The notes under the pieces were generated by a model. It had not been told where the DNA came from. It saw nothing but the letters and a program-made list of their open reading frames with translations, and did no database searches. A program made the translations under genes and the position numbers. A stretch of 64,000 nt of DNA. Source: Pontiellaceae bacterium B1224 (GTDB lineage: Bacteria; Verrucomicrobiota; Kiritimatiellia; Kiritimatiellales; Pontiellaceae). Numbering within the stretch: position 1 is the first letter of the stretch; the number at the start of each line of letters is the position of its first letter. Below, piece after piece: positions 1 through 64,000 of this stretch. The DNA lies in NCBI GenBank assembly GCA_029432815.1, contig JAROBA010000002.1, positions 1-64,000 of the forward strand, read 5' to 3'.

Positions 1-245
1 GCGGTTTCTTCATTTTCATTCCCGGATCTAGGATGAAACACCGCAGGCCCATTCCAGCGGAAGACCGGGTGGAACCCCGGTCGCTCCATGTCGGCGGGTA
101 GAAACTTCCAACCTTTAGAATACTGCATTTCCAAGGTATCGGCGTTTTTATTTTCGCATTGGCCTAAACGGTCTGAATAGTAAATTCCCGGATCTCGGAC
201 CGGGAGATTAATGCCGCCTGTTGTTTGTGCCAGTCGTGTTTTGAG
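1..245. other. Intergenic left edge, no gene seen
   Basis: No ORF with a credible start is visible here. A one-mismatch copy of the dispersed palindrome (TTCCAACCTTTAGAA) lies at 106-120. The adjacent barrel gene reads toward this stretch, so it is its 3' region, but I see no clear hairpin followed by a T-run. Confidence 0.5.
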
Positions 246-1067
246 CTAAAACAGGGCGCGTATGCCGAGAAAGGGGCCTTCGAGCGAGACGTCGGTGTCG
301 ACTTTGGTTGAATCGTATCCCAGATCGATGGCGAAGTTTACGAGCCGGTAGCCGCCGATGAGATCCACTTTTGTGCGTTTGTCGATCACCCGATACCCGA
401 GATCTACTTTGTAGTCGGAGTAGACGATGTTGACGCCATCGATGTCCATGCTGAGCCCGTTAAGGGAGAAGCCGTAGAGAAAGCGATGGTAGCAACTGGA
501 AAAATGCAGGTTCAGAAATCCGAACGGCTGTGTTCCGCTGTAAACCAGTGAAGTTCCAATGTCTGGAACAATACTCAAATCGATGGACGTTTGCCCGAGG
601 CCCATACCGATGCCGAAGATGGTGTCGGGGGTCTGGATGAAGTTATAGTAGATGTTGGCCAACAACATATCGACGTCGATGTCGGTATTGAGCGGCGTTT
701 TGATCATGGCACCGGCATTGGCCCCGGAGCCGGCGACGAGGGCATAGCCCTGCCCCTCAAAGGAGGTCGGCATATAGTTGAGGCCAAAGCCGAAGCGTTT
801 GTACTGAACGCCGAGCGCGAGCATGGCGCTGTCGCTGGTCCCGAGGTTCATGGATTCGCCGGTGGCAATCATACTGCCGAATCCGCCGTTGCTACCCTGC
901 GTCACATCCACAACGCTTCCGTCGAGCGTTCGCGAACTGTAGACCACGCTACCGTAGAAATGCCATGGGTCCGGTTTTTTTTCTTCGGTTTTGGTTTCCT
1001 CGCCCAAACAGAACAGGGTTTGGAACAGTAGAATCATAGCGATGGCGAATACAGATTTTCTTTTCAT
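246..1067 (-). CDS. Predicted outer-membrane beta-barrel protein
   Basis: A 273-residue protein with an N-terminal signal peptide (Lys/Arg-rich start, hydrophobic core to about residue 22, Glu-rich mature start). The rest alternates aromatic and small residues in short strands (for example FGFGLNYMP and VDLIGGYRLV) and ends in Phe, as outer-membrane barrels do. I do not recognise a specific family and no substrate can be named. An exact copy of the dispersed palindrome falls inside the gene at 554-568, read as Val-Pro-Asp-Ile-Gly-Thr. It appears monocistronic, with trpB facing away from it. Confidence 0.7.
   Translation of the reverse strand: MKRKSVFAIAMILLFQTLFCLGEETKTEEKKPDPWHFYGSVVYSSRTLDGSVVDVTQGSNGGFGSMIATGESMNLGTSDSAMLALGVQYKRFGFGLNYMPTSFEGQGYALVAGSGANAGAMIKTPLNTDIDVDMLLANIYYNFIQTPDTIFGIGMGLGQTSIDLSIVPDIGTSLVYSGTQPFGFLNLHFSSCYHRFLYGFSLNGLSMDIDGVNIVYSDYKVDLGYRVIDKRTKVDLIGGYRLVNFAIDLGYDSTKVDTDVSLEGPFLGIRALF
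554..568. repeat. Dispersed palindrome copy 1
   Basis: TTCCAATGTCTGGAA, inside the barrel gene; reads Pro-Asp-Ile-Gly (frame 2). Confidence 0.9.
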
Positions 1068-1161
1068 TGAATCCCCTTATTAGACGTTGCATTTTGCCCA
1101 TTTGAGGAAGGATGTCATTTCATTATTATCGAAATCTGAGAGGGCGAATCGCGGGCGGAGT

Positions 1162-1176
1162 TTCCAATCATTGGAA
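1162..1176. repeat. Dispersed palindrome copy 2
   Basis: TTCCAATCATTGGAA, intergenic upstream of trpB. Confidence 0.92.
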
Positions 1177-1263
1177 CGCAAGGAGGGCGATGGAGAAACG
1201 ATTTTATTTCCTGATAAGTTGATTGGATTATCGGTGTTTCAGGATTGCTGTAACCAAATCCAG

Positions 1264-1278
1264 TTCCAATGTTTGGAA
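1264..1278. repeat. Dispersed palindrome copy 3
   Basis: TTCCAATGTTTGGAA, intergenic, 102 bp from copy 2. Confidence 0.92.
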
Positions 1279-1387
1279 GTTGCACTTCTTGACGGTATTC
1301 CTTTTGATCCAGTACTATTTTAACCGTTTTTTCATCTAGCGCACGGTGCGTGGGTGGAATTTAAAAAGTTAAGCCAGGAGAGATGAA

Positions 1388-2632
1388 ATGGGCGAGTACG
1401 CAACCTATATGAAACAGTTTCCGAATGATGAGGGATACTTTGGGGCCTATGGCGGAGCTTTCATTCCTCCGCAGCTGGAAGAGCCGTTCAAAGAAATCAC
1501 GGAAGCCTATTTGCGGATCAGCCGCTCGCATGACTTTATTTCCGAGTTGCGCCGTATTCGCAAACATTATCAGGGCCGTCCGACGCCGACGTATCATGCC
1601 AAAAACATTTCCGATCTGGTCGGTACCGGATGTCAGATCTATCTGAAACGCGAAGACCTGAACCACACCGGTGCGCACAAGCTGAACCACTGTATGGGGG
1701 AAGCGCTGCTGGCGAAATATATGGGGAAAACAAAGCTCATCGCCGAAACCGGCGCGGGGCAGCACGGGGTGGCGCTGGCTACTGCGGCGGCCTATTTCGG
1801 CCTCGAATGCGAAATCCACATGGGCGAAGTTGATATTGAAAAAGAAGCACCGAACGTAACCCGCATGAAGCTGCTGGGCTGCAAAGTAGTTCCGGTGTCG
1901 CATGGTTTGAAAACGCTGAAAGAAGCGGTCGATTCCGCCTTTGAAGCCTATTTGAAAGACCCGGTTCATTCGATCTACTGCATCGGTTCCGTTGTTGGCC
2001 CGCATCCATTCCCGGTCATGGTTCGCGACTTTCAGTTTGCGGTGGGTGCCGAAGCGCGCGATCAGATTATCGAAATGACCGGGAATCTGCCGGATACGGT
2101 GATGGCCTGCGTGGGCGGTGGTTCCAATGCGATGGGTATGTTTGCGCCATTCCTCGATGATCCGGTTGAGTTGATCGGCATCGAGCCGGGCGGACGTGGT
2201 GAAAAGACGGGCGACCATGCCGCAACCATGAGCTACGGCTCTGAGGGCATCATTCACGGATTCAAGTGTTATCTGTTGCAGGACCAGGCCGGCGAACCGG
2301 CTCCGGTGTATTCGATTGCCAGCGGGCTGGACTATCCGGGCGTCGGGCCGGAACACAGCTATCTGCACGATATCGAGCGCGTCAAATACGGCGTGGCTAA
2401 CGATACCGAGTGCCTGGAATCGTTCTACCTGCTTTGCCGGGCGGAAGGTATTATTCCCGCGCTCGAAAGTGCACATGCGGTGGCCGGCGCGATTCGCGAA
2501 GCCAGAAAACGTACGCATGGTGCAATTCTTGTGAACCTTAGCGGGCGCGGCGACAAAGACCTCGATTTCGTGACTGAAAACTACGGGTTTGGCGACGAAT
2601 ATTTACAGGATTGGCCGACCCTTTTGAATTAG
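1388..2632 (+). CDS. trpB: Tryptophan synthase beta chain
   Basis: A 414-residue PLP enzyme that condenses indole with serine to give tryptophan. The PLP lysine is in the HTGAHKLNH motif (Lys98), the catalytic Glu follows 22 residues later in AETGAGQHG (Glu120), and the phosphate-binding GGGSNAMG, the [12 protein letters not shown] loop and the LSGRGDKD end are all present. Length is normal for the TrpB1 type. An AGGAGAG ribosome-binding site sits just before the ATG. No trpA or other trp gene is adjacent, so the alpha subunit is encoded elsewhere or the enzyme works alone, for example in indole salvage. The residues after the PLP lysine (LNH) differ from the TNQ of the E. coli enzyme. Confidence 0.95.
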
Positions 2633-2976
2633 ACGCTGTTTTTCTGTGTGATTGAGCGAGCTGCGATTTTTCCGCAGCTCGTTTTTTATTACTTATTCAA
2701 ATTACTTTTGAACATTTAGGCGGCATCGTTCTCCAATTGGGTTGGAAGCGATCTTGGGAGATAAAAAAATGTTATTCTGCTTATGGTGCCTTTGCGGTGA
2801 TTTCATTTTTTTGGGGGCACCGGTATAACGCTTATCGGACACGCTCTTTGTTGGAACAGCCTTAAGAGACAGGTATAAATTTTGATCATAGAAAACGGTT
2901 CATATACGCTCGCTTGTATGCAGAGCAAAATTTAAACGCATTCTGCGTTTTGAACCTTCAGATACAGGGGAGTCGT
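2633..2976. other. Intergenic region, trpB terminator then efflux-operon leader
   Basis: Besides the trpB terminator, this stretch is AT-rich and holds a loose GGTGCC/GGCACC inverted repeat (2785-2790 and 2816-2821). It should contain the promoter of the efflux operon. I see no confident promoter boxes or regulator gene. Confidence 0.4.
2657..2688 (+). terminator. Rho-independent terminator of trpB
   Basis: A perfect 9-bp stem CGAGCTGCG/CGCAGCTCG (2657-2665 and 2673-2681) with a 7-nt loop is followed by a T-run at 2682-2687, 24 bases after the trpB stop. Confidence 0.92.
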
Positions 2977-4140
2977 ATGCGATCTCGCGGAGTACAGTTT
3001 ACTTTTTTAATGCTGATTTTGGCCGCAGGAATTACGGGCTGCACCGATCAGCAAGCGGGGCGTTCATCCGAACGCCCGCCCGCACCGGTAGAGACGGTGC
3101 CGATCGAATCCGGCTCTATTCGTGCATTGCGAACCTTTGGCGGTGCGCTGGAAGCCCGGGCTTCGTTTTTTGTATCCCCGAAGATCGGCGGACGACTGGA
3201 GGCGATGTTGGTGGATATCGGCGATCCGGTGGAACGCGGTGCGGTTGTGGCGCGGCTGGATGATGCGGAATATCTTCAGGATGTGGCGCAGAGCGAGGCC
3301 GATCTTCTCGTCGCGAAAGCCAATCTGGCCGAGGCCGTCAGTGCGCTCGAAATTGCAAAACGTTCGATGGAGCGGTCGGAAACGCTGAGTAAACGCGGGG
3401 TGGCGTCGGAGGCGGAACTGGACTCCGCCCGCAGTATGCTGCTGGCCCGCGAATCGGGCGTGGCCGTGCAGCAGGCGCAGGTGATCCGCGCGGAGGCTTC
3501 GGTGGAGGCCGCAAAAATACGACTTGGATATGCATCGGTGGAAGCGCTCTGGGCGGATAATGATTCAACACGCGTCGTTGCCGAGCGCTTTGAAGATGAA
3601 GGGCAGACCGTGAGCGCCAACACCCCGCTACTGCAGATTGTGGACCTTGATCCGCTGGCCGGTGTATTTTTTGTTACGGAAAAAGATTATGGAAACCTAA
3701 AGGCAGGGCAACGCGTGGATGTGCAGACCGATGCCTATCCGGGTGAAGTTTTCACCGGACAGATTGAACGTATCGCGCCGGTCTTCCGGCAAAACTCGCG
3801 ACAGGCCCGCGTGGAAATCACGGTGCCGAACAGCGATCTGCGGCTGAAACCGGGCATGTTTATCCGTGCGCAAGTGGAGGTGCAGCGCGTTGAAGAGGCG
3901 AGCATCGTTCCGATTGAATCCATTGTGACGCGATCAGATGAGCAGGGTTTGTTTATTTTAGCGGCCGATCGGCAGCATGTACTTTGGCGGCCGGTCACGC
4001 TGGGCATTCGCGATGGAGATCGGGTGCAGGTCAGCGGAGAAGGCCTTGATGGCGAGGTCATCACACTGGGGCAGCAGCTGATCGAGGATGGCTCTGCCGT
4101 TGCTGTGCATACGCGGACTGCCGGAGAAGACGTGCGATGA
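2977..4140 (+). CDS. RND efflux periplasmic adaptor lipoprotein (HlyD/MexA family)
   Basis: A 387-residue membrane-fusion protein linking an inner-membrane RND pump to an outer-membrane channel. I place the start at the ATG at 2977 because a GGGGAG site lies 4 nt upstream and the protein then opens with a lipoprotein signal ending in Ile-Thr-Gly-Cys. The upstream in-frame start at 2914 would bury that signal. Visible parts are a lipoyl-like barrel-sandwich segment ([20 protein letters not shown]), an Ala/Glu-rich helical hairpin, the second lipoyl half and a beta-barrel segment with [13 protein letters not shown]. The stop overlaps the next start by 4 nt (ATGA), so translation is probably coupled. 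Confidence 0.92.
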
Positions 4141-7100
4141 ATCTGCCGCTTGCCAGTGTTCGCCGGCCCGTTTTTACGATGATGGCCACGCTGATTCTGA
4201 TTGTACTCGGAGTGGTTTCGCTCAGCCGGATTCAGATCGATCTGCTGCCGAGCATTGAATTGCCGACGGCTTCGGTGCGCACGCAATATGAAGGTGCGAG
4301 CCCGGAAGTGATGGAACAGCTGATCACGCAGATCATCGAAGAGATTGTTGCCACGGTGCCCGGTGTGGAGGAAATTACATCGACTTCATCGGAAGGAGAC
4401 AGCCGGGTCAATGTCACCTTTGTGTGGGGAACCGATCTGGATGCGGCGGCCATCGATCTGCGTGCCACGTTGGAAGATGAAATCAGTGAACTGCCCGACG
4501 ACATTGTGCGGCCGCGCATCAACAAGTTCAGCATCGATACCTTTCCGGTGGTGCTGATTGGAATTTCCAGCCCGCTGGATCCGGTTGAGCTAACCCAGCT
4601 GATTGAAGACCGAATTCGGCACCGCTTCACGCAGATTCCCGGCATTGCACAGGTCGACCTCTGGGGCGGGTTCCCGCGGGAAATCCGGATTGAAGTGGAT
4701 CCCGACAAAGTAAACGCGCTCGGCCTTTCGATGAACCGGATTCTCGATGCGTTGCGCGATGCCAATCTGGACCTTCCGGCAGGACGGATCGAAGAGGGCC
4801 GTTTCGAGGTATCGCTCCGGGCGCCGGCGCAGTTTGGAAATGTGGAAGAGATTCGCAACACGGTGCTGGATATGCGCGGGGGCGCGGCCATCACGGTGGG
4901 CGAAATCGCTGAAGTGCACGATACCTATGAAAAACTCACGCGCGTCATCCGGGTCAACAACGAGCGCGGCGTACGCATCGCCATTCGTAAACAGGCCGGC
5001 GCCAACACCGTAGAAGTCTCCCGTCAGATTCTGGAGGAGATCGATCGGCTCAACGCGGAGTTCCCGCAGGTTAGCATTATTCCCGTCATTAATCAGGGCA
5101 ACTTTATCGAGCGTTCCATTCAGAATGTTGCGCGCTCCGTTTTGTATGGCGGCGGGCTGGCTATTCTGATTCTGCTTTTCTTTCTGCGCAATATCCGCAG
5201 CACGCTGGTCATTTCGCTGTCGATTCCCATTTCAATTATCGCCACGTTTTCGCTGATCTATTTTGGCGGTCTGACGATTAATCTCATGACGCTCGGAGGG
5301 CTGGCACTGGGTGTCGGCATGATGGTCGACAGCTCGATTGTGGTGCTCGAAAATGTGTTCCGTCTGCGCGATGAAAAAGGGATGGCCCCCAAGGATGCAT
5401 CCGCCGTTGGCGCATGGGAAGTGGCTCCGGCGATTTTGGCCAGCACGATCACAACGCTGGTGATTTTTCTGCCGGTCGTATTCGTTAAAGGGGTTTCCGG
5501 TCTGCTGTTCCGCGAACTGGCCTATGTCATCGCTTTTTCACTGGTGTGCTCGCTGCTGCTATCGCTCAGTCTGGTGCCGATGCTTTCATCAAAACTGCTT
5601 AAGCCGAAAGAACAGGAAGGAACTTCCAATGGTTGGATCGAACGCCTGAAGCAGAATTCGGAGCGGCAGTTCGAGCGTCTGAATGCGGGCTACCTGAAAT
5701 TGTTAGAGTCTGCCCTGAGACATCGCCCGACGGTTTTGGTGATTGCCGTGCTGTTGTTCGTGGCAAGTTTACTTATGGCACCTTTGATTGGTTCAGAGTT
5801 TCTGCCGCCGAGCGATGAGGGCGAAGTACGGGTGTCCGGCGAAATGGAAGTGGGCACGCGATTGGAACTGGTGGACCGGCAGACGCGGCTGATGGAGTCC
5901 ATCGTTTATGCCGCGGTGCCCGAGGCCGTTTCTGCGGTGGCTTCGGTGCGGGATAATGAAGGGGAAATCCGGATTTCGCTGGTCAAAGCGGCGGAGCGGG
6001 ATCGAACCAATATTGAAATTGCCGATGATCTGCGGAGCAGGTTGGAGGGGCAGATTCCGGGAATGGAAATCCGGACGAGGGCTCCGCAGGGCCAGTTCCT
6101 GCTCGAACGGATTGTGGGCGGCAGCGATGGAGTAACCGTCGAAATCCGCGGTTTCGAACTGAGTGTATTGCAGGCTCTTTCGGGGACTGTGGCGGAAGCC
6201 ATTAAAGATGTCGAAGGCATCACCGATGTGGATCGCAGTTTTGACGAAGGGACGCCGCAGGAGGAATTCCTGATCGATCGGCGCAAGATTGCTGACCTCG
6301 GTTTTACGCCGCGCGATGTGACTGAAGTGATTGAAACCGCCATCGCCGGCTCGCGGGCTGGGAACTATCATGCGGAGGGAAATTCATACCGCATTCTGGT
6401 TCAGCTGAAAGATGCCGAAAAGCGCTCGCTGGACGAAGTGCTTAGTTTGACCCTGCGCACGGAAGATGGAGAAACTGTGGCGCTGCGCAATCTGGTTTCG
6501 ACGGTCAGCAGTCGTGCCCCATTGGAAATCACCCGAAAAGATCAGCAGCGGCAGGTTACGGTTACGGCGAATGTGGCGGGCCGCGATCTCGGTTCGGTGG
6601 CGGCTGATATTCAAGCGATTCTCGACACGATTCCAAGGCCTGGAAATTATGATATGCAGGTGGCGGGTAATTTTGAAGAGCAGCAGAAAGCAATGCACGA
6701 GCTGACGATTGCACTGCTTCTTTCGCTGCTGTTGGTTTACATGGTGCTGGCCTGTCAGTATGAGAGTCTGCGCGATCCGCTCGTCGTAATGCTGTCGACC
6801 CCGATGGCATCCATCGGGGTGCTGCTGACGTTGTGGCTGACGGATACAACGCTCAACCTGCAGTCGGCCATCGGGTGCATTATGCTGGGCGGCATTGTGG
6901 TGAATAATGCGATTCTGCTGGTGGATCAGGCGGGCCGGCTATTCGAGGATGGCTACGCGTTGCACGATGCGGTGATCGAAGCAGGCCGTCGGCGCTTCCG
7001 TCCTATTTTAATGACGACGTTAACCACGATTCTCGGACTGCTTCCCCTTGCGCTGGGACTTGGCGAGGGCGCGGATGCGCAGGCCCCGCTGGCGCGCGCG

Positions 7101-7202
7101 GTGGTCGGCGGACTGACCGGATCGACCCTGATCACTCTGGTTCTCATTCCGGTGGTTTATACGTTGGCGCATGGAAAATCCCGTAAGGAGAATGCAGCAT
7201 GA
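4137..7202 (+). CDS. RND-family efflux transporter (HAE1/AcrB-like)
   Basis: A 1021-residue inner-membrane proton-driven drug or lipid exporter with the twofold RND layout: TM1 at the N-terminus, a large periplasmic loop, five TM helices around residues 335-480, a second TM near 530, a second loop and a C-terminal TM block. The proton-relay segment reads [13 protein letters not shown], so one of the two Asp of AcrB is replaced by Ser, and the TM10 Lys region reads [10 protein letters not shown] with Asn at the Lys position. Both changes occur in a known RND subclass. It lies between adaptor and outer-membrane genes with 4-nt overlaps on both sides. Substrate cannot be told from sequence. A palindrome copy lies at 6631-6645 and a near copy at 5624-5638. 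Confidence 0.94.
6631..6645. repeat. Dispersed palindrome copy 4
   Basis: TTCCAAGGCCTGGAA in the RND pump; frame 2 (Pro-Arg-Pro-Gly). Confidence 0.9.
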
Positions 7203-8674
7203 CCGGTCGTATTTTTGCGCAATGTTGGATGAGTATTTTTATGGCCAGTGCGGTTGGGGCGGCAACAAACAGTGCGCTGGTTGAGGTTTCGCTGGAAGAG
7301 GCCGTCATGCTGGGGCTGAAGAATAACCGCGGCCTGCGTGTTCAGCAGTATGAGCCGGTGATTGCCGGAGCTTATGAGTCGATCGAGCGCGGTATATTTG
7401 ATCCGGAGCTCTTTGCAGAAGCGGCCTATGGCAAAGAGAATGCCACCGAAGTATCGCGTTCAACGATCGACCAGTTTCAAGTGGAAGGGTCCGAGACGGA
7501 GGGGACGGTCGGTGTGCGGCAGTTCCTGGCGACGGGGACGGAAATTGAGGCGGCGGTCAGCACGGAATATTCGGAATCGAACCGCTCGCCCGAGCAGCAG
7601 CAGGCGCGCGTGGGGCTGACGGTGACGCAGCAGCTGTTGCGCGGACTGGGGCCATCTGTGAATCTGGCAGGAGTTCGGCAGGCGGAAATCGATACGGAGG
7701 CGAGCCAGTTTGAACTGCGGGGCTATACCGAAGCGCTCATCGCGGATATTGAAACAACCTATTGGCAATATGTGGCAGCCCGCGAGGCCATCAATGTCTT
7801 TGAAAAGTCGCTGGAAATTGCCCGTACGCAATTGGAGGAAGTGGAAGCGCGCATTGAGGTGGGCGATCTGCCGAGCAATGAGGCCGCCGCAGCAAATGCC
7901 GAAGTGGCATTGCGCAATCAGAATCTGATTGATGCCCGCAGTTTGCTGACCGAACAACGGTATACGCTAATGCGACTGGTGAAACCGGACTGGCTTGCTA
8001 CGCCTGCAGATTCATTTAAAGCGATCAGCCGCCCCACGGTTGATGCGGTGATTGAAACGGATGTGAATGCAAGTATCAATCTGGCGCTGTTGTCTCGTCC
8101 CGAAATCCGGGAGGCCGAGCTGCGCGTTCGCCGAGGCAAACTGGAAACTGTCGTGACCCGGAATGGGCGCCTGCCGAAACTGGAACTGTTCATTAATCTG
8201 GGGAAAACGGGCTATGCCGATGCCTTTAAGGAAAGTTTCGAGGATCTGGATGGGCCGGGATATGACGCGACGGTGGGGATCGGATTCAGCCAGGCGCTCG
8301 GCAACCGGACGGCACGCGGACGGGATTTGATTGCCCGCACCGAAGTTTTGAAGAGCGAGGAGGCGCTGGCCAACCTGCGCGATCTGGTGCGGTTCGATGT
8401 GCTGCTGGCTCTGAATGAGCTGGACCGGGCGCGGCTTCAGATTTCAGCAACCTCGCAGACGCGGGTCTATCGGGAGCAGACGCTGCAGGCTGAGCAGGAC
8501 CGTTTTGAAGTCGGCACCTCAACGGCGCTCGATGTGGCGCTGACCCAGCGGGATCTGGTGGATAGCCAAATCGCGGAGATCCGGGCACGTGTGGCTTACC
8601 TGAATGCGCGGGTTCGTTTATATCTGGCCGAGGGCAGTCTGCTCGAACGCCGTGGTTTATCAGTTGCGCGCTGA
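7199..8674 (+). CDS. Outer-membrane efflux channel, TolC family
   Basis: A 491-residue protein of normal TolC/OEP length with a short signal peptide. It has two repeats of long amphipathic helices rich in Ala, Glu and Arg, for example around [30 protein letters not shown] and the matching second half near residues 430-475. It forms the exit duct for the RND pump encoded just upstream, and its ATG overlaps the pump's TGA. It is the last gene of the three-gene operon. Confidence 0.92.
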
Positions 8675-9405
8675 TTTTTCCGGCATGTGAGACGTTTTTT
8701 TAAACCTAGATCGGGAATGATAATGAAGGAAACGGTATTCCGGTCCACTATAACGAGGTGCTTTTGCAACATCAGGATCTGTGAACTGGACCTGACGAAA
8801 GACGATTCCTGCAATCCTTAATTCGTCTCCCCGCGACTGCCGAAAGGTCCAGCCTTCCGTCAGGCTGAGCGAGCGGACCGGAAACGCTCGTATTTCACAG
8901 GTTTATCAACATCACAACCAATTGCAGTTAAGCGTCTTGCAGATTTATAATAAAAATTTCAGTTTTTTTGTCAATAAATCAGCCCACGGAACGTCTTACT
9001 ACATGAAACTCGGGTTTGGGTTTCACTTGGGCAGCGTGAGGTTTCCCTCCTCTTTTCCTCACGTTGCTCTTTTTTTTGAGACCCGCATTATTGCAACTCG
9101 ATCTAAATTCCTCTTTTGAATCCTTCCGACAGCAAATTCGGGTTGAGCCGTTTTCATACTTTTCTAAATGCCTTATTTTCAACCCACCATTCTAGTATTT
9201 TTTACTAGATCCTGGTATTACTGGCTCAAATCAAAACCCGCAGTTTCCGATCGGATTTCGGGGGCCTTAAAACCCTGATGTACACATTAAAAGGCCTTCG
9301 AATATTTTCATTTATTTGTCATAATACATTTGCCGCAAATGGTTTAAAACCTGCTATCCACGGGGGCTTCACCTAACCTTTCACAAAATAAGGAACCCCT
9401 CGATA
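8675..9405. other. Long intergenic region, no gene supported
   Basis: About 730 bases without a convincing gene. Small ORFs on both strands lack ribosome-binding sites and composition like their neighbours. Visible structures are a short AGCCT/AGGCT hairpin near 8850 and a perfect TCTAGTA/TACTAGA hairpin with a T5 loop at 9191-9209. The region is AT-richer than the flanking genes after about 8930. Confidence 0.5.
9191..9209. repeat. Small AT-rich inverted repeat
   Basis: TCTAGTA and TACTAGA flank a five-T loop. It stands alone about 200 bp before the next gene. It could be an operator or weak transcript end; nothing decides between them. Confidence 0.35.
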
Positions 9406-9774
9406 ATGCACAAAAAACCACTCGCAGTAACCGCTTCGCTTTTAGGGCTATTACTTCTGAAGGTAACAGCTGATGGCACCATCACAGAAATCCTCCCCCA
9501 AGGAAATGAGCTACGCCTTGAGATTCGAACATTTGCCGGCGGGCTCTATCAGCTTCAATGCTCAACAAATCTGGTATCTGGCACATGGGTCGATATAGGC
9601 GAAGAGTTTATGAGCGATGCCGGATACACCAATCTAACTGTCAGTGCCGAGGCGGGGAACTGTTGGTTCCGGGTTCTTGAAAAACCGACGTCTCCGAATG
9701 GAATGCCGGTGCCCCCTTCGGAGCCTCCCGGTGTACCGGCACCGATTCAGGAATCTCCTCTGCTTACGGAATAG
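9406..9774 (+). CDS. Small secreted protein, unknown function
   Basis: A 122-residue protein with a clear signal peptide (hydrophobic stretch around residues 8-22) and an AAGGAA ribosome-binding site about 12 nt upstream. The mature part carries YQLQCSTNLVSGTWVDIGEE, a beta-strand motif of the 'Y-x-L-x-x-S-x-x-L-x-x-x-W' kind that often ends large secreted proteins in this bacterial group, followed by a Pro-rich tail. It looks like a free-standing copy of such a module. Function unknown. Confidence 0.6.
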   Translation: MHKKPLAVTASLLGLLLLKVTADGTITEILPQGNELRLEIRTFAGGLYQLQCSTNLVSGTWVDIGEEFMSDAGYTNLTVSAEAGNCWFRVLEKPTSPNGMPVPPSEPPGVPAPIQESPLLTE

Positions 9775-9838
9775 CATGCATTTCAGTTGTGAAAATTTCG
9801 GTCTCGCGTAGAGTGTTTTGCTTTTACGGAGATTTGTT

Positions 9839-10570
9839 ATGAGCAAGCCAAAGAAACCCGACAGTCCATTGATGAGCATATTGCTCAATGTCGTTATTCC
9901 GGTTGCGATTCTAAGCTTCCTGAGTAAAGACAACTATCTCGGTCCGGTGTGGGCACTGGTGGTGGGGCTTGCCTTCCCGATCGGCTACGGCCTACGAACG
10001 CTGATTCGCGATCGCAAAGCCGATTTTATGTCGATCATCGGGATTATCAGCGTCACCCTGACCGGGGTCTTCGGCATTCTGAAACTGCCGCCGGAATATG
10101 TAGCGATTAAAGAGGCTGCCATTCCCCTGATTCTGGGCATTGCGATCGTCGTATCGCTCAAAACCCCCTTCCCGCTCATAAAAAAGATTCTGATGACGGA
10201 ATCCTTGTTTGATGTGACCCGGCTGAAAGCGGCGCTAAAAGAAAAAGGTACGGAAGGGGTATTTGAAAAACGATTAGTCGGCTTGACCTGGGGATTTGCC
10301 TCCTCCTTTTTTCTTTCGGCCGTTCTGAACTATGTGCTTGCCAAGATTGTGCTGAAGAGTGACCCTGGAACGGCTGCCTATACAGCCGAGTTGGGAAAAA
10401 TGACGGGTCTCAGCCATGTGGTGGTGCTGATCCCGGTTATGATCGTTATGTTTTTCGTCATGAACAAACTGTTCAACACGCTGACCGAACTGACCGGTTG
10501 CAAGCTCGACGATCTTCTCGCAGCGCATCATCGCGAAAAAACGCCTAAGGCCGAGCCGAGCACCGACTAA
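9839..10570 (+). CDS. Multi-pass membrane protein, VC0807-like family
   Basis: A 243-residue integral membrane protein with about six predicted TM segments (near residues 15-30, 35-55, 65-85, 100-120, 160-180 and 200-220). The pattern resembles the VC0807 family of uncharacterised inner-membrane proteins. The start at 9839 is favoured over one seven codons earlier because a GGAG site sits 7 nt upstream. No functional residues can be named. Confidence 0.72.
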   Translation: MSKPKKPDSPLMSILLNVVIPVAILSFLSKDNYLGPVWALVVGLAFPIGYGLRTLIRDRKADFMSIIGIISVTLTGVFGILKLPPEYVAIKEAAIPLILGIAIVVSLKTPFPLIKKILMTESLFDVTRLKAALKEKGTEGVFEKRLVGLTWGFASSFFLSAVLNYVLAKIVLKSDPGTAAYTAELGKMTGLSHVVVLIPVMIVMFFVMNKLFNTLTELTGCKLDDLLAAHHREKTPKAEPSTD

Positions 10571-10575
10571 ATTTC

Positions 10576-11019
10576 CTACAAACTGAGCATCAGCTTACTC
10601 AGGACCAACTGTTCGCGCTGTTCCATCTGCTGGAGATTTTCCAGCAATTCCCGAACCTCGACTGACATCGCCTTTTTCGCCATACTTTCATAAAAGCGGC
10701 ATAAATTTTCATCAAAGTAACGTGTGGCCTGAATCACATAATCCGTATCGATTTCTTCGGGAACCGGATAACTGGAAAAGGTCTGATCCGTTGTTGCGGT
10801 CAAGTATTTGAAAAATGTGTCCAGCGCATTGCCGGAAACACTTTCTTCAAACTCATACAACCGGGCCTCCAGCTGCCGCTCATGAGCCACCAGATCGGCT
10901 ATCAGATTCAGGGTGATTTCATCTTCAGTATGATGCCGAAGGTCGGCGTAAAACCGAATGAGCCGGCGGTGGAATTCGCGGGCATGATCAAGAATATCTC
11001 TGGTTTGGTTAAATGACAT
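10576..11019 (-). CDS. Ferritin-like helical-bundle protein
   Basis: A 147-residue, all-helical protein. The start is set by GGAGGTGGTT just upstream of the ATG at 11019; a longer ORF to 11079 lacks such a site. Helix 2 contains HTEDEITLNLIADLVAHERQLEARLYEFEE and the last helix contains ELLENLQQMEQREQ, with spaced Glu and His as in rubrerythrin-type four-helix bundles. A di-iron site is possible but not proven. It converges on the VC0807-like gene with a 5-bp gap. Confidence 0.6.
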   Translation of the reverse strand: MSFNQTRDILDHAREFHRRLIRFYADLRHHTEDEITLNLIADLVAHERQLEARLYEFEESVSGNALDTFFKYLTATTDQTFSSYPVPEEIDTDYVIQATRYFDENLCRFYESMAKKAMSVEVRELLENLQQMEQREQLVLSKLMLSL

Positions 11020-11183
11020 TTCAACCACCTCCTTCTCTCGTATACTAAACCCGATCGTACTCCTGTCAACTGGTCTCATTCCCTATGTTTTGCCCATCGT
11101 TTTTCAGTCGTACCCGAAGCTCAGCCTCTTCGTGAAGTTCTTTCGGGCTTGTTTCACGTTCCGTAACAACCCAAACTGTGATG

Positions 11184-12308
11184 ATGAAAATCGGATTCTC
11201 AACATTTGTGCTGGATGGAGGCCAGACCGGTATCGCGACCTACATCCGTGAGCTGCTGCGTTTTCTCCAGTTGGAGGATACCGAGAACGCCTATGACTTG
11301 CTGATGGCTGCGTGCGATGCAGACCTTATTTCTCTGACAAATCCGAATTTTAAAAAATCGGTAATCCCTACCATGCTGGGACGGCCCCTGCTCAATCTGG
11401 CCTGGCACAATACCGTTCTTCCAGGCCTTGGAAAAAAATATGATGTGGTTCATATCCCTACCGCACGGCGTATTCCGCTGATTAAAGGATCAAAAATTGT
11501 GGCCACGGTTCATGATTTGGCAGCGTTTTCGGTGGATGCTAAATACGATTCGGCGCGCATGCTGTTTAATCGGAAAGTCGTTCCGGCCATGATCCGTAAT
11601 GCGGATCACATCATCACCGTGAGCGAATACACGAAACAGGATATCATCAAATTCACCGGCTATCCGGAAGAGCGTATTTCGGTGATATACTCGGGCATTA
11701 ACCGCGACCTTTTTCAACCGGTTCCGAAAGACGAGGCGCGCGAACGGGTGCATGTTCTCCATGGATTGGAAAAACCGTTCTTCATTTATGTTTCGAGATT
11801 GGAACATCCGGGCAAAAACCATATCCGCCTGATTGAGGCCTTTGAGCGCTTTAAAATGGAAAACGACAGTGCCCATCAGCTGGTACTCGCAGGTGCAGAC
11901 TGGAACGGCGCCGATGAAATCAAGGCCCGCGCCGCGGTCAGCCCGGTGAAGCAGGATATACTCTTCCCGGGGTTCGTCCCGATGAAGTCGCTTCCCCTGC
12001 TCTATTCCGCCTGCGACCTGATGGTCTTCCCCTCCCTTTTCGAGGGCTTCGGTTTTCCGATCATTGAAGCACTGGCCTGCGGAGCTCCCGTGATCTGTTC
12101 GAACACGTCATCTATGAAGGAAATTGCAGGCGAGCTGGTTCCGACGTTCGATCCCATGGATTCCGATGCCATTTTCCAAACATTGGAACGCGTGGCTTCC
12201 AAAGGTTGGAACCATGAAATGCGAATCCGGGGCATCGATTATGCTGATTCCTTTGATTGGCGAAAAACCGCAGGAAGCGTTTTGGAGGTTTACCGGTCAC
12301 TCATCTGA
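11184..12308 (+). CDS. Glycosyltransferase family 4 (GT-B fold)
   Basis: A 374-residue glycosyltransferase that likely adds a sugar from a nucleotide donor during exopolysaccharide or envelope glycan assembly. The N-terminal half has the acceptor-side GGQTGIATYIREL motif. The C-terminal half has the donor-binding LFEGFGFPIIEALACGAPVICSN block (E-x7-E type). Three successive possible starts (GTG 11178, ATG 11181, ATG 11184) exist; I use the last because it opens directly with MKIGFSTFVL. It heads a packed seven-gene run. Three palindrome copies lie in it (11419, 12174, 12197). Confidence 0.9.
   Translation: MKIGFSTFVLDGGQTGIATYIRELLRFLQLEDTENAYDLLMAACDADLISLTNPNFKKSVIPTMLGRPLLNLAWHNTVLPGLGKKYDVVHIPTARRIPLIKGSKIVATVHDLAAFSVDAKYDSARMLFNRKVVPAMIRNADHIITVSEYTKQDIIKFTGYPEERISVIYSGINRDLFQPVPKDEARERVHVLHGLEKPFFIYVSRLEHPGKNHIRLIEAFERFKMENDSAHQLVLAGADWNGADEIKARAAVSPVKQDILFPGFVPMKSLPLLYSACDLMVFPSLFEGFGFPIIEALACGAPVICSNTSSMKEIAGELVPTFDPMDSDAIFQTLERVASKGWNHEMRIRGIDYADSFDWRKTAGSVLEVYRSLI
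11419..11433. repeat. Dispersed palindrome copy 5
   Basis: TTCCAGGCCTTGGAA in the GT4 gene; frame 2 (Pro-Gly-Leu-Gly). Confidence 0.9.
12174..12188. repeat. Dispersed palindrome copy 6
   Basis: TTCCAAACATTGGAA in the GT4 gene; frame 1 (Phe-Gln-Thr-Leu-Glu). Confidence 0.92.
12197..12211. repeat. Dispersed palindrome copy 7
   Basis: TTCCAAAGGTTGGAA in the GT4 gene, 8 bp after copy 6; frame 3 (Ser-Lys-Gly-Trp-Asn). Confidence 0.92.
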
Positions 12309-12322
12309 CCGTTCTGCACACT

Positions 12323-15300
12323 ATGAAGCTGGGAACGAAAATCCTTATCTGGATAGTCATCGTTGCTGCAGTGGTGACTGCAGCGGCATTGCTGTATATG
12401 GAGATGCCGAAGGAAAAGCCGCGCCTTGAGCTGACGAGACAGGAGTTCCAATGGCTGGAAAAGCATGCGAATACAATCCGGTTTGCCCCGCTGCCGGATT
12501 CCCCGCCGATTGATTTTATTGATGAGTCCGGGCAGGATCGGGGCCTTACAGCCGACTATATTAGGCTGATTGAACGTAAACTTGGAATTCAGTTGGTTCA
12601 GGTGCAATGCAAAACCTGGAAAGAGATTCTCGAAAAGCTGCGAAACCATGAGGTGGATCTGGTCGGCTCGGTGCAGAACACAACCGAGCGCCGGGGGTTT
12701 TTAAACTTCACGGAACCTTACCTTAGCCTACCGAACGTCATTATTGCCCGCAAGGATTGGGGGGCGCAGTACAACTTAGACAACCTGAACGGGCTTTCGA
12801 TCGCGATGGTGGATGGGTCTGCCACGTACGACTTCATCGCCAGTGAGCATCCCGAATATACCCTTATTCCCGTGGATGATGCCGCCACCGGCTTCCAGAA
12901 GGTTTCGCTTCTTGAAGTCGATGTAATGGTAGCCGATCAGGCCGTCGCCTCGTATTACATTCAGGAACTCGGCATCAATAATCTGCGCAAGGCGGGCGAA
13001 ATCGATTATCCGTGGGATCTGTGCCTGGCCTCGCGGAAAGACTGGCCGCATCTGAATTCCATACTGAATAAGGTGCTGGCCAACATTTCGCCGGCTCAGC
13101 GAAAAACGATCAATCAAAAATGGATCACCCTGAGCGACACCGTCAGTATCCCGCGCGACCGCTACCTGAAGATTATCGGCGGCATTCTGATCATTACCCT
13201 GTTGGCGATCGGTTTCGTGATGTTCTGGAACCAGACACTGCGTAAAGAGGTGACCCGGCATACGACCGAACTTGGCCGCGTTCGGCAAAAGCATGCACAG
13301 ACCACCCGCGCTCTGGGCGAGAGCGAAGAGCGCTTCCGGGTACTGGTTGAATCTTCAAACGATATGATCTGGGACATGGATCCGTATGGTGCATACCGCT
13401 ATGTCAGTCCGCGCGCGGAAAACATTCTTGGCTATACCCCGGAAGAGCTGCTCGGCAAAAATTCCCTTTCTCTGATGATACAACCCGATTCCTCAAAAAA
13501 TATGGAACGGCTGCGTTCCTGCACCGCAGACTCCAGAATCGATGTTGAAATCAATACCTTCATTCACAAAGACGGACACCGCGTTGTTCTCGAATCCAGC
13601 GGCATGGCCTATGCAAATAATAAAGGCGATCTGGACGGCTTCCGCGGAGTTTCGCGCGATATCACCGAACGGATTGCCAACGAGAATGCATTGCGCCGAA
13701 GCGAAGAACGGTTCCGTAACATGGTCGAAACCACGTCCGACTGGATCTGGGAAGTCGATACCGACGGCCTTTATCAATATGCCAGTCCGCAGGCTTCTGA
13801 ACTGCTGGGCTATTCGGCCAATGAACTCCTGGGCCGAAACTTTACCGAGCTGATGCCCCCTGCCGAAGGCCTGAAAGCGCAGTCCCTATTTCAGAACGTT
13901 GTGGCCCAGGGCGCGCCGCTGCACTCGATGGTGAGTGCCAACCGGCACAAAGACGGACGCACGGTCATGCTGGAAACGAGCGCAGTGCCCTTCTACGACA
14001 AAGAATGGAACATTCTGGGCTATCGCGGAATCAGCCGGGACATCACCGACCGGGTCTCCGCTGAAAAACAGCTGGAATTCGAACGCAACCTCTTCCGCTC
14101 CTTCATGGAGCATGCTCCGCACCTGATTTACTTTAAAGATGCGCAAGGTCACTTCATTGAAGTGAATACCGCTAAAGCGGAAGAGCTTCACCTCGCTCCG
14201 GAAGATTTGATCGGCCGCTCCGATTTTGATTTTATGCCGCAGGATCAGGCGCAGCAGCGGGCCGATGACGAGGCCGAGGTGATGCGCTCCCGCAATCCGT
14301 TGCAGAAGGAAGAGTGGGCTTCAACACCCGAAGGCGATCGCTGGTATCTGACCACGAAAGTTCCCCGCTATGACGAAGAGGGCCATGTGATCGGCACCTT
14401 CGGCACATCCTGGAACATTACCTACAGGAAACAGGCGGAAGAAGAGTTGCGGCAATTGCGCGCGCTTCTGAGTAATACCATCGATTCGATGCCTTCCATC
14501 CTGATCGGGGTTGATGCCGAAGGCTGCATTATCCAATGGAATCGTCAGGCCGAACTAAAAACCGGGCTGTTACCGGTCGATGCAATCGGCTCTCCATTAA
14601 AAGATGTCTTCCCGGAACTGAACAAGGAGATGGTGAAGGTGGAACGCGCCATGCGCGAACGCAACGTGCAGATCGATGAGCGCATTCCAGTTCAGGATGG
14701 TGAGCGCATTCGCTATAATGACATCACCGTATATCCGCTGCTCGATGGAGAAACTGAAGGGGCCGTGATCCGGGTTGATGATGTGACCGACCGCGTCATG
14801 ATCGAAGACAGTATTCGTAACATTGTGGAAGGCGTTGCGGCAGTCGGGCGTCGGTTCTTCAATTCAATGGTGGACCAGCTTGCCAAGACCCTGGATGCCG
14901 ACTTCACGTATATCAGTGAATTTTTAGACGAATCGCACGAAATTATGCGCACTATCGCGGTATCGAACGGCGGGGAAACCGGCGAAAACTTTGAGTATGA
15001 GCTGAAGAATACGCCGAGCGAATCGGTGCTTAGAGATGATGGCTGTGTCTATTTTGAAAACGCCCTCGACTGCTTCCCGAATAATGAGCAGCTCAATGAA
15101 ATGGAGATCGACAGCTATATCGGCATTCCGTTGGTAAACTCGGAAAACAAGGCCCTCGGTGTGATGGTTGCTCTCTATAAGAAACCGGTTGAACAGGTCG
15201 ATTTTGCAACTTCGATCATGCAGGTGTTTGCCGGACGGACTGCCGCCGAACTGGAGCGTCTGCAGGCCACCAAAGAGCTGATATCCGCTCGTAATCTGAT

Positions 15301-16456
15301 GGAAAATATTATCAATTCCACTCCGTCCACCATTGTGGCGGTCGATGCCGAACATCGGGTCATGCAATGGAACCAGGAAGCCGAAAAACTCTCTGGCATT
15401 CCCGCCGCACAAGCTCATGACCAACCGCTGGATCGCGTTTTTCCAGACCTTGGAAATGAGATGAACTCGATTTTGAAAACCATGAACTCGCAAAATGTGC
15501 AGCGGCATCAGCGTATTCATTGCACCATCGAAGAAGAGCTGCATATGGTGGATGTCACCATTTTCCCGATCACGTCTGAAGGCTCTGAAGGAGCAGTGAT
15601 TCGATTGGACGATGTAACCGACCGCGTGCGCATTGAAGAAATGATGATTCAGTCTGAAAAAATGATGTCGGTCGGCGGACTTGCGGCGGGCATGGCGCAT
15701 GAAATCAATAATCCGCTGGCAGGTATTCTGCAGAACCTGCAGGTCATGAAAAACCGGATAACGCACGAAACCGAGCGAAACATGTCTGCGGCAAAAGACG
15801 CGGGTACTTCACTGGAGGCCATTCAGGCTTATATGGAAGAACGCGGGCTCCTGAATATGATGGAGTCGATCTCCGAAGCCGGCCGCAGGGCCGCAAAAAT
15901 TGTAGATAATATGCTCAGTTTCAGCCGAAAGGATGAAGCCCATTTTGCCCCGAACGATCTAACGGAAATTGTCGAGCGCAGTATCGAACTGGCTTCCAAC
16001 GATTATAACCTGAAGAAACGGTTCGATTTTCGCCATATTCGAATTAATCGGGAAATTGAGGCCCTTGAACCGGTACCCTGCGAAGGCAGTCAGATTCAAC
16101 AGGTCCTGATGAATCTGCTTTCCAACAGCGCGCAGGCTATGGCCGAACACGCGGACATCTTGACCGAACCGGAAATTACCATCCGGCTGAAGGCGGAGTC
16201 CGACATGGTTCTTATTGAGGTGCAGGATAATGGACCGGGCATGGATGCCGAAACACGTAAGCGCGTTTTTGAACCGTTTTTCACGACGAAGGATGTCGGG
16301 CACGGTACCGGCCTGGGCCTTTCGGTATCATATTTCATCATCACTGAAAACCATGGAGGAACTATGAGCGTTTCATCCTCCCCGGGCAAAGGAGCCCGAT
16401 TCAGCATTCGGATTCCCTATGAACACCGGAAAGAACGCTGGGGCCTGCGCCTTTAA
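12323..16456 (+). CDS. Membrane sensor histidine kinase with SBP, five PAS and GAF domains
   Basis: A 1377-residue sensor. From the N-terminus: TM helix (about 5-27); periplasmic family-3 solute-binding domain (about 45-265) with the DLVGSVQNTTERRGFLNFTEPY signature; second TM (about 282-303); PAS domains near 335-455, 460-580, 590-710 and 720-835; a GAF domain (about 840-990); a fifth PAS (about 1000-1115); HisKA with the phospho-acceptor His1126 in GMAHEINNPLAG; and an HATPase domain with DNGPGMD and GHGTGLGLS. There is no receiver domain, so it is not a hybrid kinase. The likely partners are the two response regulators just downstream. The start at 12323 gives a clean TM start; its ribosome-binding site is weak and it follows the glycosyltransferase by 14 nt. 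Confidence 0.93.
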   Translation: MKLGTKILIWIVIVAAVVTAAALLYMEMPKEKPRLELTRQEFQWLEKHANTIRFAPLPDSPPIDFIDESGQDRGLTADYIRLIERKLGIQLVQVQCKTWKEILEKLRNHEVDLVGSVQNTTERRGFLNFTEPYLSLPNVIIARKDWGAQYNLDNLNGLSIAMVDGSATYDFIASEHPEYTLIPVDDAATGFQKVSLLEVDVMVADQAVASYYIQELGINNLRKAGEIDYPWDLCLASRKDWPHLNSILNKVLANISPAQRKTINQKWITLSDTVSIPRDRYLKIIGGILIITLLAIGFVMFWNQTLRKEVTRHTTELGRVRQKHAQTTRALGESEERFRVLVESSNDMIWDMDPYGAYRYVSPRAENILGYTPEELLGKNSLSLMIQPDSSKNMERLRSCTADSRIDVEINTFIHKDGHRVVLESSGMAYANNKGDLDGFRGVSRDITERIANENALRRSEERFRNMVETTSDWIWEVDTDGLYQYASPQASELLGYSANELLGRNFTELMPPAEGLKAQSLFQNVVAQGAPLHSMVSANRHKDGRTVMLETSAVPFYDKEWNILGYRGISRDITDRVSAEKQLEFERNLFRSFMEHAPHLIYFKDAQGHFIEVNTAKAEELHLAPEDLIGRSDFDFMPQDQAQQRADDEAEVMRSRNPLQKEEWASTPEGDRWYLTTKVPRYDEEGHVIGTFGTSWNITYRKQAEEELRQLRALLSNTIDSMPSILIGVDAEGCIIQWNRQAELKTGLLPVDAIGSPLKDVFPELNKEMVKVERAMRERNVQIDERIPVQDGERIRYNDITVYPLLDGETEGAVIRVDDVTDRVMIEDSIRNIVEGVAAVGRRFFNSMVDQLAKTLDADFTYISEFLDESHEIMRTIAVSNGGETGENFEYELKNTPSESVLRDDGCVYFENALDCFPNNEQLNEMEIDSYIGIPLVNSENKALGVMVALYKKPVEQVDFATSIMQVFAGRTAAELERLQATKELISARNLMENIINSTPSTIVAVDAEHRVMQWNQEAEKLSGIPAAQAHDQPLDRVFPDLGNEMNSILKTMNSQNVQRHQRIHCTIEEELHMVDVTIFPITSEGSEGAVIRLDDVTDRVRIEEMMIQSEKMMSVGGLAAGMAHEINNPLAGILQNLQVMKNRITHETERNMSAAKDAGTSLEAIQAYMEERGLLNMMESISEAGRRAAKIVDNMLSFSRKDEAHFAPNDLTEIVERSIELASNDYNLKKRFDFRHIRINREIEALEPVPCEGSQIQQVLMNLLSNSAQAMAEHADILTEPEITIRLKAESDMVLIEVQDNGPGMDAETRKRVFEPFFTTKDVGHGTGLGLSVSYFIITENHGGTMSVSSSPGKGARFSIRIPYEHRKERWGLRL
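12446..12460. repeat. Dispersed palindrome copy 8
   Basis: TTCCAATGGCTGGAA in the sensor kinase; frame 1 (Phe-Gln-Trp-Leu-Glu). Confidence 0.9.
15441..15455. repeat. Dispersed palindrome copy 9
   Basis: TTCCAGACCTTGGAA in the sensor kinase; frame 2 (Pro-Asp-Leu-Gly). Confidence 0.9.
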
Positions 16457-16638
16457 CAGTTGTTAAAAAATTGGGGTTCAGCATAACCGTCGCTCGCGAA
16501 GATCAATACTGCTGGAATCCGCCCTGAATATAATTTCCATAGGTTGAATTCAGAAACTCCCGTATTCTTTACCTATTATTGGACTTGGGTTTCAGACCCC
16601 TTAAGCGATATAATTCACGCTTAAAATTAAGGATATAT

Positions 16639-17034
16639 ATGTCAGATTACACTTCAATTCGTGTTCTCGTCATTGACGATGAACCAGCCATTTGCTCCAG
16701 TCTTTCTGCCTTTCTTGAAGACTACGGATTCAGGGCTTCTACTGCGGAGAGCGCGGAGGAAGCGCTCGAACTGATGAAGAGCAATGTCTATGATGTCTGC
16801 ATTGTGGATATGCGCCTACCCGGAATGAGTGGTGAAGATCTGATCGTGGCAGCAAATGAGCGCTACGAAAATCAACGCTATATCATCTATACCGGCTCCA
16901 TTTCTTATAATCTTTCGGAACAACTGAAAGAACTGGGCATGCGCCCGGAACACGTTTTCCTGAAACCGGTTCGGGTGCTTTCCCTCCTCGTCAAATGCAT
17001 CAAAGAACTGGCGGCAACGATTCCAAAACAATGA
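16639..17034 (+). CDS. Single-domain response regulator
   Basis: A 131-residue CheY-like receiver with acidic pocket DDE (13-15), phospho-acceptor Asp57 in VDMRLPG and a KP motif near the end. No output domain. AAGGAT lies just before the ATG at 16639, which is preferred over an ORF start 20 codons earlier. It probably receives phosphate from the upstream kinase and either relays it or acts by protein contact. Its stop overlaps the next start (ATGA). Confidence 0.92.
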   Translation: MSDYTSIRVLVIDDEPAICSSLSAFLEDYGFRASTAESAEEALELMKSNVYDVCIVDMRLPGMSGEDLIVAANERYENQRYIIYTGSISYNLSEQLKELGMRPEHVFLKPVRVLSLLVKCIKELAATIPKQ

Positions 17035-17648
17035 GTACCGCCTCACAGGTAAAAGTACTGATCATCGAAGACGAGCGACCGGTTCGTGAAAGCTTCCGGT
17101 ACTTCCTTGAAGATCAGAATTACAAGGTTCTGGAAGCAGAAGAAGGCGAACGGGGTCTGGAGCTTTTTGCCCAACACCAGCCCGACATCGTGATCACCGA
17201 TCTGCGCATGCCGAATCTCGGCGGACACAGTGTTTTGGAGGAACTTGCCAAACAGGCCCCCGATACCCCGCTGATTGTGGTCTCCGGAACCGGAAATATT
17301 TCCGACACCGTTGAAGCGCTGCATCTCGGGGCCTGGGACTATCTGCCGAAACCGATCTCCGACCTGACCATGCTTGAGCATGCCATCTCGAAATCGCTCG
17401 ATCGCGCCCGCCTGCTGAAAGAAAACCGCGAATATCAGCATGATCTTGAAGAACAGGTGGCCCGCCGTACGCAGGAGCTCACCGACAAGATTGAAGAAGT
17501 GACCCGCTTCAACAAAATGGCGATGGGTCGGGAGCGCCGGATCATTGAGCTGAAGCGTCTGATCAACGAACTGCTGATCGAACTCGGCCGAAAACCGAAG
17601 TTTGCATCACCCGACCTCATTGAAAAAGATTCCAGTCTGATTGAGTAA
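17031..17648 (+). CDS. Response regulator with C-terminal coiled coil
   Basis: A 205-residue protein with an NtrC-type receiver (acidic EDE at 13-15, Asp57 in ITDLRMPN, Lys in YLPKPI) and then a coiled coil of about 60 residues (EEQVARRTQELTDKIEEVTRF) ending in a charged tail. There is no DNA-binding or AAA domain. Receivers with such coiled coils often act as scaffolds or regulate enzymes by contact. Start and stop are coupled to the previous regulator by a 4-nt overlap. Confidence 0.9.
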   Translation: MSTASQVKVLIIEDERPVRESFRYFLEDQNYKVLEAEEGERGLELFAQHQPDIVITDLRMPNLGGHSVLEELAKQAPDTPLIVVSGTGNISDTVEALHLGAWDYLPKPISDLTMLEHAISKSLDRARLLKENREYQHDLEEQVARRTQELTDKIEEVTRFNKMAMGRERRIIELKRLINELLIELGRKPKFASPDLIEKDSSLIE

Positions 17649-17654
17649 GCATCC

Positions 17655-18461
17655 ATGCAGCCTTCCGTTGCCATCATCATGCGAGCCAAAAACGAAATGC
17701 CGTATGTCGTGCAGGCGCTCGCAAAGCTCCGCGCGCAAACCTTCAGCGCCTTTGATCTTTTTTTCGTCGATTCCGGCTCCACCGACGGCACGTTCCAAGC
17801 CCTGGAAAAAGCCGGCGGTAACCTGGTCCGGATTCCGCCTGAAACCTATGTGCCGGGCAAGGTACTCAACGAAGCAATTGCACGGACCCATCACGAAATT
17901 ACAGTCCTCCTGAACGCCGATGCCGTTCCGCAATCCGATGACTGGCTCGAACAGCTTATTTTTCCAATCCTTGGAAACGCTGCCGATGCCACATTCAGCA
18001 AGCAGATCGCCCGGCCCGATGCTAAGTTTATTGTAAAATACGACTACGAACGGGCATACCAGCCGAAAAAAATCGAGCCCGGATTCTTTTCCGCCGTCGC
18101 CTGCGCTTTCAAACGCTCGCTCTGGGAAAAACAGAACTTCCCGAACGAAGGCTATGCCGAAGATGTCGCCTGGGCCAAAACCTGCATCGCCAACGGTGCG
18201 CGCTTCCAACTGCTGGAAAAATCCGTGGTTGAACATTCGCATAACTATTCGCTGAAAGCCCTGTTCCAGAAACGCTATCGCCAGGCCCTCACCTTCAGCG
18301 AAGTTCCAAACATTGGAAAACAAACGGCCAAATGTCTGCGGGAAATCTTCCGCGATTTTTTGCACGCCTGCGCAAAATTCAAACTCCACACTATCCCCTA
18401 CAACATCGCCTATCGTATCACGATTTACCGGGCATTTTATCACGGGTTGAAAAAACGATGA
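17655..18461 (+). CDS. Glycosyltransferase family 2
   Basis: A 268-residue GT-A fold transferase. It starts with the typical VAIIMRAKNE segment, followed by FFVDSGSTDGT and the metal-binding region around LLNADAVPQ; the EDVAWAKTCIANG motif matches the ED acceptor site of inverting GT2 enzymes. It begins 6 nt after the regulator and overlaps the next gene by 4 nt. Exact palindromes at 17793, 17962, 18204 and 18304 make this gene one of the densest carriers of that repeat. Donor and acceptor are unknown. Confidence 0.9.
   Translation: MQPSVAIIMRAKNEMPYVVQALAKLRAQTFSAFDLFFVDSGSTDGTFQALEKAGGNLVRIPPETYVPGKVLNEAIARTHHEITVLLNADAVPQSDDWLEQLIFPILGNAADATFSKQIARPDAKFIVKYDYERAYQPKKIEPGFFSAVACAFKRSLWEKQNFPNEGYAEDVAWAKTCIANGARFQLLEKSVVEHSHNYSLKALFQKRYRQALTFSEVPNIGKQTAKCLREIFRDFLHACAKFKLHTIPYNIAYRITIYRAFYHGLKKR
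17793..17807. repeat. Dispersed palindrome copy 10
   Basis: TTCCAAGCCCTGGAA in the GT2 gene; frame 1 (Phe-Gln-Ala-Leu-Glu). Confidence 0.9.
17962..17976. repeat. Dispersed palindrome copy 11
   Basis: TTCCAATCCTTGGAA in the GT2 gene; frame 2 (Pro-Ile-Leu-Gly). Confidence 0.9.
18204..18218. repeat. Dispersed palindrome copy 12
   Basis: TTCCAACTGCTGGAA in the GT2 gene; frame 1 (Phe-Gln-Leu-Leu-Glu). Confidence 0.9.
18304..18318. repeat. Dispersed palindrome copy 13
   Basis: TTCCAAACATTGGAA in the GT2 gene; frame 2 (Pro-Asn-Ile-Gly). Same centre as copy 6 but read in another frame. Confidence 0.92.
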
Positions 18462-19435
18462 GTAAATACACGGTTAGAGGTTCAGAAGAACTGGATGCCC
18501 GAATCGATGCCGATCTCGAGATCATCCGTCAAGCGGTATCACCGCATTCCGAAGCCGGTATTCTGCTAGGCGGCTACGGCCGCGGCGAAGGCACCCCCTT
18601 CATTCTGGCCGACGGCTCACAGACCCCATTTAATGACTATGACCTCGTCATTATTGTGAAAACGATCAGTATTCAAATTCGTCTGCTTTTCCAACGATTG
18701 GAAAAAGAACTGACTGAGCAGCTTGGCATTCCCGTCGACCTTTGTCCGTATGCCCGGCATGCGCTCTGGTCCCGCGAATTTTCCTTGCTCAATTATGAAA
18801 TGAAACACGGGCATATGGTAATTTGGGGCGAAGACAATGTGCTTGTCACGATGCCGAATTATGATACGGCAACTATTCCCGTTTCAGAAGGCTCCCGTCT
18901 GTTAATGAACCGCGGCAAACTGCTGCTCGATATCAAGCGGCGCCTGGCCTCTGCCAAACCGCTCAACGATGATGAGCGGATCTGTTTCATTAAATTCATC
19001 AACAAAGTACTGCTCGCCTTTGGCGATGCTGCCCTGATTGCAGCTGGGAAATACAACCTATTATACGCGATAAAAAAACAGCGCATTGCCGAGATCGGCC
19101 AGATGCCCGATCGCGACTTCATCATTGCCGGCTATCTCAGCGCTATTGAAATCAAAGAATGGGGCGATTATCAGCAACTGGCCGACTACGATCTGGACCG
19201 CCAGCTTCAGCAGACACTGGATGTGTTTATCCGTTTTCTTCCCTGGTACCGCACCCAATATGCCATTCGCGAATGTTCGATCCTCAAGGCCATCGCACTG
19301 AATTTGAAATGGAACAAATGTTTAAGCATACGGCATCCACGCGAAGAGCTCTACGACGCGCTCGCTGATCTGCTGCAGGATCAGTCCAGCATGTCGCATG
19401 AACATTTTTACGCACTGCAGAAAAGGTTTTCCTGA
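18458..19435 (+). CDS. Nucleotidyltransferase-like protein
   Basis: A 325-residue protein with GGYGRGEG (about residues 35-42) followed by NDYDLVIIV (about 58-66). This is the Gly-Gly/Asp-x-Asp pattern of the DNA polymerase-beta nucleotidyltransferase superfamily. The rest is mostly helical and not recognised. Its place among glycosyltransferases suggests a role in making or attaching a glycan, but the substrate is unknown. The ATG overlaps the previous stop (ATGA), and the TGA overlaps the next ATG by one base. Confidence 0.65.
   Translation: MSKYTVRGSEELDARIDADLEIIRQAVSPHSEAGILLGGYGRGEGTPFILADGSQTPFNDYDLVIIVKTISIQIRLLFQRLEKELTEQLGIPVDLCPYARHALWSREFSLLNYEMKHGHMVIWGEDNVLVTMPNYDTATIPVSEGSRLLMNRGKLLLDIKRRLASAKPLNDDERICFIKFINKVLLAFGDAALIAAGKYNLLYAIKKQRIAEIGQMPDRDFIIAGYLSAIEIKEWGDYQQLADYDLDRQLQQTLDVFIRFLPWYRTQYAIRECSILKAIALNLKWNKCLSIRHPREELYDALADLLQDQSSMSHEHFYALQKRFS
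18689..18703. repeat. Dispersed palindrome copy 14
   Basis: TTCCAACGATTGGAA in the nucleotidyltransferase-like gene; frame 1 (Phe-Gln-Arg-Leu-Glu). Confidence 0.92.
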
Positions 19436-20586
19436 TGAAAAAAAAGAAGCTCAGCCTTTTCCTCTTCATCGATGCCTTTGGTTGGGAGGTTAAACAGCGG
19501 AATCCGGATTTTCTGAAGGATCTGACTCACGACAGCAAACCGCTCGAAACTATTCTAGGCTATTCCTCTGCCTGCGACCCCTCCATTATTTCCGGCCTGC
19601 CCCCATCTGAACACAAGCTCTGGTCCTCCTATTATTACGACCCAGATCATTCCCCGTTCAAATGGACGAAACCACTCAACATACTGCCCGATTTTATATT
19701 TCGCCGCGGCCGCGTTCGAAACCAACTCAGTAAATGGGTCAAAAAGAAATGCGGGTTTACCGGCTATTTCCAACTCTACGCCGTGCCCTTTAAAGAACTC
19801 CCGCTCTTTAACTATGCCGAACAAAAACGAATCTGGGAACCGGGCGGACTTCCAAAGGGCAAATCCATATTTGACCTGCTGACAGAAAGAGATATCCCCT
19901 ATTATGCCCACGACAGCGCGTATCCCGATGAGGTCCGCATCGACCGCCTAAAGAAACGCATCGAACAGCAGTCCATCGATTTTGCCTACTGCTCCCTCGG
20001 CAAACTCGATGGACTCATGCACGCCAAAGGCAATACCCATCCGGACATTGAAACCCTGATGCAGTGGTACGATGAGCAACTGCGCGATTTGCTCAAAACA
20101 GCTGAAGAAAATTTTGATGAGGTTGCCTGGTATCTCTTCACCGACCACGGCATGCACAACGTCACCAGTTCCTACGATCTCATTTCCGATATCCAAACCT
20201 TGGAACTGAAATGGAACGTGGACTACGCCGCGTTCTACGACTCCACCATGGCCCGCTTCTGGTTCAAAAACAAAACCGCCCGAACAAAGATCTTCCAATG
20301 TTTGGAAAATCATCCTAAAGGCCGGGTGCTCTCCGATGAAGAACTGAAACAATACGGTGTATTTTTTGAAGACGGACAATACGGCGAGCTGATCTTCCTC
20401 ATGAATTCCGGCATTCAGATTGTCCCGAGTTTTATGGGCATCAAAGCCTGCGCCGGCATGCACGGATACAATCCCGCAGATCCGGATTCCAAAGCGTCCA
20501 TTTCATCCAACAAACCAATTCCGGAATCAATCACCAAAATTCAGCACATCCACCAGCTCATGTGCAATGAGTTAGACATCCCATAA
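19435..20586 (+). CDS. Phosphodiesterase/phosphatase-like protein (alkaline phosphatase superfamily)
   Basis: A 383-residue protein resembling type I phosphodiesterase/nucleotide pyrophosphatases: an early FIDAFGWE segment (metal Asp), GYSSACDPSIISG (Ser/Thr nucleophile region), CSLGKLDGLMHAKG and FTDHGMHNV with the Asp-His metal pair, and a late AGMHGYNP with a further His. These match the metal-binding order of the alkaline phosphatase fold. There is no signal peptide, so it is probably cytosolic. Last gene of the packed cluster. Carries a palindrome at 20293 and a near copy at 20191. Confidence 0.72.
   Translation: MKKKKLSLFLFIDAFGWEVKQRNPDFLKDLTHDSKPLETILGYSSACDPSIISGLPPSEHKLWSSYYYDPDHSPFKWTKPLNILPDFIFRRGRVRNQLSKWVKKKCGFTGYFQLYAVPFKELPLFNYAEQKRIWEPGGLPKGKSIFDLLTERDIPYYAHDSAYPDEVRIDRLKKRIEQQSIDFAYCSLGKLDGLMHAKGNTHPDIETLMQWYDEQLRDLLKTAEENFDEVAWYLFTDHGMHNVTSSYDLISDIQTLELKWNVDYAAFYDSTMARFWFKNKTARTKIFQCLENHPKGRVLSDEELKQYGVFFEDGQYGELIFLMNSGIQIVPSFMGIKACAGMHGYNPADPDSKASISSNKPIPESITKIQHIHQLMCNELDIP
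20293..20307. repeat. Dispersed palindrome copy 15
   Basis: TTCCAATGTTTGGAA in the phosphodiesterase-like gene; frame 1 (Phe-Gln-Cys-Leu-Glu). Confidence 0.92.
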
Positions 20587-20613
20587 AATGGAACCACGCT
20601 GAAAATACTTACG

Positions 20614-21165
20614 ATGAATCAGACTTTACGACCAGCCTTTTATGTGATAGAAGCATTAGATATTTGTAGAGAAATTGAAATGATAAGAAAACTCCTAAAG
20701 AAGAAGCCAGCTGTGAAGATGAATCCGACCATAGACCTCGGATTCCTGGATCAGCAATTGGATAACATCAGGGTACGATTGCTCGAAATCCGTGGATTCC
20801 GCAAAAAGAAAGTTGCGAAATCTCCCACGTTGCACTTCATGAAGAAAATTGATCTCGAGGAAGCCTGGCCCAGCTGCCGCGATACCACGCACCAAATGTT
20901 TGCCTTGCTTTGCTCTGTGGCCCAATGCTTTCAGGTGGAATTTGAAGCAATGCCTCCCACAACATCTTTCGGCAGCGCCCTTGATCAATCCGTTAATCTG
21001 ATTGACCGAATCATGCTCCACCTCGAAACAAGCGAAACTGCTGCGCTTTCAGAAAACGAGCTGCAAACCATCGACTCCAATATCCTCAAAGCCCAACACG
21101 CTGCAAACACACTGCAAAAGCATGTGATGGTGGAATTTGTGTTTATGCGTAACCCTGTGGTCTAG
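20614..21165 (+). CDS. Hypothetical helical protein
   Basis: A 183-residue, mostly helical, cytosolic protein with a basic N-terminal third (KKKP and FRKKK stretches). I recognise no domain. It starts 27 nt after the phosphodiesterase-like gene in the same direction and may be cotranscribed. It converges on the response-regulator gene on the other strand. Confidence 0.55.
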   Translation: MNQTLRPAFYVIEALDICREIEMIRKLLKKKPAVKMNPTIDLGFLDQQLDNIRVRLLEIRGFRKKKVAKSPTLHFMKKIDLEEAWPSCRDTTHQMFALLCSVAQCFQVEFEAMPPTTSFGSALDQSVNLIDRIMLHLETSETAALSENELQTIDSNILKAQHAANTLQKHVMVEFVFMRNPVV

Positions 21166-21183
21166 TCCGCAGAAATTCAGCCA

Positions 21184-21948
21184 TTAAAGCTTCTTCAGAA
21201 GATCCTGAAGCATGGCCTCGGATTCAAGCTGGGTGTTGCTTGTTACCTGAATCGCCAGCACTTTCCGAAGAGCCTGCTCAAGTGATTCCAGCGTAGAATC
21301 CCTGATCAGATCAGGATTATTGTACAAGTCGTCCAGCAGTTTCTTCAACGCTCGTCCGAGGCTCCCCTCCGGCGAGAGTTCATCCAGTTCCATAGCAGTA
21401 CAAATTTTTTCCCGCACAATTCCATAGAGATGTCGCAGACATACCCGACGCGTTTCCGTTCGGGGATCGGCCTTGAGACGCTGGAGCCAGGAAATCAGCT
21501 GTTCTTCCCCCAAATCCGCTTTATCACCAATTGCATCCTCCAAAGACGGTACAGTCTCGGGGGCCGGATGAGCTTGCTTCAGACTTTCGAGCAACTCCTT
21601 AATTTCCGCCACCAGCACGCGGGGCTTGCACTTCATTTTTGAAAATACCTTATAAACGCCCAGGTCACCGACCTCGGATATCAGCGACTGTAAATATCCA
21701 GTAGCAAAAATAATTACCGGAAGCTGCTGGAAACGTGCATCGTTGCGAATGGATCGTAACAGATCGACTCCATGCATTCCGGGCATGTGCAGATCCAACA
21801 CAACCACGTCCGGTAGAAAAGCAGGAAGTCTGGTGAGCGCGTCTGTCCCGGAATTTACCACATCGACCTCCAGCCCCTCCCTTTGCAAAAGGTTTGTATA
21901 GAGCGAGGTCAGAAAAACATCGTCGTCAATCAAAAGTACTTTTTTCAT
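21184..21948 (-). CDS. Response regulator with helical C-terminal domain
   Basis: A 254-residue protein with an N-terminal receiver (DDD at 8-10, phospho-acceptor Asp52 in VLDLHMPG, Lys in VFSKMKCK) and a C-terminal region of about 120 residues that is helical and not a known DNA-binding fold. It overlaps the stop of the Hpt gene upstream by 4 nt, so the two are coupled and probably form part of a phosphorelay. Confidence 0.85.
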   Translation of the reverse strand: MKKVLLIDDDVFLTSLYTNLLQREGLEVDVVNSGTDALTRLPAFLPDVVVLDLHMPGMHGVDLLRSIRNDARFQQLPVIIFATGYLQSLISEVGDLGVYKVFSKMKCKPRVLVAEIKELLESLKQAHPAPETVPSLEDAIGDKADLGEEQLISWLQRLKADPRTETRRVCLRHLYGIVREKICTAMELDELSPEGSLGRALKKLLDDLYNNPDLIRDSTLESLEQALRKVLAIQVTSNTQLESEAMLQDLLKKL

Positions 21949-22286
21949 GATTCGCTGCCCGCCAAAAAAGTGCGCATGCCAACGCGGCCCTCTTCGAATA
22001 ACCCTTTCAAATGCCCAATCCGTTGCTCAATGTCATTGGGCATACCTTGAAGACAGCGCAGCTCCACCGACCGTAGTTCTGTTGAAAAACCGACAAACCC
22101 ACAAGCCGCAGCGGAACCCACCAGCTTATGTGCAATGGATGCAACTTGTGCAGCATCCCCCTTGCAGGCATCGGCCAGTGCATCCATTTCCTCAAGAACC
22201 TGTTCTGAGAACAAATTCAGCAAATCTTCTGCAAATTCCAAATCGTCATCAGCAGATTCCAGTAGTGTTTTTACATCAATCATCAT
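21945..22286 (-). CDS. Histidine phosphotransfer (Hpt) protein
   Basis: A 113-residue single Hpt domain with the phospho-acceptor His53 in AHKLVGSAAACGF and the helical pattern of the family. I use the first ATG of the MMID start (22286); a start five codons earlier is possible. It is followed directly by the response regulator with a 4-nt overlap. Hpt proteins normally take phosphate from a hybrid kinase, and no hybrid kinase is in this window. Confidence 0.85.
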   Translation of the reverse strand: MMIDVKTLLESADDDLEFAEDLLNLFSEQVLEEMDALADACKGDAAQVASIAHKLVGSAAACGFVGFSTELRSVELRCLQGMPNDIEQRIGHLKGLFEEGRVGMRTFLAGSES

Positions 22287-22634
22287 AAATTCTCGAAACA
22301 ACTAAAGCAGGTTGGGTGCCAAACAACGAATTCATCACCATTCAATTCTTATTTAGAATCCGTCGGATTTAAGACCCCTCGGGAGCGCTAAATGATTGAA
22401 AAAGCAAACCCCTTAGAAAAATAAAAGCGTACCACCCTGAGAATATCTCTGAATAAAAACGAGGGATTCCTAAGCTGAATGATTCTTAAGTTTGCCGAAC
22501 AATATGACGAAATTTATATTGATCCGTTCACTCCCTTTGCTGTTAATCTGCATCAGAGAAGTACATTCAAACTGTCCTGAAAAAGAAACGAAGGGCACAT
22601 CGCTCGACCCAACCTTTGATGAAGAAAGATCCCG
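22287..22634. other. Intergenic region, nothing recognised
   Basis: A gap of about 350 bp between the divergent Hpt and DUF3820 genes. It must hold promoters for both. I see no repeat copy, RNA motif or convincing promoter. Confidence 0.45.
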
Positions 22635-22856
22635 ATGAAAGAACTGACACCCGATCCTAAAGAGTTCATGGAACTCGCTGAAGCCCGCATGCCGTTCGGA
22701 AAACACCAAGGCTGGCTGCTGATCGATCTGCCGGAACCTTATGTGGTCTGGTTCAAGCAGAAGGGGTTCCCAAACGGGAAACTAGGCAAACAACTCGAAA
22801 CGATTTATGTCATTAAAGCGAACGGCCTCGAACATCTTTTCGACCGCCTGCGCTAA
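22635..22856 (+). CDS. DUF3820-family small protein
   Basis: A 73-residue protein with the DUF3820 pattern: a conserved MPFGKHQGWLLIDLPEPYVVWFKQKGFP segment in which the Gly/Lys/His cluster and the 'L-P-x-x-Y-x-x-W' core are clear. The family is common and uncharacterised, and has been linked to nucleic-acid-related roles only by context. It converges on the sucrose phosphorylase gene with a 6-bp gap. Confidence 0.8.
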   Translation: MKELTPDPKEFMELAEARMPFGKHQGWLLIDLPEPYVVWFKQKGFPNGKLGKQLETIYVIKANGLEHLFDRLR

Positions 22857-22862
22857 AGAGTC

Positions 22863-24302
22863 CTAAATCGTAATCTGCTGCTCTTTCCCCTCAAAGGAAT
22901 AGGTCAGTTCAGCCGCGTATGTTTTCAGGTCGATATGAATTTCCGCCCAGTGCCCCTCGTGCTCTCTACGCATGATGAGTTCACTTTCCGGACTTTCCGG
23001 CATTTCCAGCTCGCCGTCAAACGCGGGGTGGTTACTGCGGAATTCCATGAGCTTCATTAAACGCTGCACGACCGGACGCTTCATTTCAGCATCAATTTCC
23101 TCGATGGCATAACTGTGGCGGTTAATGTCGCGCCCGTTACGGGTTTGCTCAACCAGCTCCGTATCGTTTTCGCCAGCGAGCCAGCCGACATAATAGACCT
23201 GCGGAATGCCCGGTGCAAAAAACTGGATGGCTCTCGCGGCGATGTAGGCATCGTCGTTGCAATTCAATGCGGAATAGTAGGTGCAGTTGATCTGGTAGAC
23301 ATCGAGATTCTGGTACTCGGGGCCGGAGTAGATTTTTTTGGCATTGGACCCTTTCTCATAGAGCTTTTCAACGGTGGCGTCGATTTCCTCCTGATCCATC
23401 AAACCGATCACATCCACAATGCCGATACCATCGTGCGTATCGAGCGTGGTGACCTGTTTGCGCGGACAATCCTTAAGCCAGTCAACGATGCGTTTTTGGG
23501 AGTGACTGTACAACGTATGCAAAACCAACATCGGCAAGGCAAAGTCGTAGCACCAATAATTGTGAGCAGCGAGCTTCTGCTGATAGGAGCTATGCTCATG
23601 CACTTCCGGCAGGACATCGGTACCAAACGGCTCCACGCAATCCTTCAGCCAGGCGAGCAGCTCCCACACCTGCGGTTCGAGAAAGAAACATTCGGTTCCG
23701 ATTTCCACGGTGGTGTACGCAAAGGCATCGAGCCGGATCATTTTTGCCGAGGTGCGGGCAAGCCGAATCAGCGTGTTGCGCATATAGGCGCGGGTGAGCT
23801 GCGAGCTCCAGTCGAGGTCGATCTGTTCATAATCAAACGTGCACCAGACTCGTTCATTACTGCCGTCAGGACGCTGAATTTCCAGATAAGGCGGGCGCGG
23901 TTTGCGCGAATAGACCTTGGCCAGATCCTCCTCGGAAATACCGTCAGGACCGAATTTACTGAAACTTAAAAACAGATCGGCATATTCCGAGTTTTCACCG
24001 TTTTCCAGATAGTCCTGAAAATATTCCGACTGCCGGGAAACATGGTTTACCATGAAATCGATCATCAGATCAAAATCCTGCCCGATTTTTTCCAGATCAT
24101 CCCAGTTTCCAAACATTGGATCCACTTCATCATGCGTGATGGGGGCAAATCCGCGGTCGGCCGACGAAGGATAAAACGGCAGGATATGCACCCCGCCAAT
24201 GGCCTTGTTCAGATATTTCCGCAGTGTGTAGTGCAGGGTAAGCAGATTGCCGCCGAGGCTGTCGGGATAGGTAATCAGCTGGACTTTGTTTTGCATGGTC
24301 AT
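22863..24302 (-). CDS. Sucrose phosphorylase (GH13)
   Basis: A 479-residue enzyme that splits sucrose with phosphate into glucose 1-phosphate and fructose. Family motifs are LPFYPSSADRGFAP, FMVNHVSRQSEYF, the nucleophile Asp in MIRLDAFAYT, the acid/base Glu in VLPEVHEHSS and the TLDTHDGIG segment with the third catalytic Asp. Length is close to known sucrose phosphorylases. The start at 24302 has AGGAAG 9 nt upstream; a second ATG two codons later is possible, and a longer ORF to 24479 overlaps the upstream gene. Third gene of a sucrose operon, 19 bp after the synthase. Confidence 0.93.
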   Translation of the reverse strand: MTMQNKVQLITYPDSLGGNLLTLHYTLRKYLNKAIGGVHILPFYPSSADRGFAPITHDEVDPMFGNWDDLEKIGQDFDLMIDFMVNHVSRQSEYFQDYLENGENSEYADLFLSFSKFGPDGISEEDLAKVYSRKPRPPYLEIQRPDGSNERVWCTFDYEQIDLDWSSQLTRAYMRNTLIRLARTSAKMIRLDAFAYTTVEIGTECFFLEPQVWELLAWLKDCVEPFGTDVLPEVHEHSSYQQKLAAHNYWCYDFALPMLVLHTLYSHSQKRIVDWLKDCPRKQVTTLDTHDGIGIVDVIGLMDQEEIDATVEKLYEKGSNAKKIYSGPEYQNLDVYQINCTYYSALNCNDDAYIAARAIQFFAPGIPQVYYVGWLAGENDTELVEQTRNGRDINRHSYAIEEIDAEMKRPVVQRLMKLMEFRSNHPAFDGELEMPESPESELIMRREHEGHWAEIHIDLKTYAAELTYSFEGKEQQITI

Positions 24303-24321
24303 AGATAAAATCTTCCTGTGT

Positions 24322-26496
24322 TTATTTTTTCCATTTATAGCGCTGCATGCCTTGAAGAATTCCGCCGGCGCTCTCGGCCTCGGCAAAATAAACCTTGCGG
24401 CTGCGGCGCATCGATTCCAGCTCGGAACTGTAGTTCCCCACCACAATCCCGGCCGTATCACCGCGCAGCATTTCCGCATCGTTCCCGGAATCGCCCGCCA
24501 CCATGATATTGGCGAGCGGTATATTCCATTTATAGCTCAGATAGCGGATCGCCTTTCCTTTGGAGGCTCGATGCGGAAGGATATCGAGGAACTCCTCATG
24601 CGAATAGATCAGCGTATATTTACATCGGTTCTTTTTCAGCAGATCATGAATGACCGTCAGCCGATCCTTGGCCGGGGCCATGTTGTAACTGATCTTATGC
24701 TTCCGCTGGGTATCCGCTTCCTGATATTCCAGAAAATCGAGTTCGTCGAGCAGCGCACGGATCTTCGCACGGTTCCAATGGTAGGAAAGGTGGGCATCCC
24801 ATCCTTGATCCATGTAGTGGTCGGTACCATAATAGATTTCCGAACCCACCGAGGTTATCATGATGTCCGGAACCGGAACCCCATGCTTTTCGAGCACTTC
24901 GGTTGCTGAATCTATGGTTCGGCCCGTTGCAATTCCGAACCCGATTTTACTCCGATTTTTCTGCAGAAAATCAACAAGTTCTTCCAGCTTCGAATTGTCG
25001 TCACCAATCAGCGTGTTATCAATATCTGTGATGAAGAACTGATTCAACCGCGCCAGCCGCCGCCCAATGGCCGCCGGTGGTTTTGCGGCATCTTTGGCTT
25101 CTGTATCATGGGTCTTAACAACCTGATCAAGTTCCTCCATATACGTTCTGGCATGGGTTTCCCACGTGTAGTGTTTACGCACATTCAGAATCCCGTTTTT
25201 GGAGTATGTTTCCCAAACATCCGGATCAGAAACGATGCTTTTGATTGCCGTTGCAATGGCCTTGGAATCGGTAGGATTCACCAGTTTACCGTTTTCACAA
25301 TTGGCCAGAATATCCCGCGGCCCACCGTCATCGGTAGCCACAAGCGGAAGCCCGGCTGCGGCGGCTTCCAGCAGGGTCAGACCAAAGGGTTCGGTGAGCG
25401 CGGCATTCACAAAAACCCCCTTGCTGGCGGCCGCAATCCGGTAAAGCTCGGGGACCTCCAGCTGGAAATCATGTTTTTTCGGAATCGCCATTTTTCCGTA
25501 AAGGTCATACTTGTCCATCAGCAAAAGCATTTCCGTCAGCACGCCCTGCTCGTTTTCCTCCATATCCGTGATGTCTTTTCGGATGCCGGCAAAAATGGCG
25601 AGGTTCGCCATCGCCTGTAATTCACGGTCGGTGCCGAACGCTTCGATCAGCCCCGAAATATTCTTTCGTTTGTCCGGACGGCAAAGCGCCAGCACAATCG
25701 GTTTGTCCTTCGACTTAAAAAATCGCTCGAGCTCCCGATGGATGGAGGCGTGCGTGTGCAGCGTTTCTTCATCGGGCTCCTTATCGGCAAGCATGTCGTG
25801 GTAGTAGGGATAAAATTTTTCCAGGTCAAGACCCGGCGGAATTACACGATACCTGGTTTTTTCCTGATTGTCGTACTGGCCATACTGCTCATCCACTTCC
25901 TGCCGTGTGCTTGTCACCACCATATCGGCCGACTCAAGCACATCCTCTTCCGCCTCAATACGCTGATTGATCATATATTTTTTAATGACCTTATCTTCGC
26001 TCATGCCATCGGCCAGCAGCTTTTGCTTTTTCGGCCGACCCAGGGAATGGCCGGTAAAAACAAACGGAACTCCAAACAGACTGCTCAGCTGCATGGCCAC
26101 ATATCCGGCATCTGCATAATGGCCGTGAATCACATCCGGCAGGCAGCCCTCTTTCTTGATAAACTGTACCGATTTATCAATAAATTCATCCAGATGCCGC
26201 CACAGCATTTCTTTGCGCATATATTTTCCGCCGCCACAGGGTATCCGCACAATCCGGAATTTTTCGTTAATCACCTCAATTGCAACCCCGTAATCCTCCG
26301 ACACCGTTTTATCGTTAATCCGTCGGGTGAACAAATCGACGCGATTCACCTCCGGTTGCTTCGCCAGCTCAAGCCCCTCTTCCAGAACATATTTAATCTG
26401 CCCCCCGGTATCGGCATCACGACCCATTTCAAGGTTGTCACCGCGAATCAGCCCGTGCAGGCTGAACATTTGAATATAGCGTTTCTCTTTTTTCAT
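24322..26496 (-). CDS. Sucrose-phosphate synthase with fused sucrose-phosphatase domain
   Basis: A 724-residue bifunctional enzyme. Residues 1 to about 460 are a GT4 sucrose-phosphate synthase (HGLIRGDNLEMGRDADTGGQIKYV at the start, FTGHSLGRPKKQKL, RPDKRKN, EPFGLTLLEAAAAGLPLVAT), making sucrose 6-phosphate from UDP-glucose and fructose 6-phosphate. Residues from about 480 on form a HAD phosphatase with the DIDNT nucleophile motif and GDSGNDAEML near the end, which would release sucrose. The ATG at 26496 is favoured by an AGGGG site 8-9 nt upstream. It lies between fructokinase and sucrose phosphorylase. Confidence 0.93.
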   Translation of the reverse strand: MKKEKRYIQMFSLHGLIRGDNLEMGRDADTGGQIKYVLEEGLELAKQPEVNRVDLFTRRINDKTVSEDYGVAIEVINEKFRIVRIPCGGGKYMRKEMLWRHLDEFIDKSVQFIKKEGCLPDVIHGHYADAGYVAMQLSSLFGVPFVFTGHSLGRPKKQKLLADGMSEDKVIKKYMINQRIEAEEDVLESADMVVTSTRQEVDEQYGQYDNQEKTRYRVIPPGLDLEKFYPYYHDMLADKEPDEETLHTHASIHRELERFFKSKDKPIVLALCRPDKRKNISGLIEAFGTDRELQAMANLAIFAGIRKDITDMEENEQGVLTEMLLLMDKYDLYGKMAIPKKHDFQLEVPELYRIAAASKGVFVNAALTEPFGLTLLEAAAAGLPLVATDDGGPRDILANCENGKLVNPTDSKAIATAIKSIVSDPDVWETYSKNGILNVRKHYTWETHARTYMEELDQVVKTHDTEAKDAAKPPAAIGRRLARLNQFFITDIDNTLIGDDNSKLEELVDFLQKNRSKIGFGIATGRTIDSATEVLEKHGVPVPDIMITSVGSEIYYGTDHYMDQGWDAHLSYHWNRAKIRALLDELDFLEYQEADTQRKHKISYNMAPAKDRLTVIHDLLKKNRCKYTLIYSHEEFLDILPHRASKGKAIRYLSYKWNIPLANIMVAGDSGNDAEMLRGDTAGIVVGNYSSELESMRRSRKVYFAEAESAGGILQGMQRYKWKK

Positions 26497-26512
26497 TTTC
26501 CACATCCCCTTT

Positions 26513-27391
26513 TCATTTAATGTCGTTGTAGATCGAATCTTCGGCTGGAACGGCGCCATGAACCATGCACATGCGGCCAGCCAGCCGATTTGCCCGCTCT
26601 AATAATTCATTTGGTGCAATTCCGTGAATGATTCCGTGCACCAAAACCGCCGTAAACGAATCCCCGGCTCCCACCGTATCGGCGATTTCATCCGGATTCA
26701 GCGGCGTCGCCGGAACCTCATATTTGTTATCAGCAACATAGAGCACACTGCCCGCTTCACCCAACGTCAATGCCACGGTTTGAATGTTGAAATGCTGCAT
26801 GAGGTGATGCACCAGCGCATCGCCCTTCAACGGAGAGCCGAGCAGGCGACTGGTATGCTCCAGCTCCTCGTCGTTGACTTTCAGCACGTCGGTTTTTTCC
26901 AGAGATTGGAAAACCACGTCTGCCTGATCGCAGTCCGGCCGCAGGTTCATATCGTAGAGCCGAAGCACATGAGGAGGAAGTCTGGATAAAAATGCCTGAA
27001 GCTGACGGAAACCAAACTCCGTGCGCTGGATCAAAGAACCGAAGCACACCATGGGGCACGAGGCCAAATCCATTTCCAGAGATTGGAAATCAATGTAATC
27101 ATACGCCACATTATCAATCATCGTGTAGGAAGGGATCCCGTGTCCGGAAACCTTAACCTGCACACGCCCCGTTTCATGTTCCGGATCGCGCTGCACCAAC
27201 CCCGTGCGAAGACCCAGCTGCCGCATGGTGGCCAACAGATGATCGCCGGTTTCATCGCACCCCACCCGCGAAAGCAGGAACGATTCCGTTCCAAGCCGAG
27301 CAAGATGCTGAGCCACATTGAAGGGCGCGCCGCCCGGGCGGCGGCCTTCCGGCAACTCATCAATCAGAATTTCTCCAATGACCAGAATCAT
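26513..27391 (-). CDS. Fructokinase, PfkB family
   Basis: A 292-residue sugar kinase with the PfkB start motif (GGAPFNVAQHLARLG) and the C-terminal anion-hole/catalytic motif DTVGAGDSFTA. It probably phosphorylates the fructose released by sucrose phosphorylase. First gene of the sucrose operon, 16 bp before the synthase. I start it at ATG 27391, where the sequence opens MILVIGE as in the family; its ribosome-binding site is not strong. Exact palindromes at 26897 and 27074 both encode Phe-Gln-Ser-Leu-Glu. Confidence 0.9.
   Translation of the reverse strand: MILVIGEILIDELPEGRRPGGAPFNVAQHLARLGTESFLLSRVGCDETGDHLLATMRQLGLRTGLVQRDPEHETGRVQVKVSGHGIPSYTMIDNVAYDYIDFQSLEMDLASCPMVCFGSLIQRTEFGFRQLQAFLSRLPPHVLRLYDMNLRPDCDQADVVFQSLEKTDVLKVNDEELEHTSRLLGSPLKGDALVHHLMQHFNIQTVALTLGEAGSVLYVADNKYEVPATPLNPDEIADTVGAGDSFTAVLVHGIIHGIAPNELLERANRLAGRMCMVHGAVPAEDSIYNDIK
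26897..26911. repeat. Dispersed palindrome copy 16
   Basis: TTCCAGAGATTGGAA in fructokinase; frame 1 on the minus strand (Phe-Gln-Ser-Leu-Glu). Confidence 0.92.
27074..27088. repeat. Dispersed palindrome copy 17
   Basis: TTCCAGAGATTGGAA in fructokinase; frame 1 on the minus strand, identical to copy 16. Confidence 0.92.
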
Positions 27392-27705
27392 GGGTATGAG
27401 ATCTTTCCATCTCCACCTGCCGGCCCGTTCCTGCAACCGACACGCTCTATGCGATAACCTCCAAAAAAACTACTCGTAGACAGCTCACATTAAACCGTCC
27501 GGGTTCGTTATATATTTTTACGAATTATCCCGTTGTTTTGCCAAATCAGATCCCCATTAAACCTGAATGCTTCGATATCTAAAGCTATATTTAAAGAATA
27601 TTAGAAACAGTCATAAATAAAAATACGCACATACCACCAATTCGGCAACCTATGCAGATCCAATGACTGGAAAAATAACATTATCAAGACACATACAACA
27701 GGCAC
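27392..27705. other. AT-rich intergenic region upstream of the sucrose operon
   Basis: A 314-bp AT-rich gap that should hold the promoter of the sucrose operon. A near copy of the palindrome (ATCCAATGACTGGAA) lies at 27658-27672, 33 bp beyond the end of the glycosidase-like gene. No terminator or operator is evident. Confidence 0.4.
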
Positions 27706-29910
27706 CTATTTCTCGTCGTTGTTCTCGATGACGGTCAGGTTCGGGATTTCCCACGGGCGCACGAGCTCCTCATTTTCAAAATCGAGTTTAGCAGGAAGGC
27801 CGAGGACGATAGGATCGCCACCGGCGATGCGAATATCTTCGAGTACAAACTGATAGTTCGCCTTGAGATCGACAATGCCGACACGGTTGGTCCAAAAAGG
27901 ATTTTTGTAGATCGCCAGCACCTTTTCGGTGTAGGCGCTCCAGATGCGAGCAGCATTGACGAGATGGGCGATGGCCCGCTTCTGGTCTTCGGGATTCTTC
28001 TTCTCGCGATAAAGCGCGAGGTAAGTCGCACCGCGAATCTTTTCAGCATAGTAGCGGCCCATCTTGGCAACAATCTCGAGGTCAGCAAAAATAGGAGCCA
28101 AATCGCTGTCCAGTTTAACACTCCAGGCAGACGCGGGCCATGCGGCAACATCCGCATAGAGATCGATCTGTTTCGCGGTCTGTAGCGGGGAGATACGGTC
28201 CATGTTTTTCCCGTTCACAAAATCGGGAATAGATTGAAAGTCGGTACCCTTATGCGGTGCGAGCGTGATGAAACGGTTGACGTCGTGGAATCCGCTTTCG
28301 TTGTGCGTGAAGCGGCGACGTCCCTGACAGGATTCAATATACCACTGAAAATCGAGCGGTCCCCAGTGGAAGCCGGTGACTGTCGGATAGATCATCGAAG
28401 CCTGCTGCCACACTTCAAACAAGATGGCCGCAGAGTCCAGCGACAGTTCGTACCGGTCCGCGAGCCAGGCGGTAATCCGCTCGTTGGAGAGTGTCGGATC
28501 GTACGCCATCCGCCCCCAGAGCATCCATTGGTATTCGTGCTTCTTCAGCTCCAGCTCGCGCGGTTTCGCAGCGTCGCGTTGCAAAAACTCCCTCCCCCAG
28601 ATCCATTGGTCGGAGCCGAAGTAATACCCCTGTGACACATCTGCGGGGATGTTGGAGACAAACTCGCGGACGAAGTCGGGTGCGCCCCAGCGGAATTGAT
28701 AGGTGTCGTCGTTGCGCAAGGTCCAGATGGTTTTTACGCCCCGCGGCGCGAGGTCCTTCACGAACGCCTGATGATAGACTTGATTCACGCTACTGTAGAC
28801 GTGCGCCTTGGCGTATTTAAAGCTGAAGATAAAGTCGATGTCGGGATTGTCCACCAGCGGCTTGAACTGTTTCAGCACCGCCGATGCATCCGCCATATGC
28901 TGCCGATGGATGAAACGGATCTTGCGGCCGGGCAGGGCCTTGACCGCATCGAGCACGCCCTGCCCGTAGGTCTCGAAGGCCCACTGTTCCTTTTCGGCGA
29001 ACGGCACCTTATGCATATTCTCGCCGGTAGTCAGACCAATGCCCGCGAGGTCGGGATAGGTGAGGAACATCTGTTTCACGCTCTTACGAAAATAATCGCG
29101 CGTCGTCGCGTTGTCTACTTTGTCGGTGATGCCGTACTGGCCAAACGTTCCATCGGTAAAAATGTTCCAGGTGACGAAATAGAAATCAACGTTGCGCGAT
29201 TTTCCATAGGCCATCACTTCGCGCCAAAACTCAACTTTTTCATCGATCGTCAGCTTTTTAACTACCTCCGCGTCCTCGAGGATTACCGGGCTTACAATCC
29301 CGATAGCGCCTTCATGATAATGCTCGCTCTGGCGAATCGTCCGCGACCGTAGCACATCGTCGAGCGCGACGTCCTCATAACCCGGCACCTCGACCAATGA
29401 CGGGAACGGATGCAGGCTCCACATGGAGATAAAGTTGTAGCGATGGGTCGCGAGCATATCGATCTGCTCTTTCCAAAAGTCCATGCTCCACATTTCAGGA
29501 ATGTTGAACTGCGCGGTATCGCTCGCATCGGTGTAGCTCGGTGTACGGACATCCAGCGGTGCATTCAACTTAATCCCGCGCATCGCCATGTGCGGATTGT
29601 GGACGCCAGGCTTCACCGCGTCCAAACCCACCGTCCGCGCCAGCTCGGCCACCTCGAGCCCGCCATACATCAGCCCCGCGGAATCGGTCGCAGTTACGAC
29701 GACCGCATCCCCCTTCCGCGCGATACGAAATCCCTCGGGCTGCAACGCAGGATCTTCTGTAATCGTAAGCTCAACCGCGTCCTCCACATTCGCGGCCGCA
29801 AGTGCATTCTGCGCGAACTCAACCTGAGGAGAACCCTCGGCAGCACGACATACCGATCCGGCCAGCAATAAAATGATAATCACCCCTGCAATCCAATGCG
29901 TCCTTCTCAT
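27706..29910 (-). CDS. Large secreted glycosidase-like protein
   Basis: A 734-residue protein with a signal peptide (hydrophobic WIAGVIIILLLAGSVCRA). The N-terminal 110 residues resemble the small domain preceding the barrel in GH20/GH67-type enzymes (LMYGGLEVAEL). A predicted alpha/beta barrel follows (FWKEQIDMLATHRYNFISMWSLHPFPS, VDFYFVTWNIF, GIGLTTGENM), then a helical C-terminal part. It is closest in layout to alpha-glucuronidase-type proteins; the exact family and substrate are not certain. The start at 29910 has GGGAG 8 nt upstream. No palindrome lies in the gene, unlike most long genes here. Confidence 0.72.
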   Translation of the reverse strand: MRRTHWIAGVIIILLLAGSVCRAAEGSPQVEFAQNALAAANVEDAVELTITEDPALQPEGFRIARKGDAVVVTATDSAGLMYGGLEVAELARTVGLDAVKPGVHNPHMAMRGIKLNAPLDVRTPSYTDASDTAQFNIPEMWSMDFWKEQIDMLATHRYNFISMWSLHPFPSLVEVPGYEDVALDDVLRSRTIRQSEHYHEGAIGIVSPVILEDAEVVKKLTIDEKVEFWREVMAYGKSRNVDFYFVTWNIFTDGTFGQYGITDKVDNATTRDYFRKSVKQMFLTYPDLAGIGLTTGENMHKVPFAEKEQWAFETYGQGVLDAVKALPGRKIRFIHRQHMADASAVLKQFKPLVDNPDIDFIFSFKYAKAHVYSSVNQVYHQAFVKDLAPRGVKTIWTLRNDDTYQFRWGAPDFVREFVSNIPADVSQGYYFGSDQWIWGREFLQRDAAKPRELELKKHEYQWMLWGRMAYDPTLSNERITAWLADRYELSLDSAAILFEVWQQASMIYPTVTGFHWGPLDFQWYIESCQGRRRFTHNESGFHDVNRFITLAPHKGTDFQSIPDFVNGKNMDRISPLQTAKQIDLYADVAAWPASAWSVKLDSDLAPIFADLEIVAKMGRYYAEKIRGATYLALYREKKNPEDQKRAIAHLVNAARIWSAYTEKVLAIYKNPFWTNRVGIVDLKANYQFVLEDIRIAGGDPIVLGLPAKLDFENEELVRPWEIPNLTVIENNDEK

Positions 29911-30051
29911 ATCACACGCTCCCATCCACTTGATTTTGAAAATGTTTTAGACGCTTTGTAAAGTTGCGTCAAACCGGGAAGCATGCGGCGCGCATTAAAC
30001 CTGGAAATCCATTTAACCAAAGGAGTGATCCGCTTCGTTATCTCAAGCCCA

Positions 30052-31170
30052 TTAGGCCCTTGATTGGCGGTTTGCCAATGATTTCATGGCCCGCAGCAGC
30101 CGGCTCGCTTTCTGAAGCAGCGCAATATTCATCCGGGACAACCATCGGTCATTCACCACCCTGATGTCATACAAATCATAACGCCCGGAAGAGTAATCCT
30201 TCTTCTGACGGTTGATATCGGTACCCCAGTTGCTTTCTATCCGCTCCGTGCCGTACCGATCTTTCTCATAACGGTATACTTCATGACTCAAAATTCGCAT
30301 TGGAGCATATTTCCGGTACCTCGAATCAAACGCCATCAGAAAACCCAGCGTCACCCGCGCCGCATGCATCATAACCCGAATAGCGACAATCTCACCTCCA
30401 ACGCGTAGCGAATAGAAATGCATATGCCCGCTCTGGTTCCAAAACGTAAACAGGTCCTCGAGGCATTCTCGCTCAAACTCATCTTCAAAAACGGCGCCGC
30501 CCGTTTGCAGCTCCGTTTGCCGCGCGGAGTGAAGACGCTCAACAGCCGCCAGGTCGCTCGGCTCCATGAGTTCCTTGGCCACAAACTCAACGGAACCGAA
30601 ATCCTCCTCAAGTCTTCTGCGCCGACGGCGTAGGTTGCCCACCTGCTTACTGCCTAGATGAGCATTAAGATCATTTCGTGTTTCATAATAGAAATATTGT
30701 TCCGGGCACTTCTGAACCGATCCTTGCGGGAAATACGCTGCAAACCGACGGATATTTTCATCCTCCATCTTTGTCCACTTAAACTCAATAAGGTCCCAGC
30801 GCCGAGCCAAGTCCCGCCCAAGAAACGCTACGGCAGCATCGATCGCCTCTGGCTGATCGCCTGCGGCCAGGATCTTTTGGTAGGAATTGCAGGCATAAAC
30901 ATCCACCTCGCCATAAAAACGAATGATCCTCTTCAACCCGCAAAATCGATGGCTCAGCTGAAACGGCAGCACCGCAACAAGATCATCGCCGTTCCGTATA
31001 ATAATGAAAAACAGGTATGCTCCCATTAGATGGAAAGCTTCGAGCGACATACGAATGTGGTCGATAGAATAGTAGAAACTCTCAATGCCGCCCGTTTTTT
31101 CCAGTAACGCACTGTATGAAGGCTCCAGCGAAACAAGCTCATCAAAATCCGTTATCAGCTCTATCTTCAT
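30052..31170 (-). CDS. GNAT-type acetyltransferase (CelD/BcsL-like)
   Basis: A 372-residue protein with the Acetyltransf_6 layout: a first degenerate GNAT half and a second half with HFYSLRVGGEIVAIRVMMH and GFLMAFDSRYRKYAPMRILSHEVYRY. Related proteins occur in polysaccharide synthesis clusters and transfer acyl or aminoacyl groups. The last 60 residues are basic. The start is ambiguous between 31179 and 31170, with no strong ribosome-binding site for either. Confidence 0.8.
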   Translation of the reverse strand: MKIELITDFDELVSLEPSYSALLEKTGGIESFYYSIDHIRMSLEAFHLMGAYLFFIIIRNGDDLVAVLPFQLSHRFCGLKRIIRFYGEVDVYACNSYQKILAAGDQPEAIDAAVAFLGRDLARRWDLIEFKWTKMEDENIRRFAAYFPQGSVQKCPEQYFYYETRNDLNAHLGSKQVGNLRRRRRRLEEDFGSVEFVAKELMEPSDLAAVERLHSARQTELQTGGAVFEDEFERECLEDLFTFWNQSGHMHFYSLRVGGEIVAIRVMMHAARVTLGFLMAFDSRYRKYAPMRILSHEVYRYEKDRYGTERIESNWGTDINRQKKDYSSGRYDLYDIRVVNDRWLSRMNIALLQKASRLLRAMKSLANRQSRA

Positions 31171-31315
31171 GAACTGCATATTACGGCTGCCGCATGATAC
31201 AGTCGAGCATGCCGGTCAGCTAATGCATTCTGAAACGCCAAAAAACAAGTTTATGGGTTTCAACAGGACTTTTTCGGTATTATAGTTGGGTTTGCAATTT
31301 AACTAAGGAGCAATC

Positions 31316-31783
31316 ATGGATTCACTGGAAGGAAAGAAAGCACCGGCATTCACGCTCGAAGGAAGCGACGGCAAAAAGCATTCGATCAAAGATTACCTCG
31401 GCAAAAAGGTCGTGATCTATTTTTACCCGCGCGATAACACGCCGGGCTGCACCAAAGAATCGTGTGGCTTCCGCGATTTGAATGAACAGATCAACGACCT
31501 GAATACGATCGTGCTGGGAGTCAGCAAAGACAGCCTCGCCTCACACGACAAATTCATCGGCCTGTTTAATCTGCCTTTCACCCTGCTTTCCGACCCGGAT
31601 ACCAAGATGATGGAAAAATACCACGCCTGGGGCGAAAAGGTACTCTACGGAAAAACCTCAATTGGCTGCATCCGCTCCACTGTGATCGTCGATGAAAAAG
31701 GCACAATCGTGAAGCACTGGCGCAAGGTTGCGAAAGCGGAAGCTCATCCCGCCAAAGTCCTGGAAGTTTTGCAGAGCCTATAA
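31316..31783 (+). CDS. bcp: Peroxiredoxin, thioredoxin-dependent (BCP/PrxQ type)
   Basis: A 155-residue peroxiredoxin that reduces hydrogen peroxide and organic peroxides. The peroxidatic Cys is in DNTPGCTKESCGFRD, with a second Cys five residues later as in PrxQ enzymes of the alpha2 type. AAGGAG lies 6 nt upstream of the ATG. It appears monocistronic, followed by a hairpin-forming CGCAGAGA repeat that doubles as a terminator. Confidence 0.95.
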   Translation: MDSLEGKKAPAFTLEGSDGKKHSIKDYLGKKVVIYFYPRDNTPGCTKESCGFRDLNEQINDLNTIVLGVSKDSLASHDKFIGLFNLPFTLLSDPDTKMMEKYHAWGEKVLYGKTSIGCIRSTVIVDEKGTIVKHWRKVAKAEAHPAKVLEVLQSL

Positions 31784-31798
31784 ACTCTGGTTTAATTC

Positions 31799-31881
31799 CC
31801 CGCAGAGACGCAGAGACGCAGAGTTCGCGGAGATTTTATTGATTAATTTCTCTGCGCTCTCAGCGCCTCTTCGAGGTTTTT
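31799..31881. repeat. CGCAGAGA hairpin repeat / bidirectional terminator
   Basis: Two and a half tandem CGCAGAGA units (31801-31823) are answered by TCTCTGCGCTCT and CAGCGCCTCTTCGAGG downstream, giving a long imperfect hairpin followed by seven or eight T. Similar 'cgcagagacgcagag' elements recur between genes in many environmental bacteria and generate spurious ORFs such as QRRRDAEFAE. Here it lies between convergent genes. Confidence 0.75.
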
Positions 31882-32103
31882 TTAGAACCACCAGATGGCG
31901 CGCTTGCGCGGATTACCGAACGAAGCAAAATCATCGCCCGATTCGCGCAGTACTTCATCAAACTCCGATTCAGTGAAGTCGTAGCCTTCTTCATTTGCCG
32001 TGGCCACGAAGGCCGATTTCGGCTCCAGCGTATCGTATTTCAGTCTCATTTCGCGGCTTGCTCCGCCATCAATCAAAAGTCGCTCTGCTTCTTTTTTCGC
32101 CAT
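31882..32103 (-). CDS. Nif11-like small protein
   Basis: A 73-residue protein whose middle (FVATANEEGYDFTESEFDEVL) matches the Nif11 domain found in nitrogen-fixation-associated small proteins and in leader peptides of some ribosomally made natural products. It ends in a short basic-aromatic tail, PRKRAIWWF, without a Gly-Gly cleavage site. AAGGAG lies about 7 nt before the ATG. No modification enzyme or peptidase is nearby, so a peptide-precursor role is only a possibility. Confidence 0.7.
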   Translation of the reverse strand: MAKKEAERLLIDGGASREMRLKYDTLEPKSAFVATANEEGYDFTESEFDEVLRESGDDFASFGNPRKRAIWWF

Positions 32104-32214
32104 GGTATTTCTCCTTGTATAATTAGTCTAACTTCCCCTTGAAAAGGATGTTCCTCTAATAACACAAGGTGTGCCAGTTCAGGCCGATGTCAAAGCTTAT
32201 TGAATTGCAACGAC

Positions 32215-32229
32215 TTCCAATGATTGGAA
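32215..32229. repeat. Dispersed palindrome copy 18
   Basis: TTCCAATGATTGGAA, intergenic upstream of the Nif11-like gene. Confidence 0.92.
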
Positions 32230-32242
32230 GAAAAAGATCTGC

Positions 32243-32257
32243 TTCCAGAGATTGGAA
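32243..32257. repeat. Dispersed palindrome copy 19
   Basis: TTCCAGAGATTGGAA, intergenic, 13 bp after copy 18. Confidence 0.92.
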
Positions 32258-32379
32258 ATAATTGTCGAATCGGGAAAATATGCCCGCATATAACTTCTGC
32301 AATATCCTGGAACAGTTTAGATTGCAAAAACGCTGACAAATATTTCCATCGACTGAAAGTTCCTAACAAAAAAAGTATG

Positions 32380-32727
32380 CTATTTCAGAAGTGCTTCCCA
32401 GACGTCTTCTTTAAAGCCCACAGTTCCTTTGTCTTTATCAATCAGGAATGGCCGCTTGATCAGGTTTCCGTTGGAGGCCAACAGTTCAAAGGCTTCTTCC
32501 TCGTTCATTGAAGGCAGTTTATCTTTCATGCCAAGCGCGCGGTAATCCATTCCGGATGTATTGAATAACTTCTTCAGGTCTCCGACATAACCAAACATCT
32601 CCCGGATTTCATCCAGACTCGGCGGTGTTTCGCGAATCGGGATTTCTTCAAAAGCGAGGTTTTGTTCTTTCAACCATTTGGTTGCTTTCCGACAGGTGCT
32701 GCACTTGCTGTAGGTATATATTTTCAT
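32380..32727 (-). CDS. ArsC/Spx-family thioredoxin-fold protein
   Basis: A 115-residue protein with the N-terminal CSTCRKA motif (Cys-x-x-Cys in place of the single Cys of arsenate reductase), the ETPPSLDEI segment and the NGNLIKRPFLID block of the family. This fits the Spx/MgsR or ArsC-like branch; whether it reduces arsenate or binds a partner cannot be told. I start it at ATG 32727. A longer ORF runs back through the ilvC terminator and is not credible. Confidence 0.85.
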   Translation of the reverse strand: MKIYTYSKCSTCRKATKWLKEQNLAFEEIPIRETPPSLDEIREMFGYVGDLKKLFNTSGMDYRALGMKDKLPSMNEEEAFELLASNGNLIKRPFLIDKDKGTVGFKEDVWEALLK

Positions 32728-32773
32728 AATGAGTATATGAAGCGATGTTCCGAGGTTGATATCAATGGCATTC

Positions 32774-32808
32774 AAAAAACGCCCCTCCGTTTCCAGAGAG
32801 GCGTTTTG
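32774..32808 (-). terminator. Rho-independent terminator of ilvC
   Basis: On the minus strand the sequence folds into CAAAACGCCTCTC / GAGGGGCGTTTT (one mismatch) with an 8-nt loop and a run of six T. It ends transcription about 20 bases after the ilvC stop, before the ArsC/Spx-like gene. Confidence 0.88.
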
Positions 32809-32811
32809 CAG

Positions 32812-32826
32812 TTCCAAGGATTGGAA
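32812..32826. repeat. Dispersed palindrome copy 20
   Basis: TTCCAAGGATTGGAA, between the ilvC stop and its terminator. Confidence 0.92.
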
Positions 32827-32828
32827 AC

Positions 32829-34301
32829 TTAGAGCGACTTCATGTTGCCCATCGCGGCGCGGAGCTCTTCGCCGATGATTTCCACTTCGTGGTAGCGGAT
32901 CTCAGCGTTAACAGCGACGAGCGCTTTGTTATCGACCGTGTTATCGGTCGACGCGAGGCCTTTTCCGATTACGTCGGTATCGATGCCCTTCATGAAATCA
33001 GCCAGCAGCGGAACGCATGCGTGGGAGAACAGATAGCAGCCGTATTCGGCCGTATCGGAAATCACCCGGTTCATTTCGAACAGCTTCTTGCGCGCAATGG
33101 TGTTTGCGATGAGCGGCGTTTCGTGCAGGGATTCGTAGTAGGCGGACTCCGGCTTAATGCCGACTTCAACCATCGCTTCGAAGGCCAGTTCAACACCGGC
33201 TTTCACCATGGCCACCATCAGAATCGCGTTGTCGTAGTATTCCTGCTCGGAGATTTCAACGTCGCCGGCCGGCGTCTTTTCAAACGCGGTTTCAGCTGTT
33301 TCAGCACGCCAGGTCAGCAGTTTGACGTCGTCGTTGGCCCAGTCTTCCATCATCAGACGGGAAAATTCGCCGGTGATGATATCGTCCATGTGTTTTTCGA
33401 ACAGCGGACGCATGATCAGTTTCAGATCGTCGGCCAGATCGAACGCTTTCAGCTTCGCCGGGTTGGAAAGACGATCCATCATGTTGGTGATGCCGCCCTG
33501 TTTCAGTCCTTCGGTAATGGTTTCCCAACCGAACTGAATCAGCTTGGAGGCATAACCTGCGTCGATACCCTTTTCAACCATCTTGTCGAAGCAGAGGAGT
33601 GCGCCCGCCTGAAGGAGGCCACAGAGAATGGTCTGCTCGCCCATGAGGTCGGATTTAACTTCAGCAACGAAATTGGATTCCAGAATACCGGCGTGATGTC
33701 CGCCCTGTGCAACGGCCAGCGCTTTCGCCAGCTCAATGCCGTCGCCGTTCGGATCGTTGGCAACGTGACAGGCGATGAGGGTCGGAACACCGAAGCCACG
33801 CTTATATTCTTCGCGTACTTCAGAACCCGGAGATTTCGGAGCAACCATGATGACCGTCAGGTCTTTACGAATGATGGTGCCTTCTTCAACAATGTTGAAT
33901 CCGTGCGCATAGCAGAAAGTTGCGCCTTCTTTCATCAGCGGAACCACCGTTTCAACCACGTTGGTGTGCTGCTTATCAGGTGCAAGGTTCATTACGATGT
34001 CGGCGGTCGGGAGCATTTCTTCGTAGGTGCCCACGTCGAATCCGTTATCGGAAGCGTTCAGGAAAGACTGACGTTTTTCTTCGATCGCTGCTGCACGCAG
34101 GGTGTAGGAAACGTCGAGGCCGCTGTCACGCATGTTCAGACCCTGATTGAGTCCCTGTGCACCGCAACCGACAATGACGATTTTTTTGCCTTTAGCGGCT
34201 TCGATGCCGTTGGCGAATTCGGAAGCATCCATGAAACGGCAGGTGCCGATTTCTTCAAGTTTCTGCTTCATGCTGAGTGAATTGAAATAATTTTGACCCA
34301 T
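32829..34301 (-). CDS. ilvC: Ketol-acid reductoisomerase, class II
   Basis: A 490-residue long-form reductoisomerase of the E. coli type, which isomerises and reduces acetolactate with NADPH in valine, leucine and isoleucine synthesis. The Rossmann motif is [18 protein letters not shown], and the duplicated helical C-terminal domain typical of class II explains the length. AAGGAG lies 8 nt before the ATG. It is divergent from ilvY, the arrangement known in enterobacteria. Its own hairpin terminator follows it. Confidence 0.97.
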
Positions 34302-34485
34302 TTGATGATCTCCTTAGTTAATTTGAAAACGCGCGGAACCTACTGGAAATGGAATATTGCGTAAATTGAATTATTTGGAATATAGTGTTGTGAATATTGA
34401 AACACAAGGAGCGTGAGCCGTGACGAATGATGCGTGACTTTTCCAGACATTGGAAATCATGCCTCACGGCTCAAGTGTCAGACCC
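34302..34485. promoter_or_regulatory. Divergent ilvC/ilvY control region with nested hairpin
   Basis: The gap holds two direct GAATATTG repeats 40 bp apart (34352-34359 and 34392-34399) in an AT-rich block that is a candidate IlvY operator and promoter zone. Nearer ilvY is a nested inverted repeat: outer arms TGAGCCGTGA (34414-34423) and TCACGGCTCA (34464-34473), inner ATGAT/ATCAT arms, and an exact palindrome copy (34441-34455) near the tip. It would form a long hairpin in the ilvY leader. Confidence 0.6.
34441..34455. repeat. Dispersed palindrome copy 21
   Basis: TTCCAGACATTGGAA, near the tip of the nested hairpin upstream of ilvY. Confidence 0.92.
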
Positions 34486-35352
34486 ATGAATATCCAGGCA
34501 TTGGAAACATTTATTCAAACGGCAGAGCTGCTACATTTCGGGCGGGCGAGCCGGGCGTGTAATTTGAGCCCTTCTGCGCTGACGCGTACGATCCAACGAT
34601 TGGAAGAGGAGGTTGGCCAGGCTCTTTTTTTGCGCGACAACCGCAGTGTTGCTCTGACGGAAGCAGGAAACCGACTGCTGCATTATGCGCGCAACTCTGT
34701 GCAGGAATGGAATGAATTCCAGCAGGAGCTCTCAGCAGAAAAGTCGGTGTCCGGTTCTATTTCACTTTATGCCTCTATCACAGCCGTATACAGCCTGCTG
34801 CCGGAGCTACTGGAAAGCTATCGCTCGAAATATCCCGATGTGCAGCTCGGCCTTCGGACCGGCGCAGCAGAACGGGCGATTGAACAGGTGCTGAGCGGGG
34901 AGATTGATTTGGCGGTCGCCGCCCTGCCCGACCGAAAGCTCCAACGATTGGAATTTATGCCGTTGGCCGAAACGCCACTCGTTTTCATTCAGCCGAAAAC
35001 TCCAATCTTCCCAACCATTGAGAGTTTCCAGGGATTGGAACCGCTGGTGCTTCCGCAGTCCGGTACCGCGCGGAACCGGATTGATGAGTGGCTGCGGCTT
35101 CAACATATCACGCCACATATTGCACTGGAGGTTTCCGGGAACGAGGCACTGATTGCGATGGTGCGGCTGGGCACCGGCATTGGTGTGGTTCCTCAACTGG
35201 CGCTGGAACGCAGCCCCTTTCGCGATGAGGTTTCCATTATTCAGAAAGCTCCGAAATTGGAGCCGTATGTGGTCGGGCTCTGTTCGAGTAAACGTAATTT
35301 GAAACGGCCTGCCGTGCGAGCAATGTGGGAATTGGCGAAAAAACGGATTTAA
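34486..35352 (+). CDS. ilvY: LysR-type regulator, IlvY-like
   Basis: A 288-residue LysR regulator. The N-terminal helix-turn-helix (LHFGRASRACNLSPSALTRTIQRLEEEVGQALFLRDNR) closely matches E. coli IlvY, as does the effector domain (SITAVYSLLPELL, ALIAMVRLGTGIGVVPQLALERSP). IlvY activates ilvC when acetolactate or acetohydroxybutyrate binds; the divergent ilvC supports the same role. The ATG at 34486 matches family starts, although the ribosome-binding site is poor. The gene has one exact and three near palindrome copies, each read as Phe/Ile/Leu-Gln-x-Leu-Glu. Confidence 0.93.
   Translation: MNIQALETFIQTAELLHFGRASRACNLSPSALTRTIQRLEEEVGQALFLRDNRSVALTEAGNRLLHYARNSVQEWNEFQQELSAEKSVSGSISLYASITAVYSLLPELLESYRSKYPDVQLGLRTGAAERAIEQVLSGEIDLAVAALPDRKLQRLEFMPLAETPLVFIQPKTPIFPTIESFQGLEPLVLPQSGTARNRIDEWLRLQHITPHIALEVSGNEALIAMVRLGTGIGVVPQLALERSPFRDEVSIIQKAPKLEPYVVGLCSSKRNLKRPAVRAMWELAKKRI
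35026..35040. repeat. Dispersed palindrome copy 22
   Basis: TTCCAGGGATTGGAA in ilvY; frame 1 (Phe-Gln-Gly-Leu-Glu). Confidence 0.92.
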
Positions 35353-36893
35353 AAATCCAGGCCGATTGCCAGCTGAACCATGGCGGTGCGGGGATAATTA
35401 ACGCCATCGTATTCCACGGTGTCATCAATGGAAACCGCTGCCCCCAGATCAAATGAAAGGGCCCAGGCCTGAAAACCGAGTCCGCCGGTCAGTACCCAGC
35501 CGATATCGGATTCGGCTATATTTTTATAGGTTCCAAGTCGCAGCTGGATAATCGAAAGATCCAGTTCACTGCCAAAAGCAAGGCGCTGAACGTCATACCC
35601 ACGCAACAGCGTGCCCGTTTTCAGCAGATCATAATCCGTTGTCAGTGCAAACCGCCGAACAGGAATCCATGCTGCGCCGAATGTAATCTGTGGATCGAGG
35701 GTTACATCAGGCACCGTGATCTGTGTGGGTGTTCCGTTAACGGTCACCTCCTGCGTGTACCCATCAAAAGAGGGTTTATTCAGATTGTATCCCGTCAGCG
35801 CAAATTGAAATTTCGGGATGCGATACATCATGGCCGCATCCAGACCGAATGAAACACTGCCTTTAGAGGAATCGAGCGAATCCTGCAGAATGTTTTCATT
35901 GTCATCGTTGAACGCCCAGACCTGCGTTCCGTACACCTGCCCAAAGATCGCTTTCGCCGTCAAACCGATTGAAAAGTTATCATTAAATGCATAGCCATAG
36001 CTGATTGGAATCTCAGCTGCAAAAAACCCGCGCCCGGTGATGGAGGTTTGGTTATCGGACAAATACCCGCTCACTCCACCCGAGGCTTCGATCGTCTGCC
36101 GCAAGGTATCCACCGCAGCCGAAACCTGATTCTGATCGATTTTTCCTTCATCAACCAACTGCTGAAGCTTTGCATCAATATAGTCAACGGCATCGCCTGC
36201 TGCCGCCGAGGAAAGTGCAGAGGAAAGTGCCGCCTGTTGATCCGGAGTTAAAATGGACCGAATATACGTTCCACCTCCGATTCCCTCCATCTGTGCGGCC
36301 GACTGGAGTTCATCGGCAATTTGAGATGCTGCCATGTTCAGGCCAAGATTGAGCAAATCAAGATCATTGATCCATCCGCCTATTTGACCAAACACCCGAA
36401 ATCCCGTTCCGAAATGCCCGATCTGCATAGTGGTCGAGGCGCTTGCACCGACAATGATGGTGTCTTGTTCATTGATGTTCCCTAAAGCACCGGCAATCTC
36501 GATCAGACTGCGTACATTATCGACGTTGCCCAGCGAACCAAGTTCATAGCGACTGAAATCTATTCCGCCCAACTGTTCCAGATAAGCTCCAAGGTCGCCG
36601 GTAAATGAGGCTTCCGCTCCCACATCGAGAAAGCTCCAGCCCACATACTGCTCCGAAAGTTGCTGATTATCCACACGATCATTGCTGTTGGACCGGCTCA
36701 TAAAGCCCAGTGCGGCCGGATTAACCTTTACCGCTGAAGCTCCGGTTACCATAGCCGAATCGGCGCCGCCCATCGCCCCTCCCCGGATATCGGCCAGGCC
36801 CAAGTCGTCAATAGCTGCCCGTACAGAAACCGCGCTCATCAGCATCAGACCGAAAAAGACCGATCCTGCTGTACGCTTCAAAAAATGATTCAT
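35349..36893 (-). CDS. Outer-membrane beta-barrel protein (TraF_2/FadL-like)
   Basis: A 514-residue protein with a signal peptide (GLMLMSAVSVRA) and a mature start LADIRGGAMGGADSAMVTGASAVKVNPAALGF, the pattern of the TraF_2/FadL-type barrels often labelled conjugal transfer TraF. The C-terminal half is strand-rich with repeated barrel segments (FQFALTGYNLNKPSF, VRRFALTTDYDLLKTG). There is no conjugation gene nearby, so the TraF label should not be read as function. It overlaps the ilvY stop by 4 bp on the opposite strand. Confidence 0.75.
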   Translation of the reverse strand: MNHFLKRTAGSVFFGLMLMSAVSVRAAIDDLGLADIRGGAMGGADSAMVTGASAVKVNPAALGFMSRSNSNDRVDNQQLSEQYVGWSFLDVGAEASFTGDLGAYLEQLGGIDFSRYELGSLGNVDNVRSLIEIAGALGNINEQDTIIVGASASTTMQIGHFGTGFRVFGQIGGWINDLDLLNLGLNMAASQIADELQSAAQMEGIGGGTYIRSILTPDQQAALSSALSSAAAGDAVDYIDAKLQQLVDEGKIDQNQVSAAVDTLRQTIEASGGVSGYLSDNQTSITGRGFFAAEIPISYGYAFNDNFSIGLTAKAIFGQVYGTQVWAFNDDNENILQDSLDSSKGSVSFGLDAAMMYRIPKFQFALTGYNLNKPSFDGYTQEVTVNGTPTQITVPDVTLDPQITFGAAWIPVRRFALTTDYDLLKTGTLLRGYDVQRLAFGSELDLSIIQLRLGTYKNIAESDIGWVLTGGLGFQAWALSFDLGAAVSIDDTVEYDGVNYPRTAMVQLAIGLDF

Positions 36894-36953
36894 CTAAATA
36901 ACTCCGTAAGAAACGAGCGGATAATACAGTTTCAGCATTGAAATTTACAGCTT

Positions 36954-36988
36954 AAAAAAATACCCGCCCGTCTCGCGACGGTCGGGTA
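36954..36988 (-). terminator. Rho-independent terminator of amtB-glnB
   Basis: Read on the minus strand, TACCCG-a-CCGTC/GACGG-g-CGGGTA forms a stable stem with a GCGA loop followed by seven T. It lies about 45 bases after the PII stop. Confidence 0.9.
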
Positions 36989-36992
36989 CATC

Positions 36993-37015
36993 GCGCCCGG
37001 AGAGAGGCCGGGCGC
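36993..37015. repeat. GC-rich hairpin between PII gene and terminator
   Basis: Perfect arms GCGCCCGG and CCGGGCGC with a 7-nt loop lie just upstream of the terminator in the PII transcript. It may protect the mRNA end. Confidence 0.6.
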
Positions 37016-37034
37016 TAGGAGGAGAGATTCTGGA

Positions 37035-37376
37035 TCAGCCTACAGCGTCAGTCCCCGTTTCTCCCGTACGGATCCGGATGCACTTGGGCAGATCAAGGAT
37101 GAAGATCTTTCCATCCCCGATATTACCACTGCGTGCTCCTTTAATGATCGCGTCGGTAGTGGACTCGACAAACTCGTCGTTCACAGCGATTTCCATACGA
37201 ACCTTTTTAAGCAGGTTCACTTCAATGTCCGCGCCGCGGTAGGTTTCGTGATAGCCCTTCTGCTGTCCGCATCCCATGGCATTGGTAACGGACATTTTGT
37301 AGACCTCTGCGTCGTAAAGCGACTGCTTCACGTCGTTGAGTGCTTCGGGCTGAATGTATGCAATAATCAGTTTCAT
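37035..37376 (-). CDS. Nitrogen regulatory protein PII (GlnB/GlnK)
   Basis: A 113-residue PII signal protein that binds ATP/ADP and 2-oxoglutarate and controls ammonium uptake and nitrogen metabolism. The T-loop reads [16 protein letters not shown], so Tyr46 is kept but the uridylylated Tyr51 of E. coli GlnB is Ile here, and position 49 is Ala. The C-terminal [18 protein letters not shown] block is conserved. It follows amtB by 18 bp in the same operon, so it most likely gates AmtB. Confidence 0.93.
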
Positions 37377-37394
37377 TAGTTTGGTCCTTTCAGA

Positions 37395-38741
37395 TTAAAC
37401 GTTCGTGAAGAACTGGAAGCCATGATACGCTTCCATTCCGTGTTCGCCAAGGTCAAGTCCCTTGAGTTCTTCTTCTTTGCTCACGCGGATACCGACGGTG
37501 ACTTTCAAGACCATGAAGATGAGCAAAGCAGCCGGGAAACAAACCACTGCATAGGCCGCAATACCAATGAGCTGCGGAACAATTCCATGGTCCGGGCTGA
37601 GGGCAACAAACAGCGTTCCGAGAATACCGCAAACCAGATGGACGGTCGTTGCACCCACCGGATCGTCAAGTTTCAGACGGTCGAAGAACATTACAGAAAC
37701 CACCGCAATTGCTCCGCAAACCAGACCAACCACAACGGCCCATGGAACGGAGATGACATCCGCACCGGCCGTGATTCCGACCAAGCCGGCCAGACAGCCG
37801 TTGAGCACCATGGTGAGGTCCGGATGCTTCTGAACAATCCACGATGTCGTCATGGAACCAATAATACCGGCGGCGGCGGCAAGACAGGTTGTAACGAGAA
37901 CATAGGAAACGAGTCCCGGATCAGCCGACAGCACAGAACCGCCGTTAAATCCGAACCAACCGAGCCACAGGAGAAATACACCGATGGTGAGCAGCGGCAT
38001 GCTATGCCCCTGAATGGCTTTAACTTTGCCGTTCACGTATTTACCCAGTCGTGGTCCGAGCAGGATGATACCGGCGAGAGCACCCCATCCACCTACGGAG
38101 TGAACGAGCGTGGAGCCTGCAAAATCATAGAAGCCAATATTGTCGAGCCAGCCAGCGCCCCATTTCCAGGAACCAACCCACGGATAAACAATACCAACAT
38201 AAATAGCGCTGAAGATCAGGAACGGTCCTAATTTAACGCGACCGGCAACCGCGCCCGAAACAATGGTAGCTGCTGTGGCGGCGAACATGCCCTGAAACAA
38301 AAAATCTGTCCAATAGGTATAGCCTGGATTATAGGCCGAGGTCAGGCCGCCTTCCGGACAGCTGATGCCGAAGCCGGCAAATCCGAAGATACCGTTCCAA
38401 TCGACGCCCATTTCACCCGGATACATCAGGTTGAAGCCCACCATCGCATAGGTCAGAAGACCAATCGCCGGAATGGCTGTGTTTTTGAACAGAATATTCA
38501 CTGAGTTCTTTGCGCGGGTCAGGCCGGTTTCCACCATAGCGAACCCCAGATGCATGATGAATACGAGGAACGTCGCAACCATCATCCAGGTATTATTAAC
38601 GGTAAACATGGCCGTATCGGCCGTTGCCAAGGCATCGACCGCGGTGACTTCGGCGGCAACATCTTCCGCCAGGGTGGCCATCGGCAGCGCGACAGCACAA
38701 AGCGCGATCAACAGCATCGCGATTTTCTTAATTTTTTGCAT
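37395..38741 (-). CDS. amtB: Ammonium transporter
   Basis: A 448-residue Amt/Rh channel with an N-terminal signal-like segment and 11 TM helices. The pore twin histidines are present in STLVHSVGGWGAL and ATTVHLVCGILG. The C-terminal tail (VSKEEELKGLDLGEHGMEAYHGF) has the pattern that contacts PII proteins. It is first in an amtB-PII operon and sits behind a good sigma-54 promoter, so it should be induced in nitrogen limitation. Confidence 0.96.
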   Translation of the reverse strand: MQKIKKIAMLLIALCAVALPMATLAEDVAAEVTAVDALATADTAMFTVNNTWMMVATFLVFIMHLGFAMVETGLTRAKNSVNILFKNTAIPAIGLLTYAMVGFNLMYPGEMGVDWNGIFGFAGFGISCPEGGLTSAYNPGYTYWTDFLFQGMFAATAATIVSGAVAGRVKLGPFLIFSAIYVGIVYPWVGSWKWGAGWLDNIGFYDFAGSTLVHSVGGWGALAGIILLGPRLGKYVNGKVKAIQGHSMPLLTIGVFLLWLGWFGFNGGSVLSADPGLVSYVLVTTCLAAAAGIIGSMTTSWIVQKHPDLTMVLNGCLAGLVGITAGADVISVPWAVVVGLVCGAIAVVSVMFFDRLKLDDPVGATTVHLVCGILGTLFVALSPDHGIVPQLIGIAAYAVVCFPAALLIFMVLKVTVGIRVSKEEELKGLDLGEHGMEAYHGFQFFTNV

Positions 38742-38806
38742 TTTGCATCCTCCAGGAATTTAAACAATTTTTTAACGACCCAGTAGCGGCCGATTGGAAG
38801 CCTAAT

Positions 38807-38822
38807 TGCAGGAGGTGTGCCA
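38807..38822 (-). promoter_or_regulatory. Sigma-54 promoter of amtB
   Basis: On the minus strand, TGGCACACCTCCTGCA matches the sigma-54 consensus TGGCAC-N5-TTGCA with one change and the exact GG-to-GC spacing. It ends 66 bp upstream of the amtB ATG, giving a leader of about 50 nt. The AT-rich DNA behind it (38850-38950) could carry activator sites. Confidence 0.8.
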
Positions 38823-39002
38823 GCGAACCCCGGAAGCCATAGAGTGCTTTAGGGCAAGTATTAACAAATATTTCCGAAAAATGCCCTGAAACAACAATTT
38901 TGACAGTTATGTTAAATATATAACTTATATTACATAATTGTATTTCATAAACCCGGGGTTTCCACGGGTATATTCAATGCTTAGAACAGCGTCGTGAGCA
39001 GA

Positions 39003-41285
39003 TCAGGCTTCGACTTCTTTCGCCAGATTACGGTCCAGCAGAAAGGCTTCCACTTCGCTGATGCGTCCGAAATCGAGCATGCAGTTGGCAATCTCTTCGG
39101 CCTCGGCCAGATTGGTGGCATTCACCAGTCGCTGCACCGTCGGCGCATTCACACTGTCGATACTGAACTTTTTAAGCCCGACGCCCAGCAGGAACGGCAG
39201 CATCCGCGGATCCGCCGACAAATCGCCGCAAATGGATACGTCGATATTATGCGTCATGCCGGCCGACACAATCCGGTTGATTGCGCGCAGAATGGCCGGA
39301 TGATGAGCCAGATACAATTTGGAAACCATTTCATTGGTCCGGTCGACCGCGAGCATATACTGAATCAGGTCGTTCGAACCGATCGAAAGAAAGTCCGCTT
39401 CGTGAGCCAGCTCGTCGACGACCTCAACCGCAGACGGCAGTTCCATCATGACCCCGAGTTTCGTCTTCGGGTTATAAGCAATGCCCTCAGCATCCAGACT
39501 GATCATGCACTCCTGCACAATGTCACGCGCGGCAATAAAATCGTCCACCGAAGAAACCAGCGGGAACATAATCCGGGTGTCGGCATTCGCACCCGCCCGC
39601 AGGAATGCGCGCAGCTGCTGAGTGAAAATATCTTTGTTCTGCAGCGAAAAACGAATCGCCCGCATTCCCAGAAACGGATTGGCTTCGGTGACGTTCGAAT
39701 AATAGGACAACATTTTGTCGCCCCCGATATCCAACGTCCGGAACGTAACGGTCCGGCCTTCCATCTGATCGACGAGCTTTTTATAGATGACGTACTGTTC
39801 TTCCTCCGTCGGAAAATCATTCCGGACAATAAAAGGAAACTCCGAGCGGTACAGCCCCACCCCTTCCACTTTGAACTCCCGTGCCGGTTTGAGGTCGCTC
39901 AACAGATTGATGTTGGCATAAATATTCACCTGCTCACCGCATTTCGTGAGCGTCTGCTCCTTCATGTCGGAAGCATCGTGGAGCATTTTCCAGGCGCTTT
40001 CGAGTTCCCGGTATTTATCGTAAACTTCGCAGCCCGGATGCAGATAAATAATACCCTGCTCGGCATCCATCAGCATTTCTTCGCCATCCGGAATGCTGTC
40101 GGCCTGATCGCGGCTGATAGCCACCATCGGAATGCCCAGAGAGCGGGAAATGATGGCATTGTGCGAAGTCACTCCACTGCTGACGATGAACCCTTCCACA
40201 TTTTCGGCAGAAAGCTTCAGAATATCGGACGGCAGCAATTCATGGGCAATAATGATCTGTCCGCGATAGTCGCATTCATCGGACTCCTCGTTTAGCAGAT
40301 TGCGGGTAAGGCGGTTTCCCAGGTCCTTAACATCCAGCACCTTCTCGCGAATAAGCGGCATTTTGCTCTTCGAGAAAATTTCAACATATTCATTAACAAC
40401 GGTGGCAATCGCCTGTACGGCCTCTGTCCCGGTATGAATCAGGTTGGCAATCCGACCGGTGAACTGCTGATCTTCCAGAATCAACAGGTGTGCACTGAAA
40501 ATCAAGACGGCCACATCGGCCAGGTCTTCACTCATCTGGCGCTGCAGCTTATCGATCTGGTCGGCCGTATTTTCCACGGCCCGTTCAAAATCCTCCACAG
40601 TGATTGGAGGCGCATCCGGATCGGGGAGCGCGCAGGTTTCATTTTCGGCGGAATCCAGCGTAAAAGCCTTCCCTCGTGCGGTGCCTGTACTCGCCGAACG
40701 CCCCCGGATAATGGAATCGGCAATCACCTTTTTCGGTGCAGGCACAGCGGCGGCGGCTGCGGCCGCTTCTTCCCGGGCCTCGCTCAAGAGCTGCACGTTT
40801 TCAATCATGGTGGCCAGCTGGGCTGCAATGGCCCGCAGGGCCTTCACATCGTTCGGCGTGAAATAGTTCGCTTCACCGGCCTGCACCACCAACGCTCCAA
40901 TACGGCGCAGCCCGCGCAGGATCGGCACCGCCAGAAAAGCTTCGTAATCCTCTTCATGAATGCCCGGGAAAAATTTATAAGAGGAACTCTGGGATGCGGT
41001 TCCAACGCAGATCGGGCGCAATTCGCGGACTGCACGGCCCGTAATTCCCTCCCCCAGCTTCAGCTTAACCTCACCAATAGCCATGAGGTCCAGCCCCTGC
41101 GTAGCGCGCAGGGTCAGTTCTTTATGCTCTTCATCATAAATATAGATTGAACAGACATCCGCATGCATATGCCCCGCCACAGACGTCACTACTTTCTGTA
41201 GCAACTCCCTACGGTCACGGCCCCCTTCGGCCAGCGATATCAGCTCCGCGATATCGCATACCAGATCTACGTTTCTCTTTTTCAT
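39003..41285 (-). CDS. ptsP: GAF-domain phosphoenolpyruvate phosphotransferase (enzyme I Ntr)
   Basis: A 760-residue enzyme I of the nitrogen-type PTS. Residues 1 to about 165 are a GAF domain (sensor of glutamine or 2-oxoglutarate in studied cases). An N-terminal enzyme I domain and the swivelling domain follow, with phospho-acceptor His375 in GVTSHNAIISRSLGIP, then the PEP-binding barrel (LYRSEFPF, RTLDIGGDK, FLSIGSNDLIQY, ICGDLSADP). It phosphorylates an NPr-type carrier, not in this window. Its place next to amtB and PII fits a nitrogen role. Confidence 0.94.
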   Translation of the reverse strand: MKKRNVDLVCDIAELISLAEGGRDRRELLQKVVTSVAGHMHADVCSIYIYDEEHKELTLRATQGLDLMAIGEVKLKLGEGITGRAVRELRPICVGTASQSSSYKFFPGIHEEDYEAFLAVPILRGLRRIGALVVQAGEANYFTPNDVKALRAIAAQLATMIENVQLLSEAREEAAAAAAAVPAPKKVIADSIIRGRSASTGTARGKAFTLDSAENETCALPDPDAPPITVEDFERAVENTADQIDKLQRQMSEDLADVAVLIFSAHLLILEDQQFTGRIANLIHTGTEAVQAIATVVNEYVEIFSKSKMPLIREKVLDVKDLGNRLTRNLLNEESDECDYRGQIIIAHELLPSDILKLSAENVEGFIVSSGVTSHNAIISRSLGIPMVAISRDQADSIPDGEEMLMDAEQGIIYLHPGCEVYDKYRELESAWKMLHDASDMKEQTLTKCGEQVNIYANINLLSDLKPAREFKVEGVGLYRSEFPFIVRNDFPTEEEQYVIYKKLVDQMEGRTVTFRTLDIGGDKMLSYYSNVTEANPFLGMRAIRFSLQNKDIFTQQLRAFLRAGANADTRIMFPLVSSVDDFIAARDIVQECMISLDAEGIAYNPKTKLGVMMELPSAVEVVDELAHEADFLSIGSNDLIQYMLAVDRTNEMVSKLYLAHHPAILRAINRIVSAGMTHNIDVSICGDLSADPRMLPFLLGVGLKKFSIDSVNAPTVQRLVNATNLAEAEEIANCMLDFGRISEVEAFLLDRNLAKEVEA

Positions 41286-41426
41286 GATGTCCCAAACAAC
41301 TTAATAAGGGACAACATATCGGGCATTATGTCGAGAGTCAAAGGTTAGAGATTATCCAATTTACGAATCGACCTTATTAAAGGGCTTCCGTACTATTTTT
41401 GTTCAATTTGAAAGAGCGAATATATA

Positions 41427-44400
41427 ATGAATATACCTTCTGCTGAACAACTGCTCGAACTGTACCGTCCTATGGTTGCCTCGCGCTACACCGACCAACT
41501 GCAGTCGGCGGCCGCCCAACGTGGCGAGGTTTTTTTCTATATCCCTTCATCGGGACACGAAGCCTCCGCCGCTCTGGAACCGCACCTGATTGAGGGCGAC
41601 TGGCTGCACCTGCACTATCGCGACCGTGCTCTTGCCTATGCCCGCGGCGTTTCCTATGAAACCGTTTTTTACGGCCTTTTCTCCAAAGAAGAGTCCAACT
41701 CCGCCGGACGGCGTATGCCTGCCTTCCCGTGCGATCCATCCCTGAACATCATGAGCACCCCGACGCTCGTCGGCAGCAATGTGCTGCAGGCCGTCGGCGT
41801 GGCCGCCACCATTAAAGACGATGAAGGCAACCCGTTTGTTCTCGTCTCCGTGGGCGACGGCGCCACCCAGCAGGGCGAATTCTACGAGGCCGTGGCCGAA
41901 GCCGTGCGCTCCAACCTGCCGGTTCTCTTCCTGATCGAAGACAACCGCTTTGCGCTCTCCACCGTCACCAAAGGCAACACCTTCTATTCCCTGCCCAATG
42001 GCGAAGCCGACTCCTTTTACGGACTGCCGATTCATCGGGTCGACGGTTCTGACGCGGTTCCAACCTTTGGAAAATTCGGCGAAGTGGTTTCCAACCTTCG
42101 GAAAACCCGCGGCCCGCAAATTGTGGTTTTCAATGTGGAACGACTTGAAAGCCACACCAACGCCGACGACCAATCGATGTATCGCACCGAGGCCGATCTT
42201 AAAAACGCGGCCGAGAATGCCGACCCCTGCGCCAAGCTGCGCGACTATATGCTCGCCAATGGTGTGGATGCCGCCGAAGTGAAAGCGGTTGAAGACGATG
42301 TGAAGGCGAAAGTCGATGCCGCCTTCCACCTTTCCCGCACCGGCACCACGCCCAAAGCCGTGCTGACGGCCAAGAAGGAACTCCCCGCTCCGCGCGAAGA
42401 ATATCTGGGAACTTCCAATGATCGGAACCTCAGTATGCTCGAAGCCATGCGCGAGGCCCTGAAGAACCGACTTTCCAATGATCGGAAAACCTTCCTGCAC
42501 GGACAGGATATTGAAGATCCGAAAGGCGATGTCTTCGGGCTCACCCGCGGGCTCTCCCAAACCTTCCCCGATCAGGTGAATAATGCGCCGCTGGCCGAAA
42601 ACACCATTCTCGGTGTCGCAACCGGACAGGCGCTGGCAGGCGCAAAACCCGTCGCCTTCATGCAGTTCGCCGATTTCATGCCGGTGGCGTATAACCACAT
42701 TCTTTCCGAAATCGGTGCGATGTACTGGCGCACGAACGGCCAGTTTGAAACGCCCGTACTGATCATGTCGATTGCAGGCGGCTACCGTCCGGGCCTCGGT
42801 CCGTATCATGCCCAGACCATGGAATCGATTTGTGCGCACGTTCCCGGCGTCGATGTATTCATGCCCTCCACTGCGGCGGATGCTGCGGGGCTGCTGAATG
42901 CCATCGCCGAATCCGGCCGCCCGTCGGTTTTCCTCTTTCCGAAGAGTCTGATTAACGACCGCGCAAATACCACCTCCGCCGATATCGACAAACAGTATGT
43001 CCCGATTGGCAAAGCCCGTGTTGCGCGCGTCGGACAGGATATTACCCTGGTCAGCTGGGGAAGCTGCATGCCGGTGGTCGAGCGGACTGCCGAAGCGTTG
43101 AAAGAAATCGGTCTGAACGCGGAGGTCCTCGATCTTCGTACGATCTTCCCGTGGGATGAAGAAACCGTTCTGGCTTCCGCCCGAAAAACCGGCAAACTGA
43201 TCATCATCCACGAAGACAACCAGACAGCCGGTATGGGCGGCGAAATTGCCGCAGCCATTGCTGAAAAAGCCGGAAGCGAAGTGCAGGTGGCGCGCGTCAC
43301 CCGTCCCGACACCTACATTCCCTACGATTTTTCCTGCCAGATCGACGTACTGCCCTCCTTCAAGCGCACACTCGAAAAATGCTGCGAGTTGCTGGATGTT
43401 GATATCCATTGGGAAAAACCGGTGGAAGAAGAAGCCGGCACCGTCATCGTTAAAGCCATCGGCTCCAGCCCGTCCGACGAAACCATCAATGTCGCCAGCC
43501 TGCTGGTGAGCGAAGGCGAAGATATTGCCGAAGGCGATCTGATTGCCTCGGTCGAAGCCGATAAAGCCTCGATGGACATCTCTTCTCCAGTGTCTGGAAA
43601 GATTGCGAAGATCCTAGTTGAAGAAGGCGACACGCTGACCGTCGGAACACCAATGCTCAAGATTGCATCCGATGAAGCCGCCCAGCTCAAACCGCTCACC
43701 AAAGAAGAACCCGGCACCCCGATCATGGAACGGAGGCGGGCATCCGCCCCATCCCCGGTCCCTCAAGTATCAAGCATCCAGCGTCAATCCCCGATCTACA
43801 TTTCCAACATCACCACTGTATTCGGCTCCCGCCACCTGACCAACGATGAGTTGCTGCAGGGCCACGGCGAGTGGGATTCAGAAGCCATCCGCAAACGAAC
43901 CGGCATCGAAAACCGCTACTGGATCGACGGCGATGAAACGGTATTGACGCTCGCGGTCGATGCGACCAAACAGCTACTCGAAAAAGAAAATCTGCAGATC
44001 TCCGACATCGGAGCCATCATCTGCTCAACCGGTACGCCAACCACCATGACACCTTCGCTGGCCTGTAGCGTCTTGCACGCACTCAGCCCGGAAAAAGGAG
44101 AAGTGCTGATGCAGGCACACGATGTGAATGCCGCCTGCTCGGGGTACATGTATGCCCTGCAGTCCGCCTTCGACTTCCTGACCAATGCGCCCGAGAAAAA
44201 GGTGATCGTCATCACCGCCGAAACGCTTTCGCCAATGGTCAACCACAACGACCAGAAAACAATGGCGCTCTTCGGCGATGCGGCTACCGCTTCGCTCGTG
44301 AGCTGTGAAAAGCGGCCAGGCAATATCGGCGTGAAACTCAACCGTCCGTTCCTCTCCGCCACGGGCGTTGAGCCCAAGGTGCTCTATGTTCCAAACATGG

Positions 44401-44753
44401 GAAGCGGGGAAGTCATCGAAATGGAAGGCCTCACCGTATTTAAGCTGGCCGTGCGCAAGATGATCGACATGCTCGATAATGCCTGTAAAGAACGCGGTAT
44501 TACGGTTGATGATCTCGATAAGATTGTTCCGCATCAGGCGAACGAGCGCATCATCGAGGCAATTCGGAAAACGATTAAGTGCCCGCCGGAAAAAATGTTC
44601 AACCACATCCGGAAATACGGTAACACTTCGTCGAACACGATTCCGATTGCCCTGTGCGAACTGGTTCCAACCCTTGGAAACGAAACCAAAGTCGGCCTCA
44701 CCGCCTTCGGCGGCGGCTTCACCTTCGGCGCCGCGGTGATTGAAAAGGTTTAA
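41427..44753 (+). CDS. Fusion: 2-oxoacid dehydrogenase E1-alpha + E1-beta + lipoyl domain + ketosynthase III
   Basis: An 1108-residue single ORF with four parts. Residues 1 to about 320 are E1-alpha with the thiamine diphosphate motif GDG (143-145) to Asn173. Residues about 333-660 are E1-beta. Residues about 670-750 are a lipoyl domain with the modified Lys713 in EADKAS. After a Pro/Ser/Arg linker (752-788), residues about 790-1108 are a FabH-type 3-oxoacyl-ACP synthase with the full triad Cys904 (NAACSG), His1036 (PHQAN) and Asn1066 (YGNTSSN). There is no E2 acyltransferase domain. The enzyme should decarboxylate a 2-oxo acid (branched-chain by similarity), load the acyl on lipoate and pass it to the ketosynthase for condensation with malonyl-ACP. 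It stands alone, convergent with the SHD1 genes. Exact palindromes lie at 42058 and 44665, with several near copies. Confidence 0.93.
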   Translation: MNIPSAEQLLELYRPMVASRYTDQLQSAAAQRGEVFFYIPSSGHEASAALEPHLIEGDWLHLHYRDRALAYARGVSYETVFYGLFSKEESNSAGRRMPAFPCDPSLNIMSTPTLVGSNVLQAVGVAATIKDDEGNPFVLVSVGDGATQQGEFYEAVAEAVRSNLPVLFLIEDNRFALSTVTKGNTFYSLPNGEADSFYGLPIHRVDGSDAVPTFGKFGEVVSNLRKTRGPQIVVFNVERLESHTNADDQSMYRTEADLKNAAENADPCAKLRDYMLANGVDAAEVKAVEDDVKAKVDAAFHLSRTGTTPKAVLTAKKELPAPREEYLGTSNDRNLSMLEAMREALKNRLSNDRKTFLHGQDIEDPKGDVFGLTRGLSQTFPDQVNNAPLAENTILGVATGQALAGAKPVAFMQFADFMPVAYNHILSEIGAMYWRTNGQFETPVLIMSIAGGYRPGLGPYHAQTMESICAHVPGVDVFMPSTAADAAGLLNAIAESGRPSVFLFPKSLINDRANTTSADIDKQYVPIGKARVARVGQDITLVSWGSCMPVVERTAEALKEIGLNAEVLDLRTIFPWDEETVLASARKTGKLIIIHEDNQTAGMGGEIAAAIAEKAGSEVQVARVTRPDTYIPYDFSCQIDVLPSFKRTLEKCCELLDVDIHWEKPVEEEAGTVIVKAIGSSPSDETINVASLLVSEGEDIAEGDLIASVEADKASMDISSPVSGKIAKILVEEGDTLTVGTPMLKIASDEAAQLKPLTKEEPGTPIMERRRASAPSPVPQVSSIQRQSPIYISNITTVFGSRHLTNDELLQGHGEWDSEAIRKRTGIENRYWIDGDETVLTLAVDATKQLLEKENLQISDIGAIICSTGTPTTMTPSLACSVLHALSPEKGEVLMQAHDVNAACSGYMYALQSAFDFLTNAPEKKVIVITAETLSPMVNHNDQKTMALFGDAATASLVSCEKRPGNIGVKLNRPFLSATGVEPKVLYVPNMGSGEVIEMEGLTVFKLAVRKMIDMLDNACKERGITVDDLDKIVPHQANERIIEAIRKTIKCPPEKMFNHIRKYGNTSSNTIPIALCELVPTLGNETKVGLTAFGGGFTFGAAVIEKV
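42058..42072. repeat. Dispersed palindrome copy 23
   Basis: TTCCAACCTTTGGAA in the E1-alpha part of the fusion; frame 2 (Pro-Thr-Phe-Gly). Confidence 0.92.
44665..44679. repeat. Dispersed palindrome copy 24
   Basis: TTCCAACCCTTGGAA in the ketosynthase part of the fusion; frame 2 (Pro-Thr-Leu-Gly). Confidence 0.92.
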
Positions 44754-44787
44754 GGCATCTCGCAGTCCTCTGAAGCGAGCATGCCGC

Positions 44788-46209
44788 TCAAGGCTTAATA
44801 CTCTTACTGATAGAGAAAATGCATTTAAGCGTGGTTTCCCTATCAGCCTGAACCGGGAATTGGGACACCTTATTAATCGTATAGAAAGCTTCCCACAACC
44901 GAACGTCCTGTTCTCCCCGCGTGTAAGGCTGCCCGTTCGCATACAATTTCAAACGGGATTTAAAGCTTTCCAAATACCGCTTTCTCCTGCGTTCAGGGGT
45001 GCGTTTAAGGCTTTCGATGGCCTGCTCTTGCGTCTTCTGCGCGAGCGCGAATTGCCCATTCCTTGCGTAAGCCCGTGCCAAGAGGTCCAGTACGGCAACA
45101 TCATTTGGAGAAGATTCCTCACTTAGAGCCAACGCATGTTCAACTGCCCTCTCGCCATTCTGCACCGCTGGACTTGGGGACGACGAAAGAAGGTCAACCA
45201 ACATGACTCGAACAGAGGAATTTTCCTTGGACTCCAATATCATATCTGCGCATAACACGCATTGTTCGTCGAATTCTTTATAATAGAAGGCGGTCGCGAG
45301 TAAGGAGCTCCATTTGTGCTCAGGATCATAGAACGCCTCGAATGCCTCGGCGATTTCGCGTGCGCGCTCCTCGTCGGGCGCTTCTTTGACTTCTGCGAAC
45401 GCCTCTTCAAGCCATGTCGAGTATTCCGGGCCAGAAACCGCCCACCCCCGTACCTTCATTTTCTCTACATATGGCGAGTCCGCCTCCCCCCATTCAACTT
45501 CCTCTATCAAATCATCCGGCTCCGTGAAATCGCGAAAGAGCGGCGTCCCGCCAACATCGGGGCCATATATCCGAATCCAGATCCCTTGCAACTCGTCTTT
45601 CCACTCATCGTTGATGGTCGTGTCGGTAGTTGTAACACCGTTAACCGTGTTATACACAACGGTTTTACTGTATCGCTCCACCACATCAGCAGGGCTGGTC
45701 TTTAACTTCACGGTCCGCGTTGGCTCGATTGCGGCCAATTCCAGGGATCCGGATATGGTGCGCGCACCTTCCGGCCGATCGTCCTCTGCTACCCGTTTCA
45801 AAAAATAGCGGTATTCAACGCGCGAACCCTCTAGCGCTTGCTGGGAATTATTTTTGACGCTGACCTCGTATAACACGCGATTTCCTTCCCTTAGATCCTT
45901 CTTTGAGCCAAAACGATCCGTGATCTGCTTATCCATGGAAACCCGAAGACTCGTATCAGCCAGAAATGCGGAGGCTGCGATCCACTCCTTGATATACGCC
46001 TGATCCGCCTCCCCGAACACATCCGGCGTAACCCAGACCTTGCCCGCACCCCGCCGCTCGATTTGGATCCGTCCTCTTTTCGCATCGTACTCCACGATCC
46101 GTGCTTCCAGTGTCCGCCCATCCTTCGCGGTAAAAGCACGGAACCCCGGCTCCTCGGCCAGCGTCGCCATTGCCAGCATTCCAAAAACGACCCCTATCCA
46201 TTTTTTCAT
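44788..46209 (-). CDS. Secreted SHD1-domain protein with C-terminal helical repeats
   Basis: A 473-residue protein with a signal peptide and then an SLA1-homology-1-like domain (FRAFTAKDGRTLEARIVEYD to FGEADQAYIKEW, about residues 22-75). A middle beta-rich domain follows, and a C-terminal TPR-like part (AVLDLLARAYARNGQFALAQKTQEQAIESLKR). The ATG at 46209 has GGGGA upstream and matches the paralog's start. It is the downstream copy of a tandem duplication with the next gene upstream. Function unknown. Confidence 0.75.
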   Translation of the reverse strand: MKKWIGVVFGMLAMATLAEEPGFRAFTAKDGRTLEARIVEYDAKRGRIQIERRGAGKVWVTPDVFGEADQAYIKEWIAASAFLADTSLRVSMDKQITDRFGSKKDLREGNRVLYEVSVKNNSQQALEGSRVEYRYFLKRVAEDDRPEGARTISGSLELAAIEPTRTVKLKTSPADVVERYSKTVVYNTVNGVTTTDTTINDEWKDELQGIWIRIYGPDVGGTPLFRDFTEPDDLIEEVEWGEADSPYVEKMKVRGWAVSGPEYSTWLEEAFAEVKEAPDEERAREIAEAFEAFYDPEHKWSSLLATAFYYKEFDEQCVLCADMILESKENSSVRVMLVDLLSSSPSPAVQNGERAVEHALALSEESSPNDVAVLDLLARAYARNGQFALAQKTQEQAIESLKRTPERRRKRYLESFKSRLKLYANGQPYTRGEQDVRLWEAFYTINKVSQFPVQADRETTLKCIFSISKSIKP

Positions 46210-46256
46210 ACGATCCCCTATCCTGATCGACACCAAACAGTATCTTTAGCTGTGGC

Positions 46257-47705
46257 CTAATTGGCGGTCTTTGGTCGTTGCCCCAGTCGCAGAACACGTA
46301 AGTACGAACTGCTCTCTTCGATGGGAGCTGAAGGGGGGAGCACTAATTCATAATTGCAGTACAAATAGCACCCCGTTTCAGCGACGTCATCTTCTCCACG
46401 CGTGTAGGGCTTTTGATTCCGAAACAACGCAAGACGATTCTCAAAACTTTTAAGATATCGAGCCTGCTGCTTGGGTTTAGAGGCCAGGAGTTGGATGGCG
46501 ATTTCTTGGTGCTTAACCGCCAAATCAAACTGTCCATCTCGAGCGTATGCCCGAGCCAGCAGTTCATGATTGCTGACTGTTTCCCAATTACGCTTCTTGT
46601 TCTTATAATACTCTACATTCATTTCCGCATACTCAACGGCAAGGGCACCATTCTGTACCTTTGTATCCGGAGAGGAGGCATATAACTCGATGAGCACGGA
46701 ATGAAAAAAGGGAAGGCTTACATCGGGGTCAGGTTTTGTTAATTTTTTCTGCCAATTGATACAGAGCGCATCTTCTCCCTTATTATAGAAGGCTGCGACA
46801 ACGGATTGCATCAGATACTCTGTAGAGTAGAAGTATCCCAATCCTTTGGATATGTCTACACAGGTATCATGATCAGGCGCAGCTACGATGGCCAGTATGG
46901 CTTCATCAATCCACTCCACCTCTTCTTCTCTCGAAGAAGCCGCTCCCCGGTACCGCGCGATGTCCGAGAAAGAGCTCCCTGATTCTTCCCTCTGCACATT
47001 TTTGATCAGATCAGAAGGATAGGTAATATCCCGATATAATGCCGTTCCATCCACTTCAGGGCCATAGATCCGAATCCAAATTCCCAGGAGCTCCTCTTCA
47101 CTCATCTTCACAGGAATCTTTTCCGGGATTCCGTAACCGTCCCCTTCCAGCTGTATTTTAAACTTCGTTACCAAGGGCAGGGAATCCGTCTTTAATTCAT
47201 GGGATGCACCGGGATCAAGGCGTCCGAGCGCAAGTGTTCCATGCACTGTTTTCTCGGTATCTTCACCCCCTTCCCTTCTAACATTCCGAACATAATAACG
47301 ATACTCGATCTTGGAGATATCCAGAGCCTGTTTGCTGTAATTCTTAATTTCTACTTCATAGCCGACCTTCTCTATTTCGCGCTGTGTCTTTTCCTTTGAT
47401 CCCGAACGCCCCAGATTTTTCTTATCTACGGAAACCCGTAGACTCTTTTCCTCCAAAAATGCGGATGCAGAGATCCATTCCTTAATATACGCCTGATCGG
47501 CTTCTCCAAATACATTGGGTGCGACCCAAACCATGCCCGCGCCCTGCCGCTCGATTTTGATTTTCCCTTTTCGCGCGTCGTATTCCACGATCCGCGCTTC
47601 CAGCGTGCGCCCGTCCTTTGCGGTGAATGCACGGAACTCGGACTCCTCGGCTAATGACGCCACCGCCATCAAAAGACACCCGATTCCCAATATCCATTTT
47701 TTCAC
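46257..47705 (-). CDS. Secreted SHD1-domain protein, tandem paralog
   Basis: A 482-residue paralog of the adjacent protein. The signal peptide and SHD1 block are nearly identical (FRAFTAKDGRTLEARIVEYDARKGKIKIERQGAG), and divergence grows toward the C-terminus. I choose the GTG start at 47705 because AAGGGG lies 5 nt upstream and the paralog starts at the aligned position; an ATG six codons earlier is the alternative. It lies 47 bp upstream of its copy in the same direction. Confidence 0.73.
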   Translation of the reverse strand: MKKWILGIGCLLMAVASLAEESEFRAFTAKDGRTLEARIVEYDARKGKIKIERQGAGMVWVAPNVFGEADQAYIKEWISASAFLEEKSLRVSVDKKNLGRSGSKEKTQREIEKVGYEVEIKNYSKQALDISKIEYRYYVRNVRREGGEDTEKTVHGTLALGRLDPGASHELKTDSLPLVTKFKIQLEGDGYGIPEKIPVKMSEEELLGIWIRIYGPEVDGTALYRDITYPSDLIKNVQREESGSSFSDIARYRGAASSREEEVEWIDEAILAIVAAPDHDTCVDISKGLGYFYSTEYLMQSVVAAFYNKGEDALCINWQKKLTKPDPDVSLPFFHSVLIELYASSPDTKVQNGALAVEYAEMNVEYYKNKKRNWETVSNHELLARAYARDGQFDLAVKHQEIAIQLLASKPKQQARYLKSFENRLALFRNQKPYTRGEDDVAETGCYLYCNYELVLPPSAPIEESSSYLRVLRLGQRPKTAN

Positions 47706-48015
47706 AACAACCCCTTGCTTCATTTAATCACAAAAAATTACTTTTATTTAATTAGAACTCGTGCAGAACACCAAGTATTTTATTTTGGAGATCTCAAACA
47801 ATCCTCCCCCATGCAAACGACGCGCAACCCCAAAGCGCAGCCACTGAAGATAAAATCAGGTTAAAATATGGTTAAGGTTATACTAGATCCCAACTTTAAG
47901 ATTTTTTTTAAATTAGGCTTTGGCCGTCCCCAAAATATACGCATAGTGCCCCGCCTAAGATAAATGTGTTTAATTAAACCGTATAATTTAAGTGCGGGAC
48001 AACTCAGGGGGAATA
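47706..48015. other. Intergenic region between SHD1 pair and purine uptake genes
   Basis: A 310-bp AT-rich divergent gap. It holds the candidate promoter and operator of the tsx-like gene near 47968-47987. I looked for a purine-type riboswitch before this purine uptake pair and saw none. Confidence 0.45.
47968..47987 (+). promoter_or_regulatory. Candidate operator and -10 box of the Tsx/AzgA genes
   Basis: A perfect 12-bp palindrome GTTTAATTAAAC (47968-47979) is followed two bases later by TATAAT (47982-47987). A repressor bound there would cover the -35/-10 spacer. No clear -35 box is visible. Confidence 0.5.
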
Positions 48016-48792
48016 ATGAAACGGACACTACTGGCTGCATTGTTATGTACAGCAACATCACTATCTTTTGCGGGTGATATTCTTCAGTGGCAGGATAACC
48101 GGATCACAGGGCTCTACGGCTCCGGTTTCGAAGTGGATCCTGAAACCCAGGAAACACTGACCCTTGAGCATGCCGATGGCTGGGCATGGGGCGATAACTA
48201 CGCGTTCGTCGATCTTATCTATTATAATGGCGACGAAAACTCAGCTGGTGATAAGTCCTCCTATTACGGTGAAATTTCCCCCCGGTTGAGTGCCGGAAAA
48301 ATACTTAAAAAAGATCTCTCCGTTGCATTTGTTAAAGACTGGCTGCTCGCCGGATGCTGGGAGTTCGGCCGCGATGTCGCAGGCGAAGACTTCGGGTATC
48401 AGGCCTACCTCATCGGTGTAGGCGTTGACCTTGATGTTCCATTTTTCGATTATCTTCAGCTCAATGTCTACGAACGCTTCCCTAAAGATGGCGATGGTCA
48501 GACGGTACAGATCACCCCGGCCTGGCGATTCACCATTCCTGCCGGTAAATCATCCTTCGTTTGCGATGGCTTCATCGACTGGGTGGTCAACAGCGATGGC
48601 GTCTATGAAAAGAACCTGCACATCTGCCCGCAGTTTAAGTTTGATGTCGGTGTATTCGTTGGTCTGAGTGAAAACAGTCTGCTCGCCGGCGTGGAATATG
48701 ACTACTGGAAAAATAAATACGGGATCGAAGATTCCTCCGGATTTAAAACCGATCAGAATGCCATCAGCGGCATCGTCCAGTATCATTTCTAA
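48016..48792 (+). CDS. Tsx-like nucleoside outer-membrane channel
   Basis: A 258-residue protein with a signal peptide and a 12-strand-like barrel pattern. DILQWQDNRITGLYGSGFEVDPETQETLTLEHADGWAWGDNYAFVDL near the start and a C-terminal Phe match the Tsx/DUF5020 family of nucleoside channels. AGGGGG lies upstream of the ATG at 48016. The purine permease follows 28 bp later, so the pair should carry purines or nucleosides across both membranes. Confidence 0.82.
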   Translation: MKRTLLAALLCTATSLSFAGDILQWQDNRITGLYGSGFEVDPETQETLTLEHADGWAWGDNYAFVDLIYYNGDENSAGDKSSYYGEISPRLSAGKILKKDLSVAFVKDWLLAGCWEFGRDVAGEDFGYQAYLIGVGVDLDVPFFDYLQLNVYERFPKDGDGQTVQITPAWRFTIPAGKSSFVCDGFIDWVVNSDGVYEKNLHICPQFKFDVGVFVGLSENSLLAGVEYDYWKNKYGIEDSSGFKTDQNAISGIVQYHF

Positions 48793-48820
48793 TCCAGCCA
48801 AACGTTAACGGGAGAAAACC

Positions 48821-50110
48821 ATGCTCGGCTTTTTTAAACTCAAAGAACACGGTACCGATGTAAAAACAGAAGTCATTGGAGGGATAACCACCTTCCTGAC
48901 GATGGCCTATATCATTTTCGTGAATCCGGATATGTTAAGCCAAACCGGCATGGATAAACCCGCGCTGATCGCCGTCACCTGTCTGGCGGCGGCGCTCGGC
49001 ACCCTGCTCGTCGGCCTCTGGGCCAACGTACCCTTTGCCATGGCCCCGGGCATGGGGCTGAATGCCTTTTTCACCTATACCCTCGTGATGGGCCAGGGAC
49101 TGAGCTGGCAGACCGCACTGGGCGTCGTGTTCGTTTCGGGCATCGCGTTCCTCATCTTAACGGTCGTCGGGATTCGGGAAAAGGTGGTCACGGCCATTCC
49201 CGTTGGCCTGCGTATTGCAACGGCTGCCGGCATCGGCCTGTTCATCACCTTCATCGGAATGAAAAACCTCGGGCTCATCGTCGATAATCCGGCCACGCTG
49301 GTTTCCATCGGCAAACTAACCACACCCGTACTGATTGGTCTGGCTTCCCTCATCATCATCACGGTCCTGGAAGCGCGCAAAATCAAAGGCTCCATTCTCA
49401 TCGGCATTCTCGTGGCCACCGTTCTCGGCGTCATCTTCGGCGAAGTCACGATGCCGGAAAAACTCGTTTCCGCCCCGCCGAGCATCGCACCGATTGCCTT
49501 CAAGCTCGACATCATGGCATCCCTGCAATGGGGACTGGTCGGAGCCATTTTCTCCTTCATGTTTGTCGACCTCTTCGACTCCATCGGCACCATCGTCGCC
49601 TGCTCCTACGAAGCGGGTTATGTGAAGCCCGACGGCACCATCAAGAAAATCGATAAAGTGCTCGAAGCCGATGCCGTTGCAACGATTGCCGGATCCCTGT
49701 TGGGCACCAGCACCACCACCACGTACATCGAATCCGCATCCGGTATCGGCGACGGCGCGCGCACCGGCCTTGCCTCGGTCGTCACCGGCATTCTTTTCCT
49801 GCTCGGTCTTTTCCTGGCTCCGATGATCGGCGTGGTTCCGGCCTTTGCAACCGCCCCGGCCCTGATCATTGTCGGCGTCTATATGTTCCGCAACATTAAG
49901 GAAATCGACTTTAAAGATTTGAAGATCGGCGTCCCTGCCTTCCTCACCATGATCCTGATGCCACTGACCTTCAGCATCGCCACCGGCCTGACCGTCGGAT
50001 TTCTTTCCTACATTCTGATTGCGGTATGCAGCGGCGATTTCAAAAAGATTTCACCGGTCATGTGGGTCGTCGGCCTGCTCTCCGCCATCAACCTGATCAT
50101 CAGCATTTAA
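48821..50110 (+). CDS. Purine (hypoxanthine/guanine/adenine) permease, AzgA family
   Basis: A 429-residue NCS2/AzgA transporter with about 12-14 TM segments. Family signatures are EVIGGITTFLTMAYIIFVNPDMLS at the start, VPFAMAPGMGLNAFFTY, and LGTSTTTTYIESASGIGDGARTGLASV. It likely imports purine bases by proton symport. Second gene of the operon with the Tsx-like channel. Confidence 0.93.
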   Translation: MLGFFKLKEHGTDVKTEVIGGITTFLTMAYIIFVNPDMLSQTGMDKPALIAVTCLAAALGTLLVGLWANVPFAMAPGMGLNAFFTYTLVMGQGLSWQTALGVVFVSGIAFLILTVVGIREKVVTAIPVGLRIATAAGIGLFITFIGMKNLGLIVDNPATLVSIGKLTTPVLIGLASLIIITVLEARKIKGSILIGILVATVLGVIFGEVTMPEKLVSAPPSIAPIAFKLDIMASLQWGLVGAIFSFMFVDLFDSIGTIVACSYEAGYVKPDGTIKKIDKVLEADAVATIAGSLLGTSTTTTYIESASGIGDGARTGLASVVTGILFLLGLFLAPMIGVVPAFATAPALIIVGVYMFRNIKEIDFKDLKIGVPAFLTMILMPLTFSIATGLTVGFLSYILIAVCSGDFKKISPVMWVVGLLSAINLIISI

Positions 50111-50269
50111 AAGACGATTCTATCGGATACAAAAGGTCGGGCTAAAGCATTGAACAATTGAGATGTCAAATGGAGGGACCGCTTCCACCCGGTCTTCCGC
50201 TCGAACGGGTTTAGTCGAGGTGGAACTCGACCTTCCACTTCGGTTGCGGCATTTCATTCGTGAACTGCT

Positions 50270-50653
50270 CTAATTGCCCGGCCGCTGTTTCTTCCAAGTC
50301 ACGGTATGCGACCGCAGTTGGCCGGTTTTATTTTCGACGATCCGGCTGATCATGGTCTGCGCATCTTTGATTCGGTTTTCATGCACCACCTTCATGTTGG
50401 TGGAGGCCAGGTAGCTGGTAAAACGCAGCACGTCCCCATCCCACGAAACATCGCTGATCTGCAATCGCTTGCCGCTGTGCTCGCTGTGGCCGGACATTTG
50501 AACGCCGTCATCGGTCACTGCAATCTCATACACAGCAACTGATTCTTCCGGCTTCCACATACCCGTCAGAATCTCCTCCGCACTGGGCCCCTTCATCGTC
50601 GCGCAGCCCCCCATCAACGACGCCGCAAAAACACAGATGATCCATTTTTTCAT
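50270..50653 (-). CDS. Small lipoprotein, unknown function
   Basis: A 127-residue protein with a lipobox (Leu-Met-Gly-Gly-Cys) after a short signal. The mature part is about 105 residues, probably a small beta sandwich. No family recognised. The ATG at 50653 has GGAG about 9 nt upstream. It follows the Sel1/TPR lipoprotein by 22 bp and may be the last gene of the TPR/Exb cluster. Confidence 0.65.
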   Translation of the reverse strand: MKKWIICVFAASLMGGCATMKGPSAEEILTGMWKPEESVAVYEIAVTDDGVQMSGHSEHSGKRLQISDVSWDGDVLRFTSYLASTNMKVVHENRIKDAQTMISRIVENKTGQLRSHTVTWKKQRPGN

Positions 50654-50675
50654 GTTAGATTTCTCCATCCCGCAT

Positions 50676-51986
50676 TTACTCAGGCGGATTCATTAAACGC
50701 ATTGAAATTTCGTGCCCGTTTTCGGCGGCGCGGCGGAACCAGTCCAGCGCAACGCTCTCATCTTCGGGAACCCCGATGCCGTAGCGATAGATCATGCCCA
50801 GATTGTAGGCCGCCTCCGGATTTCCGGCGTTTCCCAGCGCGATCAAATGCTTCAGCAATTCCTCACTTTTTTCCGGAGCCAGCGGATTATCACTTTCGTT
50901 GCCCATACGGACCCGCTTCCGGAGTTGATCCATTTTGGTTGAACCCGGCTCAACACAGTCTTCCAGCGCCCCTTCAATATCCGGAGTTGTACCATATCCA
51001 TACAGCTTAGAATGCGCCACATAGGCTCGGGCCGGAACGTGTGAAGGAACGGCTTCGACCGCCTGCTGGTATTTTTTGAACCCTTCCTCCGGCCGGCCCT
51101 GTTTTTCAAGGCAGCGTCCTTGGAAAACAAGGCTGAAAACATCGTCGGGATAAAGCTTATAGGCCTGTTCAAACTTCGCTTCAGCTGCAGCATAATCCTC
51201 CTGATAAAAGAGACAGGTTCCCCATTGAATCCAAACAATCTGGTTTTCCGAATCCATTTCCACCAGTTTGCTGTAGACGTTGTCGGCATCTTCATATCGT
51301 TGCAGCTGTTTCAGCGTATTGGCGAGGCCCTGATATGTTTCCGCATTGGGTTCGAGTTCGGCCGCCAGCATACGATGCTCCAGCGCCTGCTCGGGTTCGT
51401 CCAGTTCAACGGAGAGCAACCGGGCATACGACTGATGCACCATAATAGGTCCCATAGACCATTCCTTCAGAATGTACTCAAACTGCCGTTTTCCTTCTTC
51501 GATATGCAACCCGCGTGCTGTCGCCTCGATGGCATAGAGCCAGCGGATCAGAAGTTCGTCCGGATAATCATCGATCAATTTTTCCAAAGCCCGGAACCCC
51601 GTTTCCGTAACCAGTCCGAGATCCATCGATACGGTAATGGATGCTGCGCGGCTGAGCACCGTGTTCGCTCCCAGCTCCTGGGTGCGGGCAAAGAACCCGA
51701 CCGCAGTGCTCGTCTCAAATCGGCTGCGCAGTAAAACTCCAGAAAGAAACTGAAGGCGCTGGCTGCCGGAATACTGCTCAGCGGCTTCAAAAGCAATAGC
51801 TTCCGCATCCAACTGGCGCCCCTGTGCCAGCAGCTCAATGGCTTGATCATAGGAAACTTCGGACTGTTGCTGTTGCACTCCCCAGGCAATCTCGGGGGTT
51901 AATGGAGTTAAAGGCGGCGATTTCTCTGTCGTCGCGCATCCCACCAATAAACAGCCCGTCAACAAACCAATCCAAACCCGCTTCAT
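50676..51986 (-). CDS. TPR/Sel1-repeat lipoprotein
   Basis: A 436-residue lipoprotein (Gly-Cys-leader LLVGCATTEK) with several TPR units in the middle (for example VWIQWGTCLFYQEDYAAAEAKFEQAYKLYPDD) and a Sel1 repeat at the C-terminus (AAYNLGMIYRYGIGVPEDESVALDWFRRAAENGH). AGGGGG before the ATG at 51986 sets the start. An exact palindrome lies 16 bp upstream of it (52002-52016) and a near copy at 51582. Likely a periplasmic scaffold at the end of the Exb cluster. Confidence 0.82.
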   Translation of the reverse strand: MKRVWIGLLTGCLLVGCATTEKSPPLTPLTPEIAWGVQQQQSEVSYDQAIELLAQGRQLDAEAIAFEAAEQYSGSQRLQFLSGVLLRSRFETSTAVGFFARTQELGANTVLSRAASITVSMDLGLVTETGFRALEKLIDDYPDELLIRWLYAIEATARGLHIEEGKRQFEYILKEWSMGPIMVHQSYARLLSVELDEPEQALEHRMLAAELEPNAETYQGLANTLKQLQRYEDADNVYSKLVEMDSENQIVWIQWGTCLFYQEDYAAAEAKFEQAYKLYPDDVFSLVFQGRCLEKQGRPEEGFKKYQQAVEAVPSHVPARAYVAHSKLYGYGTTPDIEGALEDCVEPGSTKMDQLRKRVRMGNESDNPLAPEKSEELLKHLIALGNAGNPEAAYNLGMIYRYGIGVPEDESVALDWFRRAAENGHEISMRLMNPPE

Positions 51987-52001
51987 AATCATCCCCCTGA
52001 T

Positions 52002-52016
52002 TTCCAATGATTGGAA
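52002..52016. repeat. Dispersed palindrome copy 25
   Basis: TTCCAATGATTGGAA, intergenic, just upstream of the TPR/Sel1 lipoprotein start. Confidence 0.92.
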
Positions 52017-52145
52017 ATTCAATTTAAACTTCTATCAACATGAGCGCAAATCACAAGGTTAAGGAGCTCCGATCTCTCCACAAAACTGTTCCACCCATCG
52101 CTTCGCTTGCTCACAGCTTTTGCGACATGTTTATTCGGCGTTCCA

Positions 52146-53657
52146 TCAGAACACCACGATCTTCACATCGTTCTCGAACTTGAACGGAGCTTCATTGCCT
52201 GCTGACTTTTTGAATGAGGGCAGTATCCGATAATACACCTGAAGGGAAAGCGTGCAGAAGCTGGTGGTGTATATGATGTCTTTTGAAATCGCTTCATTAG
52301 ATTCGCCCGGCGGTTTCCAGGCTCCGGAAGGGTCCTGCGCTTCAATCAGCATCGGGGCAAACTTGTTGTTCCAACTCGACCATTTGGAACCGCCCTTTTG
52401 AAAAATCGCCTGCGTGTTGTAATACCACTCATAGGCAATATTAAAGCTCTTGTTCTTGCCCGTCTTTTCCCAGCCCTCTTCCCAGTCGGAGCATTCGACA
52501 TCCCGCAGGTATTCCAACCCAGACCGGACTTCCTCCACCTCATTACTCCCGGCCAGCTGCATGCAGAGCACCGCCACACCCGTCATATAATCCAGATCCC
52601 CGTTGGGCGTTTTGTTACCGAGGCGGTAATAAAACTTACCTTCTCCCGCATACATGCCCTGCACAAACGGGACCGATTTTTCCAAGGCCTGGAAAATACC
52701 TTCCACCGGCACATCGGCCGCCTGCGCCGCACGCAACGCCTGCACCTGCCAGCCGCCTACCGAAAGGTCGCTCCACTTTTCATGCTGATAGCGATGATCC
52801 CATCCACCCTGCTTCTGCTGCCCGTCAATGATCAGCTGCACCGCCTTTTCAACTGGTTCTTTCAGTAACGGCATACGGGTCATTCCATAGGCTTCGCATA
52901 AGGCATAGGTCGCAATCGCATGGCCATACACCCCGATGTCGTCGTGCGATCCCACTGTTTTAGAGAACGGAACAAAACTCCCTGTCTTCGCATCCTGTTC
53001 ATTCAGCAGATATTGAATCGCCCGGAGCACCGTTTCGCCATAGCCCTCCGACTGCGATGTTTCACCATGGGCCAAATAACAGAGCAATGCCAAACCAGTC
53101 AGCCGCGCCCGCTCCTGTTTGGCCGTCATGCTTTTACTCTTACTCACGCCCCACGATCCGTTTTCATCCTGAACCGACTTCAACCAATCCAAACCTTTCA
53201 GCACCGCCTTCTCGGCCTGCCCGCCATACCGACCGCCGAATTCGCGCAGCAGTTTCTTGCGCCCACTTTCCGACCGGCCCACCATCAGCCCCTTCATCAC
53301 TAAAGGGCTTTCCACATTCGCGACTGAATCCAATCCACTCAAATCCAGTTCAGAGTCCAGCATGGAATCCTGCATCAGATCATCCGGCAGAAGTTCATCG
53401 GCCAGCTCTTCCGGTACTTCCAAAGATTCTTCAGCCGTTTGCTCCTGTTGCTGTTCCAGCTCTTCGACTTTATCGATCTCCCGAACCTGCTCCTCCACTA
53501 CCTGCACATCAATCGCCGTCTCCTTCTCCGGCGCACGAAACACCAGCACCTTCAGCAGTACAATCACAATACCCACATGCAGAATCACCGAAACCAGTGC
53601 TCCGCTAATCCTAACCCTTCCGTGCTTTCTGTGGTTTCCGTGGTTTCCGTGGTTCAT
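52146..53657 (-). CDS. TonB-like membrane-anchored protein with prenyltransferase-type toroid domain
   Basis: A 503-residue protein. The N-terminus is basic and has a single TM (about residues 20-40, ISGALVSVILHVGIVIVLLKVLVF) followed by an acidic Glu/Gln-rich stretch to about 110, much like the TonB anchor. From about residue 145 the rest is an alpha/alpha toroid of the squalene cyclase/prenyltransferase-repeat type with QW-like motifs (QDENGSWG, QQKQGGWD, QDPSGAWK). No cyclase DxDD motif is visible, so it is probably not a terpene cyclase. It directly follows exbD. Confidence 0.8.
   Translation of the reverse strand: MNHGNHGNHRKHGRVRISGALVSVILHVGIVIVLLKVLVFRAPEKETAIDVQVVEEQVREIDKVEELEQQQEQTAEESLEVPEELADELLPDDLMQDSMLDSELDLSGLDSVANVESPLVMKGLMVGRSESGRKKLLREFGGRYGGQAEKAVLKGLDWLKSVQDENGSWGVSKSKSMTAKQERARLTGLALLCYLAHGETSQSEGYGETVLRAIQYLLNEQDAKTGSFVPFSKTVGSHDDIGVYGHAIATYALCEAYGMTRMPLLKEPVEKAVQLIIDGQQKQGGWDHRYQHEKWSDLSVGGWQVQALRAAQAADVPVEGIFQALEKSVPFVQGMYAGEGKFYYRLGNKTPNGDLDYMTGVAVLCMQLAGSNEVEEVRSGLEYLRDVECSDWEEGWEKTGKNKSFNIAYEWYYNTQAIFQKGGSKWSSWNNKFAPMLIEAQDPSGAWKPPGESNEAISKDIIYTTSFCTLSLQVYYRILPSFKKSAGNEAPFKFENDVKIVVF
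52680..52694. repeat. Dispersed palindrome copy 26
   Basis: TTCCAAGGCCTGGAA in the toroid protein gene; frame 1 (Phe-Gln-Ala-Leu-Glu). Confidence 0.9.
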
Positions 53658-53658
53658 A

Positions 53659-54084
53659 TTATTTACCTGACATAACCGCAATCTGCGTCAGCCCGTGCGA
53701 GGCGCACATATCCAAGGTTTGGATTAATTTTCCGTGCAACGATTGGTCATCGCAGTTCACCAGCACCGTTTGTTTCAAGCTGATCGCCGCCAGTTTTTTC
53801 AGAAGGGCATCCAATTCACCCTCCGACACCGCCCGACCATTAATTGCAAAGCCCTCTTGCAACACTGCCACCCGAATCATGTCCGCCGGCGGCGTTTGCT
53901 GCGACTGCGCGGCATCGGGAGCCGGCCGTGATATATCGAGCCTCGCCAGCACATCCGCCGTACTGAACGTCACCAGAAAATAGATCAGCAGTTGAAACAC
54001 CACATCAATCATCGGCGTCATCGACAACTCAATATCAGAATCCGTTCCCGAAAATCGTCTGTTCTTATTCCGTCTCATATCCAT
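53659..54084 (-). CDS. ExbD/TolR-family protein (copy 1)
   Basis: A 141-residue protein with one TM carrying the conserved Asp in SMTPMIDVVFQLLIYFLV and a periplasmic ExbD domain. With ExbB it forms the proton channel that energises a TonB- or TolA-like partner, here probably the toroid protein that starts 1 bp later. Its TM is preceded by a charged cytosolic tail. A symmetrically altered palindrome copy (ATCCAAGGTTTGGAT) lies at 53710-53724. Confidence 0.9.
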   Translation of the reverse strand: MDMRRNKNRRFSGTDSDIELSMTPMIDVVFQLLIYFLVTFSTADVLARLDISRPAPDAAQSQQTPPADMIRVAVLQEGFAINGRAVSEGELDALLKKLAAISLKQTVLVNCDDQSLHGKLIQTLDMCASHGLTQIAVMSGK

Positions 54085-54113
54085 TCATTCGAATTCGTTG
54101 TCAAAGGTCTTAA

Positions 54114-54131
54114 GGTCGCAAGTCGAAGGTC
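54114..54131. repeat. Left arm of inverted repeat around the four-helix-bundle ORF
   Basis: GGTCGCAAGTCGAAGGTC here is the exact inverse of 55029-55046. The last 11-12 bases are also inverted at 54533-54543, on the other side of the ORF, whose stop codon overlaps this arm. Confidence 0.8.
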
Positions 54132-54483
54132 ACTTGCGGAGATATCCTTCGAGTGAACCAATCCCTTTTGATATTCCTTTCGCAAATGCGCGCCTTTCTA
54201 AGGCCATATCTCCACCTACATACTTTAAGTCCTCCGCTGCGTAATACATGCTGCGTACCTCACCGGCAGAACCTTTGGCGATATTCAAAAACCGCGCGAA
54301 CTCCGTATCAGAATGCCGCTCAAAACCTTCAGCAATATTATTCATTATTAAAATGACGGCCCGATGCATTTGATCCCTGAAGCCCCAATCTTTATTCCCT
54401 TTCATATCTTCATAGACCTCTCTCACCAGAAGGCGAGCTTCTTGCCAGATTCGCAAATCCTCAAAACGTTCAACTTTGTTCAT
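54130..54483 (-). CDS. Four-helix-bundle protein (S23/IVP family)
   Basis: A 117-residue protein of the family first found as ORFs in 23S rRNA intervening sequences: the start VERFEDLRIWQEARLLVREVY, then MHRAVILIMNNIAEGFERHSDTEFARFLNIAKGSAGEVRS are typical. Members form pentameric bundles; the function of stand-alone copies is unknown. It interrupts the ExbD pair and is bounded by inverted repeats, which marks it as an inserted unit. Confidence 0.9.
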   Translation of the reverse strand: MNKVERFEDLRIWQEARLLVREVYEDMKGNKDWGFRDQMHRAVILIMNNIAEGFERHSDTEFARFLNIAKGSAGEVRSMYYAAEDLKYVGGDMALERRAFAKGISKGIGSLEGYLRK

Positions 54484-54532
54484 TCCTTCCTCCTTCCGTT
54501 ACAAGCTATTGACTTTCGACTTTGGACGTTCA

Positions 54533-54543
54533 GACCTTCGACT
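54533..54543. repeat. Right arm of inverted repeat around the four-helix-bundle ORF
   Basis: GACCTTCGACT mirrors the arm at 54121-54131. Nearby variants (GACTTTCGACTTTGGAC, GACGTTCAG) echo the motif. Confidence 0.78.
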
Positions 54544-54545
54544 CA

Positions 54546-54983
54546 CTAGTCACTCACCGAATCCTTCACGGCAATGAATGCGATTTTATACAATCCCGAT
54601 TCCGTGCAGACATCCATCACCTGCTTCACGCTGGCATGCCGGGCTTGGCCATCCCCCCGAATCTGGATGGGGATGGAGGGGCCGTGTACGCCATAGTCCG
54701 CAACGGTCTTGCTCAGGACTTTCCGAAGGTTGGAAATGCTGAGCGGGGTGCGACCGATGAAGATCTTCCCCTTTTCATCCACCTCGATTGTGATCGTGCG
54801 CGGATCTTTTTCCTGCGCCATCTGCGGGGCGTTGGGCGAATCGGGCAACTTGATCCATTCCGAAAACTGCTCACGCTCCAACTGGGCTGTACAGACAAAG
54901 AAAATGATCATCTGAAACACAACGTCGATCATCGGCGTCATATTGATGCCGCCGCTACCGCCTTTCTGGAAATTCCTTCTCAT
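54546..54983 (-). CDS. ExbD/TolR-family protein (copy 2)
   Basis: A 145-residue ExbD with the TM Asp in NMTPMIDVVFQMIIFFVC and a periplasmic domain (TITIEVDEKGKIFIGRTPLSI). It differs clearly from copy 1, so the two probably make a mixed ExbD pair. It follows exbB by 64 bp, and a hairpin repeat lies in that gap. A near palindrome lies at 54721-54735. Confidence 0.9.
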   Translation of the reverse strand: MRRNFQKGGSGGINMTPMIDVVFQMIIFFVCTAQLEREQFSEWIKLPDSPNAPQMAQEKDPRTITIEVDEKGKIFIGRTPLSISNLRKVLSKTVADYGVHGPSIPIQIRGDGQARHASVKQVMDVCTESGLYKIAFIAVKDSVSD

Positions 54984-55005
54984 GACTTTGTAGTCAACGG
55001 TCGGA

Positions 55006-55040
55006 AAGTCGAAGGTCCAATGTCAACAGACCTTCGACTT
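55006..55040. repeat. Solo AAGTCGAAGGTC hairpin repeat
   Basis: A perfect 12-bp inverted repeat, AAGTCGAAGGTC (55006-55017) and GACCTTCGACTT (55029-55040), with an 11-nt loop lies between exbB and exbD copy 2. It shares its sequence with the arms that enclose the four-helix-bundle ORF, as if it were the same element without the ORF. Confidence 0.85.
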
Positions 55041-55047
55041 GCGACCT

Positions 55048-55803
55048 TCAGACGTTCGGCTCTCCTTTTTTCTTCAAACCTTTCATCACTTCCATCGTCA
55101 AGCTTTCCATCGTGAGAATGACCTTGGCAGCGCGGTTGCGGAAAAAGAAGTAGGAGCCGATGGCAGGCACTGCGATCACCAGCCCGGCGGCCGTCGTGTA
55201 GAGCGCCTGCGAAATGTTGATGGCGAGCAATGCATTTTTGGCGGCGCCGGATGTCGTGCCAAGCGTGGCAAATGCAAGGATCATGCCTTGCACCGTTCCG
55301 AGCAACCCGAGCATCGGCGCAAGATTGCCGACCACATTCAGGTAGTTCACGCGCTGGAGCATTTTTTCGCTCTCCATGTCGGCAGCAATCCCGATGGCAT
55401 CCTGCGCCGAATCGAAGCCATCCTCCACATTTTCAAAACCGGCCAGCAGAATATTTGAATAGGGTCCCGGCACATCCTTGCAGCGCTGCGCCGCCTTTTT
55501 CACGCTACCGTCTTCAATGGCCTCACGAACGAGCGACACCAGCGTTTTGGGGATGATCTTTGAGGTCCGGATGTTCAGCACCGAATCAACAATCAGAGCT
55601 CCGGCCGCCAGCGACAGCCCGGCCAGCCCAAGCCAAAGCGCCATACCGAATGCACCGCCGCCTTGCACCACATCCGTGAAACCTGAGACTTCTTCCGGTG
55701 CGGCTTCCGCCGCCTGCACCGACTCACTCTTCACGATCTCCGCTTCCTGCGCAACAGCGATCGATGCCACAGCAATCCATAATATAATCAGCATTTTTTT
55801 CAT
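55048..55803 (-). CDS. MotA/TolQ/ExbB proton channel protein
   Basis: A 251-residue protein with a cleavable signal-like N-terminus, then three TM helices (about residues 48-70, 155-178 and 195-220). The ExbB/TolQ core is clear in LNVVGNLAPMLGLLGTVQGMILAF and INISQALYTTAAGLVIAVPAIGSYFFFRN. It pairs with the two ExbD proteins downstream. The N-terminal periplasmic extension (about 25 Ala/Glu-rich residues) is common in this bacterial group. Confidence 0.93.
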   Translation of the reverse strand: MKKMLIILWIAVASIAVAQEAEIVKSESVQAAEAAPEEVSGFTDVVQGGGAFGMALWLGLAGLSLAAGALIVDSVLNIRTSKIIPKTLVSLVREAIEDGSVKKAAQRCKDVPGPYSNILLAGFENVEDGFDSAQDAIGIAADMESEKMLQRVNYLNVVGNLAPMLGLLGTVQGMILAFATLGTTSGAAKNALLAINISQALYTTAAGLVIAVPAIGSYFFFRNRAAKVILTMESLTMEVMKGLKKKGEPNV

Positions 55804-55807
55804 TCAT

Positions 55808-56461
55808 TTACTCCTTCAATAAATCTTCTGCAAGTTGGGCGCTCTTCTTCTGTGCTTTAAAAAATGTGACCACCTTGAGCCAATCGCGGCGGGCCCCTTC
55901 GAGATCGCCCGCAGTTGCTTTCAATTCGCCGCGCATCAAATAGGCCTGCGCGGCGGCTTCCCGGGAGCCGGTTGCAATGTCTGCGTTCAAAACCAACAGT
56001 ACGGATTCAGTTGTCCCACTCTTCACCATCGCTCCGCGTATCTTCCGCTGAACAATAGGGTCGCTCTGATCTTCCAAGGTCTGGAACTCATTCAGCGCTT
56101 CGGCAAACCGGCCGGATGAAAAATAGTAGTCGGCCAGCAGTTGAATTGCTGCCTGATCCCACGCCAGATAGCGACATTCCTGCTTGACCTGTTTTAAGAG
56201 CGGAACGGCCTGCTCGCCCTGCCCCTGCTCCAGCAGTTGCTCAGCCTGAGCCAACTCTCTCGGTCGGTCCGCAACCGCAGAACGATATTGCCCTTTGCGG
56301 AAGGTCATTTTCTGACCGGTGGTTGTCGTCAGCGTGACCGCCCCATCGGCATCGGCCGAAATTTTTGTTCCTTGAATCTGCCGCCCCGCATTGTTCAGCA
56401 CAAAGGCGGCCTCTGCAGAGCAGATTGAAAGCGCGATTAAAATACTACTGAGCCAGCGCAC
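55808..56461 (-). CDS. Periplasmic TPR protein
   Basis: A 217-residue protein with a signal peptide (LSSILIALSICSAEA), a small beta segment (AGRQIQGTKISADADGAVTLTTTTGQKMTF) and TPR units to the end. I choose GTG 56461 as the start because AGGAGG lies 6 nt upstream and this places the signal peptide at the N-terminus; it overlaps the upstream gene's end by 17 bp. It ends 4 bp before exbB. A palindrome at 56072 encodes Phe-Gln-Thr-Leu-Glu in a TPR helix. Confidence 0.78.
   Translation of the reverse strand: MRWLSSILIALSICSAEAAFVLNNAGRQIQGTKISADADGAVTLTTTTGQKMTFRKGQYRSAVADRPRELAQAEQLLEQGQGEQAVPLLKQVKQECRYLAWDQAAIQLLADYYFSSGRFAEALNEFQTLEDQSDPIVQRKIRGAMVKSGTTESVLLVLNADIATGSREAAAQAYLMRGELKATAGDLEGARRDWLKVVTFFKAQKKSAQLAEDLLKE
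56072..56086. repeat. Dispersed palindrome copy 27
   Basis: TTCCAAGGTCTGGAA in the small TPR gene; frame 1 (Phe-Gln-Thr-Leu-Glu). Confidence 0.9.
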
Positions 56462-58445
56462 GTTCGGCCTCCTTTCGGAATGTTCCAATGATTGGAAGTT
56501 GCTCGTGTGTCGGGAAGAGTTCTTCAAACTGACTGCAGGAACTCAGGACAAGATCATATTTTTGCAGATCGATACAAAGAGGCAGGCTGATTAGAATGCT
56601 GTCGGCAATCAGGGCCCGGTTTTCCGGTTCGGCAGGATCGGCCAGCAGGGCAATGCGCTGATACGTGGCCAACTGAGCTTCCGGATCGTCGAGCACCGCG
56701 GCCATTTCAAAGGTCACGGCATAATTCTGCCTGGCCGCGGCCACTTCGGCATAGGCCGCCACGGCTTCTTCGGTTCGGCCGAGCTGAACCAGACTGCGTG
56801 CCTGCATCAACCGCGCATCATAAAACAATCCCGTGGTTGGAAATTGGTTCAGCAGGTTTTCCAAGGTTTGGAAACAGGTTTCAAACTGCTCGCGACCAAA
56901 TTGACAGGCGGCCCTTCCAAACAGAGCCCGTTCCACAAACGTTTGCTTCGCGCTCATAGGGACGGCACTGAATGATTTTTCAGCGAGAGTAAAACGGTCC
57001 GATGCAAGCAGTCCATCGCCCGTTGAAATATAGACGTCGTAGCCGTAGGCATCTTGACCGTCGAGCATACGATCGAGCACCTGCTCAGCAATATCGAATC
57101 GTTCTGCATCAACGGCGGCCACGATCAAACCGGAGAGCGAAGCCTTCGCAACGGTAGCTTCGGGGAACTGTTTCTTCAACGTTTCCAAGGTTTGGAACGC
57201 CGCATCAAAATTACCCGCCACCAATAAGGCCTGCGCTTTTTTATTCAGCGCGGGCGCCATGAATTCCGACTCCGGAAATTCAGCCATGAACGCATCCAGC
57301 TTTGCGGGGTCTGCCGGATGAGTTGCCTGAACGTATACGGCCTTTTCCAATTGCGGTCCGGTCTCGGCCTTTTCACGCAGCAGGACTTCCAAGGTTTGGA
57401 AACGGCTCACGGCTTCTTTCCACTGCTCCGCTTTATAGGCTTTCCAGGCAAAGTAGCTGAGAATATCGGCGCGTCGTGTATCGTCCGGAAATGTCTTCAG
57501 ATATAAATCAAAACACGCTTCACCATTCGGCGTATCATTGGCATCAATATATTTTCGGCCCAACGCCAGCACCGCCAGCGGCGCATTTGGGTCGGCCTGA
57601 AATCGTTCTGAAATATATTCTGCAATCATGACGACCTGATCATGATGCCCAAGGTGCAGCTGACAGATTGCCAGATTCCGCAGCGCTTCCACCGAGGCCC
57701 CTTTCTCTGGGAAAACGTTGATGGCGGTTTCGATCGGCTCTATGGCATCGGCATAGTGTTCGTCGGCCATTAACCGGGCACCCAACCGGAATTTATTGGC
57801 AATGAATGCATCGCGGTGTGCGCCCAGCTCAATGCGGACCTGTTTACCATGGCTTTCTAAAAAAGCCTGCGCGGCCTCCGCTTTTTCCCGCGCCGGTTCG
57901 CCCCACGGACTGTCGCCGTATTTAATGTAAACGTTGTAAAAATGCTTCAGCGCTTCGGCGGCCGGTTCCAATGTTTGGAACGCTTCGTATTCGTGACGAT
58001 AGGTTTCGCCGAGCACATAGCGGCAGCCTGCCACCGGACTGATCGATGAAACGGGAATATGATTTGCAGTCAGATTCTTTTCGATGTTCTGCAACACCTC
58101 CGCCTGATCCCACAGCATCGACCGCGCTTCTTTCCATTGACCGTCCTGAAGCATCAGCCGCGCCCACGTCACAACGGAATTTCCATACCACAAATCCATG
58201 GTGCCCAACTGAACATCGGCACAATGGGCCAAGATTTCTTCGCGAAGTTTTTTGGCGGCTGTTTTGGAAAGGTCTTTCGTTTCCAGGCGCTGGATGGCGG
58301 CATCAGCCACCTGAGCCTTGAGCCGGTGGATGTCTGCTTTTTCGGTGGCAGCGCTCAGCTGATCGGCAAGCTCGTCGTAGGATTGCGCAAAGCCTGTATA
58401 CCCCAGTAGCAGAACAATGCCCAATATGCCCACTCGTAAACTCAT
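56445..58445 (-). CDS. Large periplasmic TPR protein
   Basis: A 666-residue protein with a signal peptide (GILGIVLLLGYTGFAQ) and many TPR-like units throughout. It heads the TPR/ExbB/ExbD/TonB-like cluster and is likely the periplasmic scaffold of that machine. It carries five exact palindromes (56483, 56859, 57183, 57387, 57966), four of them read as Phe-Gln-Thr-Leu-Glu at TPR helices, the highest number of any gene here. Confidence 0.82.
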   Translation of the reverse strand: MSLRVGILGIVLLLGYTGFAQSYDELADQLSAATEKADIHRLKAQVADAAIQRLETKDLSKTAAKKLREEILAHCADVQLGTMDLWYGNSVVTWARLMLQDGQWKEARSMLWDQAEVLQNIEKNLTANHIPVSSISPVAGCRYVLGETYRHEYEAFQTLEPAAEALKHFYNVYIKYGDSPWGEPAREKAEAAQAFLESHGKQVRIELGAHRDAFIANKFRLGARLMADEHYADAIEPIETAINVFPEKGASVEALRNLAICQLHLGHHDQVVMIAEYISERFQADPNAPLAVLALGRKYIDANDTPNGEACFDLYLKTFPDDTRRADILSYFAWKAYKAEQWKEAVSRFQTLEVLLREKAETGPQLEKAVYVQATHPADPAKLDAFMAEFPESEFMAPALNKKAQALLVAGNFDAAFQTLETLKKQFPEATVAKASLSGLIVAAVDAERFDIAEQVLDRMLDGQDAYGYDVYISTGDGLLASDRFTLAEKSFSAVPMSAKQTFVERALFGRAACQFGREQFETCFQTLENLLNQFPTTGLFYDARLMQARSLVQLGRTEEAVAAYAEVAAARQNYAVTFEMAAVLDDPEAQLATYQRIALLADPAEPENRALIADSILISLPLCIDLQKYDLVLSSCSQFEELFPTHEQLPIIGTFRKEAERALAQ
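56483..56497. repeat. Dispersed palindrome copy 28
   Basis: TTCCAATGATTGGAA near the end of the large TPR gene; frame 2 (Pro-Ile-Ile-Gly). Confidence 0.92.
56859..56873. repeat. Dispersed palindrome copy 29
   Basis: TTCCAAGGTTTGGAA in the large TPR gene; frame 1. Confidence 0.92.
57183..57197. repeat. Dispersed palindrome copy 30
   Basis: TTCCAAGGTTTGGAA in the large TPR gene; frame 1. Confidence 0.92.
57387..57401. repeat. Dispersed palindrome copy 31
   Basis: TTCCAAGGTTTGGAA in the large TPR gene; frame 1. Confidence 0.92.
57966..57980. repeat. Dispersed palindrome copy 32
   Basis: TTCCAATGTTTGGAA in the large TPR gene; frame 1. Confidence 0.92.
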
Positions 58446-58591
58446 TACGAAAGAATAACAGCCTCATAAAAAGGGTCAACAATCCTTTTTTTGAAGGATT
58501 CGAAATCAGCGTTTGCTAATCTCGCGAACGCTCCGTAGATTCATACACTTACAAAAGAGTGGGCCATTAAAACCAATCAGGGAGATTGATC

Positions 58592-59695
58592 ATGAAGCTT
58601 ATCTACATTGCACTTTTGGGTGCGGCAACAACCTTTGCCGATTTCAATATTCAGGAAGCCATCGACTCCGCAAAGTCAGGCGACGTTATTTCGGTGCCGA
58701 CCGGCACCTATCATAACCCGCTCTCGATCAAAAAAGGCATTACACTCTCCGGAAAAAATGTGATTCTCGACGTGGTATCCAACGAGCCGGCGATCCTGAT
58801 CGATTCGTATAAAGAAGTTCTGATTGAAGGGCTCACGATTCAATGGAAAACCGCAAGCAAGCCGGAGAAAGGCGACACGCCTTATGCTGTTTTCGTTCGC
58901 AGCGGCGAAGCAACCATTAAAAACTGCTCCTTTGAAGCAGCCGGCTCCGGAACGGAAGCACCGAGCGCAGTTTCAGCACAGGATAAAACCGAGGTAAAGA
59001 TCAGCAACTGCCGGTTCAACGGATTTGAATATACGATCCAGTTCTGGAATGGAGCTGAGGGCGACGTTGAAGATTGTATCATTATGAATCCCGGGCATTG
59101 CGGCATCACCATCGGCAGTGGATCCAGCGCGGAACTGAAGCGCAATATTGTAACCGGCTCGCGCTATCACGGCATCCGCTGCACCGGCGGCGAAATCGAC
59201 GCCGAATCCAACCTCGTGATCCGGAATAAAAACCGAGGCTTCTACATCGGCAACCGTTCGGCCGTTGGAGAAATCAGCAATAATCTGATCGTCGACAACG
59301 CCACCGGCATCAATGTGTTTGCCAATTCGAAACTGGAAATTGATCATAACGTCATCGTTCGTTCCAGCTACGCCGGACTGGCGATTGCCGACACCACGAA
59401 GCTGGATATCGAAGACAATATTATCGCGGACAATGAAAAAGGAATCGCTGGTTTTTCTGAAAAGAAAGACGACAACCTCTCCATTTCGATCAGAGGTAAG
59501 AATGTGATTTTCGGGAATAAGGTGACCGCCGAAAAAATTGACCTTCCCTCAAAAACCGTTGAAAAAGATCCCGCCTTCAGCAATCCCGATGATGGCCTTT
59601 TTAAATCGGCCATCGGCGGTATGGGACTCGAAAACCCCGAAGAACTGCAAAAGCTGTGGATTAAATGGCAGGCCGCGCTCGACGGGAAAAAGTAG
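58592..59695 (+). CDS. Secreted right-handed beta-helix protein
   Basis: A 367-residue protein with a short signal peptide and pectate-lyase/NosD-like parallel beta-helix repeats (for example GHCGITIGSGSSAELKRNIVTGSRYHGIRC, VDNATGINVFANSKLEIDHNVIVRSSYAGLAIADTTKLDIEDNII). The opening FNIQEAIDSAKSGDVISVPTGTYHNPLSI is typical. AGGGAG before ATG 58592 sets the start. It may bind or cleave a polysaccharide; no catalytic residues are evident. Confidence 0.83.
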   Translation: MKLIYIALLGAATTFADFNIQEAIDSAKSGDVISVPTGTYHNPLSIKKGITLSGKNVILDVVSNEPAILIDSYKEVLIEGLTIQWKTASKPEKGDTPYAVFVRSGEATIKNCSFEAAGSGTEAPSAVSAQDKTEVKISNCRFNGFEYTIQFWNGAEGDVEDCIIMNPGHCGITIGSGSSAELKRNIVTGSRYHGIRCTGGEIDAESNLVIRNKNRGFYIGNRSAVGEISNNLIVDNATGINVFANSKLEIDHNVIVRSSYAGLAIADTTKLDIEDNIIADNEKGIAGFSEKKDDNLSISIRGKNVIFGNKVTAEKIDLPSKTVEKDPAFSNPDDGLFKSAIGGMGLENPEELQKLWIKWQAALDGKK

Positions 59696-59910
59696 AGGCA
59701 GCATCCCGCTTGCTTCCCCGCGCGAAGAAAACGAGCGAAACGCTTGTTCTTCTTTCCAGTGACGGAACATTCGGCACCACCAGATTGGAAACAAAACGGA
59801 CCGCCATATTTCCAAGGTTTGGAAAAACAAATGCCCGTTAATTCGGTAAAGGTCTAGTTCCCCTAACAACTCATGCACAACGTTTATCCAGACAAAAGGA
59901 GGAAAGTAAA
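59696..59910. other. Intergenic with palindrome
   Basis: A 215-bp gap with an exact palindrome at 59810-59824 and a half site (GATTGGAA) at 59783-59790. The phrase gcatcccgcttgctt at 59702-59716 recurs at 60281-60295. Confidence 0.5.
59810..59824. repeat. Dispersed palindrome copy 33
   Basis: TTCCAAGGTTTGGAA, intergenic after the beta-helix gene. Confidence 0.92.
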
Positions 59911-60207
59911 ATGAGCGGAGCAGCAGCCACCGGAGCGTCAACAGCAGCCATAGCCGCAACCATAGCCAATGCCATCAAAGCTTGCGGGACACTCATTCGA
60001 GTAGAACCTCAGGAGTTCCTTAAAATTGTTGGGAAACAGGATCAGCCACTGGTTGTTATAAAATCGCCGGGTGCATTTTCTCACTCGACCAAATATCTCA
60101 CCAGCTACAAAGGATTAGCGTTTCATTGTAAATCTCAAACGGAACTAATGATTCCCTCCAATACTGAAGTGATTCATGCAAAGAAGTTTTCAATGCCCGA
60201 TATCTAA
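59911..60207 (+). CDS. Small hypothetical protein
   Basis: A 98-residue protein with an Ala-rich N-terminal helix (about residues 3-25) followed by a beta-rich domain (FLKIVGKQDQPLVVIKSPGAF, TKYLTSYKGLAFHCKSQTEL). A strong AGGAGG site precedes the ATG. The pattern is familiar from conserved small proteins, but I know no function. Confidence 0.7.
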   Translation: MSGAAATGASTAAIAATIANAIKACGTLIRVEPQEFLKIVGKQDQPLVVIKSPGAFSHSTKYLTSYKGLAFHCKSQTELMIPSNTEVIHAKKFSMPDI

Positions 60208-60330
60208 AATCCCGGCTTGTATCATCAATGGGAGCTTCCTGACTACCGTGCGGGCGGCGGATGGAACAACATAGAGTAAGCATCCCGCTTGCTTTCGCAC
60301 GTACAGGCACAGCGATCACGAGGTCGTCAT

Positions 60331-60345
60331 TTCCAATGCATGGAA
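60331..60345. repeat. Dispersed palindrome copy 34
   Basis: TTCCAATGCATGGAA, intergenic; core arms exact, inner Y replaced by A. Confidence 0.8.
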
Positions 60346-60416
60346 CGATAGAGCTACAGCTCAGGCAGGGCGTTTCAATGAAACCGCCGCACTCTTGCCG
60401 AGCCATTTCTCCGGGC

Positions 60417-60437
60417 GGACGGATCGTCGATCCGTCC
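60417..60437. repeat. Perfect inverted repeat GGACGGATCG-T-CGATCCGTCC
   Basis: Ten-base arms mirror each other around one base, within G+C-rich text (gggcggacgg...gtccctaccc). The form resembles REP-like intergenic repeats. Confidence 0.75.
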
Positions 60438-60714
60438 CTACCCTGCTTCAACGGTATCGCCGGAACTCAGGGCGAATGCCGGTGGGTCCGGCGGCTTCCG
60501 CGAGGGAAGCCGGACCTGCGACCACGTCTAAGTTAATCCAGTACTGATTTGTCCACGACCGGCTTTCTAGGCCCGCTCCTATTCCCATTATATTAATTAG
60601 GGTTTTGATCTCTTGTCAGCACATCGCTAAAGTCTGATCTGTTACCCGTCAGAAATCCGTGTGCATTCTGTTTAACCAACCGTTTGCCGGCGGTCGCCAA
60701 GGGAGTGAAACCAG

Positions 60715-61032
60715 ATGAGTGAAAAAACAGAAATTACTGTTAATACCAAAGGCATGGGCGATGAGATTGTAAAAGCGGTTCATGCGTCTAAATCATACGT
60801 AGCAACTGCCTTTTTAACCTTACTGCTCTACTACGTTGGATTCTTCATCATCGGCCTGATTTGCAATATTGTTTTTCTCTCTCAATCGAATGAATCAAAA
60901 CGAATTACCGGAGCAAATCCATCCGGACGAGGGTGCCTGATATTTCTTCTATGGGTACACATTATCATTCCCGTAGTCTTCATCTTTTTATTCCTGACAG
61001 GCGGTGTACTTGTGGGATTGAGTGGATATTAA
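60715..61032 (+). CDS. Small two-TM membrane protein
   Basis: A 105-residue protein with a short charged N-terminus and two hydrophobic segments (about residues 30-54 and 73-100) joined by a polar loop. AGGGAG precedes the ATG. No family recognised. It ends 2 bp before yidD, so the two are probably cotranscribed. Confidence 0.65.
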   Translation: MSEKTEITVNTKGMGDEIVKAVHASKSYVATAFLTLLLYYVGFFIIGLICNIVFLSQSNESKRITGANPSGRGCLIFLLWVHIIIPVVFIFLFLTGGVLVGLSGY

Positions 61033-61034
61033 CG

Positions 61035-61301
61035 ATGCTCAGAAAAACCTGCATATTATTCATTCGAGCATACCAGTTTATTTGGCACCCCATCTATCGG
61101 GGCGCAAAAGACCGGGGCGTAAATCTGGTGCATTGCAACCTGACCCCAACCTGCTCTGAGTATGCGATTCAGGCGTTCAAAACGCATTCATTCCTTCATG
61201 CCTGTAGAGCTTCCTGGAACCGATTGCTGCTCTGCCATCAGCTAGGAAAAGCAAACCAAACTAAACAGGCACCATCCGCTCATCAAAACGCCGGAAACTA
61301 A
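61035..61301 (+). CDS. yidD: YidD-family membrane protein insertion factor
   Basis: An 88-residue protein with the YidD core: hydrophobic amphipathic N-terminal helix, IWHPIYRGAK and the signature NLTPTCSEYAIQAF, followed by RASWNRLLLCH. YidD assists YidC-dependent insertion. It is usually next to rnpA and yidC; here it is with a small TM gene and an SHD1 gene instead, so it may be a second copy or a displaced one. The usual Phe before Pro-Thr-Cys-Ser is Leu-Thr here. Confidence 0.83.
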   Translation: MLRKTCILFIRAYQFIWHPIYRGAKDRGVNLVHCNLTPTCSEYAIQAFKTHSFLHACRASWNRLLLCHQLGKANQTKQAPSAHQNAGN

Positions 61302-61317
61302 ACACAGGGGCTCTACC

Positions 61318-62235
61318 ATGCGTAAATTTCTGATTTCATTCATGCTCGTCATTTCAATGGCTTCCCGTGCCGATGAATACCGCGCGTTCACCGATAAAGA
61401 AGGAAGGAGCATCAAAGCAAAAGTTCTTAAGGTGGATGTTGAGGCGAACAAGGTCACGATGGAACGTGACACCAAAAAGGAAACCACAGTTTCTATCGAT
61501 GTATTTTCTGAGGCAGACCAAATCTATATTAAAGAATGGATGCCCGCCGCCGAAGATTACTCTCACTGGGAAAAAATGGTTGGCAATGGGGAAGCATTAA
61601 TCCACGAGAAGAAACCGGCTGAAGCCATAGAGAACTATTTTGACCCCGTCATTAAAAAGTTTAACTCCATCTGCAGCGCAAACAGCGCTCAGATCTACTG
61701 TGCGCGGGACAGCAAAGAAACATTAGTTTATTTAATGCAGGCGGCCGTTATGAGCGAGGTGGAAGCAGAGGTAGGCGAAAAGGTCCCGGTGATCTGGGGA
61801 TCACGTTTCGCAAAGCAAAAAAAGGGGGCTGAAGTATGGTCGCAATTCTGGGCCAAGGCTTTCTTCTTAAAGGCATATGCTTTAGTTGAACTTGGAAAAC
61901 TGAACGCGGCCAAAGAAACGCTGCAGACTGCGGTGGGTTTATCTCCCGTGAATGCCAACTATTTATCGGAACTTGGACACATCTATCAGCTGGAGAAAGA
62001 CTGGGATATGGCCTTGGCCGCCTATCAGGCAGCCGAAGATTCTATATCTTTCTCACACCCCGATATTCAAGATGCAGAACGGTCACGTGCATGGCGAGGC
62101 ATTGGATTTGTGTATATTGAACTCGGCCAGCTTGATAAAGCGAAAGAGAAATACATGCAATGCCTTGAACAGAACCCAAACGATCAGCGTGCTGCGGCTG
62201 AACTGAAATACATCGAAAACTTATACGCGAAGTGA
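61318..62235 (+). CDS. Secreted SHD1/TPR protein, third family member
   Basis: A 305-residue protein with a signal peptide, an SHD1-like domain (YRAFTDKEGRSIKAKVLKVD to FSEADQIYIKEWMP) and TPR units (LSELGHIYQLEKDWDMALAAYQAAE, GIGFVYIELGQLDKAKEKYMQCLEQNPNDQ). It is a shorter relative of the tandem pair at 44.8-47.7 kb, lacking their middle beta domain. It begins 16 bp after yidD. Function unknown. Confidence 0.75.
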   Translation: MRKFLISFMLVISMASRADEYRAFTDKEGRSIKAKVLKVDVEANKVTMERDTKKETTVSIDVFSEADQIYIKEWMPAAEDYSHWEKMVGNGEALIHEKKPAEAIENYFDPVIKKFNSICSANSAQIYCARDSKETLVYLMQAAVMSEVEAEVGEKVPVIWGSRFAKQKKGAEVWSQFWAKAFFLKAYALVELGKLNAAKETLQTAVGLSPVNANYLSELGHIYQLEKDWDMALAAYQAAEDSISFSHPDIQDAERSRAWRGIGFVYIELGQLDKAKEKYMQCLEQNPNDQRAAAELKYIENLYAK

Positions 62236-62301
62236 CGGCAAGCTGTTGAAGGCGCATCCTTTTAAAATTGCCCGATATCTTGCCCGCATGAATTCGTTCG
62301 C

Positions 62302-63117
62302 TTATCCCAGCGCGACGTCGAGAATCATCATTACGGAAAACCCAGCCATGGTGGATATAGTGACTATGTCGATATTTTTCTCGTTGCGTTGCGATTCGGG
62401 GATTAGCTCTTCCACCACCACAAAGATCATGGCGCCGGCCGCGAAGCAGAGTGCATAGGGCAAAATGTTCTGCATATTCATCACAAATGCCGCACCGATG
62501 ACACCTGCAATAGGTTCCACGATTCCGGAGGCTTGACCATACATGAAACTCCTCCTTTTGCTCATGCCTTCACGCCGCAGTGGCATGGCCACTGCCGTAC
62601 CTTCGGGAAAGTTCTGAATGCCGATCCCGATGGCCAGCGCAATCGCGCCGCCGATGGTGGCGGAAGGCAATCCTGCCGCAACCGCACCAAAGGCCACGCC
62701 AACCGCGAGCCCTTCCGGAATATTATGTAACGTGATTGCCAACACCAGCAACGTACTGCGCTGCCAGGAGGTCTTCACCCCTTCGCTCTTTTCCATTGAG
62801 AGTCCGGGATGCAGATGCGGTAAAAACTTATCGGTCAGTCGCATGAAAATGCCACCGCCCATAAACCCGATAACGGCCGTAAGCCACGGGGTGTGGCCAA
62901 GCTGTTCGGCCATCTCAATGCCGGGAGCCAACAGCGACCAGAAACTGGCGGCAATCATGACCCCGGCGGCAAAGCCCAGCATACAGTCCATGAATTTCGG
63001 CTTCACCATACCCGGCATAAAAACCAGTGCCGCCCCCAGTGCGGTAACGCCCCAGGTGAAAAGTGTGGCAATCAGCGCCTGCACTACCGGATTAAACTGC
63101 ATGAAAAAATCGGCCAT
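62302..63117 (-). CDS. ZIP-family divalent metal transporter
   Basis: A 271-residue protein with eight TM helices. The TM4 and TM5 metal motifs are [14 protein letters not shown] and [14 protein letters not shown], typical of the GufA/ZupT-like ZIP branch that imports zinc or other divalent metals. ATG 63117 is preferred over a TTG two codons upstream because GGGGAG is 7 nt before it. Confidence 0.92.
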
Positions 63118-63221
63118 CTCCAAGCTCCCCTCACCATTGATTTGGTTTGAGGAAAGGATGACATGGAACCGAGTAAGCCCAAAGCGATATCTACTGCTTA
63201 TCTCCCGGCCTATTTCAGCTC

Positions 63222-63920
63222 TTATTTATTCAGCGACCAGTCGTAGGAAAGGTATTTAATCTTCAACCCTCCAATACGTTCTCCACTGAATTTCTCGATG
63301 AAAGCCGGAACGGATTCAAAGTCGTCGCCGTACCATTTAAAAATCGCGGAGATGGACGCCGTGCCTTTTTTACGATCGATCACGAGCCCCGCCGGAGTGG
63401 CGAGATATTTCCGCGCCTGATCGTCGAGCTGGGCATCCAATTGATCCGCAGTATATGCCTCGCTACGGAGAACGGGGCAGCCTTTGGCGGCACAAACCAG
63501 CGCCATGTGAACGCGCGGATCGTGATAGTTCGGGCGAATAATTTTATGCTCCAGCGTGTTGAGCGTAATGGTTTTTCCAAACAGTGGAACGGCCGGTTGA
63601 TCCCACGGCCCTTTAAAAAAGCTGCCGATATCCTTAATGCTCTCCACCGGATAATGGTCGACAATCAGCTGAAGGGTTGCGGCGTTGTAGAGATTGATCA
63701 GAAAAGCGAACTGCCGTTTTTCGTCCCACGAATTGAACTCGGTTTCCGAAACCGCACCCGCCAGATCGAGATAGGTTCTCAATGGAATCGGGTTGGCCTG
63801 CAGTGCGGCGTAATCCACCCGGCCGTTCACCACATGCTGTTTAAGCAAGGCGTCGAAATCCTGCGCGGTCGCCGTCAGTACGGCCCCAAGGGCGATTGCA
63901 AATAAAATGAGTTTTTTCAT
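63222..63920 (-). CDS. Secreted DUF547 protein
   Basis: A 232-residue protein with a signal peptide ([16 protein letters not shown]) and the DUF547 core: [72 protein letters not shown]. The family is widespread and resembles a cysteine/transglutaminase-like fold (Cys and His in the CAAKGCP region), but its activity is unknown. A palindrome-core copy lies at 63575-63589. Confidence 0.88.
63575..63589. repeat. Dispersed palindrome copy 35
   Basis: TTCCAAACAGTGGAA in the DUF547 gene; core arms exact, inner Y replaced by G; frame 2 on the minus strand. Confidence 0.75.
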
Positions 63921-64000
63921 GGATTCTCTCCTTCATGCATTCGAACGCTCACCGCTCGACATCCAGTAGTCGGGTGTGTTGCGGAATCCTTACACAGGAA

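Follow-up and report, generated by a model that had tools for sequence, protein, structure and literature searches.

In the textbook scheme, acyl-CoA is the starting point of fatty-acid synthesis, and CoA is the acceptor of the acyl group released by a 2-oxo-acid dehydrogenase. A gene of Pontiellaceae bacterium B1224, in which both E1 subunits of a 2-oxo-acid dehydrogenase and a lipoyl domain are joined to a FabH-type ketosynthase (KAS III; KS), raises the question of where the acyl group goes in such a protein. The original prediction, made from the letters of the window alone (the whole stretch of 64,000 nucleotides that was analysed), proposed that the acyl group may pass straight from lipoate to the ketosynthase cysteine, giving priming without CoA. 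Translation of positions 41427-44753 on the forward strand yielded a single uninterrupted, stop-free ORF of 1108 amino acids, and the four-part architecture that had been read into it was borne out by the translation and by Pfam. The features are:

39003..41285, - strand: ptsP (GAF + PTS enzyme I), the divergently transcribed neighbour (NCBIfam, synteny)
41427..44753, + strand: fusion gene, E1-alpha/E1-beta/lipoyl/KAS III (ATG start, translation, Pfam, homologues)
41466..42344, + strand: E1-alpha domain (E1_dh, residues 14-306; Pfam, E=3.8e-41)
42429..43328, + strand: E1-beta domain (Transket_pyr, residues 335-509, and Transketolase_C, residues 528-634; Pfam; Glu391, His461)
43440..43670, + strand: lipoyl domain (residues ~672-748; Pfam Biotin_lipoyl, residues 689-746, E=3.2e-17)
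43671..43790, + strand: flexible, variable linker between the lipoyl domain and the KS (homologue alignment, disorder prediction)
43791..44750, + strand: KAS III (FabH-type) domain (Pfam, NCBIfam, residue comparison, structural fold matches)

The residues singled out in the original prediction (GDG 143-145, Asn173, Lys713, Cys904, His1036 and Asn1066) are all at the positions given there. In E1-alpha, the ThDP motif is formed by GDG143-145 and Asn173, and His243 lies in the phosphorylation loop. The codon of the lipoyl lysine, Lys713, occupies 43563-43565 (lipoylation itself is inferred), and the codons of the KAS III triad are at 44136-44138 (Cys904), 44532-44534 (His1036) and 44622-44624 (Asn1066). 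Both Pfam halves of KAS III, ACP_syn_III (residues 899-965) and ACP_syn_III_C (residues 1020-1106), score above cut-off; the C-terminal third scores 269.5 bits against NCBIfam PRK09352 (cut-off 249) and 228 bits against TIGR00747, fabH (cut-off 292.1). The domains are well ordered in the AlphaFold model (mean pLDDT of 89), in which linker residues 775-786 are predicted to be disordered, and in the structural comparison FabHs and the T. thermophilus branched-chain E1-beta come out as the top solved folds. A Pfam scan of the whole protein detected neither a 2-oxoacid_dh (E2, PF00198) nor an e3_binding/PSBD domain. The earlier claim that E2 is missing is thus correct for the gene, but not for the genome, in which two ordinary E2 genes are found elsewhere, separate from the fusion.

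That the ORF could result from an error of sequencing or assembly joining separate genes had been held out as a possibility. It was ruled out: full-length, stop-free homologues were found in 22/22 well-assembled genomes of the order Kiritimatiellales, including one-contig assemblies and streamlined genomes of 1.2 Mb, as well as in many phyla. A strong match, intact or as pieces at contig ends, is present in 41/43 genomes of the order; one copy is 91% identical (Pontiellaceae bacterium B12227) and another 81% identical (Pontiella sp.). Class-wide, the fusion occurs in 27 of the 88 genomes that are at least 93% complete and, in a phylum-wide sample (n=388), in 36 genomes, two of them with copies interrupted at contig ends. 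A scan of 84,980 species returned 510 relatives, of which the best 80 were read, so that the taxonomic range is a lower bound. Among these best 80, the same four-domain order, which the original prediction had suggested looking for, was found at full length in Verrucomicrobiota (among them the isolate Cerasicoccus arenae), Planctomycetota (Pirellulaceae and others) and Spirochaetota, and in a Sumerlaeota MAG and a Xenococcus MAG. No plasmid match covered 80% of the fusion protein.

The catalytic residues are conserved over the same range. GDG143-145, Asn173, Lys713, Cys904, His1036 and Asn1066 are invariant in 26/26 close homologues. In 55 cross-phylum homologues, Glu710, Lys713, Cys904, His1036 and Asn1066 are invariant, as are the ThDP glycines, Asn173, His243, Glu391 and His461, with Asp144 nearly so; with GDG...N, His243, Glu391 and His461 conserved, this part of the protein qualifies as a ThDP-dependent E1 of the heteromeric type found in 2-oxo-acid dehydrogenases. 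E1, lipoyl domain and KS are all conserved among homologues, the KS being the best-conserved domain within the order, whereas the linker between lipoyl domain and KS is variable (41-72 amino acids).

Since canonical E2 genes are present, transfer of the acyl group to CoA in trans is conceivable, and a first alternative to direct transfer is that the fusion merely tethers: a canonical E2 would make acyl-CoA and the fused KS would use it as FabH does. The window genome has what this requires, that is, the two E2 genes and an E3 (which bears its own lipoyl domain); it also encodes two proteins of the lipoyl/biotin-ligase family and a FAS II cluster in which plsX, fabH, fabD, acpP and fabF were recognised from their translations. 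The idea that the fusion is the sole FabH was rejected on account of this plsX-fabH-fabD cluster and of a further FabH in 10/10 distant genomes. An ordinary FabH accompanies the fusion in every genome checked, and tethering must therefore add something.

What the fused KS can bind was assessed in an alignment of two sets: the KS domains of 95 distinct fusions, and 32 FabHs that stand alone, most of which come from genomes that also have the fusion. In E. coli FabH, the adenine of CoA is sandwiched between Trp32 and Arg151, as is established from structures; both residues are present in the four solved FabHs aligned. Trp32 (E. coli numbering) was found in 32/32 stand-alone FabHs and 0/95 fusions, where it is replaced by Asp, Ala, Glu or Lys; Arg151 was found in 30/32 stand-alone FabHs and again in 0/95 fusions, with Phe, Pro, Gln or Tyr instead. 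In the window protein, Ala820 and Gln943 stand in place of Trp and Arg. The loss is maintained down to about 45% identity, and the vacated positions vary freely. The triad is intact (Cys and His in 95/95 fusions, Asn in 94/95 plus one gap), and the ACP-docking Arg249 is kept in 95/95 (Arg1041 in the window protein); Lys214 and Lys256 are conserved only partly, and the acyl-pocket position Phe87' is Thr in 92/95 (Thr875 in the window protein). Residues on the pantetheine side (Arg36, Asn247, Phe213 and others) are largely retained, which could suit the use of acyl-CoA but is also what would be expected of a KS that binds the ACP arm. The fused KS has thus lost its CoA-nucleotide site but retains its chemistry and its principal contact with ACP. 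One caveat is a Trp present in 57/95 fusions at position 28 (E. coli numbering), four residues before position 32; it might stack with adenine in place of Trp32. In a tree, the fusion KS domains form one clade, separate from stand-alone FabH; given this shared ancestor, the clamp was probably lost in a single event, not in 95, and the fusion unit has stayed together across phyla.

The tethering reading is further weakened by the architecture. The absence of the clamp from 95/95 fusions, against the presence of both its residues in 30/32 stand-alone FabHs, is accompanied by the lack of any PSBD or E2 domain with which an E2 core could be docked. Moreover, relatives of the fusion carry their own E2 catalytic domain at the exact position of the KS. 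These proteins, of a second type, were matched in 27 of the 388 genomes, with 33-38% identity over the E1-lipoyl part; the 14 that were read, of about 1030 amino acids, have E1-alpha, E1-beta and lipoyl domains followed by an E2 acyltransferase (PF00198 was confirmed for one). The domain order of these single-chain proteins of other Verrucomicrobiota is identical to that of the fusion up to the lipoyl domain, after which the fusion ends in KAS III and they in the acyltransferase. In the phylum sample the KS form was scored in 36 genomes, the E2 form in 27 and both together in none. The E1 parts of the two forms group together (SH-aLRT 99), in a tree with few outgroups (T. thermophilus BCKDH E1, Geobacillus PDH E1 and the second E1 of the window genome). 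With a shared backbone and an E2 in the relatives, the KS occupies the place of E2, as expected of an acyl acceptor. Taken together, these observations make it unlikely, in our view, that the fused KS simply draws on acyl-CoA made in trans.

We therefore favour direct transfer, and consider it likely, in the absence of any biochemistry, that the fusion is a self-contained initiation synthase for fatty-acid or related acyl chains in which acyl-CoA is never formed. In this mechanism, the E1-alpha/beta part would decarboxylate a 2-oxo acid with ThDP to give hydroxyalkyl-ThDP, and reductive acylation of the lipoyl group on Lys713 of the same chain would then yield acyl-dihydrolipoyl-Lys713; these two steps are proposed because of family membership and the conserved residues. 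The lipoyl domain, on its flexible linker, would next carry the acyl group over to the fused KAS III, where Cys904 would receive it, an inference drawn from the loss of the clamp and the replacement of the C-terminal domain. His1036 and Asn1066 would drive decarboxylative condensation with malonyl-ACP, and the resulting 3-oxoacyl-ACP would enter FAS II, a step proposed because the triad and the ACP-docking Arg are intact. Finally, an E3 encoded elsewhere would reoxidise the dihydrolipoyl group in trans. The domains, the catalytic residues, the loss of the clamp, the retention of the docking Arg and the domain swap relative to the E1-lipoyl-E2 relatives are read from sequence comparison; the lipoylation, the direct transfer, the substrate, the product and the E3 partner are inferred.

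Several features suggest a branched-chain substrate. The fusion E1 is nearest to branched-chain-type E1s, and its best PDB matches include the T. thermophilus branched-chain E1; a GRxM segment in E1-alpha is common to the T. thermophilus branched-chain enzyme and absent from the PDH compared; and, among annotated relatives on plasmids, 3-methyl-2-oxobutanoate dehydrogenases rank first. Even-numbered iso chains derive from isobutyryl, the product of 2-oxoisovalerate. The lipid check that the original prediction had proposed, for iso or anteiso chains, can be made on published data: membranes of Pontiella, which the window genome resembles, and of Tichowtungia contain C18:0 together with i-C12, i-C14, i-C16 and i-C18 (PMC7356697, PMC10880615), although the isolates typed in these studies can only presumptively be equated with the fusion-bearing genomes. 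The 2-oxo acid in Pontiella is inferred to be, most likely, 2-oxoisovalerate, giving an isobutyryl primer and, from it, even iso acids. Another route is possible, as POR-type oxidoreductases could supply isobutyryl-CoA to a normal FabH. Three independent lines, the loss of the clamp from all 95 fusions, the sister proteins with E2 at the KS position and the even iso lipids in Pontiella, favour transfer from lipoate to the KS cysteine, a reading that is biochemically unproven.

A second alternative accepts direct transfer but not the product: the acyl unit would be condensed with some other carrier or acceptor, and the outcome would be a specialised compound, lipid or metabolite, that perhaps differs from phylum to phylum. 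The main acids of Cerasicoccaceae, which carry the fusion, are the straight-chain C14:0 and C18:1, and Coraliomargarita, for which the status of the fusion was not established, produces iso-C14:0 (PMC10288369). Lipid type thus maps uncleanly on the gene, a point that also counts against the favoured mechanism, and the substrate may differ between lineages; Kiritimatiella glycovorans, a key test case for lipids, was not among the best 80 of the 510 relatives. Lineage-specific neighbours, such as a BMC-doublet gene in Pirellulaceae, would also suit a specialised product. However, the loci examined show no biosynthetic cluster near the gene, the ACP-docking Arg249 is invariant, retention in 1.2 Mb streamlined genomes suggests a housekeeping role, and the iso acids of Pontiella are even-numbered; a product other than a membrane fatty acid is, on balance, quite improbable. 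That the KS is a mere structural or regulatory appendage to an alternative 2-oxo-acid dehydrogenase can be given very little credence: FabH-type KSs are established dimers and could stand in for the E2 core as a scaffold, but the catalytic Cys and His are kept in every fusion, Asn in all but the one with a gap, and no domain is better conserved within the order.

Returning to an initiation synthase with direct transfer, its parts and single reactions are known; the combination with lost CoA recognition is new, as far as we found. The fused KS shares the fold, the Cys-His-Asn triad and the ACP-docking Arg with FabH (E. coli FabH, 1HN9; the branched-chain FabHs of Bacillus and Staphylococcus), but is joined to an acyl-donor enzyme, lacks Trp32 and Arg151, has Thr at Phe87' and belongs to a separate clade. 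With BCKDH (E1-alpha, E1-beta, E2, E3), the protein has in common the ThDP motif, the active-site His and Glu and the lipoyl EADKA motif; unlike BCKDH, it carries the E1 subunits and the lipoyl domain on one chain without E2 acyltransferase or PSBD, and its inferred acyl acceptor is a ketosynthase, not CoA. Lacking the CoA clamp on the one side and the E2/PSBD on the other, it is a full member of neither KAS III nor the branched-chain 2-oxo-acid dehydrogenases. In tetronate biosynthesis (tetromadurin Mad16/Mad17), a FabH-like enzyme takes its starter from a protein carrier and not from CoA (PMC7489565), but that carrier is an ACP and not a lipoyl domain, there is no E1, the genes are separate, and an E2-like acyltransferase acts in a later step. 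No description of an E1/lipoyl/KAS III fusion was found in the literature searched, which was limited to open-licence papers; the enzyme is real, widespread and, as far as we found, apparently undescribed.

Somewhat more cautiously, we lean towards a broader reading, that of an undescribed, widespread enzyme class in which a starter unit is loaded by a 2-oxo-acid decarboxylase, through a lipoyl arm in cis, straight onto a fused KAS III that has lost the ability to bind CoA, as a CoA-independent entry into FAS. The class would have had a single origin, apparently through a swap of C-terminal domains on the E1-lipoyl backbone common to both forms, and would have spread over PVC bacteria and spirochaetes. 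Several phyla would then probably start some fatty acids via a lipoyl arm without coenzyme A. If this is true, the lipoyl arm would be a third kind of thioester carrier that supplies FAS II, and the selective even-iso lipids of Kiritimatiellales would have a simple origin; the fusion would also provide a module ready for use in engineering branched-chain lipid synthesis, and would clearly illustrate how a metabolic complex can alter its product through exchange of a terminal domain.

The surroundings of the gene gave no functional clue from operon or pathway context, the neighbours being lineage-specific or unrelated housekeeping genes. The only other alpha-type E1 of the window genome lies in an apparent sugar cluster. 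Across the order, ptsP is adjacent to or near the fusion gene, and probably shares the intergenic region without being a functional partner. In marine Pirellulaceae, a BMC-doublet gene lies 8 nt downstream of the fusion gene.

Upstream of the fusion gene, and divergent from it, lies a block of genes that is kept in the Pontiellaceae; in the sister family of the Pontiellaceae, a gene for a YgiQ-type radical SAM protein sits between ptsP and the fusion gene.

Window 37035-41285, divergent: 113-aa gene in the PII/GlnK position, ammonium transporter gene and ptsP

On the other side, a pair of genes is convergent with the fusion gene, and such genes were found, or are expanded, in only some Pontiella relatives. 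A long open frame also runs antisense inside the E1 region of the fusion; this is most likely a codon-bias shadow.

Window 44788-47723 (-): tandem pair of paralogues encoding TPR-like proteins of 482 aa and 488 aa, function unknown
Window 41547-43409 (-): 620-aa antisense open frame

In one clade of marine Pirellulaceae, the fusion gene is followed on the same strand by a gene whose product has tandem BMC domains (shell domains of bacterial microcompartments), and the two genes are 8 nt apart at L128, a locus of this clade; a BMC gene also follows the fusion gene at loci L115, L127, L129, L133, L135, L140 and L143. This arrangement hints at an association of the fusion with a compartment in this clade.

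L128:9317-9940, same strand as the fusion gene: tandem BMC domain protein

Verrucomicrobial proteins of about 1030 aa (loci L055-L068) carry E1-alpha, E1-beta, lipoyl and E2 acyltransferase catalytic domains, in this order, in one chain, almost an entire 2-oxo-acid dehydrogenase in a single polypeptide; no E3/E1-binding domain was recognisable in them.

Related enzymes are also encoded elsewhere in the genome of the window.

L075:5111-10664 (-): gene set for a second 2-oxo-acid dehydrogenase (E1 as a fused protein of 817 aa, lipoyl-E3 and E2)
L171:1432-2742 (-): third KAS III/chalcone-synthase-type gene of the genome

The dehydrogenase set adjoins genes resembling those for a sugar kinase and a sugar dehydrogenase, and thus probably has a role in deoxy-sugar catabolism. 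The L171 gene adjoins an RND/MMPL-type transporter, and the two probably represent a type III PKS-like lipid pathway.
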